Part shown: piece by piece, positions 1 through 64,000 of the stretch
Numbering within the stretch: the first letter of the stretch is position 1
Layout: each line of letters starts with the position of its first letter
NCBI GenBank assembly: GCA_003214525.1
Contig: QCLN01000001.1
Span: 1-64,000 of the forward strand
Direction of reading: 5' to 3'
From: Pelagibacteraceae bacterium AG-414-M23
Lineage (GTDB): Bacteria; Pseudomonadota; Alphaproteobacteria; Pelagibacterales; Pelagibacteraceae
Length of the DNA stretch: 64,000 bases
The notes under the pieces: generated by a model
The model's input: only the letters and a program-made list of their open reading frames with translations
What the model was told of the DNA's origin: nothing
Databases searched by the model: none
Position numbers and translations under genes: made by a program

Positions 1-922
1 ATTTATCAAAACAATATAATAAAATACTTTTTTGTACATGGACTCTATTAAGGGCTTGTTGCCAAACTTTAGATTGTTTCCCTAAGAATACTTCTTCAGA
101 AACTTCATTGCCTCTGGGAAGACAGTGTAAAAAAATTACATCTTTATTTGCAAGCTTAATCAATTTAGAATTTATTTGATAATTTTTAAAATCTTTAATT
201 TTATTTGTTTTGTTTACTTTGTCATTCAAAGAAACAACTTTATCTGAAAATATTACATCTGAATTTCTGACTGCTTTTTTTGGGTCATCAAATATATTAA
301 TTTTTCCATTATTTTTTTTTACCCAATCCATTACAAATTTTGGAGGTCTATAATTTTTTGGACTTCCAATATGCAAACTAAAGGAAAATTTTACAGAGGC
401 TGCAATCAAACTATTAAGAACATTATTACAATCTCCAATCCAGCTTACTTTTAATTTTGATATTGGTTTTTTTTTTATCTCTTCTACAGTAAATACATCT
501 GAAAGAACTTGCGTTGGATGGGAAGATGGACTTAAACCATTAATTATTGGTATTGTTAAATATTTACTAAATTCCTCTATTTTTTTATCACTATCAGTTC
601 TAAGCATAAATCCATCACCATAAGTTGATAAAATTTTTGCTGTATCGGGCAAACTTTCTCCGCCTTTTCCTAAATGAAGTTCATTTGCTTTGATGGTTAT
701 CGCTCCTCCTCCAAGTTGATTTATTGCAAGATGAAAGCTAAGGCGTGTCCTTGAGCTTTCTTTTTCATACATTTGAATTAGTAATTTTCCCTTTAATGGC
801 TTATCAATATCAGCTTCAAGAGTGCTTAGTTTTTTTCTTTTAATTTTTCTTTTTTTTGCATCATTAAGTATTTTTCTTAGATCATTAGTTGAAAAATCTT
901 TAAGATTAATAAAATTTTTCAT
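1..922 (-). CDS. argF: Ornithine carbamoyltransferase, 3' part runs off the window's left edge
   Basis: Hand translation of the minus strand from ATG at 922 is open to position 1: MKNFINLKDFSTNDLRKIL..., with KESSRTRLSF and HCLPRGNE motifs. Absent from the ORF track because it is open at the edge. Confidence 0.9.
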   Translation of the reverse strand, partial: MKNFINLKDFSTNDLRKILNDAKKRKIKRKKLSTLEADIDKPLKGKLLIQMYEKESSRTRLSFHLAINQLGGGAITIKANELHLGKGGESLPDTAKILSTYGDGFMLRTDSDKKIEEFSKYLTIPIINGLSPSSHPTQVLSDVFTVEEIKKKPISKLKVSWIGDCNNVLNSLIAASVKFSFSLHIGSPKNYRPPKFVMDWVKKNNGKINIFDDPKKAVRNSDVIFSDKVVSLNDKVNKTNKIKDFKNYQINSKLIKLANKDVIFLHCLPRGNEVSEEVFLGKQSKVWQQALNRVHVQKSILLYCFDK

Positions 923-2093
923 TAATTACTATACTCTTTGCAAACCTTTTTAATTATTTTTAAAGCTATATTAATTTCTTTAATACTAACATTTAAAGGC
1001 GGTAATATTCTTATAACATTTTCTGCCGCTCTAATGGTTAATAAATAGTTTTTCTCCAAAGATTTTATAAACTTAGTTTGATCAAAATGTAATTGCATAC
1101 CAATTAACAAACCTTTGCCTCTTATTTCTTTAATTATTTTTGGGTGTTCATCTTTAATTTTATTTAGTTCATCTAAAAAATAATTAGATAGTTTTGAAAC
1201 ATTTTTTAAAAAATTCTTTTTTATATATTTGATCTAAAACTGCATTTCCAACTGACATTGCTAATGGATTTCCTCCAAATGTAGATCCGTGAGAGCCTGG
1301 TAGCATATATTTTGCAACTTTTTTAGTCATTAAAACTGCTCCTAATGGAAACCCACTTCCAATTCCTTTTGCAATAGGGACGATATCTGGTCTAACATTG
1401 GCATGTTCAAATGCAAAAAATTTACCTGTTCTTCCAATGCCACACTGCACCTCATCTAAGATCAACAAAATTTTTTTTTTGTTACATATCTTTCTTAATT
1501 CCTTTAAACACCAATTTGGTATAACTTTAATTCCTCCTTCTCCCAATATTGTTTCAACCATGATAGCGGCTGTTTTTTTTTGTAATAAGTTTTCTAAGTT
1601 TTTTATAATCTCCATAATCAAAATGATCAAAACCTGGCATATTCGGTCCGAATCCCTCAGTATTTTTTTTTGATCCGCTAGCGCTAATTGTGGCTAGAGT
1701 TCTGCCGTGAAATGAATTTCTTATACAAATAATTCTATTTTTCTCTTTTTTTCCAATTGAATAAAAATACTTTCTCACAACTTTTATGGCTGCTTCCGTT
1801 GCCTCTACTCCGCTGTTTTGGAACATTACTTTTTGAGCAAATGTTTTTTTAGTTAATCTTTTAGCTAATTTTTCTCCCTCAGGGATTAAAAATGCGTTGG
1901 ATATATGCCAAACTTTTCCCGCTTGTTTTTTTAAGGCTCTACATAAATATGGATTGCTATGACCTAATGAATTAACGGCTATTCCTTGAACAAAATCTAA
2001 GTATTTCTTTCCACTAAAGGTATATAAAAAACTCCCTTTACCTTTCATGAAAGAAATTTTTCTTCTATTATAATTGCCAACTAATGATGTCAT
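922..2093 (-). pseudogene. argD: Acetylornithine aminotransferase, split into three ORFs by two +1 homopolymer frameshifts (possible sequencing errors)
   Basis: ORFs 1554..2093, 1184..1630 and 922..1110 are consecutive parts of one class-III aminotransferase (NSGVEATEAAIK, LDEVQCGIGRTG, GSHGSTFGGNPLA). Frame is restored by deleting one base in the T9 run at 1573-1581 and one in the T6 run at 1202-1207. Confidence 0.85.
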
Positions 2094-2277
2094 AAAATTT
2101 TAATTTTATCTTATACACATTTAAATCATATTAACTTATATAAAATTCAACCTTTGGTTAAATTTCAAAAATTCAAAAAGTTGTTAAAAAACTGAAAAAA
2201 AAACTTGATAAAAAGTACATTTTATGTGTTACATAATATAGTATATAATATTTAATAACATACAATATTTAGTGTTT

Positions 2278-2772
2278 ATGAGCTGGGACGAAAAAAAAAT
2301 TGAAATATTAAAAAATGAGTGGGGTAAGGGAAAAACAGCTTCCCAAATAGCCGAACTGATTGGTGGAATTAGTAGAAATGCAGTTATTGGTAAAGCTCAT
2401 AGACTTAATTTATCCATAAAAGTTAAAACTAAAATTGGTTCAAATAAATTTTTATTAAAAGGTAAAAATTATGAGAAAAAATTAAATAATAATAATAGAA
2501 GATCAAAATTTAGAAGTTTAATATTAGATAAAAATTTTGAAGCGGCCAAAAATATTTCTTTGGAAGAATTAAATGAGAATACTTGTAAATATATGGAAGG
2601 ACATCCAAATGAGAAAACTTCTACTTTTTGTGGAAGAAAAACAATAGAAAAATTTTCATATTGTCCTTTACATCTAATGATGGTTTATCAACCCAAAGGT
2701 AAAAAAGAAGAAGCTCCACTTAAAAATGACGATGTACCAGCATTTTTAGAAAAAAAAGTTAAATCAGCTTAA
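2278..2772 (+). CDS. gcrA: GcrA family cell cycle regulator
   Basis: N-terminus MSWDEKKIEILKNEWGKGKTASQIAELIGGISRNAVIGKAHRL is typical of GcrA. Confidence 0.88.
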   Translation: MSWDEKKIEILKNEWGKGKTASQIAELIGGISRNAVIGKAHRLNLSIKVKTKIGSNKFLLKGKNYEKKLNNNNRRSKFRSLILDKNFEAAKNISLEELNENTCKYMEGHPNEKTSTFCGRKTIEKFSYCPLHLMMVYQPKGKKEEAPLKNDDVPAFLEKKVKSA

Positions 2773-2788
2773 AATTACAAAATATTAA

Positions 2789-3745
2789 TTATTTAATTTG
2801 TTTAGAAAATTCGCCACCATCTTTCCACATATAAGAATATTTTAAAATTTCTTTATCAAAAAATTTTAAATCAGAGTTAATTTTTAAATCTACATTTGTT
2901 TTGTATTTTCCCGATGGAGAGTTATTGCTCTTAAGGAGAATTAATTGATCCTTGGTTAATAAAGGATTTTTCATTAGTAGTTCGAAAAAATTTGCAAATA
3001 GTTTTGCTAAATACAAAGGTGTTGGTATTAAAAATCTTTTTATTGCCAATGTTTTAAGTAGCTTTTCTAAAATTTCTTTAAATGTAATTTTTTCAGGACC
3101 GATACACTCTATTATTTCGGAATTTACTTCATTTAAAATAACATTTTCAATTATTTCACACATGTCTGAAACATGTATGGGATAAAAAATTGTTTTACCT
3201 TCGTAATAAATAGGAAATAATGGAAATAACTTAAGCATGCTCATTAACATAGTGGTAAATTTATCATCAACACTGTAAACTAAAGAAGGTCTAAGAATTA
3301 CGTATTTATTAAATATTTTTTTAATTTCATTTTCACCATTAAATTTACTAGATGCATATTTGCTTTCCGCCGCTTCATCGACTCCTAGGGCTGACAAATG
3401 AATAAATTGTTTTAAATTATGTTTTTTTGATAGTTCTGCAAATTTTTTCGGTAACAAGCAGTGAACATTATGAAAAGAAGATTTATTTTTTTCATTTAAT
3501 ATGCCAATAAGATTTATGCAAATATCTTTGTTTTTAAAAATTTCATTTAATTTATTATTATTAATTGAATCTAATTCAACAATACTTAGCCAGCCAGCAT
3601 TTGCTTGGCTCTTAAGGATGTAGGCTTTTCTATGAAGATTTCTTGTTATAACAGTTACTTTAAAATTTTTTTTTGCTAATTTTCTTAATAAATGTCTTCC
3701 TATTTGTCCGGAGGCTCCAAATACTAGAATTTCTTTAGGTTTCAT
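2789..3745 (-). CDS. NAD(P)-binding SDR/epimerase-like protein (NDUFA9-like)
   Basis: MKPKEILVFGASGQIGRHLLRKL Rossmann start. The ORF-track extension to 3904 is probably not coding. Confidence 0.75.
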   Translation of the reverse strand: MKPKEILVFGASGQIGRHLLRKLAKKNFKVTVITRNLHRKAYILKSQANAGWLSIVELDSINNNKLNEIFKNKDICINLIGILNEKNKSSFHNVHCLLPKKFAELSKKHNLKQFIHLSALGVDEAAESKYASSKFNGENEIKKIFNKYVILRPSLVYSVDDKFTTMLMSMLKLFPLFPIYYEGKTIFYPIHVSDMCEIIENVILNEVNSEIIECIGPEKITFKEILEKLLKTLAIKRFLIPTPLYLAKLFANFFELLMKNPLLTKDQLILLKSNNSPSGKYKTNVDLKINSDLKFFDKEILKYSYMWKDGGEFSKQIK

Positions 3746-3758
3746 ATATATATAAGTT

Positions 3759-4376
3759 ATGCAAATTGATATTAAATTACATAAGAATGATTTGCCAGAT
3801 GAAATAAAGCTAGATGACAAAAAGTCATTGGCAATAGACTCTGAATTTTCAGGGCTAAACGTAAACAGGGATAAGCTATATCTGGTGCAAATTTCGACAG
3901 GCATTAATGATGCGCATATTATTCAATTAAATAGAGAAAATTACGATGCTCCAAATTTAAAAAGGCTATTAAGTAACAATAATATAGAAAAAATATTTCA
4001 TTTTGCACGAGCAGATATGACTTTTATAAAACAATATTTAAATATCAACGTTCAAAATGTAAATTGCACAAAAATAATGAGCAAACTTGCAAGAAGCTAT
4101 TCTGATAGACACGGTTTAAAAGACTTAGTAAAAGAATTTTTAGGAATTGAGATAAGCAAACAATTACAGAGCAGTGATTTTGGCGGCACATTAAATGAAA
4201 AACAGTTAAAATATTGTGCAGGCGATGTCATATATCTTCATAAAATCTATTCTTCTTTAAAAGAGATTTTGATAAGAGAAAAAAGATATGAACTTTATAA
4301 ACAGGCTATAAGCTTTATTGACACAAGAGTTGACTTGGATTTGGCTTTATTTACAGATGATATATGGTCTCATTAA
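3759..4376 (+). CDS. rnd: Ribonuclease D-like 3'-5' exonuclease
   Basis: LAIDSEFSGLNVNRDKLYLVQIS and KYCAGDVIYL exonuclease motifs. Confidence 0.8.
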   Translation: MQIDIKLHKNDLPDEIKLDDKKSLAIDSEFSGLNVNRDKLYLVQISTGINDAHIIQLNRENYDAPNLKRLLSNNNIEKIFHFARADMTFIKQYLNINVQNVNCTKIMSKLARSYSDRHGLKDLVKEFLGIEISKQLQSSDFGGTLNEKQLKYCAGDVIYLHKIYSSLKEILIREKRYELYKQAISFIDTRVDLDLALFTDDIWSH

Positions 4377-4382
4377 TAAATT

Positions 4383-5354
4383 ATGAAAAATAAATTTTCT
4401 TTAATTGGAAAAGATGTAGTTCAAACAGAAATTGATTCATTAAAAAAACTAAAAAAAGCTATTAACAAAGATTTTGATAAAATAGTTAATTCAATTTTAA
4501 AATGTAAAGGGAAGGTTGTTTTATCTGGAGTTGGAAAATCTGGAATTATATCTAAAAAAATTTCTTCAACTTTTTCATCTCTTGGAATTCCTTCATTTTA
4601 TGTAGATGCTGGATCTTGTTCTCATGGAGACCTCGGCAAGATTAGTTCGGGTGATTTACTTATCTTAATAAGCCATAGCGGGGAGTCGGCTGAATTAAAG
4701 AATATTATTCAGTATACAAAAAGAAATAAGAGCATAACTCTTGTGGGCATAACATCAAAAAAAAATTCATTACTTTATAAATCTAGCAATATAAATTTTT
4801 TACTACCCTCCTTAAAAGAGGCGGGGCCTGGAAATTATATTCCAACCTCAAGTACTACAGCTCAGATTTGCCTAGGAGACGCTCTTGCAATATCAACAAT
4901 TAAGCAAAGAAAGTTTTCTAAACTTGATTTTAAAAAATTTCACCCGAGTGGAAGCCTGGGCGCAAAATTAAAAACAGTTTCTGAACTTATGCATAAAGGA
5001 AAAGAAATTCCTTTTATAAATGAAAATTCCAATATTAAGTCTGCTTTAAAAGTTTTTAATAATAAAAACCTGGGTGTGTTAATTGCCATCAATAAAAAAG
5101 GAAACACTACAGGTATAATTTCTGATGGAGATTTTAAAAGAATTAATTACAAGTCGGACAACATAAATAGCATAATAATTAAAAAAGTAATGAAAAAAAA
5201 TCCATTAGTGGTTAATTTAAACACCTTAGCTGTGGAAGCTTTAACAATAATGAATAATAAAAAAATTACAGCTTTATGTGTTTATGGAAAAAATAAAAAA
5301 AAAACAATTGGATTGATTCATATGCATAATATTTTAAATGCTAATATTGTCTAA
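4383..5354 (+). CDS. kdsD: KpsF/GutQ family arabinose-5-phosphate isomerase with SIS and CBS domains
   Basis: GVGKSGIISKKISSTFSSLG, HGDLGKISSGDLLILISHSGES, FHPSGSLGAKL. Confidence 0.9.
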   Translation: MKNKFSLIGKDVVQTEIDSLKKLKKAINKDFDKIVNSILKCKGKVVLSGVGKSGIISKKISSTFSSLGIPSFYVDAGSCSHGDLGKISSGDLLILISHSGESAELKNIIQYTKRNKSITLVGITSKKNSLLYKSSNINFLLPSLKEAGPGNYIPTSSTTAQICLGDALAISTIKQRKFSKLDFKKFHPSGSLGAKLKTVSELMHKGKEIPFINENSNIKSALKVFNNKNLGVLIAINKKGNTTGIISDGDFKRINYKSDNINSIIIKKVMKKNPLVVNLNTLAVEALTIMNNKKITALCVYGKNKKKTIGLIHMHNILNANIV

Positions 5355-5356
5355 AG

Positions 5357-5968
5357 ATGAAGCTAAATATAATTTTTCAAGCAATCTTAATTTTAAGTAT
5401 AATCGTAATATTATCAATTTTATATTATACATTCTTATTAAAGAAAGATTCTAAAACATCAACTTTATCTAAAGGTATAGAAAAACCAGATCAAATTTTA
5501 GACAATAAAATAGCAAATGAATTAAATAATATAGAATATAACTCTTCAGATAATAGAGGTAATACTTTTTATATAAATGCTACAAGAGCAATAGTAGAAC
5601 TAGATGAAAATAATAGTAATAGCAATAAAGTTAAATTAGAAGGAGTGGTGTCAATTATAAATATAAAAAACAAAGGTATAATTAATGTTTATTCAAATAA
5701 TGCCATATATGACAAGATATATAATGACACATTTTTTTTTAATAATGTTAGAATTGAATATTTAGATAATTCAATTTTATCTGAAAATTTAGATTTATTA
5801 TTTACGAAAAAAATTTCAAAAATTTACAATAATGTTGTTTATAATAATAATTATTTAAATTTAAGTACAGACAAAATAATTATTGACATGATAACAGGTG
5901 ATTTAAAACTAGAAATGAATAAAAAAAAAGAAAAAGTAAAGTTAATAACGAAATATGAGTTTAATTAA
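5357..5968 (+). CDS. lptC: LptC-like LPS export protein
   Basis: N-terminal TM helix plus a beta-rich OstA/LptC-like domain; position between kdsD and lptB. Confidence 0.6.
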   Translation: MKLNIIFQAILILSIIVILSILYYTFLLKKDSKTSTLSKGIEKPDQILDNKIANELNNIEYNSSDNRGNTFYINATRAIVELDENNSNSNKVKLEGVVSIINIKNKGIINVYSNNAIYDKIYNDTFFFNNVRIEYLDNSILSENLDLLFTKKISKIYNNVVYNNNYLNLSTDKIIIDMITGDLKLEMNKKKEKVKLITKYEFN

Positions 5969-6729
5969 AAAGTTTAGAATTAAATCTTTTAAAGAAGAAA
6001 GGCCTATTATAGAGCTTAAAAACTTAACTATTTCTTATGGCAATAGACAAATAGTTTAACAACTTAATCTAAACATACAAAAATCTGAGATATGTGGCTT
6101 GCTTGGGCCAAATGGAGCAGGGAAAAGTTCAATTTACCATTCAATTATAGGTTTGGTTAAACCAACTTTTGGAAAAATAATTATTGATGGAATAGATGTA
6201 ACAAATATTCCAACTCATCAAAGATGCACAAAGTTTGGCATATCTTGGGTTCCTCAGTATGGAGGATCATGGTCAGATCTGACTGTATATGATAACCTTG
6301 TTGCAATTGCTGAATTGCATATAAAGAGTAAGGAAGAAAGGTTAGCAAAAGTTAATAATTTAATTAGAAAATTTGAATTGCAAAATGTTGTAAACTTAAA
6401 ATCTAAATTTCTTTCTGGTGGACAAGTAAGAAAATTAACCTTAGCAATGTCAATGGTTAAAAATACTAAAATTCTAATTCTTGACGAGCCTTTTGCAGCA
6501 TTAGACCCACAAAGTGTTAGGATGATTCAACAAATTATTGTTAGTCTTCAAATGTTTGAAAAAATTTCGGTTTCTATATCTGATCACTCTTCAAGAGACT
6601 TGCTAAGTTGTGTTGACAATGCCATGGTATTGTCAGAAGGAAAAATTGTTGCTAAGGGAACCCCCCCAAGATCTGATAAAAAATACTAGAGCAATTGAGG
6701 CATATTTTGGTGAAGGTTTTAAAATTTAA
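5955..6729 (+). pseudogene. lptB: LPS export ABC transporter ATPase with in-frame TAA and a +1 frameshift (mutation or sequencing error)
   Basis: From ATG 5955: MSLIKKFRIKSFKEERPIIELKNLTISYGNRQIV*QLNLNIQKSEICGLLGPNGAGKSS. Continues as ORF 6099..6689, then shifts at the C7 run 6661-6667. With C6 it reads KGTPQDLIKNTRAIEAYFGEGFKI*. Confidence 0.8.
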
Positions 6730-6735
6730 TTTTAC

Positions 6736-8061
6736 GTGAAGAATCAAATCGAAATACAAAAGATTATCAAACCATTTAAAAAGCAAATCATTGTTTCAAG
6801 CGATAAAAGTTTAAGCATAAGATGTATATTATTGTCATCAATAGCAATAGGACGATCTAAAATATTTAATTTGCTTAAGTCAGATGATGTAAACAATGCT
6901 TTGATGGCAGTTAAAAAAATTGGGGTTAGTTATAAAAAAAAAAAGAATTATTTAGAAATTAATGGAGTTGGCATAAATGGTTTTAAAATAAAAAAAAATA
7001 CAGTTTTAAATGCAGGCAACTCTGGAACACTTGCAAGATGTATAATTGGATTGTGTTCAGCTTCAAAAAGTAATTTTAAATTGATTGGTGACAAAAGTTT
7101 ATCAAAAAGAGATTTTTCAAGAGTTATTAAACCTCTTAATTTATTTGGTGTAAATATTAAATCTAGAAATGACATGCTGCCTTTAGAATTCAAAGGATCA
7201 AACCTATTAAGGCCGATCAATTATACTGAAAACAAAGGTAGTGCACAAATTAAAACCTGTATAATTTTTAGCGCTATTAACACCCCAGGTGTAACAAAAA
7301 TAAATGCTAAAAAATCAAGAAATCATACGGAACTTCTTTTAAAGTATTTAAAATATCCAATAAAAATAAAAAAAAATAAAACATATGATTTGATTGAAGT
7401 TAAAGGATTAAGACAATTTAAATCATTCGATTACACAGTGCCAGGAGATATAAGTTCGGCATCCTTTTTTATTATACTAACTCTGTTATCAAAAAACTCT
7501 ACTCTATTAATTAAAAATATTAATATTAATCAATCAAGAATAGGAATTCTAAAAATATTAAATATAATGAATGCAAATATTAAAATTCTAAATAAAAGAA
7601 AATATAGAGGAGAAGATATTGGAGATATTAAAATCAAAAGCACTAAAAATCTTAAGTCAATTAATTGTCCAGAAAAGTTAAATAGTTCAGCTATAGATGA
7701 ATTTCTTCTAATCTTTTTAATTGCATCAAAATCTAAAGGCATATCTACGTTTAAAAATCTTTATGAGCTTAATAAAAAAGAAAGCCCAAGATTAGACATT
7801 GCAATAAAATTTTTAAAAATGGTTGGGATTAAGGTAATTAGAAAAAATTGTGATATTAAAATATTTGGTAATCCAAGTTTAAAGTTAAAAAATAAATACC
7901 AAATGAAAAATTTTATGAAAGATCATAGAGTGTTTATGATGACAGTAATAGCGGCTTTAACACTTGGTGGAAAATGGAAAATTAATGATAAAGATTCTAT
8001 AAAAACATCTTTTCCAAAATTTTTAAAAATATCAAAAAAACTAGGAGCAAAAATTAATTGA
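6736..8061 (+). CDS. aroA: 3-phosphoshikimate 1-carboxyvinyltransferase
   Basis: SDKSLSIRCILLSSIAIGRS, LNAGNSGTLARCI, KDHRVFMMTVIAAL. Confidence 0.9.
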   Translation: MKNQIEIQKIIKPFKKQIIVSSDKSLSIRCILLSSIAIGRSKIFNLLKSDDVNNALMAVKKIGVSYKKKKNYLEINGVGINGFKIKKNTVLNAGNSGTLARCIIGLCSASKSNFKLIGDKSLSKRDFSRVIKPLNLFGVNIKSRNDMLPLEFKGSNLLRPINYTENKGSAQIKTCIIFSAINTPGVTKINAKKSRNHTELLLKYLKYPIKIKKNKTYDLIEVKGLRQFKSFDYTVPGDISSASFFIILTLLSKNSTLLIKNININQSRIGILKILNIMNANIKILNKRKYRGEDIGDIKIKSTKNLKSINCPEKLNSSAIDEFLLIFLIASKSKGISTFKNLYELNKKESPRLDIAIKFLKMVGIKVIRKNCDIKIFGNPSLKLKNKYQMKNFMKDHRVFMMTVIAALTLGGKWKINDKDSIKTSFPKFLKISKKLGAKIN

Positions 8062-8711
8062 TAAAAAAAAAATTAATAACTGTAGCGATTGACTCTCCTG
8101 CGGCATCTGGCGCTGGCACGCAGTCAAAATTAATTGCTAAACATTACAACTTATTCTATTTAGATACAGGTAAAATTTATCGATATATAGGATTTTTAAA
8201 ATTAAAATTTAAAAATAAATTTTCTTACAATTTTTTAAAAAAAAAAATTATTAATTTAAAATTAAAAACATTATTAAGTAAAAATCTCCTATCAGATGAT
8301 GTTGCAATTTCAGCTGCAAATATAGCTAGAGATAAAAAAATTAGAGATATTGTTCATAAATTTCAGCAGCGGTGCGCTTATTATCCTCCAAAAAAATTTG
8401 ATGGATCTGTATTGGATGGAAGAGACATAACTTCTGTTCAAATGAAGGATGCTATGTTTAAATTTTTTATTACTGCCAGTTTAAAAACAAGGGCCATTAG
8501 AAGATTTAGAGAATATAAAAGCTTACAAAAACAAATATCTTACAATAAAGTTTTAAAAAGCATTAAAAAACGTGATAAATTAGATCGCACAAGAAAATAT
8601 GGTCCTCTCAAAAAAACAAAAGATTCAATCTTGATTAATACTTCTAAATTAAGTAAGAAAGCGTGCTTTAAAAAAATTAAAGCAATTATGGATAGGAAAT
8701 TAAAAAATTAA
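8058..8711 (+). CDS. cmk: Cytidylate kinase (P-loop Lys absent)
   Basis: VAIDSPAASGAGTQSKLIAKHYNLFYLDTGKIYR and LDGRDITSVQ...KFFITASLKTRAIRRFRE; lies just upstream of rpsA. TTG start. Confidence 0.85.
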   Translation: MIKKKLITVAIDSPAASGAGTQSKLIAKHYNLFYLDTGKIYRYIGFLKLKFKNKFSYNFLKKKIINLKLKTLLSKNLLSDDVAISAANIARDKKIRDIVHKFQQRCAYYPPKKFDGSVLDGRDITSVQMKDAMFKFFITASLKTRAIRRFREYKSLQKQISYNKVLKSIKKRDKLDRTRKYGPLKKTKDSILINTSKLSKKACFKKIKAIMDRKLKN

Positions 8712-10438
8712 TGGAAATATACAAAGATATTTCAAGCAGTCAAAACCAGAAATTTAAAAAGCTCTTAATAGACAATTTCTCAAAAACAAAAATTGAAGAA
8801 GGAAAACTACTAGTTGGCACTATAACTAAGATAAGTGAAAAACATGTTTTTCTATTAATAGATGGAATGAAAAGTGAAGCTTTAATTGATATTAATGAAG
8901 CAAAATCAGCTTTTGAAAATAAAGAATTCAAAGAAAATGACAAGCTAGAAGTTTATTTAGAAAAAATCGAAGATAAAAATGGTGAAGTGATTGTGTCAGC
9001 AAGCAAGGCACAAAAAATTAGAGGTTGGTACATGCTCGAAAAGGCATATGAAGAAAACACGAATGTTAAAGGCAAAATTGTTTCTAAATGTAAAGGCGGT
9101 GTTATAGTTGAACATGCTGATACTAAATCTTTAATGTTCTGCCCAGGCTCACAAGTAGATTCAAAGCCATTAAAATCTCTCGACCATTTAATTGGTGTAG
9201 AACAAGATTTTAAAATTATCAAACTTGACAAATTTAGAGGGAATGCATGTGTCTCAAGAAGAGAAGTAATTAGTTCTGTTAAAAAAGAAGATAAAGCAAA
9301 AATTATAGAAAAATACAAAGTCGGCGATATAATAAAAGATGCTGTAGTAAAAGGGTATAGTTCTTTTGGTTGCTTCTTTGAAGTGAACAATGAGATTGAT
9401 GTATTAGTTCATTTACAAGAAATCTCTTATTCGAGAATTAACCATCCTGATGAAGTTTTTACAATAGGTGAAAAACATGATCTAAAAGTTATATTGATTG
9501 ACAATGAAAAAATGCAAATCTCATGTTCTATTAAAGCATTAACGCCAGACCCTTTTGAAAATATCTCAAATTATGAAGTCGGAAAAACTTACAAAGCTAA
9601 GGTAATTAAAGTTGTAGATTACGGAGCTTTTTGTGAGCTGCAGCCAGGGTTAACATGTCTGCTCCACTCAAGTGAAATAAGTTGGAGTAAAAAAAATGTT
9701 TCTACAAATAAATTTTTTAAAATAAATGATGAAGTAGATTGTGTTATAACAGATATTGATAAAGAAAAAAAAAGAGTAGCTATCTCACATAAACTTGCGA
9801 AAAAAAATCCATATGAAAGTTTTGAGAAAAAATATCCTGTAAATTCTGTGCTTAAAAGTAAAATTTCAAATATTAAAGATTTTTCAATATATCTAAGTAT
9901 TGAAGAATTTGACATTGATGGTTTTATGCACGCAAATGATCTTTCTTATTCATCAAAACCTGAGGAAGAAATAAAAAAATATAAAAAAGGCGATGAAGTA
10001 GAAGTTAAAGTTATAGAAGTTAAGTCCCAAGATCAAAAAATTAAATTTGGCATCAAGCAGCTTAAAGAAGATCCATTTAATATTTTTAACAATAAAAAAG
10101 TTAATGATGTACTCACCGTCAAAGTAAAATCAACAAGTTCTAAAGGTATAATGGTTACGCCCGAAGGAAGTGAGCTAGATATTTTGATAAAAAAAAGCAA
10201 TATTGCAATAAATCCGGAAGATGCTAGATCAAACAGGTTTATACAGGGGGACCGTATAGATGCTGCTATATCTGAGATAAATGTTGAAAAAAGAAAGATT
10301 ACGCTAAGTATTAAGTTACTTGAAGAAATGCAAAATAAAGAGGCTGTATCAAAGTTTTCAAGCCCTTTAAGTGGAAAAAATCTTCCTTTTTCATCACTTT
10401 CTGAAAAGCTGGATAACAAAAAGAAAGAAGAAAAATAA
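8711..10438 (+). CDS. rpsA: 30S ribosomal protein S1
   Basis: Six-fold S1 repeats (e.g. VGKTYKAKVIKVVDYGAFCELQPGLTCLLHSSEISW). Confidence 0.95.
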   Translation: MEIYKDISSSQNQKFKKLLIDNFSKTKIEEGKLLVGTITKISEKHVFLLIDGMKSEALIDINEAKSAFENKEFKENDKLEVYLEKIEDKNGEVIVSASKAQKIRGWYMLEKAYEENTNVKGKIVSKCKGGVIVEHADTKSLMFCPGSQVDSKPLKSLDHLIGVEQDFKIIKLDKFRGNACVSRREVISSVKKEDKAKIIEKYKVGDIIKDAVVKGYSSFGCFFEVNNEIDVLVHLQEISYSRINHPDEVFTIGEKHDLKVILIDNEKMQISCSIKALTPDPFENISNYEVGKTYKAKVIKVVDYGAFCELQPGLTCLLHSSEISWSKKNVSTNKFFKINDEVDCVITDIDKEKKRVAISHKLAKKNPYESFEKKYPVNSVLKSKISNIKDFSIYLSIEEFDIDGFMHANDLSYSSKPEEEIKKYKKGDEVEVKVIEVKSQDQKIKFGIKQLKEDPFNIFNNKKVNDVLTVKVKSTSSKGIMVTPEGSELDILIKKSNIAINPEDARSNRFIQGDRIDAAISEINVEKRKITLSIKLLEEMQNKEAVSKFSSPLSGKNLPFSSLSEKLDNKKKEEK

Positions 10439-10444
10439 AAAAAA

Positions 10445-10735
10445 TTGTCAGTATCTAAATCAGACATAATAAATACGATCTCTAAAAATTTTCCAAACCT
10501 TTATAAAAAAGATATAATTAAATTTTTTGATATCTTCTTAGTCGAAGTAACTAAAGCATTATCAAATGGAGAGAGAGTAGAGCTAAGGGATGTAATGATG
10601 TTTGAATCAAGAGTTCAAAAAAAAAGAATATCCTTAAACCCAAGAACTTTAGAAAAAATTGAAACCCCTGAAAAAAAAAGCATTTTATTTAAATGTTCAA
10701 AAGAGTGGAAAAAAAAATTGAATGAAAAAAAATAA
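10445..10735 (+). CDS. ihfB: Integration host factor beta subunit / HU family
   Basis: DIFLVEVTKALSNGERVELRDVMMFESRVQKKRISLNPRT; downstream of rpsA. Confidence 0.88.
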   Translation: MSVSKSDIINTISKNFPNLYKKDIIKFFDIFLVEVTKALSNGERVELRDVMMFESRVQKKRISLNPRTLEKIETPEKKSILFKCSKEWKKKLNEKK

Positions 10736-11396
10736 AATTTTTATAGCTTGTGACACAACTAAAATTAAAAAGATTAACGATATAATAAATAAAACTAAAA
10801 CTAAAAAAATTCAAATTGGATATAAATTTGGTCTAGAATTCATTAATTCAAAAAAAGGTAGAAAATTTATTTCTAAATTAAAAAGAAAAATAATTTTTCT
10901 TGATCTAAAGTTAAATGATATACCAAACACATGTATATCAACAATAAAAGCTGTCAAAGATTTAAAAGCTAATTATATTACTATACATATTAGCTCAGGA
11001 CTTGAGGCTTTAAAGGCTGTGAAAAAAATTTCGGGTAAAACAAAAATAGTAGGTGTAAGCACATTAACTTCTCTGAATGAAAAATCTTTAAAAGAAATTG
11101 GTTATGATAAAAAAATTAATTCTCTTGTTGTTCATCAAGCAAAATTAGCATCTAAAGCAAAATTAGATGCCTTAGTATGCTCTGCTCAGGAAGCAAAATT
11201 GGTAAAAAAAGTATTCAAAAAAGAAATTATAACGCCGGGAATTAGATTTAACTCAATATCTAATGATCAAAAAAGAGTAATGTCAGCAACTAATGCATTT
11301 AAAGCTGGCAGTAATTGGCTGGTTATTGGAAGACCTATAACAAAGGGTAATATAAAAAAAAATCTTCAGAAATTAATTGATCATTTAAAAAAATGA
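10722..11396 (+). CDS. pyrF: Orotidine 5'-phosphate decarboxylase
   Basis: FLDLKLNDIPNT (DxKxxD) and TPGIR motifs. Confidence 0.88.
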   Translation: MKKNKIFIACDTTKIKKINDIINKTKTKKIQIGYKFGLEFINSKKGRKFISKLKRKIIFLDLKLNDIPNTCISTIKAVKDLKANYITIHISSGLEALKAVKKISGKTKIVGVSTLTSLNEKSLKEIGYDKKINSLVVHQAKLASKAKLDALVCSAQEAKLVKKVFKKEIITPGIRFNSISNDQKRVMSATNAFKAGSNWLVIGRPITKGNIKKNLQKLIDHLKK

Positions 11397-12016
11397 TTAA
11401 AGGAGTAAAAATCTGTGGCGTCTCTGATTTAGAGACTTTAAAATATATTATCAACCATCCTAACCCTCCTCAATTTATTGGTTTTATTACAAATTATAAA
11501 AAATCAAAGCGATTTGTAGAATTTAATACTCTAGAAAAACTTACTGATTTTAAAAATAATAAAATTAAATACGTATCAGTTCTAGTAAATCCTGACGACG
11601 AAATTTTAGAAAAAATTAAAAATCTTCAGTTAGATTACTATCAATTATATGATGTTGATCCAGAAAGAACAAAATTAATCAAAAAAAAATATAATAAAAA
11701 AATTATCTCATCTATAATGATACAAAATAAAGATGATATTGATAATTATAAGCTATACCAAAATATCTCGGATATCATCTTATTTGATGGCAAAGGATAT
11801 GAAAAATCTATTGGCTTTGATCATAAACTTTTAGATAATGTACCAAATCACATTACAAAAATGATAGCTGGTAACATAAAAATTGATAATATCCCTTTCA
11901 TAAAAAATATAGATTATATAATTGATATAAGTGGTTCATTGGAAGACGAAAAAGGTAAAAAAGATTTACATAAAATAAATTATTTATTGAACAAAATTAA
12001 AAAAAATGAAGCTTAA
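11393..12016 (+). CDS. trpF: Phosphoribosylanthranilate isomerase-like
   Basis: KICGVSDLETL N-terminus and position before trpB. Confidence 0.75.
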   Translation: MIKGVKICGVSDLETLKYIINHPNPPQFIGFITNYKKSKRFVEFNTLEKLTDFKNNKIKYVSVLVNPDDEILEKIKNLQLDYYQLYDVDPERTKLIKKKYNKKIISSIMIQNKDDIDNYKLYQNISDIILFDGKGYEKSIGFDHKLLDNVPNHITKMIAGNIKIDNIPFIKNIDYIIDISGSLEDEKGKKDLHKINYLLNKIKKNEA

Positions 12017-13250
12017 GAAAAAAATACCACTAATTGATCAACATGATAAATTTGGAATGTGGGGAGGCAAATTTGGTGGAAATTTTGTTCCCGAAACTCT
12101 AAAAAAACCCATTAAAGATTTAGAGGATCTTTTTAATAAGTTACGAAACAATAAGAGTTTTATTGCTGAAAGAGATAGGTATTTTAAAAATTGGATCGGT
12201 GTACCAACTAGATTTATAAAATTGAATAATTTATCAAATCATGTCGGTGGAGCTCAAATATGGTCGAAGGTAGTTTCTGATGCTAATGGAGGAGCTCACA
12301 AAATATATAATGCAACAGTTCATTGCTTATTAGCAAAGAAAGCAGGCAAAAAATTTATAGTTGGAGATACAGGAGCTGGATACGCTGGCAAAATGCTAAG
12401 CATGGCAGCAAAAAAATTTGGACTTAAATGTAAAATTTTTATGGGAGCAAAGGATATTAAAAGGCAGCAGCCAAATGTAAAGGCTATGAAAAAAAATGGA
12501 GCTGAAGTCATACCAGTTTATACGGGCAGTCAAACTCTTGTGGATGCTGTCTCGGAATGCATGAGGTACTGGGTAGCAAATTGTGATACTACAGCCATGT
12601 GTGTTGGTTCAACTGTGGGACCTAATATTTTTGTAAAAATATGTGGTTGGAGCACTAGTCAGATATCAAGAGAATTAAAAATACAAATTAAAAAAGAATT
12701 TGGATCTATACCTAAAAAGGTAAAGCTTTATAATTGCGTAGGAGGAGGTTCTTCTAGTTATGGTTTTTGGAGCGAATTTATGGATTATAATAAAAATCAA
12801 GTAGAATTAATTGGAGTTGAGGCAGGAGGACCTAAGAGTAGCAATAAACATGCTGCACCACTAACTTATGGATCAAAAATAGGTATACTTCATGGAGCTG
12901 CGCAGTATGTAAACCAAAGTACTGAAGGCCAAATTGAAGAAACAGAATCAATATCTGCAGGATTAGATTACCCTGGTGTATCTCCATTACATTGTTTTCT
13001 AAAAGATACTAGAAGAGCTAGGTATACAGCTGCAACCGATGAAAATGCATTAGATGCATACAAACTTGTTACAAAGTATGAAAATCTAAGACCTTCTCTT
13101 GAACCAAGTCATGCATTTTCAGTAGCAATAAAAGAAGCAAAAAAAATGAGTAAAGATACAGTTGTTATAGTGAACAGTTGTGGGGACGCACATAAGGATA
13201 AAAATATATTAAAAGTAAAATTGGGAAAAAAATATGACCAATTTAATTAG
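12006..13250 (+). CDS. trpB: Tryptophan synthase beta chain, divergent
   Basis: FGGNFVPETL, GGAHKIYN (PLP Lys), CVGGGSSS; trpF-trpB-trpA context. Confidence 0.88.
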   Translation: MKLKKKIPLIDQHDKFGMWGGKFGGNFVPETLKKPIKDLEDLFNKLRNNKSFIAERDRYFKNWIGVPTRFIKLNNLSNHVGGAQIWSKVVSDANGGAHKIYNATVHCLLAKKAGKKFIVGDTGAGYAGKMLSMAAKKFGLKCKIFMGAKDIKRQQPNVKAMKKNGAEVIPVYTGSQTLVDAVSECMRYWVANCDTTAMCVGSTVGPNIFVKICGWSTSQISRELKIQIKKEFGSIPKKVKLYNCVGGGSSSYGFWSEFMDYNKNQVELIGVEAGGPKSSNKHAAPLTYGSKIGILHGAAQYVNQSTEGQIEETESISAGLDYPGVSPLHCFLKDTRRARYTAATDENALDAYKLVTKYENLRPSLEPSHAFSVAIKEAKKMSKDTVVIVNSCGDAHKDKNILKVKLGKKYDQFN

Positions 13251-14034
13251 TTTAGCGTTTGAAAAGGCAAGAACAGAAAAAAGACCAGCTTTATTAACTT
13301 ATACAGTAGCGGGAGATAACAGTAAAAAAAAATCACTGGAGATTTTAAAATCATTATCAAAATATGTTGATATATGTGAGCTCGGATTTCCTCATAATAC
13401 TCCAATTGCAGATGGTGGCCAGATTCAGACTAGCGCTTACAGAGCAATAAAAAATGGAATTAAAATCAATGATGTATTTAAAATTGTAAAAGATTTTAAA
13501 AAAAATAATTTTTCCAAACCATTAATTTTAATGGGCTATTATAATATGATTTACCAGTATGGAGAAAATAATTTTTTAAATAGATGTAAAAAATCAGGTG
13601 TGAATGGTATTATAGTTGTGGATTTACCATGGCCTGAAAATATTAATTTTTCTAAAAAATGTAAAAAGAAAAATATTTATTTTATTCAACTTATTTCTCC
13701 AACGACTTCATATAAGAGGGCTAAAAAAATCATTAAAGATTCTCACGATATGATTTATTACATTTCTATGCTTTCTACTACTGGAGGAAAGTTAAAAATT
13801 ACACCTAAAGAAATCTTGTCAAATTATATGAAAATAAAAAAAATAAATCCTAAAAAAAATTGTGTAATCGGTTTTGGAATCACAGATAAAACAATTGGAA
13901 AATTAAAATCTGCTGATGGTTTAGTTGTAGGAAGTGCAATTTGCAGAGAAATTACAAAAAGTATAGCAAAAAGACATAATCCTGTCACAAATGTAAGCAA
14001 AATTGTGATAAAGTTAAAAAAAAGAATTTTATGA
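13234..14034 (+). CDS. trpA: Tryptophan synthase alpha chain, divergent
   Basis: ALLTYTVAGDNS, ICELGFPHNTPIADGGQIQ. Confidence 0.88.
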   Translation: MTNLISLAFEKARTEKRPALLTYTVAGDNSKKKSLEILKSLSKYVDICELGFPHNTPIADGGQIQTSAYRAIKNGIKINDVFKIVKDFKKNNFSKPLILMGYYNMIYQYGENNFLNRCKKSGVNGIIVVDLPWPENINFSKKCKKKNIYFIQLISPTTSYKRAKKIIKDSHDMIYYISMLSTTGGKLKITPKEILSNYMKIKKINPKKNCVIGFGITDKTIGKLKSADGLVVGSAICREITKSIAKRHNPVTNVSKIVIKLKKRIL

Positions 14035-14966
14035 ACTGGATAAATAAAATTAAAAAATTTGGTGAAAGTATAAAAAGAAATATTAATAAAAAATTTCCAA
14101 CAAAATCTGAAAGAGAATCAAGTGCATGGACAAGTTGTTGCAAAGGTCCAATTTTAAAAGCAGAATTAGAAGAGAATCTATTTGTTTGTCCTCATTGCAA
14201 TAAACATCATAGAATAAGTCCAACACAGAGATTTGATATTATTTTTGGCAAAAATAAATACGAAATTTTAAAAACTCCCATACCTAAGGATGATCCTCTG
14301 GAATGGTCAGATACAAAAAGTTATAAGCAAAGACTTAAAGATGCTAGAAGAAAAACTAATCAAGAGTGTGCCGTAATAATAGCTAAAGGAAATTTAAATG
14401 GTATAGAGATAACAGTTGGAGCAACAAATTTTGACTTTATTGGAGGATCTAGCGGAGCAGCAGAAGCTGAGGCTATAATATACGGAGTACAGCACGCTAT
14501 TGATAATCAAACGCCTTTTGTTTTTTGGCCATGTGGAGGTGGTCAGCGTATGTTTGAAAGCCCAATCGCGCTAGCTGGGATGACTAAAACAACATTAGCA
14601 ATTAATGAATTAAAAAAAAATAACTTACCCTATTTAATTTGTTTTACTGATCCAACAGCCGGAGGTATTACCGCAAGTTTTGCAATGTTAGGGGATATTC
14701 AAATTTCTGAACCGGGTGCATTGATTGCATTTGCAGGACGAAGAGTAGTTCAAGCAACTGTAAAGGAAGAATTGCCTCCAGATTTTCAAACAGCTGAATT
14801 TTTATTAAAACATGGGTTCGTGGATAGAATTGTTGAAAGAAAAAAACTGGCAGCAGAGATTGGTCTATTATTATCGTTATTGCTAAACAAAAATTCTAGA
14901 GTAAATTCAGAAAATAATGAACAATATACAGAAAATCATATCCCGTTTACAAAGACTGCATCCTAA
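14031..14966 (+). CDS. accD: Acetyl-CoA carboxylase carboxyltransferase beta subunit
   Basis: CxxC zinc ribbon (FVCPHCNKHHRI) and FTDPTAGGITASFAMLGDI. Confidence 0.93.
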   Translation: MNWINKIKKFGESIKRNINKKFPTKSERESSAWTSCCKGPILKAELEENLFVCPHCNKHHRISPTQRFDIIFGKNKYEILKTPIPKDDPLEWSDTKSYKQRLKDARRKTNQECAVIIAKGNLNGIEITVGATNFDFIGGSSGAAEAEAIIYGVQHAIDNQTPFVFWPCGGGQRMFESPIALAGMTKTTLAINELKKNNLPYLICFTDPTAGGITASFAMLGDIQISEPGALIAFAGRRVVQATVKEELPPDFQTAEFLLKHGFVDRIVERKKLAAEIGLLLSLLLNKNSRVNSENNEQYTENHIPFTKTAS

Positions 14967-16191
14967 AGCAATAGATCTAAGTTTAAATAGAATTAAAAAA
15001 CTCTGTGATAAATTACAAAATCCTGAAAAAAATCTTAAAGTAATTTCTGTAGTTGGGACTAATGGTAAAAATAGCACCATACAAGCAATGAGATCAATTT
15101 TAAGAGAAGCTAAAATTCAAACTAATATTTACACAAGTCCTCATATTCAAAATATTAATGAAAGGTTTATTTATAACAATAATGAAATAAGTGATGAAGA
15201 ATTATCAAAATTATTGTTAGAAACAGAAGAAATAAATAATGGAGAACAAATAACATATTTTGAAATTTTGACTGCAGCATTTTTAAAAAAAGCAAGTGAA
15301 AATAAAAACAATATAAATATTTTAGAAGCTGGTTTATTTCATAGATTTGATGCTACAAATATATTTGATAAAAATTTAGCCTCAGTTGTAACAGCAATTG
15401 GCTTAGATCATACCGATTGGTTGCCCAAGGACGAAGGAACAATAGATAAAATTATCTATGAGAAAACCTCATCATTATTAAATTCAAAAATAATAGTATC
15501 CAATCAGGAAAATAACGAAATCTTATCAAAAATTAAAAAATCATTAATTAATAATAATTCTAAAAAGATATATTTTAATGATCTTTATTCATATTCATTT
15601 GCAGAAAATAATTTCTTTTATTATGAGGATGAAAAAGGAGGTTTAAAACTTCCAATTCCTAATTTATTAGGAAATTTTCAATTAGCAAATGTTGCAGCAG
15701 CAATTGCTACGCTAAGAAATATTGATGAAATAGATGTTAATGAGAGTCATATAAAAGAAGGGATAAAAAAAATAAAAAATATTGGTAGGTTGCAGGAAAT
15801 AAAATCTGGAAATCTAAAGAAACTAATAAATAATAATAAGTTAATTATAGATGGTTCTCATAATGCTCTGGGAGGCAAAGTTCTTTCTGAATATTTAGAA
15901 AGTATTGAAAGTAAAAAACACCTAATTGTGGGAATGATGTCTAATAAAAACCACCAAGAATTTTTAAATAATTTTATAAATAAAATATCATCTTTGACTA
16001 CCGTAGATATTCCAAATCAACCAAACTCAATAAATGGTCAGGATCTAAAAAATAAAATAAAAGGATTTAAAAATATTAATTACAAAAATTCTATAAAAGA
16101 AGCTTTAAATTCATTGGATTTAAAAGAAAACGATATAGCTATAATTACAGGTTCCCTTTATTTAGCTGGAGAGGTTTTAAATCTTAACTAA
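14917..16191 (+). CDS. folC: Bifunctional folylpolyglutamate synthase/dihydrofolate synthase
   Basis: VVGTNGKNSTIQAMRSIL, YTSPHI, EAGLFHRFDATNIF, IDGSHN. Confidence 0.9.
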   Translation: MNNIQKIISRLQRLHPKAIDLSLNRIKKLCDKLQNPEKNLKVISVVGTNGKNSTIQAMRSILREAKIQTNIYTSPHIQNINERFIYNNNEISDEELSKLLLETEEINNGEQITYFEILTAAFLKKASENKNNINILEAGLFHRFDATNIFDKNLASVVTAIGLDHTDWLPKDEGTIDKIIYEKTSSLLNSKIIVSNQENNEILSKIKKSLINNNSKKIYFNDLYSYSFAENNFFYYEDEKGGLKLPIPNLLGNFQLANVAAAIATLRNIDEIDVNESHIKEGIKKIKNIGRLQEIKSGNLKKLINNNKLIIDGSHNALGGKVLSEYLESIESKKHLIVGMMSNKNHQEFLNNFINKISSLTTVDIPNQPNSINGQDLKNKIKGFKNINYKNSIKEALNSLDLKENDIAIITGSLYLAGEVLNLN

Positions 16192-16557
16192 ATATTCTGT
16201 TCAATCCAAGACTTTAAATCTGATTTAGTAGTCGCTCCAACTTTAGTAGCTTTTAGTTCGCCATCTTTAAATAATAACATTGTTGGAATTCCTCTTACAC
16301 CATATTTAGTTGGAGTATTAGGTTCATTATCAATGTTATGTTTTGCAATAGTCACTTGAGCTGACATTTCATCTGAAAGTTCCTCGAGGATCGGTCCGAT
16401 CATCTTACAGGGTCCTCAGGTTTTTGTATCGATAGTCCCCTTGGAAAAACCAAGGGGACTATCGACACCATTCAGCCCAAAAATCAACTATGACTGGTTT
16501 TCCAGCTTTAATGACCTCTGTTTCAAAATTATCATCTGTTACACTTACTGTAGCCAT
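16188..16557 (-). pseudogene. trxA: Thioredoxin interrupted by a 49-nt hairpin insert in the WCGPC active-site codons
   Basis: Minus strand from ATG 16557: [31 protein letters not shown], then a 49-nt insert (16416-16464) with in-frame TAG, then GPCKMIGPILEELSDEMSAQ...SWIEQNI*. Removing exactly 49 nt restores WCGPC and the full frame. Confidence 0.92.
16416..16464 (-). other. 49-nt hairpin insert: perfect 16-bp inverted repeat (16429-16444 / 16450-16465) with 5-nt loop
   Basis: tcgatagtccccttgg-aaaaa-ccaaggggactatcga. Much more GC-rich than the surrounding sequence. Confidence 0.92.
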
Positions 16558-16623
16558 ATGGTCTATATATATTTTGAAAATTAAGTTTCAAGTAATAAAA
16601 TTAAAATATTTAATTTATCCACA

Positions 16624-18054
16624 TTAGGCATTTTCATATTTTTTTTGTATAGACATAACAAATTCATTTAATTCATCTAAAAATTTTAATTTTTTTTGGT
16701 CATTTGCATTTGAATATTTTTCTCTTAAATTGTCGCACTCAAAATAAAATTCTTTACAGGTCCACCATTTTTCTTTTTTTTCACTTAAAATTCTTTTAGC
16801 TATCGCTCTTTTTACCTCATTATAAATTTCTTTAGGCAATGTTTCTGGTGATTCTTGATAAATTATTTTTTTTCCAAATCCAACCAATCTCTCATCTTCA
16901 AATTTATCAAGCATAGTTAACTTATCTTTCCAAGAAGCGCCATGCCATTTTGGAAATAAAGCTGTATCTTTATTTGGGGTGAATTTTTGATAAATGCTTT
17001 CTTCTGCCAGTATATCTTCTTGTGATTTGGTTTGCTCCTTTTCTTCTGCAATTTCTCTGAGTGCTGTAATCACTCTTTCTGAAAATTTTTCATTTTCTCT
17101 TACTAGCTTTGCTCTCTTATAGATTAATTCTTTATCCATCGCGCTATATGGTTCTGCCTTTATGCCATAACTTTCATCCAATATCATTGGGGCTTTATTT
17201 GATCTTATAGTTCTTAAGAACTTAGGTGTTTTTTTTAATTCAGACTTAATTTCATTAACTGATAAATTTAATAGAGGCTCAACATCAACTCTTAAATCTA
17301 CTGCTTGTCCCCACTGATAAACTGGGTGAACACAGTATTTTGGATGAAGAGGTGCACATAAATAAAGTCTAGATTTTCCATAAAAATATTCATTTAAAGT
17401 AATTATTTTTTCTTTTTTGAATACTGTCTCTGCATCAACTCTACTGGAAGTTTTCAAAAAACTATTCCAATTATCTTGTTGTTTACTTTTGATTAAACCT
17501 AAGACTTTTACAGTGAGCTCAGCATCAAATAAGGCTGAATGGGCGCCACCAGACTCAAATCCGTTCATTCTAGCTAACGATTCGAGCTTCATTACAGCAT
17601 TACCTTTTTCGTTAGTTTCTGTTTCTAATACTGTTGGATCTACGGCATAGGCTGCTCTAGCAATATTAAGACCATCGTTTCTTTTATTTGGTGATGCGTT
17701 AGTAATATATGGATATCTAATACCTTTAAAAAATTCTTTTCTTATCATCTCATCATCAAATCCTATGTTAGACCACCCTAAAAATATAGCGGGACTCCAC
17801 TTTTTGAATATCTTTTCAACTTCTGACAACATTTGATAATGGCTTAAGTTTGCTTTGGTCAACATATCAACGCCTGTCTTATTAACTATTAAAGCATTTG
17901 CCTGGGGAATTTCACCTTCAGGTAATCTACATCTTAAATTAAAGCGGTCTTTTTCTTTTAAGTTTTCATCAACAAGTACGCCACCAATTTCGATAATGCT
18001 ACCAAAATCAGTATTAGCATTAGAAGACTCGATATCCCAAATAACTAAATTCAT
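16624..18054 (-). CDS. sbcB: Exodeoxyribonuclease I
   Basis: LVIWDIESSNANTDFGSIIEIGGVLV, GWSNIGFDDEMIRKEFF, GGAHSALFDAELT. Confidence 0.88.
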   Translation of the reverse strand: MNLVIWDIESSNANTDFGSIIEIGGVLVDENLKEKDRFNLRCRLPEGEIPQANALIVNKTGVDMLTKANLSHYQMLSEVEKIFKKWSPAIFLGWSNIGFDDEMIRKEFFKGIRYPYITNASPNKRNDGLNIARAAYAVDPTVLETETNEKGNAVMKLESLARMNGFESGGAHSALFDAELTVKVLGLIKSKQQDNWNSFLKTSSRVDAETVFKKEKIITLNEYFYGKSRLYLCAPLHPKYCVHPVYQWGQAVDLRVDVEPLLNLSVNEIKSELKKTPKFLRTIRSNKAPMILDESYGIKAEPYSAMDKELIYKRAKLVRENEKFSERVITALREIAEEKEQTKSQEDILAEESIYQKFTPNKDTALFPKWHGASWKDKLTMLDKFEDERLVGFGKKIIYQESPETLPKEIYNEVKRAIAKRILSEKKEKWWTCKEFYFECDNLREKYSNANDQKKLKFLDELNEFVMSIQKKYENA

Positions 18055-18057
18055 ATA

Positions 18058-18738
18058 TTAATTGTTCATTTCTTTAAATTTTTTTACTCTTTCTAGAAAT
18101 AAATTTTGGTACATCAATAATTCAGATCCTTCAATTTTAAATTCTTGATAAAAATTATCCACAGTACACAATAATATTGCTCCTAAAGTAATATTTGTTT
18201 TGTAAACAACATTATGCGCTAAAGTGTATGCTCCTAATTGTAAAAAATAATCTTGAATATATTCTTCCTTTTTCAACCTGTTTGATTGCTTGAAATCAAG
18301 ACAGCATTGTTTTCCTTCGTAAATACCAATCAAATCTGCTGTTCCGCCATATTTTTCAGGATAATATAAGGCAGTTTCCATTCCATAAATTTCTTCTAAT
18401 TTTCCTTTGATGCCTTTATCTATTATTTCTTTAGCCATGTTTTTATATTGTTCATTACTTTCAAAAAAACTTTCATTAATTCTTCCTCTCAAAAAATCTT
18501 CAATATAGGAATGCATTGAAGTTCCTCTATTAGAAGCTTCTGTTTTAATTTTATTCGCTTGTTGAACACCAACGCGGTGTTTCCAATTTTCCAAAGCAGC
18601 TTTATCTTCTTCCGATTTAGTGGCTTGCAAAATAGACGTAACACTTGGCAATTTTTCTTCACCAAATAAATATTTTCTCACACCATCTTCAATAGACCTA
18701 GATGATTTTGGATAATTAAATTTATTATTCCATTTCAT
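18058..18738 (-). CDS. PD-(D/E)XK exonuclease resembling MGME1
   Basis: LPSVTSILQATKSEEDKAALENWKHRVG, RGTSMHSYIEDFL, GGTADLIGIYEGKQCCLDFKQSNR, QLGAYTLAHN. Confidence 0.75.
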   Translation of the reverse strand: MKWNNKFNYPKSSRSIEDGVRKYLFGEEKLPSVTSILQATKSEEDKAALENWKHRVGVQQANKIKTEASNRGTSMHSYIEDFLRGRINESFFESNEQYKNMAKEIIDKGIKGKLEEIYGMETALYYPEKYGGTADLIGIYEGKQCCLDFKQSNRLKKEEYIQDYFLQLGAYTLAHNVVYKTNITLGAILLCTVDNFYQEFKIEGSELLMYQNLFLERVKKFKEMNN

Positions 18739-18753
18739 GATTTTATTATTTAA

Positions 18754-20034
18754 TTATTCAAGTAAATTATCTTCGTCTATGCCTTCTAAAAAATCAGGTA
18801 GGTTTGCTTTCATAATAATTTTTGGCAAAATATTATTCATTATAGTTTTTTTATCTTCATAATTTTTCTTTCTTTGTATTATTTGATTGCTAAAACTTCT
18901 TTCATCTTTTTCAATTTGATTAAATTCAGATTTAAGATTTTTAAATGCTTTTCTATACTCTAATTTAAATTCATTGCTACTTAAAAAATCTGCTAATGGC
19001 TTTAAACTTCCGCCTCCGCTACTTTTTTCTGATTTATGAAAAAATTCTTGTAAAATTATTTTTCTTCTTAGAGAAACTGTAAGTTCTAAAAGTAAATAAT
19101 CTTCTCCACAAATAATAATTCTTCCTCCTTCTCTTTCTTGCCACAAACCATTAGATTTTTTTGGCATTGATTTGGTAAAAATAATGCCTTGGGTAGCATC
19201 AATGGATGACATATCTTTGAGTAACTTATCAACCCATTGTTCATCAAATTTTAAAACTTCTTTTCTTTCATAGAGAATTTTTCCTGTTTGATTATCTTGT
19301 TTGTCTATTACTGTTTGAATTAAATCACCACCTCTCTTTCCTTTTTTTACAGGTTCTATTTTATCATAAGGGAATTTATCTTTTAAAAAATCTTCTAATA
19401 ATTCTTCTTGGGCTTCACCCTTTTTTTCAACTGCAGTTTGGCTCGCAATATCAAAGGCTATTTTTTGTTTTTCCTTGACCCTTTTCATGTCTAGCGCATG
19501 TTCTTTTTCTTTAGTTTGTAATTTTTTTTCATAATCTTGTTTTATTTTATTTTTTTCTTTATCAGCTTTTACTCTTTCTGCTTGTGCTTCTGCTAAAGCT
19601 TCTTTTTTTGCATCTTTTTTAAGTTTTTCTTTTTCAGCTTCTAATGCTTGTTTTTTTAATTTTATTTCCTTATCAGCCTTTGCTTTTTCTGCTTGTGCTT
19701 CTGCTAAAGCTTCTTTTTTTGCATCTTTTTTAAGTTTTTCTTTTTCAGCTTCTAATGCTTGTTTTTTTAATTTTATTTCCTTATCAGCCTTTGCTTTTTC
19801 TGCTTGTGCTTCTGCTAAAGCTTCTTTTTTTGCATCTTTTTTAAGTTTTTCTTTTTCAGCTTCTAATGCTTGTTTTTTTAATTTTATTTCCTTATCAGCC
19901 TTTGCTTTTTCTGCTTGTGCTTCTGCTAAAGCTTCTTTTTTTGCTTTTTCTTTTAAGTTTTTAATCTCATGTTCATGAGCATCTTCTAAAGAAAAAACAT
20001 TTTTACATCTTGGACACTTAACTTTTTGACTCAT
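18754..20034 (-). CDS. DUF2130-like protein with N-terminal Cys-pair motif, repeat coiled coil and restriction-endonuclease-like C-domain
   Basis: KCPRCKNVF start; coiled coil of tandem 37-aa repeats; GEAQEELLEDFLKDKFPYDKIEPVKKGKRGGDLIQTV...ILYERKEVLKFDEQWVDKL. Confidence 0.75.
   Translation of the reverse strand: MSQKVKCPRCKNVFSLEDAHEHEIKNLKEKAKKEALAEAQAEKAKADKEIKLKKQALEAEKEKLKKDAKKEALAEAQAEKAKADKEIKLKKQALEAEKEKLKKDAKKEALAEAQAEKAKADKEIKLKKQALEAEKEKLKKDAKKEALAEAQAERVKADKEKNKIKQDYEKKLQTKEKEHALDMKRVKEKQKIAFDIASQTAVEKKGEAQEELLEDFLKDKFPYDKIEPVKKGKRGGDLIQTVIDKQDNQTGKILYERKEVLKFDEQWVDKLLKDMSSIDATQGIIFTKSMPKKSNGLWQEREGGRIIICGEDYLLLELTVSLRRKIILQEFFHKSEKSSGGGSLKPLADFLSSNEFKLEYRKAFKNLKSEFNQIEKDERSFSNQIIQRKKNYEDKKTIMNNILPKIIMKANLPDFLEGIDEDNLLE
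19581..19940 (-). repeat. Direct tandem repeat, 111-bp period, about 3+ copies, in frame within the DUF2130-like gene
   Basis: cttgtgcttctgctaaagcttc recurs at 19581, 19692, 19803 and 19914. Encodes KKEALAEAQAEKAKADKEIKLKKQALEAEKEKLKKDA repeats. Confidence 0.92.
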
Positions 20035-20061
20035 TCTATCTCCTTATAGTTATCATTATAT

Positions 20062-20505
20062 TTAATGTATAGTATCATTTTCATGGTCCTTCTTTTTTTC
20101 ACCTATTAATTTACCTTCTGTAGGAGCTTCATCCCACTCTTTAAACTCATGCATCCATTCTTTGTGATTATTTAATATTTCTTCAGATGTAGTTTTTAAA
20201 TAATGTCTATAAACTGGATAACTGAATTGAGATATCATTCTCTGTAAAATCCTAAAAAGAAAAATATAGAAGCAATAACCCATGTCTAAAAAGCTTCTCT
20301 TTGAAGCTTTAAGGTAATTTTCCACCAATTCTTTAGCTAAAGCATCCATTTTTTTTACTTCCATCTGTTCTGTTTGAATTTTATTACTATTTTTAGATTT
20401 ATTAACAAAGTTAATTACTTTGGACTTATCATTTTTTACAATCATAGATTTAGTTTTTTTATTTTTTTTTAATTTTTTAAAGAAATTAAGTATTTTTTTT
20501 TTCAT
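20062..20505 (-). CDS. Hypothetical protein, Lys-rich N-terminus
   Basis: 147-aa ORF with AGGTG-like RBS upstream; no family recognised. Confidence 0.55.
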   Translation of the reverse strand: MKKKILNFFKKLKKNKKTKSMIVKNDKSKVINFVNKSKNSNKIQTEQMEVKKMDALAKELVENYLKASKRSFLDMGYCFYIFLFRILQRMISQFSYPVYRHYLKTTSEEILNNHKEWMHEFKEWDEAPTEGKLIGEKKKDHENDTIH

Positions 20506-20533
20506 ATTTTAGCACCTCATAAACTTTTTATTA

Positions 20534-20681
20534 ACGAAGTACTGTCTAGATGGGAAAGAAAGAAAGGAATAACACACAAACTCCGCATCTAAACAAGTAG
20601 CTTCGTTCTAATTAAAGTTTTTTGATTTAGATGAGATTTTTTAAGAAACTAAATTTTCTGCATCTAAACAAGTAGCTTTAA
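20534..20681 (-). ncRNA. Candidate structured tandem RNA: two related hairpin units in the leader of 20062..20505
   Basis: Arms 20534-20552/20586-20606 and 20612-20633/20661-20681. Both share gcatctaaacaagtagctt (20585, 20660), and the lower stems differ compensatorily (acgaag/cttcgt vs ttaaag/ctttaa). Strand assigned from the downstream gene. Confidence 0.6.
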
Positions 20682-20727
20682 CTTAGTAAAAACACTATAT
20701 AACACTTAGTTTTTAATGTCAATAAAA

Positions 20728-21405
20728 TTATTTGGATAGTAAATTGATAAATTTTTTAATTCCTGGTTTTTTTAAAGATAATTTTGAAATCATTATGCAA
20801 GCTTGTGATTTCAAAATTTGTCCATCTTTTACAACTCTTAGATTGTTGGCTTTTAATGTTTCCCCAGTTGAAGTGATATCAGTAATTATCTCGGATGATC
20901 CAGTAAATGGGTAAACCTCGGTAGCACCTAAACTTTTAACAAGCTTAAACTGTGTAACACCTTTAGAAAATAAAAAATCTCTCGTTAGATTAGGATATTT
21001 AGTTGCAACTCTTAGTCTGCTTTTCTTGTTATCTTTGAATTCAAATGCAATTTCTTCTAGATCGGCAATAGTTTGAACATCAATCCATTCATTTGGAATT
21101 GCAACAACTAATTTGGCATGACCAAAATTATATTTTTTTTTTACTATTATTTTTTTTTGAATATTTACTTCGCTTTCTTTAAGTAAATCAAAGCCTGAAA
21201 AGCCTAAATCTAATGAATTATCACCTAATCTTTCAATTATTTCTCTAGCATGAAGATAAGTGACACTAATATTTTTGTAGCATTTAATATAGCCAAATAA
21301 ATCTCTCACACCTCTTTCAGATTGAAGTTTTAATTTGTTTTTTGAAAAAATTTTTAAAACATCTTTTCTTAATCTTCCTTTGCTAGGTATTCCAATTTTA
21401 ATCAT
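20728..21405 (-). CDS. hisG: ATP phosphoribosyltransferase, short form
   Basis: IGIPSKGRLRKDVL, DLGFSGFDLL, ITSTGETLKANNLRVV. Confidence 0.9.
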   Translation of the reverse strand: MIKIGIPSKGRLRKDVLKIFSKNKLKLQSERGVRDLFGYIKCYKNISVTYLHAREIIERLGDNSLDLGFSGFDLLKESEVNIQKKIIVKKKYNFGHAKLVVAIPNEWIDVQTIADLEEIAFEFKDNKKSRLRVATKYPNLTRDFLFSKGVTQFKLVKSLGATEVYPFTGSSEIITDITSTGETLKANNLRVVKDGQILKSQACIMISKLSLKKPGIKKFINLLSK

Positions 21406-22458
21406 TTAGTAATTAAGGTTTAAAGCTGCTCCAACAGCTGGTATTTTTTTTGTGGAACCAAGGTCTGAAATTAAATTATCATATCTTCCACCGTTTATGA
21501 CGTTTATATTTTTTGATTTTTCTTTGATATCAATCTTGAATACTAATCCTGTGTAATATTCTAGTTGTCTTCCAAACGATGCTGAATACCTAATATTTAG
21601 TTTTGCAAACTTATTTTTTGTTATTGGAAAATAATTGTTTTGAACTCTTATATTTATTTTGTATCTTTTAAAAAAAGAATTTAGCTTGCTTGGTGCTTGT
21701 TTAATTGGACAATTTATTTTTAAAAATTCTTTAATTATCTTGGATACATTTCTACCCTCTTTAGCCCTTCTTGGGTCTTTTATTTTAGTATTAAATCTTG
21801 TTAAAATTTCATTTAAAGATCTGCCAGCTATTTGCCTTAATTGATTTTGATTAAGCATTTTTTGATATTTTTTTTTATCAATTTCTACAATTGTTGGATC
21901 TACGTCTGAGTTTGTTTCTAGTCTTTTTAACAGGTCATTAAAATAATTTTCTCTCCAGTAGTGTCTTTGAAGTCTTAACCTCCACCTCTTTGGAATATCA
22001 ATTTTATTCAATAACAATTTAAATATTTCAACGTTTCCTAAAATTAAATTTCCCGACCTATAATTTAATTTTGATAAACTTTTTAATGAAGTTTCTATTA
22101 TTTTCTTATCATCTTCTTTCTCTTTATTTGAACCTATTATTTCGAAACCAATTTGGTTTTTAATTATTGGATCTTTTTGATTAAAAGTTTTTCTAAATGC
22201 CTCTCCGTTATAAACTACTTTCTCAACTTTTTTAGTTTTTTCATTTAAATATTTAATACATGAAGCGATAGTTAAATCAGGTCTCAAGCAAAGCTCATTT
22301 CCATTTTGATCATTAAAAGAAAAAATAAATCTTCTAAAATTCTCTCCTGATCTTTCAACAATATGATTAGTTTCTATTACTGAGTCTAGTTCAATAAATT
22401 TAAAGCCTTTGCTCTTTATATTTTTTAGAATTTTATCCGATGAGTTTTTTAATTTCAT
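21406..22458 (-). CDS. hisZ: ATP phosphoribosyltransferase regulatory subunit
   Basis: HisS-like fold, LCLRPDLTIA, ASFGRQLEYYTGLVF; between hisG and hisS. Confidence 0.85.
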   Translation of the reverse strand: MKLKNSSDKILKNIKSKGFKFIELDSVIETNHIVERSGENFRRFIFSFNDQNGNELCLRPDLTIASCIKYLNEKTKKVEKVVYNGEAFRKTFNQKDPIIKNQIGFEIIGSNKEKEDDKKIIETSLKSLSKLNYRSGNLILGNVEIFKLLLNKIDIPKRWRLRLQRHYWRENYFNDLLKRLETNSDVDPTIVEIDKKKYQKMLNQNQLRQIAGRSLNEILTRFNTKIKDPRRAKEGRNVSKIIKEFLKINCPIKQAPSKLNSFFKRYKINIRVQNNYFPITKNKFAKLNIRYSASFGRQLEYYTGLVFKIDIKEKSKNINVINGGRYDNLISDLGSTKKIPAVGAALNLNY

Positions 22459-23869
22459 TTATTAAGTTTTCTTTTGGAATTGTAATTTGATTATTTTGAC
22501 CTTTAATACCAAGCAGATTTTTTAAAGTAATTTTATTTTCTTTAAGTTCATCCTCCCCACAAATTACTGCTATGGGACAACCTTTTTTATTGGCGTAAGT
22601 TAGTTGTTTTCCTAGGTTTTTTTTACTATCAAGAAAAATCTCAGAATTAATATAGCTATCTCTCAAAATTTTTAAAATTTCATAATAATTTTTTAAATAT
22701 TTTTGATCCATAACACATACAATAACTGGTTTTTGCTCCTCAATTTTAACTTGATCAAGTTGCAACATGGCAAACAATAATCGATCAACTCCGATACTTA
22801 TTCCTGTACCAGGAATATCTACTCCTTTAAATCTTGAGATTAATTTATTATATTGTCCTCCAGAACAAATACTGCCAATATCAACTTCTTTGCCTTTGCT
22901 GTTTTTTGTTTTAAAGTTAAGATTTGTTTCAACACAAAAGCCATCGTAATAATTTAGTGCTCTGCAAATTGAAAAGTCTGTGGTGATTTGATCCTTAAAT
23001 TTACTATAATCTAAAATTTCTAATAATTGATTTATTTCATTTACTCCTTCTTGAGATAACTTATTTGTAAGAAATTTTTCTATATCAAAAATAGCTTTAG
23101 AAAACTTAGATAAATCTGAATTTTTAATATCCATAGTTGTTTCTAAAAATTCTACAATTTTTTCTGTTTGGACCTTTGATAAACTTGCGCCTTGTGTAAA
23201 AGCCCCTGAATCATCTTTTCTACCTTTTTGTAAAAGTTCAACAACACCTTTAATTCCTATCTTCGATAATTTATCAATAGATCTGATTGTTTTAATTTCT
23301 TGGCTAGGGTCAGTTATACCTATCTGTTTTAGAAAACCCTGAATTATTTTTCTATTACTTAAATAGATTTTAAATTGATTTTTTTTTAAACCACATTCAA
23401 GTAATGTGCTTGCAATTAAATTACAAAGTTCCGCATTTGCTTGAGCAGGATTAACATTTCCAACTATATCACAATCTGCTTGGGTAAATTCTCTATAACG
23501 AGCATTCCCAGCTTTTTCATTTCTAAATACATTTTGAATAGCGTATCTTTTATATACTGAGGGAAGCTCTTGATTATTCTGAGCAACAAATCTCGCCAAA
23601 GGACTAGACAAATCATATCTAAGAGTAATTTTTTTACCACCATCTTCAAATGAGAATACATCAGACATAGGATTACTATCATCCTCTGCAAGAAAGGATC
23701 CTATATTTTCACTAATTTCGAATGATGGAGTTTCTAAGGGATCAAACCCAAATTTTATAAAATTATTCTCAATAGCTCTTAAAAGCTTTTTTTTAAGAAG
23801 TAATTTTTTATTCCATCTATCTTCAAACCCTGGAGGTAATCCTGGAATTAACTTATTTTCTTTATTCAT
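22433..23869 (-). CDS. hisS: Histidyl-tRNA synthetase
   Basis: True start likely MNKENKLIPGLPPGF at 23869; motifs LRYDLSSPLARFVA, YREFTQADCDIVG, SIGVDRLLFAM. The ORF-track extension to 23923 lies in tRNA-His. Confidence 0.92.
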   Translation of the reverse strand: MNKENKLIPGLPPGFEDRWNKKLLLKKKLLRAIENNFIKFGFDPLETPSFEISENIGSFLAEDDSNPMSDVFSFEDGGKKITLRYDLSSPLARFVAQNNQELPSVYKRYAIQNVFRNEKAGNARYREFTQADCDIVGNVNPAQANAELCNLIASTLLECGLKKNQFKIYLSNRKIIQGFLKQIGITDPSQEIKTIRSIDKLSKIGIKGVVELLQKGRKDDSGAFTQGASLSKVQTEKIVEFLETTMDIKNSDLSKFSKAIFDIEKFLTNKLSQEGVNEINQLLEILDYSKFKDQITTDFSICRALNYYDGFCVETNLNFKTKNSKGKEVDIGSICSGGQYNKLISRFKGVDIPGTGISIGVDRLLFAMLQLDQVKIEEQKPVIVCVMDQKYLKNYYEILKILRDSYINSEIFLDSKKNLGKQLTYANKKGCPIAVICGEDELKENKITLKNLLGIKGQNNQITIPKENLINEIKKLIG

Positions 23870-23873
23870 TGTT

Positions 23874-23947
23874 TGGTACAGTTTGATGGTTCTGCCCCAT
23901 CGCCTCGATCTCCACAGGATCACGTGCTACTATTACACCAAAACTGC
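23874..23947 (-). tRNA. tRNA-His(GTG), degenerate T-loop, CCA encoded
   Basis: GCAGTTT-TG-GTGT AATAGTA GCAC-G-TGATC CTGTGGA GATCG-AGGC-GATGG GGCAGAA CCATC-AAACTGT-A-CCA. All stems pair (one G.U in acceptor, D-stem and anticodon stem). Confidence 0.8.
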
Positions 23948-24116
23948 TTCCTTAATTGTTTTATACTAAATGTGGATAAAATTAAATTTATAAAATGATT
24001 AAATAGCTAGCGTGCAGCCAGCATGGAAATGATGTCTGTGCGTAAATTTGAAAACTGTAATTTTTTTAATCATTGCTGACTAGATAACATCTAAATTTTA
24101 AAATTCAAGGATGAAT

Positions 24117-24163
24117 TGTATAGGAATAGTTTTAGTAAAAATTTACTAAAATATCCCTATACA
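24117..24163 (-). terminator. Long near-perfect hairpin 3' of cspA, possible terminator or 3' end structure
   Basis: tgtataggaatagttttagtaaa ... tttactaaaatatccctataca inverted repeat. Confidence 0.45.
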
Positions 24164-24183
24164 ATAATGTTGATGATTAAGAA

Positions 24184-24393
24184 TTATGAGGTTTTTTGCA
24201 GATTAACTGCTGCTGGACCTTTTTCTGCGTCTTCAACTTCGAATGTAAGTTCATCACCTTCGTTTAAGAATTTTAAACCTGCTTCTCTTACAGCCGATGC
24301 ATGGACGAACACGTCTTTTTCTTTATCTTCTCTTTCGATAAACCCGTAGCCTTTTTTCGAGTTATACCATTTTATCTTACCTTTTAGACTCAT
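24184..24393 (-). CDS. cspA: Cold shock protein
   Basis: GKIKWYNSKKGYGFIEREDKEKDVFVHASAV. Confidence 0.93.
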   Translation of the reverse strand: MSLKGKIKWYNSKKGYGFIEREDKEKDVFVHASAVREAGLKFLNEGDELTFEVEDAEKGPAAVNLQKTS

Positions 24394-24491
24394 TTGTACT
24401 CTTTCTTAGTTATTATTAATTAAGCTAAAATTTAGCTTGATCGTTTGTTAAAGGATTTTTAAAATTTATTCAAGAAATAATTTGATTTGAA

Positions 24492-24567
24492 TGGTGGAAC
24501 CCCCTCAAATCGAATGAGGTCCTAACGCTTTTCAGGCGTTCGTGCGCACCAGCTACACCAGGGTTCC
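24492..24567 (-). tRNA. tRNA-Phe(GAA)
   Basis: GGAACCCTGGTGTAGCTGGTGCGCACGAACGCCTGAAAAGCGTTAGGACCTCATTCGATTTGAGGGGGTTCCACCA; cloverleaf with GAA anticodon. Confidence 0.95.
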
Positions 24568-24572
24568 ATAAT

Positions 24573-24788
24573 TTAAGATCGAAATATTATTCGACCTTTT
24601 GTTAAATCATATGGGGTCATCTCGACAGTGACTTTGTCTCCCTGTAGGACCCTAATACGATTTTTCCTTAATTTTCCGGCTGTATGTGCCGTAATCATAT
24701 GCCCGTTAGAAAGTTCTACTCTAAACATAGCGTTGGGTAATAAATCTTTTACTACTCCATCGAAAGTTAAAGTATCTTGTTTTGTCAA
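24573..24788 (-). CDS. infA: Translation initiation factor IF-1
   Basis: [51 protein letters not shown]. Confidence 0.96.
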
Positions 24789-24790
24789 AT

Positions 24791-26062
24791 TTAATAACTC
24801 CTAATTCTTGATTTAATACTTTGAGCATGACCTTCTAAGTTTTCATACTCGGCAAGTGTTATAGCTTGCTTGCCAATTACTTCAATACCCTTTTTTGATA
24901 AATTTATATAGCTAATTTTTTTATAAAAATCGCTGACATTTAATCCTGACGAAAATTTAGCTGATCCCATTGTGGGTAAAACATGGTTTGTGCCAGCATT
25001 ATAATCTGTAACTGCCATAGCAGAAAACTTGCCCATACAAATACTTCCAGCATTCAAAATTTTATTTATATATTTTTTAGGTTTAGATATATTTAACTCT
25101 AAATGTTCAGGGGAAATTAAATTTATCAAATCTATTACATTTTTATCATTCTTGGCATGTATTAATAAACCATTAGCTTTCAAACTTTTCTCTGCAATAT
25201 TTCTTCTAGGTAAATTTTTTAAGTTTATTTTAATTAAATTTTTAATTTCTTTTAAAACAGAGAGATCTTTTGATATTATAATAGATTGTGAATTAACGTC
25301 ATGTTCAGCTTGCGCAATTAAAGATGTGATAACACTTTTTATTTCAGTTTTTTTATCTGCCACCACTGTGATTTCAGAAGGACCAGCAATCATACCTTCC
25401 ACTCCTACATCTCCAAAAACTTCTTTTTTTGCTTTTGCAACATATATATTGCCAGGTCCAACTATTTTATCAACTTTTTGGATATAAGTTAAACTACCAA
25501 TGGCTTGCGCGCCACCTATTGAATAAATTTCCTTAATTCCTAATTTTCTAGCGACATAAATTACTGCTGGATTTAATTTATTATTTAATCTTGGATTAGC
25601 TAAAATAATTTTTTTAACACCTGCAATTTTAGCAGGAATAGCATTCATGAGCAAAGTAGATGGTAAATTTGCTGGAACATAAACTCCAACTTTATTAATT
25701 GGTACAGATCTGTAATGAAAAGTATTTTTTAGTTTATCTCTGTAACTTATGTTTTTTACTTTTTGGAGAGAGTGATATTTAAATATTCTATTGTAAGCAT
25801 AATCAATTGCTTTTTTAACCTTTGGATTTAAAGATGTTATTGCCTTATTTATTTCTCTTGAAGAAGGTTTAATGCGACTATTTTTGCTAAATTTTTTTTC
25901 GTATTTAATTAAAGCTTTATTTTTATTTTTTCTGATATCTTTAAGTATCTTAGAAACTACAGCAATGTTAGTGTTTTGAATAACTCCTCTGCGTTTATCC
26001 AATACTTTCTCTAACTGTAATATGCTTCTTGAGTTTGTAAACTTATTAATTTTAATCATCAA
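24791..26062 (-). CDS. hisD: Histidinol dehydrogenase
   Basis: [57 protein letters not shown]. Confidence 0.93.
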
Positions 26063-26450
26063 CTTGCCTTAGATCCTCTAATGTAACTTCCATAATTTCT
26101 GCTTCAAGGGTTATAATTCCATTATTTGAAAATAATAGAATTATTTCATAATTATTTTGTTTTTTAAATAAATCTATAGCTAATAGCTCTAAAATATTTT
26201 CCTCATTATTTTGACTAATATTCTTTGATTGGGATTTCTCAATAAATTCAAATTTTAAAATACTTTTTATTTTTTCTATAGAGTTATTTTTTTCTTTATT
26301 TTCTCTTTCAAGAGATATTAAAAAAATTTTGTTGTCTTTTAAAAATTTGATTTCAGATTGCATAATTTTAGCTTCAGAACAGAGGGCTGAAATAACCCTT
26401 AGATCTTCTTGATTTTGGGCTATTATTTTTTTTAAAAATTTTTTAATCAT
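26052..26450 (-). CDS. Conserved hypothetical protein, DUF2948-like
   Basis: VISALCSEAKIMQSEIKFLKDNKIFLISLERE; between murA and hisD. Confidence 0.6.
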   Translation of the reverse strand: MIKKFLKKIIAQNQEDLRVISALCSEAKIMQSEIKFLKDNKIFLISLERENKEKNNSIEKIKSILKFEFIEKSQSKNISQNNEENILELLAIDLFKKQNNYEIILLFSNNGIITLEAEIMEVTLEDLRQVDD

Positions 26451-27719
26451 TTAAACTTTTGAAATTATTTTTATACCTAATTTTTTAAGTTTTAATTCAA
26501 GATTATAATAACCTCTCAAACCATGATAAATTCTAGAAATTTTAGATGACCCATTCGCTGCAATTGCGCCAAGGATAATTGAAAAAGTAGTTCTTAAATC
26601 CGATGAAATACAATCGGCTGAGTTAAGTTTTTTTTGACCTATTATAATAGCTTTATTTTTTTTTATAATAATTTTTGCTCCCATTCTATTTAGCTCAGGC
26701 GCTGCCATAAATCGGTTAGAAAAAATTGTTTCCTCAATTTGGCTTTTGCCTTGTATCGTTGTTAATACTGCCAATATAAGAGGCATATTATCTGTTGCAA
26801 AATTTGGAAATGGTCCAGTTTTTAATTTTATTGGTTTTAATTTTTTGCTTGAAATTAATTTTATTGAACTTTCATTTGATTCTATTTTATAACCAATTTT
26901 TTTTAATATCTCAATCTCAGATCTAAGATTAGCTGGATCAATATTGTTTATTTTAATTTTACAGTTAGTAATTGCACCTACACACAGATAGCTAAATGCT
27001 TCAATTCTATCTCCAATAATAGAATGCGTTCCATTAACGAGTTCTTTTATACCTTTTATTTTAATGGATCTTTTTCCTAAAAATTTAATATCTGCACCAG
27101 AGTTGTTTAAAAAATTAATTAAATCTATAACCTCAGGTTCAATTGAAATATTTTTTATATAATGAGTTCCTTTGACAAACACAGAGGCCATAATTAAATT
27201 TGAAGTTCCTGTAACCGTAACTTTTGGAAAATTATATTTACTTCCGATTAAACCATTTTCAGATGAAATATTAACATACCCCTTATTTAAAATATTATTT
27301 GCTCCTAAACTTTTAAATCCCGCAAGATGCCAAGAAGTGTCTCTAACTCCTAATGCACATCCTCCTCCTAAAGCTACTTTAATTTTTTTTTGTGGATATC
27401 TTCCTAATAATGAACCCATTGTTAAAACTCCAGCCCTCATTGTGGAAACTAAATTATAAGGAACTATTAACTTATGATTTTTTTTATTAGTTATTGTCAT
27501 CATTTTTTTTTTCTCTGAAATGTCTACTTTAGCGCCTAAAGATACTAAAAGATCCTTCATAGTTAGTACGTCTTTTACAAATGGAACATTTTTTAAAATT
27601 ACTTTATTTTTAAATAAAATAGATGCTGCCATTAAAGGAAGACAGGAATTCTTGGCTCCACTTATGTTTACTTCGCCCTTAATAGCTTTATTAGGGCCTT
27701 TTATTATAAATCTTTTCAT
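26451..27719 (-). CDS. murA: UDP-N-acetylglucosamine 1-carboxyvinyltransferase
   Basis: ISGAKNSCLPLMAASIL, LGGGCALG, RIEAFSYLCVGAI. Confidence 0.9.
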   Translation of the reverse strand: MKRFIIKGPNKAIKGEVNISGAKNSCLPLMAASILFKNKVILKNVPFVKDVLTMKDLLVSLGAKVDISEKKKMMTITNKKNHKLIVPYNLVSTMRAGVLTMGSLLGRYPQKKIKVALGGGCALGVRDTSWHLAGFKSLGANNILNKGYVNISSENGLIGSKYNFPKVTVTGTSNLIMASVFVKGTHYIKNISIEPEVIDLINFLNNSGADIKFLGKRSIKIKGIKELVNGTHSIIGDRIEAFSYLCVGAITNCKIKINNIDPANLRSEIEILKKIGYKIESNESSIKLISSKKLKPIKLKTGPFPNFATDNMPLILAVLTTIQGKSQIEETIFSNRFMAAPELNRMGAKIIIKKNKAIIIGQKKLNSADCISSDLRTTFSIILGAIAANGSSKISRIYHGLRGYYNLELKLKKLGIKIISKV

Positions 27720-27723
27720 TATT

Positions 27724-28275
27724 TTATTTTGATTTTGCTAAAGTAATTCCTGTTTGCCCTTGATACTTCCCACCTCTATCCGCATAAGAGATTTCTGGCT
27801 GTTCTCCTTGGAAAAATAAAATTTGAGCTGCTCCACTATTTGCATACAGTCTTATAGAATTACTTGTGTGATTTGAAAATTCCAAAACTAGATTTCCGTG
27901 CCAGCCTGCCTCGAGAACTGTAGGAGGAGTTCCTAAACCACACCTTGCATAAGTTGATTTCGCAGTAACAAGTCCTGTCACATTACGTGGCATTTTAAAG
28001 TATTCTAAACTACTAGCTAACGCAAAAGAATTTGGAGGAATTAAAATAGAATCCTCCCCTTTTACAGTAATAAAGTTATCTTCGCTAAAATTTTTTGGAT
28101 CTGCTGTTGCTCCTTTTATATTAGTAAATATTTTAAATTCCGATCCACATCTAAGATCATAGCCAAAAGAATTGAGTCCATGGCTAATTCCTTTTGATAT
28201 ACTTTTGCTAACAAAAGGATTTATCATTTCTTCATCTTCTGCAAATTTTTTTATTTGTTTATCACTTAGAATCAT
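27724..28275 (-). CDS. dcd: dCTP deaminase
   Basis: SFGYDLRCGSEFKIF, TAKSTYARCGL, EAGWHGNLVLEFSN, YQGQTGITLAK. Confidence 0.93.
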   Translation of the reverse strand: MILSDKQIKKFAEDEEMINPFVSKSISKGISHGLNSFGYDLRCGSEFKIFTNIKGATADPKNFSEDNFITVKGEDSILIPPNSFALASSLEYFKMPRNVTGLVTAKSTYARCGLGTPPTVLEAGWHGNLVLEFSNHTSNSIRLYANSGAAQILFFQGEQPEISYADRGGKYQGQTGITLAKSK

Positions 28276-28375
28276 TTTTTTTTGTAATTTTTTTTTGTAA
28301 AATTTTTCTTTTTTTTAAATTCTTTCTTAAAGCATTCTCAAGATCAAGCTTTGAGGGCTTTCTTTTTTTATTCAT
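28262..28375 (-). CDS. Possible 37-aa basic small ORF overlapping dcd start
   Basis: MNKKRKPSKLDLENALRKNLKKRKILQKKITKKNDSK*; fills the gap upstream of dcd, weak support. Confidence 0.3.
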   Translation of the reverse strand: MNKKRKPSKLDLENALRKNLKKRKILQKKITKKNDSK

Positions 28376-28382
28376 GTATTAA

Positions 28383-28595
28383 CTATTTCTTATCTGGATT
28401 TGTTAAATGGTCTAGTGTGATTACTGTATCTAAAGGAATTGTCTGATCTTCTTTTTTATTTTTTTCTACTAAACCTTTCTCGTTAGCTTTTGCTTGCTTC
28501 TTGGCTCTTTTCTCGGCAAGCTTTTTCTCTCTCTTAGCTTGCTTTTCCATAGCTTTGGCACCTCTGGTGCTTTTATAATCGTAGTGTATACCCAT
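28383..28595 (-). CDS. Small conserved-looking hypothetical protein
   Basis: 70-aa ORF, MGIHYDYKSTRGAKAMEKQAKREKK..., ends in DTVITLDHLTNPDKK. Confidence 0.55.
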   Translation of the reverse strand: MGIHYDYKSTRGAKAMEKQAKREKKLAEKRAKKQAKANEKGLVEKNKKEDQTIPLDTVITLDHLTNPDKK

Positions 28596-28680
28596 GGTGT
28601 CATTCCTTTGTCTGATATTTACTTATAAATTAAGTCAATAGTTTGTCAAATTTAGTTTTATACAATATTCTCGAGAAAAA

Positions 28681-28754
28681 GCCTCGATAGTTAAATGGTA
28701 TAACAGGTCCATGGTAAGGATCAGTTTCCAGTTCAATCCTGGGTCGAGGCACCA
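28681..28754 (+). tRNA. tRNA-Thr(GGT), CCA encoded
   Basis: GCCTCGATAGTTAAATGGTATAACAGGTCCATGGTAAGGATCAGTTTCCAGTTCAATCCTGGGTCGAGGCACCA; loop ATGGTAA gives anticodon GGT. Confidence 0.9.
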
Positions 28755-28755
28755 A

Positions 28756-29472
28756 TTATTTATAAAAAAATTTTCTCAAGAATATAGCAATTAAAACTAG
28801 AATAATAATTCCAATAATTGGAAGGTAAATATCAGCTGTTAAAATTAATTCTGCAAAAGTTGGAGGTTCATTATTTTCCTCTAAAATTTTGCTTAAACCT
28901 GCGCCTAATGAAACGCCAACAAATAGCTGTGGGGCCATTCCAATTATAGAGCCAAAAAAGAAATTTTTTATTTTTACATTAAATAAAGCTGGCAAAATGT
29001 TGGAAATAAAAAAAGGTATGCCTCCAATGAATCTATAAATTAAAAAAAATATAAACTCATTTTTTTTAAATTTTTCAGTCAAATTGAAAAATCTTTTAGA
29101 AAATTTTTCTTTAATAATATCTTTAAAAAAAAAGTTTGCGAAAATATAGAGTATTGTTGCTCCAAAAGACAAACTAAAAACAACAAGAAAAGTTCCTAAT
29201 AATTTTCCAAAAATAAAACCTCCAACTAAGAATACTGGTGAGCCAAATCCTAAAAGAAAAACCCAAACAACTGTGCAAATAAAAAATATTATACTTAATA
29301 GAATTATATTGCTGTCTTTAAATCCTTCTAGTTTATCCCTATTAGTTTTTATGAACTCATAATTTGTAAAGTCTTGAATTGAAAAATTTTGGAATAAAAA
29401 CCACAAAAAAATTGAAATTATCAATATGTATGAAATACTAATATATATTTTGATATTTTTTGTATTGTTCAT
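28756..29472 (-). CDS. TVP38/TMEM64 (DedA-like) family membrane protein
   Basis: Multiple TM segments, GGFIFGKLLGTFLVVFSLSFGATILYIFANFF, RFIGGIPFFISNILPAL. Confidence 0.8.
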   Translation of the reverse strand: MNNTKNIKIYISISYILIISIFLWFLFQNFSIQDFTNYEFIKTNRDKLEGFKDSNIILLSIIFFICTVVWVFLLGFGSPVFLVGGFIFGKLLGTFLVVFSLSFGATILYIFANFFFKDIIKEKFSKRFFNLTEKFKKNEFIFFLIYRFIGGIPFFISNILPALFNVKIKNFFFGSIIGMAPQLFVGVSLGAGLSKILEENNEPPTFAELILTADIYLPIIGIIILVLIAIFLRKFFYK

Positions 29473-29554
29473 GGTAATAATTTATTAAAAATCCCTGTAC
29501 TTATATAGTTTTATTTTCTATAAGAACGAAATTTTAACAGTAATTTAATAACCT

Positions 29555-29689
29555 ATGAAAAGAACCTGGCACCCAAGTAGAGTAAAAAGAAAAAGAAAAC
29601 ATGGTTTTAGATCTAGAATGTCTACAAAAAAAAGGCAAAAGGTTCTAAAAAACAGAAGAAGAAAAGGTAGAAAAAAACTATCAGTTTAA
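29555..29689 (+). CDS. rpmH: 50S ribosomal protein L34
   Basis: [44 protein letters not shown]; 44 aa, below the track length cutoff. Confidence 0.95.
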
Positions 29690-30030
29690 TGAAAAGCAAA
29701 ATTTTAAGTCTTTCAAAGAGTGAGGATTTCAAAAATTTGTTAAACGGAAGAAAAATTTCAAATCCTTATTCAACAATTTTCTTTAAAAAACTTTCTTCAA
29801 AAAATAATAAATTATTGAATGTTAGTTTTGTTGCAAAAAGAAAAATTGGAAATGCGGTTAAAAGAAATAAAATTAAAAGAAGACTAAGAAATATTATGAA
29901 TGATGCTGCCAAAAAGGTAAACATGAATTTAAACTATTCTTATTTATTTATTGCAAAAAAAAATATGTATGATGCTGAATATAAAATGATAAAAAGTTCA
30001 ATAATTAAAGATTTATCAAAAGTAAAATAA
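29689..30030 (+). CDS. rnpA: Ribonuclease P protein component
   Basis: VSFVAKRKIGNAVKRNKIKRRLRNIM; downstream of rpmH. Confidence 0.92.
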   Translation: MKSKILSLSKSEDFKNLLNGRKISNPYSTIFFKKLSSKNNKLLNVSFVAKRKIGNAVKRNKIKRRLRNIMNDAAKKVNMNLNYSYLFIAKKNMYDAEYKMIKSSIIKDLSKVK

Positions 30031-30251
30031 TGAAAATAATATTCATATATATAATCAAATTATACAAATTAACTTTATCTCCAATTCTTGGTCCAAGCTG
30101 TAGATATCTGCCAACTTGTTCAGATTATTTTATCGATTGTCTTAATGAATACGGTGTTATCAGAGGTACATTAAAAGGCACTAAAAGAATTCTATCATGT
30201 CACCCTTTCGGTGGAGAAGGATATGACCCTGTAAAGAAAGGTAAAAATTAA
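30030..30251 (+). CDS. yidD: Membrane protein insertion efficiency factor YidD
   Basis: LYKLTLSPILGPSCRYLPTCSDYFIDCLNEYG, CHPFGGEGYDPV. Confidence 0.93.
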   Translation: MKIIFIYIIKLYKLTLSPILGPSCRYLPTCSDYFIDCLNEYGVIRGTLKGTKRILSCHPFGGEGYDPVKKGKN

Positions 30252-31936
30252 TGGATTTAAAAAATACTCTAGCAGCAGTATCATTAAGTGCAGCTATTAT
30301 TGTTCTATGGGGTTTATTTTTTGCACCGGATACAAAACAAGTCAAAGAAGCTCAATTAGAAAAAGAAAGAAATGAACTTGTAAATAATGAAGATGCGCCA
30401 AAATTAATTGAAAATGAAGAAATAAAAGTATTAACAAGAGAAAAAGCTATTAACGAAAGCTCAAGAATTATATTTGAAAACGAAAATATTATTGGTTCAA
30501 TATCTTTAAACGGTGGAATTATTGATGATCTTACATTTAAAAAATACACAACCTCAGTTGATAATGAAGAAAAAGTTGTTCTATTAAATCCTAAAGAAAT
30601 CAAAACTGGTTATTATATAGACTCCGGGTGGGCTATTAATAATAATGAAATTGAAGCACCAAACAATAAAACAGTTTGGGCAATAGAAGGAAATAGTAAA
30701 CTTACACCTAACAATCCTGTCAAATTAACTTGGACTAATACTAGTAATATTAAATTTGAAAAAATAATAAAACTAGATGATAAATTTTTATTCAATATCG
30801 AACAAAAAATAATAAATAATTCAGAAAAAACCTATAATTTTTATCCATATGGACAAGTAATAAGAAATACAGCTCCGCAAGTAACTAATTTTTATATATT
30901 ACATGAAGGTCTTCTTGGTGTATTTGATGGTGAATTAGTCGAAAAAGATTATGATGATATTGAGGATAAATCTTATTCCAAAAATGCTAATGAAGGGTAT
31001 GTTTCGATTGTTGATAAATATTGGGTTGCAAGCATCATTCCTGAAAATAATAAATCATTTAGAGCCGACTTTGATTACAAAAATAAATTTAGAGCAAGTT
31101 TTATAGAAAACAAACCAACAGTCGTTGGAGCGAATGAAACAAAATCTAATAAATTTAAAGTTATAATTGCTGCAAAAGAGGTGGATATCATTGATGGATA
31201 TGCAGAAAACCAAAATATAAGTAAGTTTGATTTAGTAATTGATTGGGGGTGGTTTTATTGGATTGTTAAACCATTATTTTTTGCAATCGATTATTTTTTT
31301 AAACTTACAGGTAATTTTGGAATAGCAATTATTTTAATTACCATTTGTATAAGAATTGCATTCTTTCCACTTGCAAATTTATCGTTTAAATCGATGGCTA
31401 GAATGAAACTTCTTCAGCCTGAAATGGCAAGACTTAAAGAGCTCCACAAAGAAGACAAAGTAAAGCTCCAACAAGAAATGATGGCTTTATATCGAAGAGA
31501 AAAAGTAAATCCTTTGAGTGGTTGCTTCCCCATACTTCTCCAGATTCCCTTCTTCTTCGCTATATACAAAATGTTATTTGTAACAATCGAGATGAGACAT
31601 CAGCCTTTTTTTGGATGGATTAAGGACTTAAGCGAAAGAGATCCAACAAGTATATTTAATGCCTTTGGTTTAATTCCATGGGATCCACCATCTTTTTTAT
31701 TGATTGGTGCCTTTCCGTGCCTAATGGGACTAACAATGTGGCTTCAACAAAAACTAAATCCTGCTCCTCCAGATCCAATTCAGGCAAAAATATTTATGTT
31801 CTTTCCTTTGTTTTTAACCGTAATCTTAGCTCCATTTCCAAGTGGATTGGTAATCTATTGGACATTTAATAATATTTTCACAATGATGCAGCAAGTTGTT
31901 ATTATGAGAAAGACAACTGTTAAAACTCAAGTCTAA
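30251..31936 (+). CDS. yidC: Membrane protein insertase YidC
   Basis: C-terminal 60KD_IMP domain NPLSGCFPILLQIPFFFAIYKML; downstream of yidD. Confidence 0.94.
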   Translation: MDLKNTLAAVSLSAAIIVLWGLFFAPDTKQVKEAQLEKERNELVNNEDAPKLIENEEIKVLTREKAINESSRIIFENENIIGSISLNGGIIDDLTFKKYTTSVDNEEKVVLLNPKEIKTGYYIDSGWAINNNEIEAPNNKTVWAIEGNSKLTPNNPVKLTWTNTSNIKFEKIIKLDDKFLFNIEQKIINNSEKTYNFYPYGQVIRNTAPQVTNFYILHEGLLGVFDGELVEKDYDDIEDKSYSKNANEGYVSIVDKYWVASIIPENNKSFRADFDYKNKFRASFIENKPTVVGANETKSNKFKVIIAAKEVDIIDGYAENQNISKFDLVIDWGWFYWIVKPLFFAIDYFFKLTGNFGIAIILITICIRIAFFPLANLSFKSMARMKLLQPEMARLKELHKEDKVKLQQEMMALYRREKVNPLSGCFPILLQIPFFFAIYKMLFVTIEMRHQPFFGWIKDLSERDPTSIFNAFGLIPWDPPSFLLIGAFPCLMGLTMWLQQKLNPAPPDPIQAKIFMFFPLFLTVILAPFPSGLVIYWTFNNIFTMMQQVVIMRKTTVKTQV

Positions 31937-31938
31937 AA

Positions 31939-32787
31939 ATGAAACTAGAAAATTTGTTACCTAAAGATGGTCCATCCATCAATGAAGTAAATAAATACAT
32001 TGATAAATATAAAAATGATATAATTGTTGTTAAATGTGGTGGCAGTTGTTTAATTGATAAAAATTTATTTGACCAATTAATTGAGGATATTTCAATTATA
32101 AATAAATTGGGTTTAAAAGTTATAGTTGTTCATGGTGGTGGAAAAAATATAAAAAAAAAACTTGATGAGGCTAAATTAGAAACTAAATTTATTAATGGAT
32201 TAAGAGTTACTGATGAAAAGACTGTTAAGATTGTAGAAGAGTCATTAATTGAACTAAATAATGAAATAATTTCTGAATTAAGAGATAAGAATTGTGAAGG
32301 AGTAGAATTTTCTCCAAATAATAATAATATAATTTTTGTTGATCAAATTAGTAAGGAATTAATGTATGTTGGTAACCCTAAAGAAATTAAATCAGATAAA
32401 ATGCTTAAACAAGTAGAAGCAAAAAAAGTTCCAGTTATTGTGCCAATTGGAAAAGGGCAAGATAATAAAAATTATAATATAAATGCCGATACTACTGCTG
32501 GTGCTATAGCAAAAAAAATTAATGCAAGAAGACTGCTTTTAATGACAGACGTAGAGGGAGTTTTGGATAAAGATAAAAAACTTATTTCGGAAATTAAATC
32601 AGATACTGCTAACAAAATGATGGATGATGAGATTATTACTGGTGGAATGATACCTAAAATTAATACATGTATCGATGCTGTAAATAATGGTGTTACTGGT
32701 GTGGTAATTGTTGATGGAAGAAAATCTCATTCAATTTTATTTGAAATATTTTCTGACAAAGGTGCAGGAACATTAATTAGAAAATGA
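31939..32787 (+). CDS. argB: Acetylglutamate kinase
   Basis: VVKCGGSCLID, VIVVHGGGKNI, LLMTDVEGVLD, GGMIPKI. Confidence 0.93.
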   Translation: MKLENLLPKDGPSINEVNKYIDKYKNDIIVVKCGGSCLIDKNLFDQLIEDISIINKLGLKVIVVHGGGKNIKKKLDEAKLETKFINGLRVTDEKTVKIVEESLIELNNEIISELRDKNCEGVEFSPNNNNIIFVDQISKELMYVGNPKEIKSDKMLKQVEAKKVPVIVPIGKGQDNKNYNINADTTAGAIAKKINARRLLLMTDVEGVLDKDKKLISEIKSDTANKMMDDEIITGGMIPKINTCIDAVNNGVTGVVIVDGRKSHSILFEIFSDKGAGTLIRK

Positions 32788-33455
32788 AAAATCTTAATAA
32801 TATTAAAAATATCTTATTTGATTGTGACGGCGTTTTATATGAAGATCTAGAAGCAGTTTTTGGTCAAGTAAGTAAAAGAATGACTCAATACATCTCTAAT
32901 AAACTAAATGTAGATTTAAAAAAAGCAAAAGAATTACAAACTAGTTATTTTCATAAATATAATACTAGCTTAAATGGTCTTATGATCCATCACAAAGTTG
33001 ATCCAAAAGATTTTTTAAAATTTGTGCATGATATAGATTTAAGTTGTTTAAATAAAAATGACATTCTTAGAGACGAATTAATTAATTTAAATTTAAAAAA
33101 ATATGTATTCACAAATGGTAGTAGAGAACATGCTGAAAATATAATTCGCCAATTAGGTATAGAAGATTTATTCGATGATATTTTTGATATAGTTGATGCG
33201 AAATATTTTCCTAAACCAGATCCTAATAACTATGATTTAATGTTAAAAAAGTTTCAAATTGATCCTAAAGAAACATTATATATCGAAGATATAGCGAAAA
33301 ATTTATCTATAGCAAAAAAATTAGGCACAACTACTGTTTGGTTAATTAATGAAGAACAATGGGGTAAAAAAGACTCAGATAAAGAATTTATAGATTATAA
33401 GATCAAAAATGTATCTTTATTTTTAAAAGAAATAAGGTTATTAAAAAGTTCATAA
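32784..33455 (+). CDS. HAD family pyrimidine 5'-nucleotidase-like hydrolase
   Basis: LFDCDGVLYED, YVFTNGSREHAENI, KPDPNNYDLML, YIEDIAKNL. Confidence 0.8.
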   Translation: MKNLNNIKNILFDCDGVLYEDLEAVFGQVSKRMTQYISNKLNVDLKKAKELQTSYFHKYNTSLNGLMIHHKVDPKDFLKFVHDIDLSCLNKNDILRDELINLNLKKYVFTNGSREHAENIIRQLGIEDLFDDIFDIVDAKYFPKPDPNNYDLMLKKFQIDPKETLYIEDIAKNLSIAKKLGTTTVWLINEEQWGKKDSDKEFIDYKIKNVSLFLKEIRLLKSS

Positions 33456-33458
33456 ATT

Positions 33459-34286
33459 ATGTCTATAGAAAAAATTATAAATGATGCTTGGGAAAATAGA
33501 GAACAAGTTAATCAAAAGTCTGATAAATCTTTAAAAGATGCAATTAACCAAGTTATTGAAAATTTAGATAGTGGCAAAGCAAGAGTTGCTGAAAAAGTAA
33601 ATGGCGAATGGGTAACACATCAACATTTAAAAAAAGCTATAATGCTAAGCTTTAGAATTTATCCTATGGAGAATTTAAATGGTCCTTATAGTAGTTGGTA
33701 CGATAAAGCTCACTTGCTTAAAGGTAAAACAGCAGGATGGACAAAAGATGATCATGAAAAAGCTGGCTTTAGGATGGTTCCTAACTCACCTGTAAGAAAA
33801 GGATCTTATATAGGAAAAAATGTAGTTCTAATGCCATGCTATGTTAACATTGGTGCTTACATAGATTCAGGCACAATGATTGATACATTTGCAAGGGCAG
33901 GTAGTTGTTGTCAAATTGGAAAAAATTGTCATATATCAGCGGGTAGTGGTGTTGGCGGTGTACTTGAACCAGCACAAGCATTACCAACAATTATTGAAGA
34001 TAATGTATTTTTAGGAGCTATGTCTGAAGTTGTTGAAGGCGTAATTGTAGGAGAAGGATCTGTATTAAGTATGGGAATGTATATTGGCCAATCAACAAAA
34101 ATTGTAAATAGATCAACGGGTGAAATAACTTATGGAAAAATTCCACCATACTCAGTTATTGTGCCAGGTACTTTACCTGATAAGAAAAACCCATCTGCAC
34201 CATCACTAAGCTGTGCAGTAATAATTAAGCAAGTTGACGAAAAAACTAGATCAAAAACTTCAATTAACGATCTTTTAAGAGAATAG
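33459..34286 (+). CDS. dapD: 2,3,4,5-tetrahydropyridine-2,6-dicarboxylate N-succinyltransferase
   Basis: VRKGSYIGKNVVLMPCYVNIGAYIDSGTMIDTFARAGSCCQIGKNCHISAGSGVGGVLEP. Confidence 0.95.
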   Translation: MSIEKIINDAWENREQVNQKSDKSLKDAINQVIENLDSGKARVAEKVNGEWVTHQHLKKAIMLSFRIYPMENLNGPYSSWYDKAHLLKGKTAGWTKDDHEKAGFRMVPNSPVRKGSYIGKNVVLMPCYVNIGAYIDSGTMIDTFARAGSCCQIGKNCHISAGSGVGGVLEPAQALPTIIEDNVFLGAMSEVVEGVIVGEGSVLSMGMYIGQSTKIVNRSTGEITYGKIPPYSVIVPGTLPDKKNPSAPSLSCAVIIKQVDEKTRSKTSINDLLRE

Positions 34287-34290
34287 ATTA

Positions 34291-35430
34291 ATGAAAACAT
34301 ATAATGAAATAAAATTAGCTCAAGAGCTAATAAGATTTCCAACACTAAAAACTGAGGATAAGGGTATAATGAAATTCTTATCAAAAAAACTTACTAATAT
34401 TGGTTTTAAATGTAAAATAGTTAAATCAAAGGGAACTGGACCAAAACCAGCCTTAAATTTATATGCAAGGTTTGGTAAATCAAAACCTCATATAAATTTT
34501 TTAGGACATACAGATGTAGTTGCTAACCTTAATAATTGGAAAATTCCACCTTTTAAAGCTTTTGTAAGAAAGGGATATTTGAATGGTAGAGGATCTCAAG
34601 ATATGAAAGGTGGTATAGCTTGTTGGATAAGTGCAGTTAGTAATTTTATCAAAAATAAACAATTTAAAGGATCTATATCAATTATTATTTCAGCAGACGA
34701 AGAAACTACAGGTTATGGCTGTCCAGCAGTTATGAAATATCTTAAAAAAAGAGGTGAAAAAATAGATTTTTCTGTAGTAGGAGAACCATCTTCAAATAAA
34801 TCAATTGGAGACGAAATAAGAATTGGAAGACGTGGTTCTATGAATGGAATAATAACTGTATATGGAAAAAGTGGTCATTCAGCATTTTATGGGTCTTATA
34901 TCAATCCATGTACAGCTTTAGCTAAAATAATAGCAAAATTAAAAAGTTCATCTCTAGATAATGGTACTAAATTTATGCCATCGTCTAATTTAGAATTTAC
35001 AAAAATGAATGTAGATAATTTATCTGAAAATGTAGTACCTCAGTCTGCTAGTGCAAAATTTAATGTGAGATTTAATTCTAAACATAAGTCAACTTCTTTA
35101 AAGAAAAAACTAAATAAAACAATTAATACAGTTGCAAAAAAAGAGAAATGTAAAACTAAAATAGAATATAAAGTTAGTGGAGAAGCATTTTATACTAAGC
35201 CAAATAAAGAAATCTATATGGTTAAAAAAATTGTTAAAAAAGTTACAGGTAATTCAGCGAAGTTAAATTGTAGAGGCGGAACAAGTGATAGCCGATTTTT
35301 AGGCTCAATTCCAAGACTAGAACTAGGATTAAGAAATAGCACTATTCACATGGTTGATGAAAAAACGTCGATTTCAGATTTGAAAAAATTAACTAAAATA
35401 TATTATAATATTTTAGAAAAATATTTTTAA
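34291..35430 (+). CDS. dapE: Succinyl-diaminopimelate desuccinylase
   Basis: INFLGHTDVV, GRGSQDMKGGIACWI, SADEETTGYG, VVGEPSS. Confidence 0.93.
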   Translation: MKTYNEIKLAQELIRFPTLKTEDKGIMKFLSKKLTNIGFKCKIVKSKGTGPKPALNLYARFGKSKPHINFLGHTDVVANLNNWKIPPFKAFVRKGYLNGRGSQDMKGGIACWISAVSNFIKNKQFKGSISIIISADEETTGYGCPAVMKYLKKRGEKIDFSVVGEPSSNKSIGDEIRIGRRGSMNGIITVYGKSGHSAFYGSYINPCTALAKIIAKLKSSSLDNGTKFMPSSNLEFTKMNVDNLSENVVPQSASAKFNVRFNSKHKSTSLKKKLNKTINTVAKKEKCKTKIEYKVSGEAFYTKPNKEIYMVKKIVKKVTGNSAKLNCRGGTSDSRFLGSIPRLELGLRNSTIHMVDEKTSISDLKKLTKIYYNILEKYF

Positions 35431-36353
35431 TGAAAACTGCAATTGTTACATCAAAATCATCATTAAATCACAATACTGGCTCTGGACATCCAGAAAGTAT
35501 CTCTAGAGTTACATCCATTATTCAAAAATTAAAAAAAAACAAAAAATTGATTTGGAAGACTCCAACTGACTATGACAAAGATATTATAAAAAAAACTCAT
35601 TCATCAAGTTACATAGATAATGTTGAAAACGCATTTCCAAAAGAAGGATTGGTTTTTTTAGATGGTGATACAGTTGTTTCACCTGGAAGCAAAGATGCAA
35701 CTTTTGATGCGGTAGGTTCAATAATAACTGCAATAGATGGAATTGAAAATAAAGAATATGATGCAGCGCATTGTGTAACTCGTCCACCTGGTCACCATGC
35801 TGAAAAAAGTAAAGCAATGGGTTTCTGTGTAATAAATAATATTGGCGTTGCTGCAAATTATTTAATTTCAAAATATAAATATAAGAGAGTTGCGGTTATA
35901 GATTGGGACTGTCACTTTGGAAATGGAAGTTATGATATTCTTAAGTCAAATGAGAATGTTTTTTTTTCTAGCTTACATCAATATCCATATTATCCAGGTG
36001 GTGGGACTGAGAATCAAAAAGGTGATCACAATAATGCTTTGAATATTCCATTGCCCGCTGGAACTAGCTCTAGAGAATATTTTGATGCATATGAACATAT
36101 GCTTAAAAGGTTAAAAGATTTTAAACCTGAGTTTATTTTAATGTCAGCAGGATTTGATGCACATAAAGATGATCCTTTATGTCAATTAAATTTAGAATCA
36201 AAAGATTATTACGAAATAACTAGAAGAGCCTTGAAAACGACAAAAGAGTTTTGTAATGGAAAAGTCGTATCTATTCTAGAAGGTGGTTATGATTTAAATG
36301 CTTTAGCAGAAAGTGCTAATGAGCATGTTAACGCACTTTTAGAATTTAATTGA
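35430..36353 (+). CDS. Histone deacetylase family protein
   Basis: RPPGHHAEKSKAMGFCVINNIGVAANYL, VIDWDCHFGNGSYDI, MSAGFDAHKDDPL. Confidence 0.9.
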   Translation: MKTAIVTSKSSLNHNTGSGHPESISRVTSIIQKLKKNKKLIWKTPTDYDKDIIKKTHSSSYIDNVENAFPKEGLVFLDGDTVVSPGSKDATFDAVGSIITAIDGIENKEYDAAHCVTRPPGHHAEKSKAMGFCVINNIGVAANYLISKYKYKRVAVIDWDCHFGNGSYDILKSNENVFFSSLHQYPYYPGGGTENQKGDHNNALNIPLPAGTSSREYFDAYEHMLKRLKDFKPEFILMSAGFDAHKDDPLCQLNLESKDYYEITRRALKTTKEFCNGKVVSILEGGYDLNALAESANEHVNALLEFN

Positions 36354-36383
36354 GATTTTCAAAAATTATCATAAATAGACACG

Positions 36384-36860
36384 ATGACTTTATATAAAAT
36401 AAAAAAATCAAATATTGATAAAAATGGACGAGGTCTATACGCTGCTAAGAATATTAAAGCAAATACTAAAATTATAGAGTATGTAGGAAATATTATTACA
36501 AAAAAACAAACAGAAAATTCTAATAAATTCGATAATTCAAAACCAATTTATTTATTTAATTTAAACAAAAGATATGATTTAGATGGGGACGTTTCATGGA
36601 ATACTGCACGTTTGATTAATCATTCTTGTTCAAATAACTCCGAATATGAAGGAACAGGTTTAAAAATTTGGGTTGTTTCAAATAAAGAAATTAAAAAAGG
36701 AGATGAAATAACGTGTGATTATGGTTTTGGTTACGATTCTGACTACAAACAGTTTCCTTGTAAATGCAATTCTATTAATTGCTGTGGTTACATCGTTAGA
36801 ACAGAAAGTCGCTGGAGAATTAATAAAAAATTCAAAAAAAACCTAACAATTAGTAGATAA
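36384..36860 (+). CDS. SET domain protein with post-SET cysteine motif
   Basis: GRGLYAAKNIKANTKIIEYVG, ARLINHSCSNNSEY, GDEITCDYGFGYD, CKCNSINCCGYI. Confidence 0.88.
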   Translation: MTLYKIKKSNIDKNGRGLYAAKNIKANTKIIEYVGNIITKKQTENSNKFDNSKPIYLFNLNKRYDLDGDVSWNTARLINHSCSNNSEYEGTGLKIWVVSNKEIKKGDEITCDYGFGYDSDYKQFPCKCNSINCCGYIVRTESRWRINKKFKKNLTISR

Positions 36861-37590
36861 TTTTTTCAAGATATAACCCACATGCTGGCGCAGGTGGTGC
36901 ACAATATTTTCTATTTTTTGATTTTAAGACTTTTTCTAAATCTTTAATTTCCCACTTATTTTCACCAACATATTTTAAACATCCAATAATTGATCTTACT
37001 TGGTTTTTAAGAAATGATTGTGAATTTAAAACAAATAAAATTTTTTCATTTTTTTTTGTTATTTTTATTTTTTTTAAAGTTCTTACTGGAGTGTTGGCTT
37101 GACAGTTAGAAGATCTGAATGCATTAAAATTATGTGTGCCTATTAGTTTTTTTGAAGCTTTTTTTGCCAGTTTAAGATCAATTTTAGACCTTATATGCCA
37201 AACTTTATTTTTATCAAGTGCGGGGGGTGAATTTCTATTAAGTATTATATATTTATATTCTCTCTCTTTTGCTGAAAATCTTGCATGAAATTTAGAGTTT
37301 TTTTTAACAATTTTTTTAATTGAAATATTTTTTTTATTTAAAAAATAATTTGCTGAAGAAATAAATTTATATTTATTTAGTATATTATTTTTTATATCAA
37401 AATGTGCTGATTGGTTGCTGGCATGAACCCCAGCATCAGTTCTTCCCGAACCATGAATTCTAACATTTTCTTTTAATATTTTTGATAAAATTTTTTCGAT
37501 TTCATTCTGAATAGACTTGCCATTTAATTGAGATTGCCAACCAACATAATTGGTACCATCATATTCTATAATTATCTGATATCTATGCAT
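36850..37590 (-). CDS. truA: tRNA pseudouridine synthase A
   Basis: IIEYDGTNYVGWQSQ, GSGRTDAGVHASNQ. Confidence 0.93.
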   Translation of the reverse strand: MHRYQIIIEYDGTNYVGWQSQLNGKSIQNEIEKILSKILKENVRIHGSGRTDAGVHASNQSAHFDIKNNILNKYKFISSANYFLNKKNISIKKIVKKNSKFHARFSAKEREYKYIILNRNSPPALDKNKVWHIRSKIDLKLAKKASKKLIGTHNFNAFRSSNCQANTPVRTLKKIKITKKNEKILFVLNSQSFLKNQVRSIIGCLKYVGENKWEIKDLEKVLKSKNRKYCAPPAPACGLYLEKIIY

Positions 37591-38512
37591 CTAACAGACT
37601 TGTTCCCTTTTTAATTTGAGAACCGGGCAAAAACTCGTTTATTTTTTGAGACTTTTTTCCTTCTCTTTGAATTTCTATAATTTTAATTGAATTATTCCCA
37701 CAGCCAATTTCAAGATCGTTTGTTAAAACTTTTCCTGGATTTTCTTTAGAAAATGATTTTTCTGCCTTTAGAATTTTATACCTTTCTCCTTTAAATAAAA
37801 AATAACCTCCTGGATATGGATATAGTCCATTTATTTTTCCAATAATATTTTCTGAGCTCTCTTTCCAATCTATTAATCCTTCTACTTTTTCAATTTTTTT
37901 TGCATATGTGGCCTTTGAATGATCTTGAGGTTTAAAACTGATTTTTTTATCTAGTATGCTATCAATTATATCTGAGATATTTTGAGAGGCTAAAATAGAA
38001 AGTCTTTCGCTTAAATTTTGAGCATTCTCATTATCTTCAATATTTGTTTTAATGATATGAGAAATATCTCCTTCATCCAATTTTTCATTAATTTTCATAA
38101 CACTAATGCCTGTCTCTTTATCTTGGTTCATTATTGATCTTTGAATTGGTGCTGCACCTCTCCATCTGGGAAGTATAGATGCATGTAGATTTATAAAACC
38201 TCCTTTACTCAAAGATAAAAAATTTTTTGGTATAATTTGTCCATATGCAACTACAATGACTAAATCTAAATCTAAATTTCTTATATATTCATACTCTAAA
38301 TTATTTTTCTTAAGTTGATTTGGAGTTCTAATATTAAGATTTAAAGTTTCGGCTAATAAATTTATAGGAGATTTTTCAATTTTTTGTCCTCTATTAGATT
38401 TTTTTGGAGGTTGTGTATAAACTACTGTGATTTCATAGCCATTCTGGTAAATATGTTTTAAAACAGGAACTGCAAAATTTGGCGTTCCCATAAAAGCAAT
38501 TTTTCGTTGCAT
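37583..38512 (-). CDS. fmt: Methionyl-tRNA formyltransferase
   Basis: FMGTPNFAVPVLKHI, GFINLHASILPRWRGAAPIQRSI. Confidence 0.94.
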   Translation of the reverse strand: MQRKIAFMGTPNFAVPVLKHIYQNGYEITVVYTQPPKKSNRGQKIEKSPINLLAETLNLNIRTPNQLKKNNLEYEYIRNLDLDLVIVVAYGQIIPKNFLSLSKGGFINLHASILPRWRGAAPIQRSIMNQDKETGISVMKINEKLDEGDISHIIKTNIEDNENAQNLSERLSILASQNISDIIDSILDKKISFKPQDHSKATYAKKIEKVEGLIDWKESSENIIGKINGLYPYPGGYFLFKGERYKILKAEKSFSKENPGKVLTNDLEIGCGNNSIKIIEIQREGKKSQKINEFLPGSQIKKGTSLLDA

Positions 38513-38515
38513 TAA

Positions 38516-39040
38516 TTAAATTACTAAAGTTTCGGAACTTTTTTTCTGTTTAGAAAGTTTTTTTACGATAATTGATTTTTTTAATTTTGAAAGATAGTCA
38601 ATAAATAATATTCCTTCTAAATGATCCATTTCATGTTGAATGCATGTTGCTAACAAACCATTGGCTTTAATTATTTTATGTTTTCCATAATAATCTAAAT
38701 ATTCTATTTCACATGTGGCCGGACGATCAACTTCCGCAAATTGGTTTGGTACCGACAAACATCCTTCTTCATATGTTGAAAATTCCTTATTTTTATTTTT
38801 AATTACAGGGTTTACAAAATAAATTGGGGTTTTTTTTTGATCATTTTTAGAAATATCCATCACTATAATTCTCTTTGGTACTCCGATTTGAATTGCCGCC
38901 AGTCCTATTCCGTTTGCGGAATACATAGTTTCCAACATATCATCCATCAAAGACTGTTCATCTTTAGTAACCTTATCTACAGGTTTAGATACTTGTCTCA
39001 ATACTCTATTTGGTTCTATCAATATTTCTCTTATAGCCAT
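38516..39040 (-). CDS. def: Peptide deformylase
   Basis: GIGLAAIQIGVPKRIIVMD, EEGCLSVP, CIQHEMDHLEGILF. Confidence 0.94.
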   Translation of the reverse strand: MAIREILIEPNRVLRQVSKPVDKVTKDEQSLMDDMLETMYSANGIGLAAIQIGVPKRIIVMDISKNDQKKTPIYFVNPVIKNKNKEFSTYEEGCLSVPNQFAEVDRPATCEIEYLDYYGKHKIIKANGLLATCIQHEMDHLEGILFIDYLSKLKKSIIVKKLSKQKKSSETLVI

Positions 39041-39055
39041 AAAAAATATATTAAT

Positions 39056-40837
39056 TTATACCCTTATTGGTAAAGTTTTTAAAATAATTTTATTTCTAAT
39101 TTGGTCAAGATCTAGCTGATTAAGTGTAATTAAAATAAAATTTAAAGTTTCTGAGCCAAGATCTTCTAATTTATCTTCACCAATTATTTCAACAAATCTT
39201 AATAAAATTAATCCTAAATCCCTATTATTTATTTTAACTTGTAAGTCAGGGGGTATATTTGCCTTAGGTTTGTATCGATCTGTAAATTTTTTTTGTATTT
39301 TAATTCCGTCATATTTAAAAGATTCTAATAATATTTCATCACTTGTGGTAATAATATATTTTTTATCTTTTAAAATAGTCTTCAACAAGTCATTTATTTC
39401 TTTTTCTATCTTAGAGTTATCATTATTTTCTATAAAATAGTTTAATAATTTAGACTGGTGAATAATTTTATTATTAAATTTTATTTTTTTTATTTCAGAC
39501 TCTTCGGTAATAATATTGTTCTGATAAAATGAGGTAAAATCTGATGTGATTTCTGTTGAATCAATTTCAGTTAAAATTTTAGAAAGCTCAAAATAAAAAG
39601 CATTGCCCAAATTATCATTTTCAAACAACTTTTTTAATAATCTAGCCAAGTCTAACTTTTCACTTGGTTCATTTGTTAAAAGCATTTTTTGATAAATTAG
39701 TGCTCTTTGGCTTGATTTATCTAAAGTTTTATAATTATCTTTAGCTAAATATAACTGATTAAAACTAAACTGATATCTTGTGTATAAATTAAATAATTGA
39801 TTCTCATCATAATTTCTCTCATGTGTTGCTTTTTCAATTAGTTTAATTTTTTCAATATCCTCCAAATCAATATTCTCAATTTTTTCGAGTAGATTTGCTG
39901 ATGCAAGATATTTCCATATATCCTTTGAAGTATTTTCATTGGGTAAATAATTAAAATTTTTAACAGTTCTATGAGACAAATGTAATTCAAACAAATTTTT
40001 ATCTGAAATTTTGCCATCTGATTCTGTTTCAAAACCAATAAGCTCAAATATTTTTTTTTCAAAATAGTTATCATTCATTCCCATCTCTTTTTTTAAATCA
40101 AAAATAAGTAATGCTTTTTCAATTTGATTTGAATTTACTAAGCAATAAATTTTAAGTTTTGATGTATAGTCACTTGTCACCTCATCAATTACATCAAATA
40201 TTTCACAACTTTTTTTTATATTTGCTTTTGCAAGATAGTGATTGGCATAATAATTTACTAAATCATCTTTTCCAAAAAAATCTGGATTTTTTTCAATAAA
40301 TAATTTTATTAAATTTAAATCATTTTTTTTAATTAAAAAATTTTTTTGGAAAATATAAAATTCTTCTCTTGTAATATTTATACTAGGAACATTTGAATTT
40401 GTTAAAAGAGCTATTTCAAGTATGTCTTTGGCATCGTTAGATAAGTTTTGTGAATATATTTTTTTAAAAATTTTTTTTATTTCTTCACCCTCAGAATTTT
40501 TCCACATATCAATTGATAAATTATGTTCATCTGGATCATACAATCCATATAATGAAATTTTATTTTCAATGTTATTTTCTTGAAGGACTGTGTCTTGATT
40601 TTCATTTTGAGTTTGATTATTAAGATCATAAATTGATATAGATTGATCTGATTCTTCAGAAGAAACCATAGACTCACTTTGATCATCTTGATTTGATTCA
40701 ATTTTGCTCTTATCAATGTTCCATATATCTGCAGGTTCATTTGCTAATGAGGTGTTAAAAAAAATAAAAAATAAAAAAATTAGATAATTTTTTTTATTTA
40801 ACAATTTTGAAATTTTCATTAGGTATAATTTTTTCAA
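39056..40837 (-). CDS. Large exported hypothetical protein (signal peptide-like N-terminus)
   Basis: MKISKLLNKKNYLIFLFFIFFNTSLANEPADIW, then a long helix-rich region; no family recognised. Confidence 0.6.
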   Translation of the reverse strand: MKKLYLMKISKLLNKKNYLIFLFFIFFNTSLANEPADIWNIDKSKIESNQDDQSESMVSSEESDQSISIYDLNNQTQNENQDTVLQENNIENKISLYGLYDPDEHNLSIDMWKNSEGEEIKKIFKKIYSQNLSNDAKDILEIALLTNSNVPSINITREEFYIFQKNFLIKKNDLNLIKLFIEKNPDFFGKDDLVNYYANHYLAKANIKKSCEIFDVIDEVTSDYTSKLKIYCLVNSNQIEKALLIFDLKKEMGMNDNYFEKKIFELIGFETESDGKISDKNLFELHLSHRTVKNFNYLPNENTSKDIWKYLASANLLEKIENIDLEDIEKIKLIEKATHERNYDENQLFNLYTRYQFSFNQLYLAKDNYKTLDKSSQRALIYQKMLLTNEPSEKLDLARLLKKLFENDNLGNAFYFELSKILTEIDSTEITSDFTSFYQNNIITEESEIKKIKFNNKIIHQSKLLNYFIENNDNSKIEKEINDLLKTILKDKKYIITTSDEILLESFKYDGIKIQKKFTDRYKPKANIPPDLQVKINNRDLGLILLRFVEIIGEDKLEDLGSETLNFILITLNQLDLDQIRNKIILKTLPIRV

Positions 40838-40979
40838 TTTTTTTGTTTGGTGCAGGAAAATTGATAGATCCTAAAGCATATATAAAGCCTATTAAAACTA
40901 TAATTATAAATATTATCTTTACTAATGGCCCTTTAAGCCTTCCAGTAATTGAATTATTATTTTTTCTTTGAAATTCCAT
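40794..40979 (-). CDS. Small single-TM hypothetical protein
   Basis: MEFQRKNNNSITGRLKGPLVKIIFIIIVLIGFIYALGSINFPAP. Confidence 0.5.
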   Translation of the reverse strand: MEFQRKNNNSITGRLKGPLVKIIFIIIVLIGFIYALGSINFPAPNKKIEKIIPNENFKIVK

Positions 40980-41034
40980 AAATGTTTAATTAGTTTAGAA
41001 ATAAGACATATTTATGTTTTTTCAATATTAATAA

Positions 41035-41556
41035 ATGGTTAAAAAAAATATAGTATTAATTGGTATGATGGCTGCTGGAAAAACCACTATTGGTTTTAGA
41101 CTAGCTAAGAAGCTAAATTATAATTTTTTTGACATTGACGCAGAAATTGAAAAATCAGAAAATGAAAAAATTGCCAATATTTTTCAAAACAAAGGTGAAA
41201 GCTATTTTAGAAAAATTGAAGAAAAAATAGCTTTAGTTTTTTTAGAAAAAAATAACTGTGTTATTTCCCTTGGAGGTGGAGCCTTTCTTAATGAAAATAT
41301 AAGAAAAAAAATCAAAAAAAATAGTTATTCTTTTTGGTTAAACTGGAAAATTAAGACTATTTTAGATAGAATATCAAAAAATAAAAATCGACCGTTAGCG
41401 TTAAAATTAAATGATAAAGATCTTGTAAATCTTTATACAAAACGAATAAAATTTTATAAACTTTCTAATTTTAAAGTAAACTGTGAAAATAAAAATAAGA
41501 ATGAAATCATAAGAAATATATTTAAATTATTAACAAATGAATATTCTTCGCATTAA
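41035..41556 (+). CDS. aroK: Shikimate kinase
   Basis: IVLIGMMAAGKTTIGFRLAKKLNYNFFDIDAEIE, SLGGGAFL. Confidence 0.93.
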   Translation: MVKKNIVLIGMMAAGKTTIGFRLAKKLNYNFFDIDAEIEKSENEKIANIFQNKGESYFRKIEEKIALVFLEKNNCVISLGGGAFLNENIRKKIKKNSYSFWLNWKIKTILDRISKNKNRPLALKLNDKDLVNLYTKRIKFYKLSNFKVNCENKNKNEIIRNIFKLLTNEYSSH

Positions 41557-42634
41557 TACCAAAAGTAAAAAATATAATATTTATATTGGTCATAATTTAA
41601 TTGCTAAATTTAATAAAATTATTAAAAAAGAAAAAATTTCTTTTAAAAAATCTTTAGTAATAGTTGATAAAAATGTACCAAAAAAATTTCTTAAAAAAAT
41701 TTATTCGAGTTTTAGATGTGAAAGAAAATTAACTTTTTTTTTTAATTCATCAGAAAAAAATAAAAATTTTAATTATGTAAACTCTATACTTGAAATATTA
41801 TTTAAAAATAATTTTTCTAGAAATGATGTAATAATATGCTTAGGTGGAGGAATTTCTGGAGATGTTGCTGGCTTTGCTGCAAGTATATATAAAAGAGGAT
41901 TAAAATTTATTAATATTCCTTCTACACTCCTATCGCAAGTAGACTCCTCAATAGGAGGAAAAACTGGAGTTAATAATAAATTTGGTAAAAATTTAATTGG
42001 CTCTTTCTACCAGCCAGATTTAGTAATTTCTGACACGCTATTATTGCAAAGCTTACCTAGAAGAGAAATTATATGTGGATATGCCGAAATATTAAAGCAT
42101 TCATTAATTAAAAATAAAAAATTTTTTTTATTCTTAGATAAAAACTTAAAAAATATTTTGAATTTAAAAAATAAATTTATCACCAAAGCAATTATTGAAA
42201 GCTGTAAAATAAAAAAACAAATTATTGAAAAAGACGAAAAAGAAACAAATTTGAGAAAAACCTTAAATTTAGGTCATACATTTGGTCATGCTTATGAAGC
42301 AACTCTGAATTATTCAAAAAAATTAAATCATGGTGAGGCTGTTTTGTATGGCATATTTTCCGCTGCACAATTTAGTAATAAATTTAATTTTTTAAATAAT
42401 AATGATTATAAATTATTAATATCCCATTTATCTAATTTAGGCATCTTTGACTTAAATAAATTTTTCTCAAAAAAACATTTAAACAGAATTATAAGTTTTA
42501 TGGTTTCTGACAAAAAAAATAATAGTAAAAAAATTAATCTTATAATCTTAAAAAAAATTGGAAAAGTAAATATATCAAATCAATTTTACCCTGAAAAAGT
42601 AAAAAAATTTATTAATTCAAACTTATTTAAATAA
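41537..42634 (+). CDS. aroB: 3-dehydroquinate synthase
   Basis: GGGISGDVAGFAASIYKRGLKFINIPSTLLSQVDSSIGGKTGVN, NLGHTFGHAYE. Confidence 0.94.
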   Translation: MNILRINTKSKKYNIYIGHNLIAKFNKIIKKEKISFKKSLVIVDKNVPKKFLKKIYSSFRCERKLTFFFNSSEKNKNFNYVNSILEILFKNNFSRNDVIICLGGGISGDVAGFAASIYKRGLKFINIPSTLLSQVDSSIGGKTGVNNKFGKNLIGSFYQPDLVISDTLLLQSLPRREIICGYAEILKHSLIKNKKFFLFLDKNLKNILNLKNKFITKAIIESCKIKKQIIEKDEKETNLRKTLNLGHTFGHAYEATLNYSKKLNHGEAVLYGIFSAAQFSNKFNFLNNNDYKLLISHLSNLGIFDLNKFFSKKHLNRIISFMVSDKKNNSKKINLIILKKIGKVNISNQFYPEKVKKFINSNLFK

Positions 42635-42883
42635 TATTTGTATAGAATGAATATAATTTTTTATTTCATGATGTAGTACATTATGTACTTTTTTTGTCGC
42701 ATCTATTTTACTGAGTATTTTAAGATTATTTGAAAATACTGTCAATTTTAGGTGAAATTTATTTTTTTCATGTGACGAATGTTTAAGATGTAGATAAGTT
42801 TTATCCTCAATAACAACATCTTCAACAAAAGAACTGTTTAATAATTTTGACTTGATATTTTCAATTAGAATATTTAATTCCAT
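42623..42883 (-). CDS. BolA family protein
   Basis: HLKLTVFSNNLKILSKIDATKKVHNVLHHEIKNYIHSIQI. Confidence 0.75.
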   Translation of the reverse strand: MELNILIENIKSKLLNSSFVEDVVIEDKTYLHLKHSSHEKNKFHLKLTVFSNNLKILSKIDATKKVHNVLHHEIKNYIHSIQILFK

Positions 42884-42911
42884 ATTTAAAAATAATATAA
42901 ATTAAATAAAT

Positions 42912-43445
42912 ATGAAAACAATTTGTGAATGGACCAATTGTAAAAATTTAGGCGAGTTTAAAGCTCCAATTGAAAAAGATAACAGTAAAAAATACAAAAT
43001 GCTTTGTTTAGAGCACGTAAAAGAGTTTAATAGAAATTGGAATTATTTTTCAGGAATGAATGATGAGCAGGTTATGAAATTCATAAAATCTGATATGATA
43101 TGGCATAAACCTACCCAAAGCTTTGCTTCTTCAGACAATTTTTTTAAAATACTTTGGAACAATGCTCTAAAAGATGAAAGGCATAAATTTAAAAATTTTA
43201 AAAATTTAGATCATATGAATCAGTTTAGATTTAGCAGCCAAGACTTCCAGGCATTTACTATTCTTAATGTTCCTGTGGGTATTGAATGGAAAAAAATACA
43301 GGAAAAATTTAAAAAGCTTGTTAAAAAATTTCACCCTGATATGAATTCAGGAAATAAAAAATTTGAGGAAAAACTTAAGATAATTACTTTGGCGTATACT
43401 CAACTTAAAAATACTTATAGAGGAAAAATTGACACCAAATATTAA
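42912..43445 (+). CDS. J-domain protein
   Basis: C-terminal KLVKKFHPDMNSGNKKFEEKLKIITLAYTQLK with HPD motif. Confidence 0.8.
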   Translation: MKTICEWTNCKNLGEFKAPIEKDNSKKYKMLCLEHVKEFNRNWNYFSGMNDEQVMKFIKSDMIWHKPTQSFASSDNFFKILWNNALKDERHKFKNFKNLDHMNQFRFSSQDFQAFTILNVPVGIEWKKIQEKFKKLVKKFHPDMNSGNKKFEEKLKIITLAYTQLKNTYRGKIDTKY

Positions 43446-44403
43446 TTCAACACCTGATATAAAACTTTCGGTTAAACAAACTTTTGGAATTGAAAGCGAT
43501 ATGGAAATTGAAGGTTTTTCAAAAAAAAACGAATTTGTTCCCGAAATTGATAAAGGTTATAAGTTTGATAGAGATACTACTCTAGCAGTTTTGTCGGGGT
43601 TCTCTTTTAACAAAAGAGTTTTGGTCCAGGGATATCATGGTACTGGAAAATCAACTCACATAGAACAAATTGCAGCAAGATTAAATTGGCCATGTATTCG
43701 TGTCAATTTGGATAGCCACATAAGTAGAATAGATTTAATTGGTAAAGATGCAATTGTAATTAAAGAAGGCAAACAAGTTACTGAATTTAAAGAAGGAATT
43801 CTGCCATGGTCTATTCAGAATCCAGTTGCTTTGGTTTTTGATGAATACGACGCTGGAAGACCGGATGTAATGTTTGTAATACAAAGAGTGTTGGAGTCTG
43901 AAGGAAGTTTTACTTTGTTAGATAAAAATAAGGTTTTAAAACAAAACAAATATTTTAGATTATTTGCTACTTCAAATACAATTGGTTTGGGCGATACCAG
44001 CGGACTTTATCATGGAACCCAACAAATAAATCAAGGGCAAATGGACAGATGGAATATTGTTACTACATTAAATTATTTAGAACTTGAAAAGGAAATGGAA
44101 ATAATTTTATCTAAAAATAAAAATATGAATAATGTCAAAGGTAAAGAAATTATTTCAAATATGATAAAAGTTGCCGCCTTGACTAGAAGAGGATTTGTGG
44201 CTGGAGACATATCCACAGTCATGAGTCCGAGAACAGTTATACATTGGGCTGAAAATAGTCAAATTTTTAAAGATATAGGATATTCTTTTAGGGTAACGTT
44301 TTTAAACAAATGTGATGATGTAGAAAAGAATACTATTGCTGAATACTATCAAAGATGCTTTGGGGAAGATTTGCCAGAATCCTTGGTAAATATTCAGATA
44401 TAA
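43429..44403 (+). CDS. cobS: CobS-like AAA+ ATPase
   Basis: LVQGYHGTGKSTHIEQIAARLNWPCIRVNLDSHISRIDLIGKD, LVFDEYDAGRPDVMFVIQRVLE. Confidence 0.85.
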   Translation: MTPNINSTPDIKLSVKQTFGIESDMEIEGFSKKNEFVPEIDKGYKFDRDTTLAVLSGFSFNKRVLVQGYHGTGKSTHIEQIAARLNWPCIRVNLDSHISRIDLIGKDAIVIKEGKQVTEFKEGILPWSIQNPVALVFDEYDAGRPDVMFVIQRVLESEGSFTLLDKNKVLKQNKYFRLFATSNTIGLGDTSGLYHGTQQINQGQMDRWNIVTTLNYLELEKEMEIILSKNKNMNNVKGKEIISNMIKVAALTRRGFVAGDISTVMSPRTVIHWAENSQIFKDIGYSFRVTFLNKCDDVEKNTIAEYYQRCFGEDLPESLVNIQI

Positions 44404-46206
44404 ATGAAAAAAGAAGAAAATATTAAAGAAAAATTTAAACAAGCACTTATTTCTACAGTTAAAGCTATATCCGAAGATTTTGATAATAAAAAAATTCTAG
44501 ATAAAGAAAATAATAGTTCTAAAAATTATAATTTTTTTGAACTAGATAACCTAAATAATAAACATGATTTTCTAAAATTTAGAGCAGAAGCAGATTCTGA
44601 AGCATTAAAAAGGAAATTTTCAGATAAAAAAACATATTTAAAAAACCTACCAACTAAACCTACTTTAAAAACCTTATATAATATTTCCGAAAAAATAAGG
44701 TATGAAAAACTTGGAACTAAAATCTTAAAAGGAATTAGTAAAAATTTAAAAGAAAATTACAATCATAAAATAAACTTAAAAAGAAAAGATCAACTTAAAT
44801 CAAAAGAGGATGCAACAATAACAGAGGCTTTTGAAATTTATATGTTAAAAAATTTTCTTGAAATTAAACTAAATCCTTTAAGTAAAAAAATACTGAGTTT
44901 TTGGGAAGATGATTTCAAGAATAGTTTTGGAAAACATCTAAATTATTTAAAAAATAGTCTTGAAGATCAAGAGCTATATAGTTCTAAGTTTATTGAGATT
45001 TTAGATGAATTGAATTTTTTGGAACAAGACGAGGAAGATAAAAACGAGACAAATAAACAAGATAATGAGCAGAATAATCAGCAAAATGATGAGTCAAATA
45101 ATGAAAATAATGAAAATCAAGAACAGAATACTGCTGAAAATAGTTCTGAGTCCGATTTAGATTTAGATTTAAGCGAGTTCAGAATGGAAGAGCAACTCTT
45201 GGATACAGAAAGTGATCAACAAAGTTCTGAGAATATTGTTCAAAAACTAAACAATGCAAAAAGTAAAAATGAATATAATATTTTCACAAGAGAATTCGAT
45301 GAAGTGGAAAAAGCTGAAAATTTAGAAGAAGCTGAAGAAATTTTAAAACTTAGAAAAAACCTTGATCAGCAGCTAGTTAATTTTAAAGATTTGATTACTA
45401 AATTGGCAAACAAACTACAGAGACAGCTTATGGCAAAGCAAAATCGTTCATGGGATTTTGATTTGGAAGAAGGACTTTTGGACAGTTCTAAACTACCAAG
45501 AATAATTATGGACCCTTACAACTCTTTATCCTTTAAGAAGGAAAAAGATTTTGAATTTAAAGATACAGTTGTCACTCTTTTAATCGATAATTCAGGTTCA
45601 ATGAGAGGTAGACCAATAACAATAGCAGCACTCTGTGCTGATATATTATCTAGAACGTTAGAGAGATGCTCTGTAAAAGTTGAAATTTTAGGTTTTACTA
45701 CAAAAAATTGGAAAGGAGGAATGTCAAGAGAAGCTTGGAATAAAAAAGGTAAAATTAAAAATCCTGGAAGATTAAATGATTTAAGACATATAATTTATAA
45801 AAGTGCAGATAGTCAGTGGCGCCAGTCAAAAAAAAATTTAGGTCTTATGCTTAAAGAAGGTATACTTAAAGAGAACATAGATGGAGAAGCAATAATGTGG
45901 GCATACAGCAGATTAAAGAAAAGAAAAGAAGAAAGAAAAATTTTAATGGTAATATCAGACGGTGCTCCAGTAGATGATTCTACTTTATCTGTTAATTCTG
46001 GAGATTATTTAGAAAAACATTTAAAAAAAGTAGTAAAATATGTTGAAAATAAGGAAAACATTGAAATTCTAGCAATAGGAATAGGTCACGATGTTTCAAG
46101 ATATTATAATAAAGCTATTAAAATAACTGATGTTCAAGAGTTGGGGGATGTTATGATTGGAGAATTAAGCAATTTGTTTAAAAATAATAAAAAAGTTTTA
46201 AATTAA
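44404..46206 (+). CDS. cobT: CobT-like VWA protein
   Basis: [42 protein letters not shown]; acidic Asn/Gln/Glu-rich middle. Confidence 0.85.
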
Positions 46207-47480
46207 AGCCCTAATAAATCTTTATTATTCCATCTAATTATTATTTCTGCACCATTTCTAGTAATAGAGTTTCTGCAAATTACTTTTGCAAAATTTTTCT
46301 CCAATAAAGTTCCACCTATAAATATTCCAAGTCCTAGACCTGATTTATTATTATAATTATTTTCTTTTGTACTAATGTAGGGTTCTCCGATTTTATCTAA
46401 AATATTCTTTGAAAAACCTTCTCCATCATCTTCTATTATTACCTCAGTAATTTTACTATCTGAATTAATAGTAATAAATATTTTTTCTCTGGAAAATTTG
46501 TTTGCATTTCCTACGAAATTTCTTAATCCATAAATAATTTCAATAGATCTTTTAAATTTTAACGGATTTGTATCTTGATTATTTTGAAAAAAAAACTTCT
46601 TATTACTTATGCTTTGAAATGACTTAATAATTTCTTTAATATAATTTGACAATGTTAAATCGTGGTCAATAAACTCGTCGTCTACGTCTGGATTAAGAGT
46701 AAGTTTTTTTAATATTTGATTACATCTTTCAACTTGTTGATTTAGTAATGCTATATCTTTTTCAATATCTTTATTTCCTTTTAATGATTTGGATAATTCC
46801 TGCGAAATTATCTTAATTGTAGATAAAGGAGTAGCTAAAGAATGAGCTGCTGCTGCAGCTTGTCCCCCCAAAGAAACTAATTCATGTTCTTTGGCAATTA
46901 ATTGTTGGATTTTATTTAGCGCTTCTTTCCTCAAGCTAGACACTTGACCAAAAGTTATTGCAAAGAAACTGAGGAAAATAAGGGCAATTATTAACGCTAT
47001 TGGAACTGAATAATAGTAATAAATATTAAAAATATAATTATTTAATGGAGAGGGTAATTCATAATGGAAAAAAGTAATTAAAATAATTGAAGAAATTGTA
47101 AGAAGAATTAATAAAATGTTTGCTTTAATACTTAAGCTATTAGAAGAAAATATGCTCGGTATTATCAAAAATATTGAAAAAGGATTAATAGTACCACCAG
47201 TTAAATATAGTAAAAAAGTTAACTGTAAAATATCTAGTGTCAGAAAAATTAAAGATATTTTTTCTTCTAGTTGATTTTTTTTGAAAAAATAAAATAGAAA
47301 AATATTACTTAAAGCACCAATTAAAACTATAATATTTGCTAATATAAAATTAAATTCAAATTGAAAAATAAATGCAACAGAATTAATAGTTATAAACTGT
47401 CCAATTATCCCAATCCATCTTAAGTTTATATAAGTTTTTCTATTTAATGAATAATTTTTAGAATTATTTAAAAATTCCAT
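46203..47480 (-). CDS. RegB/PrrB-like sensor histidine kinase
   Basis: Six-TM-like N-terminus, H-box [24 protein letters not shown] boxes [21 protein letters not shown]. Confidence 0.8.
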
Positions 47481-49547
<2,067 letters not shown>

Positions 49548-49690
49548 TTATAGCATCTTTTGAATTTTTAACAAACTAGCCTATTTTGATTTGATAAATT
49601 AATGTTGGTAATCAATGCTAATTTAATGAAAAAAAAAAAATATATGTACTTTTCGAAACTAGCCCTTAAATTTAATTTTTTAATTATTTT

Positions 49691-49780
49691 TGGCGGAGAG
49701 AGTGGGATTCGAACCCACGGTACCTGTGAGGGTACACACACTTTCCAAGCGTGCGCCTTAAACCGCTCGGCCACCTCTCC
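49691..49780 (-). tRNA. tRNA-Ser(GGA)
   Basis: GGAGAGGTGGCCGAGCGGTTTAAGGCGCACGCTTGGAAAGTGTGTGTACCCTCACAGGTACCGTGGGTTCGAATCCCACTCTCTCCGCCA; long variable arm. Confidence 0.96.
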
Positions 49781-49793
49781 AAAAATTTAAATT

Positions 49794-50636
49794 TTATTTG
49801 AAAAATTTTTTTAAAATATTTTCATTTAATTTAAATACAAAATATTTAAGTGTTCCTCTAAATTTTGGATAAATTTTTTTAATTAGAACTACAAATTTAT
49901 TACTTCCTGGAATTTTTGGATCGTGAATATGAGCGAAATCTTTTAAATTAAAATTTTTTCCACCATTATATAATACTGTATTTTTTGACTTACATAATTC
50001 TGTATTAATTTTAAATGCAACTATAGATTCATAAATTTCCATGGAGTAAATATATTCATTTAATGAGAACTTAAATTTTTTTGTTTCTGGAAATCGATAA
50101 TTTATATCGTCAACTATTTTTTTACAAAAATTTATAAACGAATATTTTGATGGATTAAAAAAACCTTTTTCACCGTAACTTACGCCATAACTATGAAAAA
50201 CATCTTCAACAATTAAAATACCATTGTCATTTATATAGGGTATTACTGACGCTGTTGTAATAATTTGTTGAAAATTAGTATGTCCTCCATCGTCTAATAT
50301 AATGTCTACTTTGCCAACTTTATTAAAAAATGAAGACCAGAAATTTTTATCTGATTGACTTCCAATAAATATCTCAAAACCCTCATGTTCCAATCTTTTT
50401 GCATCTGGATTCAAATCAATTCCTATAATTCTAGCTTGTTCACCGAAATACTCTTTCCACATATGTAATGAACCGCCTGATAAAACACCTATTTCAACAA
50501 ATGTAATTTTTTTTTCTCTAAAAGATGACAGTAATTTTTCATAAATTGGAAAATAATTTTTGTATTTAAGTGAATAATACTTGGCATTGTTAAATATCTC
50601 TATTAAGGATTTATTTGACATATCTCTCCATATCAT
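49794..50636 (-). CDS. Class I SAM-dependent methyltransferase-like protein
   Basis: FVEIGVLSGGSLHMWKEYFGEQARIIGIDLNPDA, VDIILDDGGHTNFQQI. Confidence 0.75.
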   Translation of the reverse strand: MIWRDMSNKSLIEIFNNAKYYSLKYKNYFPIYEKLLSSFREKKITFVEIGVLSGGSLHMWKEYFGEQARIIGIDLNPDAKRLEHEGFEIFIGSQSDKNFWSSFFNKVGKVDIILDDGGHTNFQQIITTASVIPYINDNGILIVEDVFHSYGVSYGEKGFFNPSKYSFINFCKKIVDDINYRFPETKKFKFSLNEYIYSMEIYESIVAFKINTELCKSKNTVLYNGGKNFNLKDFAHIHDPKIPGSNKFVVLIKKIYPKFRGTLKYFVFKLNENILKKFFK

Positions 50637-50670
50637 AATACTAATTATTGAATCAATAACTATATTTATA

Positions 50671-51486
50671 ATGAAAAAAATAATTTATGATTTAGGAGCA
50701 TCAATAGGTGAAAATTTAGATTATTATTTGCTAAAATCTGACTTAGTAATTTGTGTTGAAGCTAATCCATCAAATTGTGAAAAAATTATAAATAAATATA
50801 AAAAAGAAATTTTAAATAAGAGAATAATTGTAGAAAATTGTATAATTGGTGTTGATGAAAATCTAAGTTACAACGACTTTTATATACATACTAATAACCA
50901 TTTACTTGGTCAGTTCCCAATGCCAGAGGATAATGATTTAGAAAATTTTAAAAAAATAAGTATTTCTCATAAAAATGTAAATGAAATTTTTAAAAAATAT
51001 GGACCTGCCCACTATATTAAAATAGATCTAGAAAATTATGATGAAACTATTTTACAAAAAATTTTTGATGAAAAAATATTTTTTGATTATTTGTCTTATG
51101 AAATAAAGAATATAGATAATTTAAATTTATTTTCAAAATTTTTTGATAACCTAGCATTTAAGGTAGTAGATGGTCATAATATTAAATATAATTATTCAAA
51201 TCATAAAATAAATTTAAATAATCATAAATTAAAATTTAAATTTGACTCAAACTCTGCTGGACCATTTGGTAATGATATTGAGGGAAAATGGATTAATAAA
51301 AATGATTTTTACAATCTTTTGAAATTTAAATTAAAATATCATGGTTGGTATGATATTCATTTTTCAAAAATTGATAAAACTGAAGAAATATCAAACTTAA
51401 ATAAAATTATAAGATTTGAAAAAAATAAAATGTTTAAAGTCAAAATTAAAAAAAAAATAGAAAGAATTTTAAAAAAATTTGGATAA
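50671..51486 (+). CDS. FkbM-like methyltransferase
   Basis: MKKIIYDLGASIGENLDYYLLKSDLVICVEANPSNCEKI; KIDLENYDETIL. Confidence 0.7.
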   Translation: MKKIIYDLGASIGENLDYYLLKSDLVICVEANPSNCEKIINKYKKEILNKRIIVENCIIGVDENLSYNDFYIHTNNHLLGQFPMPEDNDLENFKKISISHKNVNEIFKKYGPAHYIKIDLENYDETILQKIFDEKIFFDYLSYEIKNIDNLNLFSKFFDNLAFKVVDGHNIKYNYSNHKINLNNHKLKFKFDSNSAGPFGNDIEGKWINKNDFYNLLKFKLKYHGWYDIHFSKIDKTEEISNLNKIIRFEKNKMFKVKIKKKIERILKKFG

Positions 51487-51494
51487 AAATATTT

Positions 51495-52298
51495 TTATAA
51501 TATAAATTTATTATAGTATTCAATATTTTCTAATAAATATTTTGGAAAGGATTCATTAAGTTCAACTTGGTTGTATTCATGGCCTCTTTCGAATAGATCT
51601 ATTTTGTCATGAATTTTTTTTTCAATAGTTTTAATTGATGAGAATCGTTCATCTGCAAATTCTGAATGGGCAAAAGTTTTCAATTTTTTTGAAATATATT
51701 CAGGTTCCTCTATATTATTAAAATGCCATCCTCCGTTTGAAAAAAGTTCTATATTTTTTTCTTTATCAAATCTCCAAAATTTAGATTTTAAATTTTTACT
51801 TATTATTTTTTGTCTCATATAATCAATTGATTTAAGATTTTTTTTCTTTGAAACCCTTGTTCCTTCCCAAGGACTTTCATATGAATTAAATAGATTAAAT
51901 TTATAGTTGAAGCATTTTTGCATAAATATCCCATATTTTTTATTTAAATTGAAATTATATAAAACATCTGGATTAGGTATTTCATCTGGATCTGAAAAAA
52001 AAATATAGTCCTCATCATTTATGAAAGACAATTGACTTAATAAATATTCTCTTTGAATTGCTTGATTTTTCCACGGATTATTTTTTTTATTAATTAAGTG
52101 ATCTAATACTATATAATTAATTTTTTTTTTGTCATAATAGTCTTTAAATTTAAAATTCAATTCTTTTTTATTACCTCTATGATCAAAAACTGACTCGCAA
52201 ACAACAAAGGTATCTATAAAATCTTTTAAAACATTGTATCTAAATTCAAACATAAAATTTTCTGAAAAAAATGTTACACAATCTATTTTTTTTGACAT
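51495..52298 (-). CDS. Glycosyltransferase family 17-like protein
   Basis: IDCVTFFSENFMFEFRYNVLKDFIDTFVVCESVFDHRG, FSDPDEIPNP, NGGWHFNNI. Confidence 0.75.
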   Translation of the reverse strand: MSKKIDCVTFFSENFMFEFRYNVLKDFIDTFVVCESVFDHRGNKKELNFKFKDYYDKKKINYIVLDHLINKKNNPWKNQAIQREYLLSQLSFINDEDYIFFSDPDEIPNPDVLYNFNLNKKYGIFMQKCFNYKFNLFNSYESPWEGTRVSKKKNLKSIDYMRQKIISKNLKSKFWRFDKEKNIELFSNGGWHFNNIEEPEYISKKLKTFAHSEFADERFSSIKTIEKKIHDKIDLFERGHEYNQVELNESFPKYLLENIEYYNKFIL

Positions 52299-52299
52299 A

Positions 52300-53322
52300 T
52301 TAATTTCTCCACTTTTCTAATATTTTAATATTTTCAAGAGTTTCAAAATTATTTACTAGAGGAAAATTAAAATGATCCTCATAATTATTTTCAATTGACT
52401 CTAATATTTTATTCTTAAAACTTTGTATAATATCCAAATTACTATCCAATTTATATTCAAAATTTTCTTTATTAATATTTATTTTTATAAATGCAGATTT
52501 GCCAATGTTCAGTAGATTTGAAATTTCAACTTTACCTTCCAAAAAATCTATTTGGATAGAATTTTTAAGATTATTTATAAGTGATGTTTTAAGTTTTATC
52601 TCAACATTTTTTTGACTTAAAAATAATTCTGACTCCATATCAACACCGGTTGAACCGATCGAACTTTTTTTATTAATAATATTTTTATGATTTAAATACT
52701 CATTATTAAGTTTTTTAAAAAAAATGTTAGCAAACGTTATTGGGTAACATCCTGTATCCCAAACTGCTCCACCAAATAATTTTTGACTAAATAATCGATT
52801 ATTTTCTTTTGGTTTTTTAAATCTTATTCCAAAAAATTTTTTACCTCCTAATGCATCATTTCCAAATTCAGAATTAATTTTATTTAGATTTTTAAAGTTA
52901 TTTTTTTTTAACAACTCTATAATTTTTAAAATATTTGGATGCGATCTAAAATAAATTCCCTCAAATGCTTTAAGATTATTTTTTTGTGAAATTTCAAGTA
53001 TTTCGTTAAACTGATCAGCATCAGTGCATGCGGGTTTTTCAATTAATACATGTTTTCCATTTTGTAGAGCTAATTTTGAATATTCATAATGAAGATTATT
53101 TGGCAATCCTATATAAATAATATCTACTTCTTTTGATTTAATTACATCCAAATAAGAATTTGAAATATTATAAATTAAATTTTTTTTGTCATGAAATTTT
53201 TTTGTTTTAGAAATTGAAGATATAATTTCAATTTTATGGTCTTCGCTAGTTTCAAAAGAATCAATAAATTGTGATGAAGCTTTTCCTAGTCCTATTATTC
53301 CCCATTTTAGTATTTTTTTCAT
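52300..53322 (-). CDS. Gfo/Idh/MocA family oxidoreductase
   Basis: KWGIIGLGKASSQFIDSF, IYIGLPNNLHYEYSKLALQNGKHVLIEKPACTD. Confidence 0.88.
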   Translation of the reverse strand: MKKILKWGIIGLGKASSQFIDSFETSEDHKIEIISSISKTKKFHDKKNLIYNISNSYLDVIKSKEVDIIYIGLPNNLHYEYSKLALQNGKHVLIEKPACTDADQFNEILEISQKNNLKAFEGIYFRSHPNILKIIELLKKNNFKNLNKINSEFGNDALGGKKFFGIRFKKPKENNRLFSQKLFGGAVWDTGCYPITFANIFFKKLNNEYLNHKNIINKKSSIGSTGVDMESELFLSQKNVEIKLKTSLINNLKNSIQIDFLEGKVEISNLLNIGKSAFIKININKENFEYKLDSNLDIIQSFKNKILESIENNYEDHFNFPLVNNFETLENIKILEKWRN

Positions 53323-53351
53323 TTTTATAAGATAATATATTAATCAATCAT

Positions 53352-54440
53352 ATGAACAAAAAAATGGCAAACATGGTTAAAACAATAATCCGTGATTTAT
53401 TTAAACTTATATATGGAAGAGTTAATTTTGATAATAATATAAGTTATTCAGCTTCAGCTACTGAAGCAGATAGATATAAGAACGAAACAAAATCTGATCA
53501 AAAATATTTTATATATAGCTCGAATAACTGCCGTATATACACTGACCTAAATGAGAATGTTGCCGTAATAAAAGATGGGACAATTTTAAATGGACATTCT
53601 TATCAACAAGTAAATGGTAAATTGGAAAGTATACAACAAAATTCTATTTTGAAAAATGGCACCCCTTATTTTCAAAAAAAAATAAATGGCAATATTGTTA
53701 ATTTGTTACAAGGGTCAAGTGGAGAAAACTATTTTCATTTTATGTTCGATGTTTTGCCAAAATTATGGTTGATCGAGTCAAAAATAAAATTTGAAGAGAT
53801 AGATTATTTTTTATTAAATAAAAAAATTGATTGGCAAATCAAAATTCTTAGCATGATTGGTATAAGTTCAAAAAAAATATTAAGTGCAAAACAATACAGA
53901 CATATTGAAGCCACTAGAATTATATCAGTTACTCATCCTTGGTATCTGGAAGGATATATTCAAGAGCAAGTTATAAATATTCCTGGCTGGATAATTTATG
54001 AACTAAGAGCACATTTTCTTAGTAAAAATATATCAAAAAAAAATTTAAAAATATTTATAGATAGATCTGATTCTAAATTTAAACATTGTAAAATAGTAAA
54101 TAATAATGAATTAATCAGTTTTTTAGAAAAAAGAAATTTTCAAATAGTAAAACCTGAAAATCTTAGCTTAAATGAGCAGATTGATATTTTCAATAATGCT
54201 AAAATTATAGTAGGAGCTCACGGAGCGGCTCTTACAAATATTATTTTCTGTGAAAAAAAAACAAATATTATTGAATTTATTCCATCAAGTCATCCGAGCC
54301 GAAAATGTGAAAGAATTAGTAAAATTTTAAATTTAAATTATTTTAGATTTATAACTAAAGACACAAAAGATGATAAGCAGTTTCCATATAATATAAATGT
54401 AAATTTAGATGAACTGGAAAAACACTTAAACCTATATTAG
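53352..54440 (+). CDS. Glycosyltransferase 61-like protein
   Basis: [51 protein letters not shown]. Confidence 0.78.
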
Positions 54441-56242
54441 TCTTTGTTAATCCTTAAAACTCCAATAAATGCTTCCTGGGGAATTTCTACTTTACCAAAT
54501 TGTTTTGCCCTTGCTTTACCTTTTTTTTGTTTTTCTAATAATTTCCTCTTTCTATCTAATGCTCCACCACCATGAATTTTTGTTAAAACATCTTTTTTAA
54601 AGCCTTTTATTGTTTCTCTAGCAATGATTTTTCCTCCTATGGCTGCTTGTATAGGTATCATAAAATTATGTCTTGGAATTAAATCCTTTAACTTTTCGCA
54701 AACCTCTCTACCTATGTTTTGAGCAAAATCTTTATGCACCATCATTGCTAATGCATCAACTGGTTCTGTATTTACAAGTATTGACAATTTAACAAGATCT
54801 CCCTCTCTATGTCCCAAAATTTCATAATCAAAGCTAGCATAGCCGCTTGTCATAGATTTTAATCTATCATTAAAATCAAAAACTACTTCGTTTAAGGGTA
54901 TTTCATAATTTAATACCGCTCTATTTCCAGAATAACTTAGATTAGTTTGAATTCCTCTTTTATTTTGGCAAAGTTTAATTATAGGACCTAAATATTCGTC
55001 TGGGGTAATTATTGTTGCTTTAATCCAAGGTTCTTCTATATATTTAATCAACGTTGGATCTGGTAGACTTGAAGGATTTTGTAACTCAATAATTTTCTCA
55101 TTATTAAGATGTACTTTGTAAACAACTCCAGGAGTTGTGGTGATAAGATTGATATCAAATTCTCTCTCCAATCTCTCAGTGATAATTTCAAGATGTAATA
55201 AACCCAAAAAACCACATCTAAAACCTAAACCTAGAGCTGAGGATGACTCTGCTTCGTAAGAAAAACTTGCATCATTTAGTTGAAGTTTTGCAAGACCATC
55301 CTTTAATTTTTGATAATCAGAGCTATCAACTGGAAATAAGCCACAAAAAACTACAGGCTTGCTAGGCTTAAAACCAGGCAAAGCTTTTTCAAGTGGATTA
55401 TTTGCGTCACAAATTGTATCTCCAACTTTTGTATCTGAAAGGTTTTTAATTCCTGTAATTATAAATCCAATTTCGCCTGAATTTAATTCATTGATGTCCT
55501 TCGGTTTTGGAGTAAAAACACCCACCTTCTCAACCGTATACTCTTGATTAGTTGACATCATTCTTATTTTCATATTTTTAAAAATCTTACCATCAATAAC
55601 TCTAACTAAAGTAACAACACCTAAGTAGGTATCGTACCAACTGTCAACTAGTAAACATTTAAGAACATTATATTTGCTACCTTTGGGTGGAGGAAGATCA
55701 GTAACAATAGTTTCAAGTATATCTTCTATTCCTTCTCCTGTTTTTCCTGAGCATGGAATTGCATTTTTTGTTTCAATACCAATTACATCTTCTATTTGTT
55801 TTGAGGTTCTGTCTAAATCAGAAGCAGGAAGATCAATTTTATTTAAAATTGGTATAACTTCATGATTCATATCAAGAGCCTGATAAACATTGGCAAGTGT
55901 TTGTGCTTCTACTCCTTGTGTGCTATCAACAATAAGTATGGAGCCTTCACAGGCATATAGTGATCTACTTACTTCATAACTAAAATCTACATGACCAGGA
56001 GTATCAATTATGTTTAGGATATACTCCTTTCCATTTTTTGATTTATAGTTTAATTTAACAGTTTGAGCTTTAATCGTTATTCCTCTTTCGCGCTCTATAT
56101 CCATAGAATCTAAAACTTGAGCCTTCATTTCTCTATCTGTTAAGCCACCACATTTATGAATGATTCTATCTGCAATAGTAGATTTGCCGTGATCTATATG
56201 AGCAATAATTGCAAAATTTCTAATATTTTCTATCTTATCCAT
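54437..56242 (-). CDS. lepA: Elongation factor 4 (LepA)
   Basis: [70 protein letters not shown]. Confidence 0.96.
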
Positions 56243-58590
56243 TAAGATCTTAATTTTGCACTAACTTTTTCTTCAACATTAGAAATAATTTTCTGTGAAA
56301 TTTCATTTAAATCTTTTTCGTTTAAAGTTTTAAAGTCTGATTGAATAGTAACTTTTAAAGCTATAGATTTTTTTTCTAATGGTATATTCTCACCTTGATA
56401 AACATCAAAAATTTTAACGTTTTTTATTAATGATTTATCAACATTTGATATAATCTCAATTAATTCTTGTGCTTTAAAATCTTTATTAACTACGAAAGCA
56501 AAGTCTCTATCTGATTTTTGATAATCTGAAAAAATTATTGTTTGCTTCTCTTTTTTATTTTGATTTTTATAATTAACTAAATTTTCTAAAAAAATCTCAA
56601 ATCCATAAATTTTATCAATTATTTTTGGATGAATTTCACCAAAATAAGCTAACAATTTTTGGTCCTTTTTTGTTATTACTGAACCCGATCTTCCTGGATG
56701 ATAGTAGCTTGGTGTCTTAGTATCTATGCTAGTTTCATTTTTATCTACACCTAATTCAACTAAAGTTTGTACAACATCTTTTTTGATGCCATAAACGTCT
56801 AATAGATTCTCTTTTCTAATACCACAAATAACAGTTTTTTGCTGGCCAGGTATCTTTCCAGTAAAATAAGGTCCAATTTCAAATAAAGACTGATTTTCAA
56901 AGCCTCTATCAATATTTTTTTTTAAAAAATAAATTAAATTTGGATAAAGGGAACTTCTTAAAACATTTAAATCGGAGCTTATTGGATTAACAATTTTTAT
57001 TTCTTTAAAGTTTTCTCTGAAAGTATTATTGATTTTTTGATCTGTAAATGACCAAGTAATTGCTTCTAAATATCCTTTTGAAGCAATGGATCGCTGAGCT
57101 AAATGAAAATGTCTTTGAAAAAAATCCAAAGTTGGTTTTAATCTTTTTTTTTCAGGTTCAATGGATTGAATTTTATCAAATCCTTTAATTCTTATAATCT
57201 CTTCTACTAAATCAATTTGACCATATATGTCTGGTCTCCAGCTTGGAATTTCTACACTGAGAACTTTACCTTTTTTTTTAATTTTAAAGCCTAAATTTTC
57301 CAAAATTTTAATTATTTCAAAAGTTTTTATTTGTATCCCAATTGTTTTAGAAACAAGATTTGGATCGAATAATATTTTTTTAATCTCTATTTTTTTTGTA
57401 GATTGAATATCTAATTTTGATACTTGTCCTCCACAAATTTTCACTATCATTTCAGAGGCTTTTTCAAGTCCTATAGAAATAGAATTTGGATCAATTCCTC
57501 TTTCAAATCTAAACTTCGCATCACTATTTAATTCCAATTTTTTTGCAGTTTTTCTCGTGACTTCAGGATCAAAATAAGCTGATTCCAATAAAATATTTTT
57601 TGTATTTAACTCTGTTCCTGATCTTGTTCCACCTATTATTCCTCCTAACCCTAAGACTCCTTGATGGTCTGATATAACACACATTCCATCATCTAATTTA
57701 TAATCTTTATTATCTAAAGCTCTAAAACTTTCACCTTTTTTAGAATTTCTTACGATTATTCCTTTGTTTATTTTATCTACGTCATAAGCATGCAATGGTC
57801 TATTTAAGTCAAACATTACGTAGTTAGTTATATCAACTACTGCTGAAATTGGTCTTAAACCTAATGAAAGAATTCTTTTTTTTAGCCAATCTGGGCTTTC
57901 TTGATTTTTAATATTTTTAATAAGACAACTTCCAAATATTGTACAAGCTTGGTTTTTACTTTTTTCTATCTTTACTTTTAGATTTTGCTTAACAGTTTTT
58001 TTTATTTTGCTAAATTTATTGTTTACTAATTTTCCAAATCCACTGGCTGAAAGGTCCCTGGCTATTCCTCTAATACCTAAACAATCTGGTCTATTTGGAG
58101 TTATTGATAGTTCAATTACATTGTCTGAATTATTCTTAAAATAACTTTTTCCTATTTTATTATTGTAACTTTGTTTTAATTCTATAATACCTTCGCTTTC
58201 ATTTGATAAATTCAGCTCTGATTCAGAACAAAGCATTCCATAAGATGTTTCTCCCCTTATTTTTGAAACTTCTAGTTTCATATTATTTTTTGGAATTACT
58301 GAGCCTGGTGGAGCATAAATAGTTAATAATTTATCCTTTGCATTTGGTCCTCCACAGACAACTTTTACTAATTCTTTTTTTCCGATATCAACATGACATA
58401 GTTTTAATCTATCAGCATTTGGGTGCTTTTCTGCTTTAACAATTTTTGCAACAATAAAATCGCTTAATTCATTTTTCACAGGCTCGACTTTTTCAACTTC
58501 TAAACCTGTATTATTTAATTTTTCAATAATTTGTGCTTCAGTCTTGTTCGTTTTTAAATGATCTTTAAGCCAATCTTTTGTAAATTTCAT
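56242..58590 (-). CDS. pheT: Phenylalanyl-tRNA synthetase beta subunit
   Basis: [17 protein letters not shown], tRNA-binding domain [15 protein letters not shown]-terminal FDX-ACB. Confidence 0.95.
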
Positions 58591-59654
58591 TTGCTTAGAC
58601 CTCTATAATTTGTTGGAACATCTAAGGGATCAAAACCATAATAATTTAACCATCTATAATCACACTCAAAAAATGATCTTAAATCATTAATTCCATATTT
58701 TAACATTGCTAATCTATCTATACCTATTCCAAATGCAAAACCTTGATATTTATTTGGATCAACTTTTGAGTTTTTAAGAACATTTGGATGAACCATTCCA
58801 CATCCAAGTATTTCTAACCACTTATCTCCTTCACCAATTATAATTTTGTTATTTTCAATTCTATATCCAATATCAACTTCTGCTGAAGGTTCCGTAAATG
58901 GAAAATGGCTTGGACGAAATCTCATTTTAATTTTTTCTACTTCAAAAAACTCTTTTACAAAATAATTTAAACAACCTTTTAAATGACCCATAGTTATATT
59001 TTTATCAATATGAAGTCCCTCGAGTTGATGAAACATGGGAGTATGAGTCTGATCGCTATCGCTTCTATATGTTCTTCCTGGCGCTATTATTTTAAATGGT
59101 GGTTTTCCTTTTAACATTGTTCTTACTTGAACTGGAGAAGTATGCGTTCTTAATAATGTTTGCATATTTTCTTCAATATAAAAAGTATCATGCATATCTT
59201 TTGCGGGATGATTTTCAGGTGTATTTAGCGCAGTAAAATTGTAATATTCACTTTCAACATCAGGACCTTCTTCAACACTAAAACCGATTTCAGAAAATAT
59301 AGATGAAATTTCATCAATTACTTGTGATACTGGATGTATTTTGCCAATTTTAAAATCTTTTTCTGGCAATGTTACATCATCATTTTCTTTTTTAACCCGT
59401 TCATCTATTTCGGAATCAACTAACTTTATAGCTTTTTCATTAAATAGTTTTGTTAGTTCTTGCTTTGCATTATTTATTTCTGAAGCTGCTTTTTTTTTAT
59501 CCTCTGGAGATAATGATCCAAGCTTTTTAAACTCTGTATTTATTAAACCATTTTTTCCGAAAATCTTAATTCTTATAATATCTACTTCTTGAGAGTTTTT
59601 AGCTTTAATAAGTTTATCTTTAAATTCATCTTTTAATTTTTCAAAATCCGACAT
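58587..59654 (-). CDS. pheS: Phenylalanyl-tRNA synthetase alpha subunit
   Basis: [53 protein letters not shown]. Confidence 0.96.
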
Positions 59655-59697
59655 TTATACAGATTATTTCTTAACTTGAGAAAAACAATAGTGAAGA

Positions 59698-60054
59698 TTA
59701 ATTAAGTGCAGCTTGGGCTTTTTTAACAATATTTTTAAAGGCTTCTGGATTATCGTAAGCTATCTCAGCTAGAATCTTTCTATCTATTTTTATTCCTGAT
59801 TTATTTAGACCATGAATAAATTTAGAGTAAGTTAAACCTTCTGACCGAACCCCTGCATTAATTCTTTGAATCCATAGTGATTTAAAATCTCTTTTTTTAT
59901 TTCTTCTATCTCTGTAAGCATATTGCATAGCTTTTTCCATAGCTTGCCTTGCAACTCTTATAGTATTTTTTCTTCTTCCCCACTGTCCTTTAACTGCTTT
60001 TAAAACTTTTTTATGTTTTGCTTTGCTTGTTACACCTCTTTTAACTCTTGCCAT
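59698..60054 (-). CDS. rplT: 50S ribosomal protein L20
   Basis: [38 protein letters not shown]. Confidence 0.97.
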
Positions 60055-60055
60055 C

Positions 60056-60262
60056 TTATCCTCTTAAATTATAAGGCATATACGATTTAACTATCTTGCT
60101 GTCTTGTTTTGACATTATAGTAGTGCCTCTTTGTTTTCTTATTTGTGAATTAGTTCTTTTAATCATTCCATGTCTTTTACCAGCTTGTGGCATAACGACT
60201 TTACCTCTTGAAGTAATTTTAAATCTTTTTTTAGCTGAACTTTTAGTTTTTAATTTAGGCAT
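60056..60262 (-). CDS. rpmI: 50S ribosomal protein L35
   Basis: [22 protein letters not shown]. Confidence 0.96.
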
Positions 60263-60312
60263 AATTTTTATGGGGTTTATACAAAATCCAAACTTTTTTA
60301 CAACCTGAATAA

Positions 60313-60858
60313 TTATATTGGTTGAATTACCATAATCATTTGTTTTCCATCAAATTTTGGCTGTAACTCAATTTTTCCTACGTTTTCCATATCAACTTTA
60401 ATTTTATCCATTAACTCATTTCCAAGATTTTTATGCTGAAGCTCTCTTCCTCTAAACTTAATTGTAAATTTAACTTTATCTCCTTTTGACAGAAACTTTT
60501 GTGCATTTTTAATTTTGAAAGTATAGTCATGAACTTCGGTCACTGGTCTTAGTTTTATTTCTTTTAATTCTACTTTTTTTTGATTTTTTTTTGCTTTACT
60601 TGCTTTTTTTTGTTGGTCATATTTATATTTTCCAATATCCATTATTTTACAAACTGGAGGCCGAGCATTAGGTGCGATCTCAATTAAATCTAAACCTTCT
60701 TTTTTAGCTTTGCTGATAGCTTCTTGTAAATTTAAAATTCCCAAGTTTTGACCGTCGCTATCAATAACCTGGACTTCAGAGGAATTTATTCTGTTGTTAT
60801 ATCTTGGGCCAAAAGATTTATTTCTTCTTTGAAAAAAATTTTGCTTGAAGTCTGGCAC
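60313..60858 (-). CDS. infC: Translation initiation factor IF-3
   Basis: [55 protein letters not shown] start. Confidence 0.96.
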
Positions 60859-62774
60859 TAAATTGATGGGGCTTTATTTAAGGTGATGTATTTTTTAATA
60901 AATTCGTCTACTAACATATTTTCTTGTTCATTTGAGTCCAACTTTCTAATAGTTACTGCGTTGGAGTCAACTTCTTTTTTTCCACATATTAATAGCATCG
61001 GAACCTTTGCATTTGAATGTTCACGAATTTTATAATTTAAATTATGATTTTTTAAATCTGCCTCACAAGAAATGCCTGAATTTTTAATTTTTTTAGAAAC
61101 AAATAGTGCATAATCATTAAAATCATCTGAAACTGGAATTACAACAGACTGAAGTGGTGATAACCAGAATGGTAATTTACCTGAGTAGTTTTCAATTAAT
61201 ATTCCAATAAATCTTTCAAGAGATCCAAATAAAGCTCTATGCAGCATAACAGGAATTTTTTTTGAACCATCTTTATCAACATAACTTGCTCCTAATCTTC
61301 CAGGTAAATTTAAATCAACCTGTAAAGTGCCACATTGCCAGTCTCTACCTATTGCATCTCTTAATACAAATTCTATCTTTGGACCATAGAATGCACCTTC
61401 TCCTTTGTTAATACTGTATTCTAGTTTTGAAGCCTCTACTGCTTTCATTAATGCAGCTTCAGATTTATCCCACACATCATCATCTCCTACTCTTAAATCT
61501 GGTCTATCAGAATATTTTAAAATTACATTTTCAAATCCTAAATCTTTATAAATTTCTAAAATTAAATTTGTAACCGATAAACACTCTTCAGTAATTTGAT
61601 CTTCTGTACAAAATATATGGGCATCGTCTTGCGTAAATGCTCTTACTCTTAAAAGCCCATGCAAAGCTCCCGATGGTTCATATCTATGTACTTTACCAAA
61701 TTCCGACATTTTAAAAGGTAGGTCTCTATAACTTTTTAAACCCTGATTAAAAACTTGAACACACCCAGGGCAGTTCATCGGTTTTATAGCAAATATTTTT
61801 TGATCTGGTGTTTCAGATATATACATGTTTGCTCCAAACTTTTCCCAATGGCCTGATTTTTCCCATAGAGATCTATCTAAAATTTCTGGTGTATTAATTT
61901 CTTTATACCCTGCTTGATCTTGCTTATGTCTCATATAAGAAACTAGTTTTTGAAATAAAGCCCACCCTTTCTCGTGCCAGAAAACTGCACCAGGACTTTC
62001 TTCTCTAAAATGAAAAAGATCCATTAACTTGCCTAATTTTCTGTGGTCGCGTTTTTCAGCTTCTTCAATTCTTTTTAAATAATTATCTAAATCTTTTTGA
62101 TTAGACCAGCTTGTGCCGTACACTCTCTGAAGCATTTCATTGTTTGAGTCTCCTCTCCAATATGCTCCTGAAACTTTTGTTAACTTAAAATATTTACCTA
62201 TTTTTCCAGTGGATGTCAGGTGTGGACCCCTACAAAGATCATGCCATTTTCCATGAAAATAAATTGAGACATCTTCTCCCTCTGGAATATTTTGGATAAT
62301 TTCAGCTTTATAAATTTCACCAATTTTTTTAAAGTGTTCAATAGCTTTTTGTCTTGGCCAAACTTCTCTTATGGTTTTTTCATCCCTTTCAACTATTTCC
62401 CTCATTTTATTTTCAATTTTGTTTAAATCTTCATCTATAAAAGGCTCCTTTCTAGCAAAATCATAATAAAAACCATCTTCAATAACAGGACCTATTGTAA
62501 CTTGCGTTCCAGGAAATAATTCTTGAACAGCCATTGCTAAAATGTGTGCCGTATCATGTCTTATTGTTTCAAGACCTTCTTTATCTTTTGATGTAAATAT
62601 TTTTACGGAACAATCTTTTTCAATTACTGTATTAAGGTCTTTCAATTTACCATCAATACTTATCAAAAGGGCGTTTTTTGAAAGGGATTTACTTATCTTT
62701 TCAGCAACCTGCAAGCCGGTAACTTTTTTATCAAAATTAAGTTTGTTTCCGTCTGGTAAAGTTATATTTAACAT
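60858..62774 (-). CDS. thrS: Threonyl-tRNA synthetase
   Basis: TGS domain, HDTAHILAMAVQELFPG, MNCPGCVQVF, RALFGSLERFIGILIE. Confidence 0.97.
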   Translation of the reverse strand: MLNITLPDGNKLNFDKKVTGLQVAEKISKSLSKNALLISIDGKLKDLNTVIEKDCSVKIFTSKDKEGLETIRHDTAHILAMAVQELFPGTQVTIGPVIEDGFYYDFARKEPFIDEDLNKIENKMREIVERDEKTIREVWPRQKAIEHFKKIGEIYKAEIIQNIPEGEDVSIYFHGKWHDLCRGPHLTSTGKIGKYFKLTKVSGAYWRGDSNNEMLQRVYGTSWSNQKDLDNYLKRIEEAEKRDHRKLGKLMDLFHFREESPGAVFWHEKGWALFQKLVSYMRHKQDQAGYKEINTPEILDRSLWEKSGHWEKFGANMYISETPDQKIFAIKPMNCPGCVQVFNQGLKSYRDLPFKMSEFGKVHRYEPSGALHGLLRVRAFTQDDAHIFCTEDQITEECLSVTNLILEIYKDLGFENVILKYSDRPDLRVGDDDVWDKSEAALMKAVEASKLEYSINKGEGAFYGPKIEFVLRDAIGRDWQCGTLQVDLNLPGRLGASYVDKDGSKKIPVMLHRALFGSLERFIGILIENYSGKLPFWLSPLQSVVIPVSDDFNDYALFVSKKIKNSGISCEADLKNHNLNYKIREHSNAKVPMLLICGKKEVDSNAVTIRKLDSNEQENMLVDEFIKKYITLNKAPSI

Positions 62775-63925
62775 TAGTTTAATAGCTTTTTATACTCTGA
62801 ATAAGTAGAAAAACACATTTTTTCAACATCAAATTTTCTTATTACATTATTTCTAGCATCTTCTTTGATTTTATTTGCTGTTTCAAAGTCTAAATCTATA
62901 GCAAAAATTAATTTTTTTAAAAGATCCTCCGAATTTCCTGCTTCAAACAAATAACCACTTTTTTTATCAACAATTGTCTCGTTTGATCCTCCTATATTGC
63001 TTGCTATTACAATTTTTTCCATTGCTTGCCCTTCAACTGCAACTCTTCCAAATGCTTCGGGCTCTATAGAAGAGGACACAACTAGATGAGATAAATTGTA
63101 TATACTTGGCATATTTTTTATATGTTCAATAAATTTAACATCATTTATTAATCTGTATTGTTCTACAAGACGTTGAAGTTTTTTTTTATATATTTTTCTT
63201 CCTTGATCGTTTCCAAGTATTACTGCGGTAAATAAAATATCTGGACGTATTAGTTTTAAATTTTTGATAGCTTCAATAAACATTTCTTGACCTTTCCAAG
63301 CTGTTAATCTTCCAGGCAATAAAATAATTTTTTTACTTTTATCTAAACTATGCTCTGAGAGTAGTCTATTTTCTTTTTCTTCCTCAACGTTTTTGCTATT
63401 AAAATATTCAAGATTAATTCCGCGAAAAATTACTAATAATTTCTTATTGTGAATATAATCTTTATATTTTTCATATATGTGTGAAAAAATAAAATTGGAA
63501 CCACAAATTATAAGATCAGATTTTAACATTACAGAATTGTAAAATTTTTTTATAGGAGACTTAAAATTATATGTACCATGAAAAGTTGTTACAAATTTTC
63601 TCCTGGTAATTCTTGTTGCGAAATAACAAGACCAGGCTGGCGCTCTACTCCTTGCATGAACAATATTAATGTTAAGAAATATTATAATTAAGGATAGAAT
63701 TATTGCATTAATTAATATTAATATTGGATTTTTACTATGCACAGGAAGTCTTATTATTTTTACTTTTTTTTTATCTACATATTTAAGTAAGTCGCCTCCG
63801 CTAGTAACAACATATGATCCAAAATCTTTTTCATGAAGATAGTGAGCAATATCGTAACAACCTGTTTCTGCTCCTCCATATCCAAGCTTTGGTATAACTT
63901 GTAAAACTTTTATTTTTGATGGCAT
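62774..63925 (-). CDS. Family 4 glycosyltransferase
   Basis: VIPKLGYGGAETGCYDIAHYL, LLPGRLTAWKGQEMFIEAI, VVSSSIEPEAFGRVAVEGQAM. Confidence 0.9.
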   Translation of the reverse strand: MPSKIKVLQVIPKLGYGGAETGCYDIAHYLHEKDFGSYVVTSGGDLLKYVDKKKVKIIRLPVHSKNPILILINAIILSLIIIFLNINIVHARSRAPAWSCYFATRITRRKFVTTFHGTYNFKSPIKKFYNSVMLKSDLIICGSNFIFSHIYEKYKDYIHNKKLLVIFRGINLEYFNSKNVEEEKENRLLSEHSLDKSKKIILLPGRLTAWKGQEMFIEAIKNLKLIRPDILFTAVILGNDQGRKIYKKKLQRLVEQYRLINDVKFIEHIKNMPSIYNLSHLVVSSSIEPEAFGRVAVEGQAMEKIVIASNIGGSNETIVDKKSGYLFEAGNSEDLLKKLIFAIDLDFETANKIKEDARNNVIRKFDVEKMCFSTYSEYKKLLN

Positions 63926-63966
63926 TTATATTCTTATAATAATATCATAAGTTAACACAAACATTT

Positions 63967-64000
63967 ATGTCAAAATTTAAATTTATTAGAATATCTAAGA
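63967..64000 (+). CDS. Possible start of a CDS running off the right edge
   Basis: ATG at 63967 reads MSKFKFIRISK to the edge; divergent from the upstream gene. Confidence 0.3.
   Translation, partial: MSKFKFIRISK

Follow-up and report, generated by a model that had tools for sequence, protein, structure and literature searches.

To our knowledge, efficient long-range bypassing by ribosomes has essentially two documented cases, one phage gene and yeast mitochondria. The mitochondrial bypassing (byp) elements are hairpins and are presumed to be mobile. Short hairpin inserts with a patchy distribution are also known from a conserved bacterial gene, as the intervening sequences (IVS) of 23S rRNA. 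In the phage case, T4 gene 60, processivity is constant for gaps of up to 56 nt (PMC11194080), and the 5' stem-loop is believed to complete its pairing in the wake of the ribosome, pulling the mRNA (PMC5009743). The byp elements of Magnusiomyces capitatus comprise 81 inserts in 12 of 15 mitochondrial genes and are said to be independent of mRNA context (PMC5009743). Our literature search, which covered few subscription journals, found no report pairing bypassing with Pelagibacter and nothing relevant on thioredoxin and bypassing or on SAR11 hairpins.

The insert in trxA

The window (the whole 64-kb stretch of DNA that was analysed) carries a thioredoxin gene, trxA, that is split within its active-site motif, at WC/GPC, by a 49-nt hairpin insert (16464..16416, minus strand: TGG TGT / CGATAGTCCCCTTGGTTTTTCCAAGGGGACTATCGATACAAAAACCTGA / GGA CCC TGT; Table 1). 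Once the 49 nt are removed, a complete thioredoxin of 106 aa remains, in a register that is unique, and each half separately matches the Pfam profile PF00085. The reading frame enters the insert as CGA TAG, i.e., the second insert codon is a stop. The insert folds much better than its dinucleotide shuffles (z = -7.95, with 0 of 200 shuffles as good) and is the sole strong GC-rich hairpin of the window.

Our analysis agrees with the original prediction, which had described an insert whose removal restores the protein, an in-frame TAG one codon past the first active-site Cys, and GC-richness. It had also described a perfect 16-bp stem; 15 bp are perfect inside the insert, around a 5-nt loop, and the stem reaches 19 bp with one G-U pair once the preceding coding GTGT is counted (arms 16426-16444 and 16450-16468). 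When the window's own genome was searched for the insert core or a second copy of the element, no other occurrence was found. Elsewhere in the window, a coiled-coil-like ORF of 426 aa (18754-20034, minus strand) contains three near-identical repeats of ~36 residues each (KKEALAEAQAEKAKADKEIKLKKQALEAEKEKLKKDA).

Table 1. Observed and proposed features of the interrupted trxA gene in the window
Feature	Position	Strand	Evidence
trxA first half, 31 codons, from the start at 16557 to the first active-site Cys	16465..16557	-	Sequence; PF00085 positions 2-30
5' stem-loop in coding sequence, its 3' end 10 nt from the take-off codon	16478..16520	-	Consensus fold, ten carriers; synonymous-recoding z -1.7 in the window
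Proposed take-off codon UGU, first active-site Cys	16465..16467	-	Last sense codon before the insert; in the stem base
49-nt insert (coding gap)	16416..16464	-	Sequence; nine further genomes carry homologous inserts
Take-off stem-loop, 19 bp, 5-nt loop, includes the UGU codon	16426..16468	-	Six compensatory pairs, 98.7% of cells paired
In-frame UAG, second gap codon, after rare CGA	16459..16461	-	Sequence; codon usage
Proposed landing triplet UGA, matching UGU at 2/3 positions	16416..16418	-	Fixed by the protein frame; match statistics
trxA second half, 75 codons, GPCKMIGP...EQNI	16191..16415	-	PF00085 positions 31-102; Ka/Ks near 0 versus relatives
trxA stop codon	16188-16190	-	Sequence

A family of inserts in Pelagibacteraceae

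A BLAST search of 399 genomes of the genus with the insert and its flanks gave three further carriers. Scanning a single genome of each GTDB species with a pattern gave nine named carriers, all of them Pelagibacteraceae (AH-326-I05, AG-893-J08, AG-404-B04, AG-390-N18, AG-899-G03, AG-447-L04, AG-464-D09, AG-912-P01, and AG-435-J18); its remaining matches were chance occurrences in unrelated sequence. In these nine genomes and the window, an insert of 48, 49, 51, or 52 nt interrupts WC/GPC at exactly the same codon boundary (site 1), and this kinship suggests that the window, too, belongs to SAR11. A covariance model of the stem revealed hairpins at further trxA sites, namely in G480, from another genus of the family (TGC GGT / TAATTGGCCCC...AATTAGC / CCT TGT, at WCG/PC), in G644 (TTT GGG / CGCTAGCCCCCC...AATAGA / GTA AGG, at G/VRG), in G243 (CCT TGT / TGATAGGCCC...AAAAGC / AAA CAA, at WCGPC/K), and, as a second insert, in AG-912-P01 (GGG / CGCTGG...AAAATGGA / ATT, at VRG/IP). 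Altogether, the search of SAR11 genomes that the original prediction had proposed for the palindrome yielded 14 inserts of 46-52 nt at five sites in 13 genomes, all of them in trxA and spread over two trxA types that differ strongly (G564 and G671 were taken as AG-404-B04 and AG-390-N18, each counted once).

In 13 of the 14 inserts, a stop is the first or second codon of the gap: it lies directly 3' of the take-off codon in three and is the second codon, after CGN, in ten. Accordingly, the first gap codon is CGA (nine inserts), CGC (two), or a stop (three). The one insert with no early stop, the second insert of AG-912-P01, also has no 5' stem-loop.

Viral contigs held no exact match of 21 nt and only chance matches to a 24-nt pattern, and the six covariance-model matches in Alphaproteobacteria beyond the order look like terminators or unrelated hairpins. 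A screen of ~1.2 Mb (AG-893-J08, AG-912-P01, AG-435-J18, and the window) for GC-rich hairpins interrupting ORFs recovered all four trxA cases and no clear interruption of another gene; the remaining candidates, assessed only by eye, were weaker. A hairpin just before the ATG of a LysE-like ORF (L201 1501-1563, G309:C14:5895-5957; GATAGTCCTT...AAGGACTATCTACACTAAAAATG) resembles the trxA element of AG-912-P01, its tail (TCTTCACTAAAAAT) included, and may be a copy of the element outside trxA, in a leader region.

The genomes of the genus have one of two very different TrxA types, with ~65-85% or 30-40% identity to the TrxA of the window, and hairpin inserts occur in both (L153 and L154). In L154, the sequence 3' of the insert-bearing second-type gene resembles that 3' of the window trxA. 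A tree of the 3' half mixes carriers with non-carriers, and its well-supported branches require three or more gains or losses. Neither of the close relatives G137 and G301 has the insert. The mobility of the hairpin that the original prediction had suggested is thus partly supported, by the patchy distribution and the five insertion sites. A symmetric co-conversion tract was considered and rejected, since carriers are alike upstream but often not downstream.

Homing elements favour highly conserved stretches, and the active-site and cis-Pro loops are, we presume, the most conserved stretches of the trxA product; T7-like phages use host thioredoxin. That trxA is targeted for its conserved loops, or for the use that phages make of thioredoxin, are ideas only. 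A function of the insert that goes beyond its being tolerated, be it regulation, phage avoidance, or that of a selfish element, is conjectural.

Selection, mRNA structure, and the candidate explanations

Each of the ten site-1 carriers gives a perfect thioredoxin sequence when its junction sides are joined. Where two carriers have the same type of element, the part 3' of the early stop differs almost exclusively by synonymous changes, and the downstream Ka/Ks is 0.00-0.06 between carriers of one clade. For this part, the comparison of the window with AH-326-I05 gives a Ks of 0.63 and a Ka of 0, and that of AG-390-N18 with AG-435-J18 a Ks of 0.49 and a Ka of 0.006. AG-893-J08 and AG-899-G03, which have the same derived AACC/GGTT stem and form a supported clade in the 3'-half tree, differ by a Ks of 1.05 and a Ka of 0.029. 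Together the two halves encode a complete thioredoxin, and purifying selection acts on both. The original prediction had also proposed a check for a second trxA. Among the PF00085 matches of the ten site-1 carriers, there is no second standard TrxA, including in AG-893-J08 at 97% completeness, a result that is strong only collectively because most carriers are incomplete. Their other PF00085 matches are weaker thioredoxin-fold proteins that are present in non-carriers too.

Two mRNA structures accompany the insert. In its stem, 98.7% of the alignment cells pair, 6 of 19 pairs show compensatory change, and sliding the partner by 1-3 columns lowers pairing below 50%. The second structure, a 5' stem-loop formed by the coding sequence CAGAAGTCATTAAAGCTGGNAAACCAGTCATAGTTGACTTTTG, folds in ten of ten site-1 carriers (consensus fold) and shows no double compensatory change. 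Compared with 1000 synonymous recodings, its stability has a z of -1.6 to -4.6 in the ten carriers, and the same region is near zero in most of 14 non-carriers. The exceptions are G035 (z -2.2) and, more weakly, G016 and G301, all of which may be former carriers. The trxA of G035 (L006) keeps the carrier-type stem-loop with no insert, having perhaps lost the insert precisely or being perhaps the donor of the upstream tract. The insert of the other genus follows an unrelated upstream stem-loop (z -3.85); there, as in the site-1 carriers, 10 nt separate the stem from the last codon to be read. In both structures, the standard cells that are not Watson-Crick pairs (12 and 35) are all G-U and none is A-C, which indicates that selection acts on the sense RNA and not on a DNA cruciform. 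A further stem-loop, 3' of the landing site, was hinted at by the fold of the window; it was dropped because the downstream 48 nt are not more stable than their synonymous recodings.

Bypassing in gene 60 depends on the nascent peptide within the exit tunnel. The peptide encoded upstream in SAR11 (18 residues) is similar among carriers, which may reflect the stem-loop or ancestry. Identical codons amount to 0.73 upstream versus 0.48 downstream among carriers and to 0.62 versus 0.58 among non-carriers. Such sharing would follow from a joint action of the element and the upstream stem-loop; co-inheritance could account for part of it.

Altogether, the conserved inserts, the two mRNA-level structures, selection on both halves, and the lack of a second standard trxA in site-1 carriers favour expression of trxA by programmed translational bypassing that works like that of T4 gene 60, to which we assign a probability of about two-thirds from comparative sequence evidence. 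The ribosome would translate 31 codons and stall with peptidyl-tRNA-Cys on UGU, before the rare CGA codon and UAG, where a strong stem has its base. Its anticodon would then release UGU, forward movement would be favoured by the take-off hairpin and by the 5' stem-loop as this forms right behind the ribosome, and the peptidyl-tRNA would re-pair loosely, through two of three bases, ~46 nt downstream. Decoding would resume at GGA and give a thioredoxin with an intact WCGPC. We infer the jump itself, the role of each structure, and the loose landing rule. The gap lengths fall inside the range of constant processivity in gene 60. As a side observation, AG-893-J08 (G142) has a tmRNA gene (L169 19489-19799, tag ANESYALAA), whose product would tag ribosomes stalled on trxA if there were no bypassing.

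The original prediction had doubted bypassing because it found no exactly matched take-off and landing codons. The mismatch is real (UGU versus UGA in the window), and bypassing is now the best-supported reading despite it. With the third base scored by wobble class, 9 of 11 distinct inserts have a landing triplet, as fixed by the frame, that agrees with the take-off codon in at least two of its three bases, a level never reached in 20000 draws of random triplets from the same tails. The match is full in one of the 11 (synonymous GGG/GGA) and limited to one position in two carriers. It supports re-pairing but does not prove it, since it could also arise from a short target duplication or from an invariant motif at the 3' boundary; the landing triplet has a middle G in 10 of 11 distinct inserts. 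CGN codons are among the rarest in the genes of the window (0.2-1.2 per 1000). Since tRNA-Arg(UCG), which reads CGA, is present in one carrier, CGA would be slow at most, and CGN may simply be part of the element's consensus. Two alternative assignments were discarded: landing on the second active-site Cys codon would be an exact match but would skip GPC, whose codons evolve only synonymously, and take-off from Arg at CGA conflicts with the stop that AG-912-P01 has at that position. Counting against bypassing are the non-identical codons, the failure to find either a 3' stem-loop or a consistent Shine-Dalgarno-like sequence before the landing site, the second insert of AG-912-P01, and the tRNA-Arg(UCG) of a carrier.

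An intact protein could also arise at the RNA level, if the hairpin were cut from the mRNA as a tiny intron of no known class and the ends were ligated by a novel splicing activity, a possibility that the original prediction had raised. Excision would accommodate the free gap lengths and a stem selected as RNA, and the middle-G bias at the 3' boundary could be a cleavage motif. We regard it as unlikely, however, because RtcB was found in 0 of 14 SAR11 genomes versus 9 of 14 controls, Rfam intron families gave only chance matches below threshold, and a ribosome accounts for the early stop or rare codon, and for the stem-loop placed 10 nt upstream in the coding sequence, better than a splicing enzyme does. 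Inserts of 46-52 nt are, moreover, too small for group I or II intron cores. A hammerhead-like CUGANGA at the 3' end of the insert was set aside, inspection revealing no GAAA or cleavage site.

If site-specific insertions instead truncated trxA, the halves would be conserved only through the youth of the insertions, and the loss might even be favoured through the dependence of phages on thioredoxin. The patchy distribution with its insert-free relatives would fit, as would the failure to find inserts in other genes across ~1.2 Mb. Such inactivation, which the original prediction had considered as a recent event, becomes quite improbable given ten-genome recurrence and selection on both halves: AG-893-J08 and AG-899-G03 share a derived stem at large synonymous divergence, the compensatory changes in the stem, like the stem-loop upstream, imply that selection has acted for long, and no site-1 carrier has a second standard TrxA.

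A recombinase that excises or inserts the palindrome, leaving some cells with an intact gene, would account for the palindrome itself, the five insertion sites, and the empty sites of relatives. We consider this DNA-level switch very improbable, as the structure selection is strand-specific, the coding stem-loop would have no role in it, and a non-systematic look at neighbouring genes noticed no linked recombinase. There is hardly any room for a split thioredoxin, with the second fragment made separately by re-initiation: E. coli thioredoxin fragments are able to reassemble and the second half in the window has an ATG at codon 5, but no in-frame start lies close to where decoding would resume in AG-404-B04, AG-390-N18, AG-912-P01, or AG-435-J18, and the GPC codons before the ATG change only synonymously. 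Finally, palindromes are a known hazard in whole-genome amplification, and the nine named carriers look like amplified single-cell assemblies, presumably so given their isolate names, but a sequencing, amplification, or assembly artefact, which the original prediction had taken seriously, is practically refuted by recurrence at one boundary in ten genomes, similar hairpins at four further trxA sites, stems that differ by compensatory pairs, clade-specific variants, occurrence in two genera, and the coupled synonymous signal upstream.

A broader proposal is that of mobile bypass elements in a free-living bacterium, with hairpin gaps that enter different SAR11 trxA sites and carry or select a coding 5' stem-loop, ribosomes that land with two-of-three pairing, and expression of the one thioredoxin dependent on hopping. 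We advance it tentatively, at slightly under even odds.

Comparison with described systems

The SAR11 inserts share with the IVS of 23S rRNA their short hairpin form, a conserved host gene, and a patchy distribution. RNase III, however, cuts IVS out with no ligation, and removal of that type would therefore not give a continuous protein.

T4 gene 60 with its 50-nt gap (PMC11194080, PMC5009743) resembles the SAR11 inserts in several features. A gap of ~50 nt separates two parts of one conserved protein, with an early stop codon and an intact downstream ORF; the take-off stem-loop includes the take-off codon, UGU being paired in the predicted stem base; and a 5' stem-loop lies behind the ribosome, at the mRNA exit, in another genus as well. 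In SAR11, by contrast, the take-off and landing codons are not identical, the stop mostly comes as the second gap codon, following CGA, the gap is largely taken up by the stem, with no 3' stem-loop found, and the gene is a cellular housekeeping gene with several insertion sites.

Like the SAR11 inserts, the mitochondrial byp elements of M. capitatus are short inserts in coding regions that are read over at translation, with imperfect take-off and landing matches in several cases, for which two-of-three pairing was proposed, and with an unused codon in the A site (PMC5009743). The SAR11 inserts differ in being bacterial, in their restriction to one gene, and in their conserved upstream mRNA structure. 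A proposed bypass in a bacterial chromosomal gene also has a precedent in the adhesin gene of Prevotella loescheii, with a reported hop of 29 nt (PMC5009743). That is a single, shorter case with no follow-up, reportedly difficult to reproduce in E. coli, whereas the SAR11 inserts can be compared as a family, in a housekeeping gene on the chromosome of a bacterial group that ranks among the most abundant in the ocean. The family offers natural variants of the 5' stem-loop, take-off stem, A-site codon, landing triplet, and tail length; it opens to test the true requirements for landing and the ways in which bypass gaps originate and spread, and seemingly broken SAR11 trxA genes may be functional.

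Follow-up and report, generated by a model that had tools for sequence, protein, structure and literature searches.

A conserved, covarying hairpin upstream of SAR11 nuclease operons and its copies in pelagiphage contigs

Upstream of a nuclease operon of Pelagibacteraceae bacterium AG-414-M23 lies a tandem array of two hairpin units, the core of which is conserved, retains its pairing through covariation, holds a fixed position before the exoI or rmuC operons of related genomes, and recurs in phage contigs. The array was examined within a 64,000-nt stretch of this genome (contig QCLN01000001.1, positions 1 to 64,000), hereafter the window. The reading favoured here, which we hold with somewhat better than even confidence, is that the array constitutes the 5′ leader RNA of this SAR11 nuclease operon, that this leader is bistable, that its apical element is read by a factor acting in trans, and that the phage copies use or titrate that factor. 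The motif is undescribed, since no Rfam family or paper matching it was found, nor did the literature yield any description of a pelagiphage ncRNA. SAR11 bacteria are among the most abundant cell lineages of the ocean and have few known regulators, and no description of the control of their DNA-repair nucleases was found in the literature; the motif also offers a bait for finding the factor.

The array is located between hisG (20728–21405, minus strand) and ORF147, and the order on the gene strand, i.e., the minus strand, is hisZ, hisG, a promoter match, unit 1, unit 2, a GAGG Shine–Dalgarno sequence, ORF147, DUF2130, the PDDEXK-like nuclease, and exonuclease I, the last four forming a nuclease operon that extends beyond ORF147 (Table 1). 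The original prediction had placed the repeats in the 5′ leader of ORF147, and this position was confirmed. As the array lies downstream of a predicted promoter, it would begin, on the gene strand, within a few nucleotides of the predicted transcript 5′ end. A TTGACA or TTGACT box with a spacing of 17 or 18 nt is retained 5′ of the element in most homologues, and a search of 20000–21000 for intrinsic terminators (a GC-rich stem followed by a U run) returned 0 terminator-like sites.

Table 1. Features of the array and of the downstream operon (window positions; all on the minus strand).
Feature	Position	Strand	Basis or remark
Predicted promoter, TTGACA-17-TATAGT	20694..20722	-	11/12 sigma-70-like consensus match
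Unit 1 compact hairpin	20648..20687	-	Homologues, covariation
Unit 1 P1, ACUAA/UUUAGU	20683-20687 / 20648-20653	-	
Unit 1 P2, GC/GC	20675-20676 / 20660-20661	-	
Unit 1 13-nt apical element, UACUUGUUUAGAU	20662-20674	-	
Unit 1 long alternative hairpin (5′ arm with anti-loop arm; 3′ arm ~20609-20633)	20609..20684	-	Fold; duplex z -3.3 vs dinucleotide shuffles
Unit 2 compact hairpin, AAC-GA-A-GC[UACUUGUUUAGAU]GC-G-GA-GUU	20579..20607; loop 20587-20599	-	Second-of-tandem type, possible tandem G.A pairs
Unit 2 long alternative hairpin (3′ arm ~20533-20553)	20533..20608	-	Fold; duplex z -6.5; pair counts
Shine–Dalgarno GAGG of first ORF	20515..20518	-	Sequence
ORF147, 147 aa, first gene after the element	20062..20505	-	Without Pfam match; slot variable between species
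DUF2130 protein (PF09903)	18754..20034	-	Pfam
PDDEXK-like nuclease, conserved operon member	18058..18738	-	Weak Pfam match
Exonuclease I (SbcB/ExoI) homologue	16624..18054	-	PF08411 + PF00929; PDB 4jrp/1fxx, E ~5e-16

A nuclease operon of this type (RmuC or DUF2130, PDDEXK, and ExoI) stands behind hisS-hisZ-hisG in the window (16624–20505) and in L002, L003, L005, L006, L010, and L626–L637, with a variable slot that is occupied by ORF147, ORF101, an Mrr-like protein (PF04471), or differing RmuC types and resembles a small hotspot. With the PADLOC model RTasSbcB, ExoI gave a match (5e-67) that suggested a retron or DRT ncRNA; this candidate was rejected, as no reverse transcriptase (PF00078) was found in the genome itself, which is 88% complete. 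A type III toxin–antitoxin RNA array was likewise rejected, given that ORF147 is without a Pfam match and that in most homologues a lone unit precedes exoI or rmuC. A separate perfect 13-bp inverted repeat with a 13-nt spacer lies at 20780–20818, within the 3′ end of hisG.

As the original prediction had stated, two units lie 75 nt apart, with GCATCTAAACAAGTAGCTT at 20585–20603 and 20660–20678, and a 22-nt direct repeat with the same spacing was found independently. No further copy of GCATCTAAACAAGTAGCTT occurs in the window at up to 3 mismatches (0.02 expected), and the exact 13-mer was found nowhere else in the genome beyond the two units, the weak covariance-model matches that were inspected being coding. 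Pairing of each unit with its own arm was reproduced by folding, with long hairpins of −25.9 kcal/mol (20530–20607, minus strand) and −16.1 kcal/mol (20606–20690), and the lower stems of the two units do differ as ACG/CGT and TTA/TAA. The covarying helix that had been proposed needs to be revised, since the long pairing is significant but weaker than a compact hairpin in its conserved arm (GCTACTTGTTTAGATGC on the minus strand), a conserved small structure that the first reading had missed. The tandem arrangement is real here but represents one variant, found in some species, whereas most homologues have a single unit; in L036, one operon has both, two units in tandem at its head and a lone one in front of exoI. 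A structured regulatory leader gained support from the conserved homologues, the compensatory changes, the fixed position before one operon, and the lack of an Rfam match, while the suggestion of paired sRNAs is disfavoured because the position relative to the exoI or rmuC start codons is fixed. The absence of a known riboswitch held as well: a scan of the window with Rfam 15 at gathering thresholds gave two tRNAs only, and the leader at a relaxed threshold gave only chance miRNA and rRNA matches (E 0.8–3.4).

The compact hairpin (structure A) has the core GC[UACUUGUUUAGAU]GC, in which the P2 stem is followed by a UA/AY internal loop, two further pairs, and an NGUUU (rarely NAUUU) pentaloop. 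The 13-nt apical element is not an open loop, C3–G11 and U4–A10 being paired, and follows the consensus UA-CU-NGUUU-AG-AY above a covarying stem; in the L130–L134 clade, A3–U11 replaces C3–G11 with the pairing retained. The flanking pairs covary (GC/GC, GG/CC, AG/CU, GU/AC, and AC/GU), as do the longer stems CUUGC/GCGAG, CCGAC/GUUGG, and AGC/GCU. Across 43 host and phage sequences, the two closing pairs of P2 are standard in 86 of 86 cells, with 15 two-sided changes, and P2 together with the inner pairs is standard in 172 of 172 cells, with 17 two-sided changes (G–C, A–U, C–G, and U–A) that affect three of the four pairs. The covariation score was 0.352, against 0.066 ± 0.021 in shuffles, and 0 of 500 shuffles were as high in cells paired and score. 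Such compensatory changes, which keep the pairs, point to a conserved structured RNA hairpin, although covariation by itself cannot separate an RNA from a DNA hairpin. The outer helix P1 (ACUAA/UUUAGU), seen in first and single units, is 92% paired with no two-sided change; its covariation is not significant, and its support comes mainly from individual cases (L029, L030, and L130). Second units are without P1 and have AAC-GA.../...GA-GUU instead, which, judged by eye, would permit tandem G·A pairs.

The long alternative hairpin (structure B) uses the same stretch as the compact hairpin, so that the two pairings are mutually exclusive in the core and the loop is hidden in the long form. Complementarity of the anti-loop strand beats dinucleotide shuffles (mean z −2.18, with p < 0.05 in 23 of 49 partly related host units), most strongly in second units. 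In exoI leaders, 92.5% of the cells of the long hairpin are paired and one pair shows a two-sided change (G–C to U–A, in the clade with the changed loop); in second units, 84.6% of cells are paired and three pairs show such changes. Both strands of the long hairpin co-vary in the L130–L134 clade, and the L034 and L112 groups retain structure A and hardly structure B. The conservation of both structures in many species suggests a bistable leader; the small number of compensatory pairs in the long hairpin speaks against it. The simplest translation switch, in which either structure would sequester the Shine–Dalgarno sequence, was not supported, as freeing the loop had no average effect on the accessibility of that sequence in modelled ensembles (0.53 to 0.53). 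Two further details of these leaders may be mentioned: the exoI leaders of L020, L022, L023, L054, and L057 contain an extra loop-complementary stretch, AATCTAAACAT, before the usual anti-loop arm, giving two anti-loop segments, and the long hairpins of tandem leaders bear pyrimidine-rich terminal loops (CCTTTCTTTCTTTCCC; e.g., 20553–20572, minus strand) that are perhaps a further binding site.

When the leader served as a BLAST query against 200 congeners, about 40 clear homologues were returned, the matches centring on the conserved arm. The element is carried by more than 90 genomes. The 13-nt pattern, which fixes neither the stem beneath nor the anti-loop arm, has matches in 165 of 399 genomes, chance matches inside genes included. 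At the loci that were read, intergenic matches precede exoI (MNLAIWDIESS..., 476–490 aa), rmuC, or a small ORF that is the first gene of the same nuclease operon. The last unit typically lies 60–95 nt from the start codon, non-coding matches overall being 50–170 nt before exoI, rmuC, or the operon-head small ORF. Matches elsewhere in the congeners, as seen with BLAST and a pattern of the 5′ arm only, fall within genes or have no link to conserved leaders. Such constancy of position before a single set of genes, 3′ of a predicted promoter, argues for a cis-regulatory leader. The covariance-model search that had been called for located the element, among family and order genomes, in two or three genera of one family; the inspected matches in a second family and the weak second matches were coding sequence, and a search of the class (190 genomes) gave chance-level matches only. 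Pattern scans of named genomes returned Pelagibacteraceae and one chance Clostridia record. ExoI is present in 44 of 44 genomes checked. Several sister species have the hisG-rmuC-PDDEXK-exoI operon with no recognisable element in that leader, so the control that the motif may exert would be dispensable.

The same apical element occurs in marine viral contigs. Exact scans of IMG/VR for GC- or CC-closed loops gave 59 matches, 31 of which sit on perfect stems of at least 6 bp, compared with 3.0% of matched random 13-nt loops from the same contigs; these 31 include near-identical contigs and four of coding type (L270, L277, L278, and L293), so the independent cases are fewer. In these contigs, the identical 13-nt loop is carried by perfect, unrelated stems of 6–15 bp, with at least six such stem sequences, while in the negative control, with a G–C closing pair instead of C–G in viral contigs, there was no stem above 4. 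Contigs L272, L280, and L554 are related by sequence to HTVC027P/HTVC023P, and L279 to Pelagivirus podoviruses, all phages isolated on 'Ca. Pelagibacter'; L544 gave no match. The hairpin was absent from the isolates HTVC027P, HTVC023P (both scanned in part), HTVC019P, HTVC142P, and S42-C7, blastn against phages with the short hairpin query gave chance matches, and Rfam gave none at the phage loci. In 24 of 28 contigs, the phage hairpin starts 5–14 nt past the stop codon of a small ORF, and in the contigs resembling HTVC027P or Pelagivirus, the copies precede terminase genes. No anti-loop strand was detected in the phage copies (mean z +0.44) and, therefore, the phage hairpin would be locked in state A. 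Pelagiphages probably mimic the host leader hairpin. Two observations concern the surroundings of these loci. In L292, L281, L297, L283, and L289, further paired elements (CTGATCCCTGATCC...GGATCTGGGATCAG) follow 3′ of the hairpin in the same non-coding tract, like a structured-RNA array, and HTVC027P (L506) has other perfect hairpins close to the orthologous site ahead of terminase, at about 12291 and about 12366, with the sequences CCCTGGTA[ACTCATAGAGG]TACCAGGG and TAAAGGGG[TCCCAGACTAT]CCCCTTTA.

About 11 of the small ORFs directly 5′ of the phage hairpin have the C-terminus [DE][DE][IML]PF (EEIPF, EEMPF, or EDIPF), and these ORFs fall into at least two unrelated kinds. Such a tail is found in 12 of 407 ORFs of the hairpin contigs, only one of them not beside the hairpin, and in 0 of 448 ORFs of five reference phages; it is absent in other hairpin contigs, e.g., L273, L279, and L281. 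By sequence, these phage ORFs carry the signature of the SSB C-terminal tip (SSB-Ct), in which acidic residues lead into hydrophobic-Pro-Phe as the last residues of the protein, and the host SSB ends DLDDEIPF (L625). The E. coli tip is a docking site for ExoI, among other proteins. Docking of RecO by the E. coli SSB-Ct is also described (PMC7913777). The phage proteins beside the hairpin share the tip but, unlike SSB, gave no match to SSB families, and their docking is putative. The link of both phage features, hairpin and tail, to ExoI is suggestive.

In the leader model, a single specific factor, most probably an RNA-binding protein, would act in trans and recognise the 13-nt apical element that the hairpin of each unit displays; one of the operon's own products, for instance ExoI, might serve as this factor and thereby autoregulate the operon. 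We infer that the element acts as RNA. The downstream anti-loop strand would pair with the apical stretch and hide the loop, and the leader would thus alternate between a state with the loop exposed and bindable and a state in which the long hairpin sequesters it. The stability of the nuclease mRNA, or its translation, would depend on occupancy, and a pelagiphage loop locked on a perfect stem would be consistent with phages that use or titrate this host factor. A loop common to the host nuclease leader and phages, beside SSB-tip proteins, leads to a concrete hypothesis on how pelagiphages may handle ExoI/RmuC-type nucleases. A more ambitious version, which we regard as tentative and rather doubtful, is that pelagiphages attack one host function via two mimics from one locus, i.e., a protein with an SSB tail that would occupy ExoI or another SSB partner and a locked exoI/rmuC-leader hairpin at the transcript 3′ end that would titrate the factor governing nuclease synthesis.

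Other explanations share part of this evidence. The long hairpin could be the functional unit, as a 5′-end stabiliser or an RNase III processing site of the nuclease mRNA, with the small hairpin being incidental: the long hairpins are stable and located at the predicted mRNA 5′ end, and that of unit 2 is more complementary than shuffles. Nevertheless, this would leave the near-invariant 13-nt sequence unexplained, and the covariation of P2 is independent of the long arm, which the phage hairpins do not have, thus it appears unlikely. About equally unlikely is a site recognised at the DNA level by a DNA-binding protein, whether as an operator or as a folded single strand, the latter perhaps related to packaging in phages. 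Inverted repeats fit DNA too, the neighbours are DNA nucleases, and the phage copies lie upstream of terminase; however, conservation falls on an asymmetric apical stretch, whereas the stems vary freely and the P1 spacing is variable, the opposite of a dimer operator, and the element is downstream of the predicted promoter, within the leader, with the phage copies just past stop codons.

A small conserved leader with two exclusive structures, sometimes in tandem, also recalls a metabolite-binding riboswitch of the nuclease operon. Yet no metabolic gene is controlled, the phages carry the minimal hairpin only, a 13-nt apical element is small for an aptamer, and there is no Rfam match, which makes this reading very improbable. 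Still less credible is an antisense base-pairing RNA, in which the phage loop, acting in trans, would anneal to the anti-loop strand present in the nuclease leader of the host. As the phage loop equals the host loop, it is complementary to that strand by construction, but a GC-rich closed stem would be unnecessary for this purpose and some hosts (the L034 and L112 groups) show this complementarity only weakly.

The candidates reported for 'Ca. Pelagibacter ubique' by Meyer et al. (2009) comprise the rpsB, rpsL, ffh, and SAM-V-type motifs and four minor motifs, with S2, S12, the SRP protein, methionine biosynthesis, rhtB, pntA, rnhB1/methylase, and SAR11_0635 as gene contexts, and comparison with these published structured RNAs, which the original prediction had proposed, gave no match by description (PMC2704228). 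The present element is like them in being a conserved SAR11 leader motif from comparative genomics, and is set apart from the eight motifs by contexts and structures as described, none of which stands before exoI or rmuC in that description. Among phage RNAs, those of the put/nut antitermination type are hairpins close behind promoters at the operon head, sometimes two. The array shares this placement and number but no terminator was found in the leader region, and the phage copies follow ORFs. The MS2 coat operator and the T4 RegA and gp43 operators are autoregulatory leader hairpins bound by proteins and, like the present element, have an invariant apical loop in a 5′ leader; in contrast to these operators, a second structure would here hide the loop, the loop is common to host and phages, and the bound protein is a putative one.
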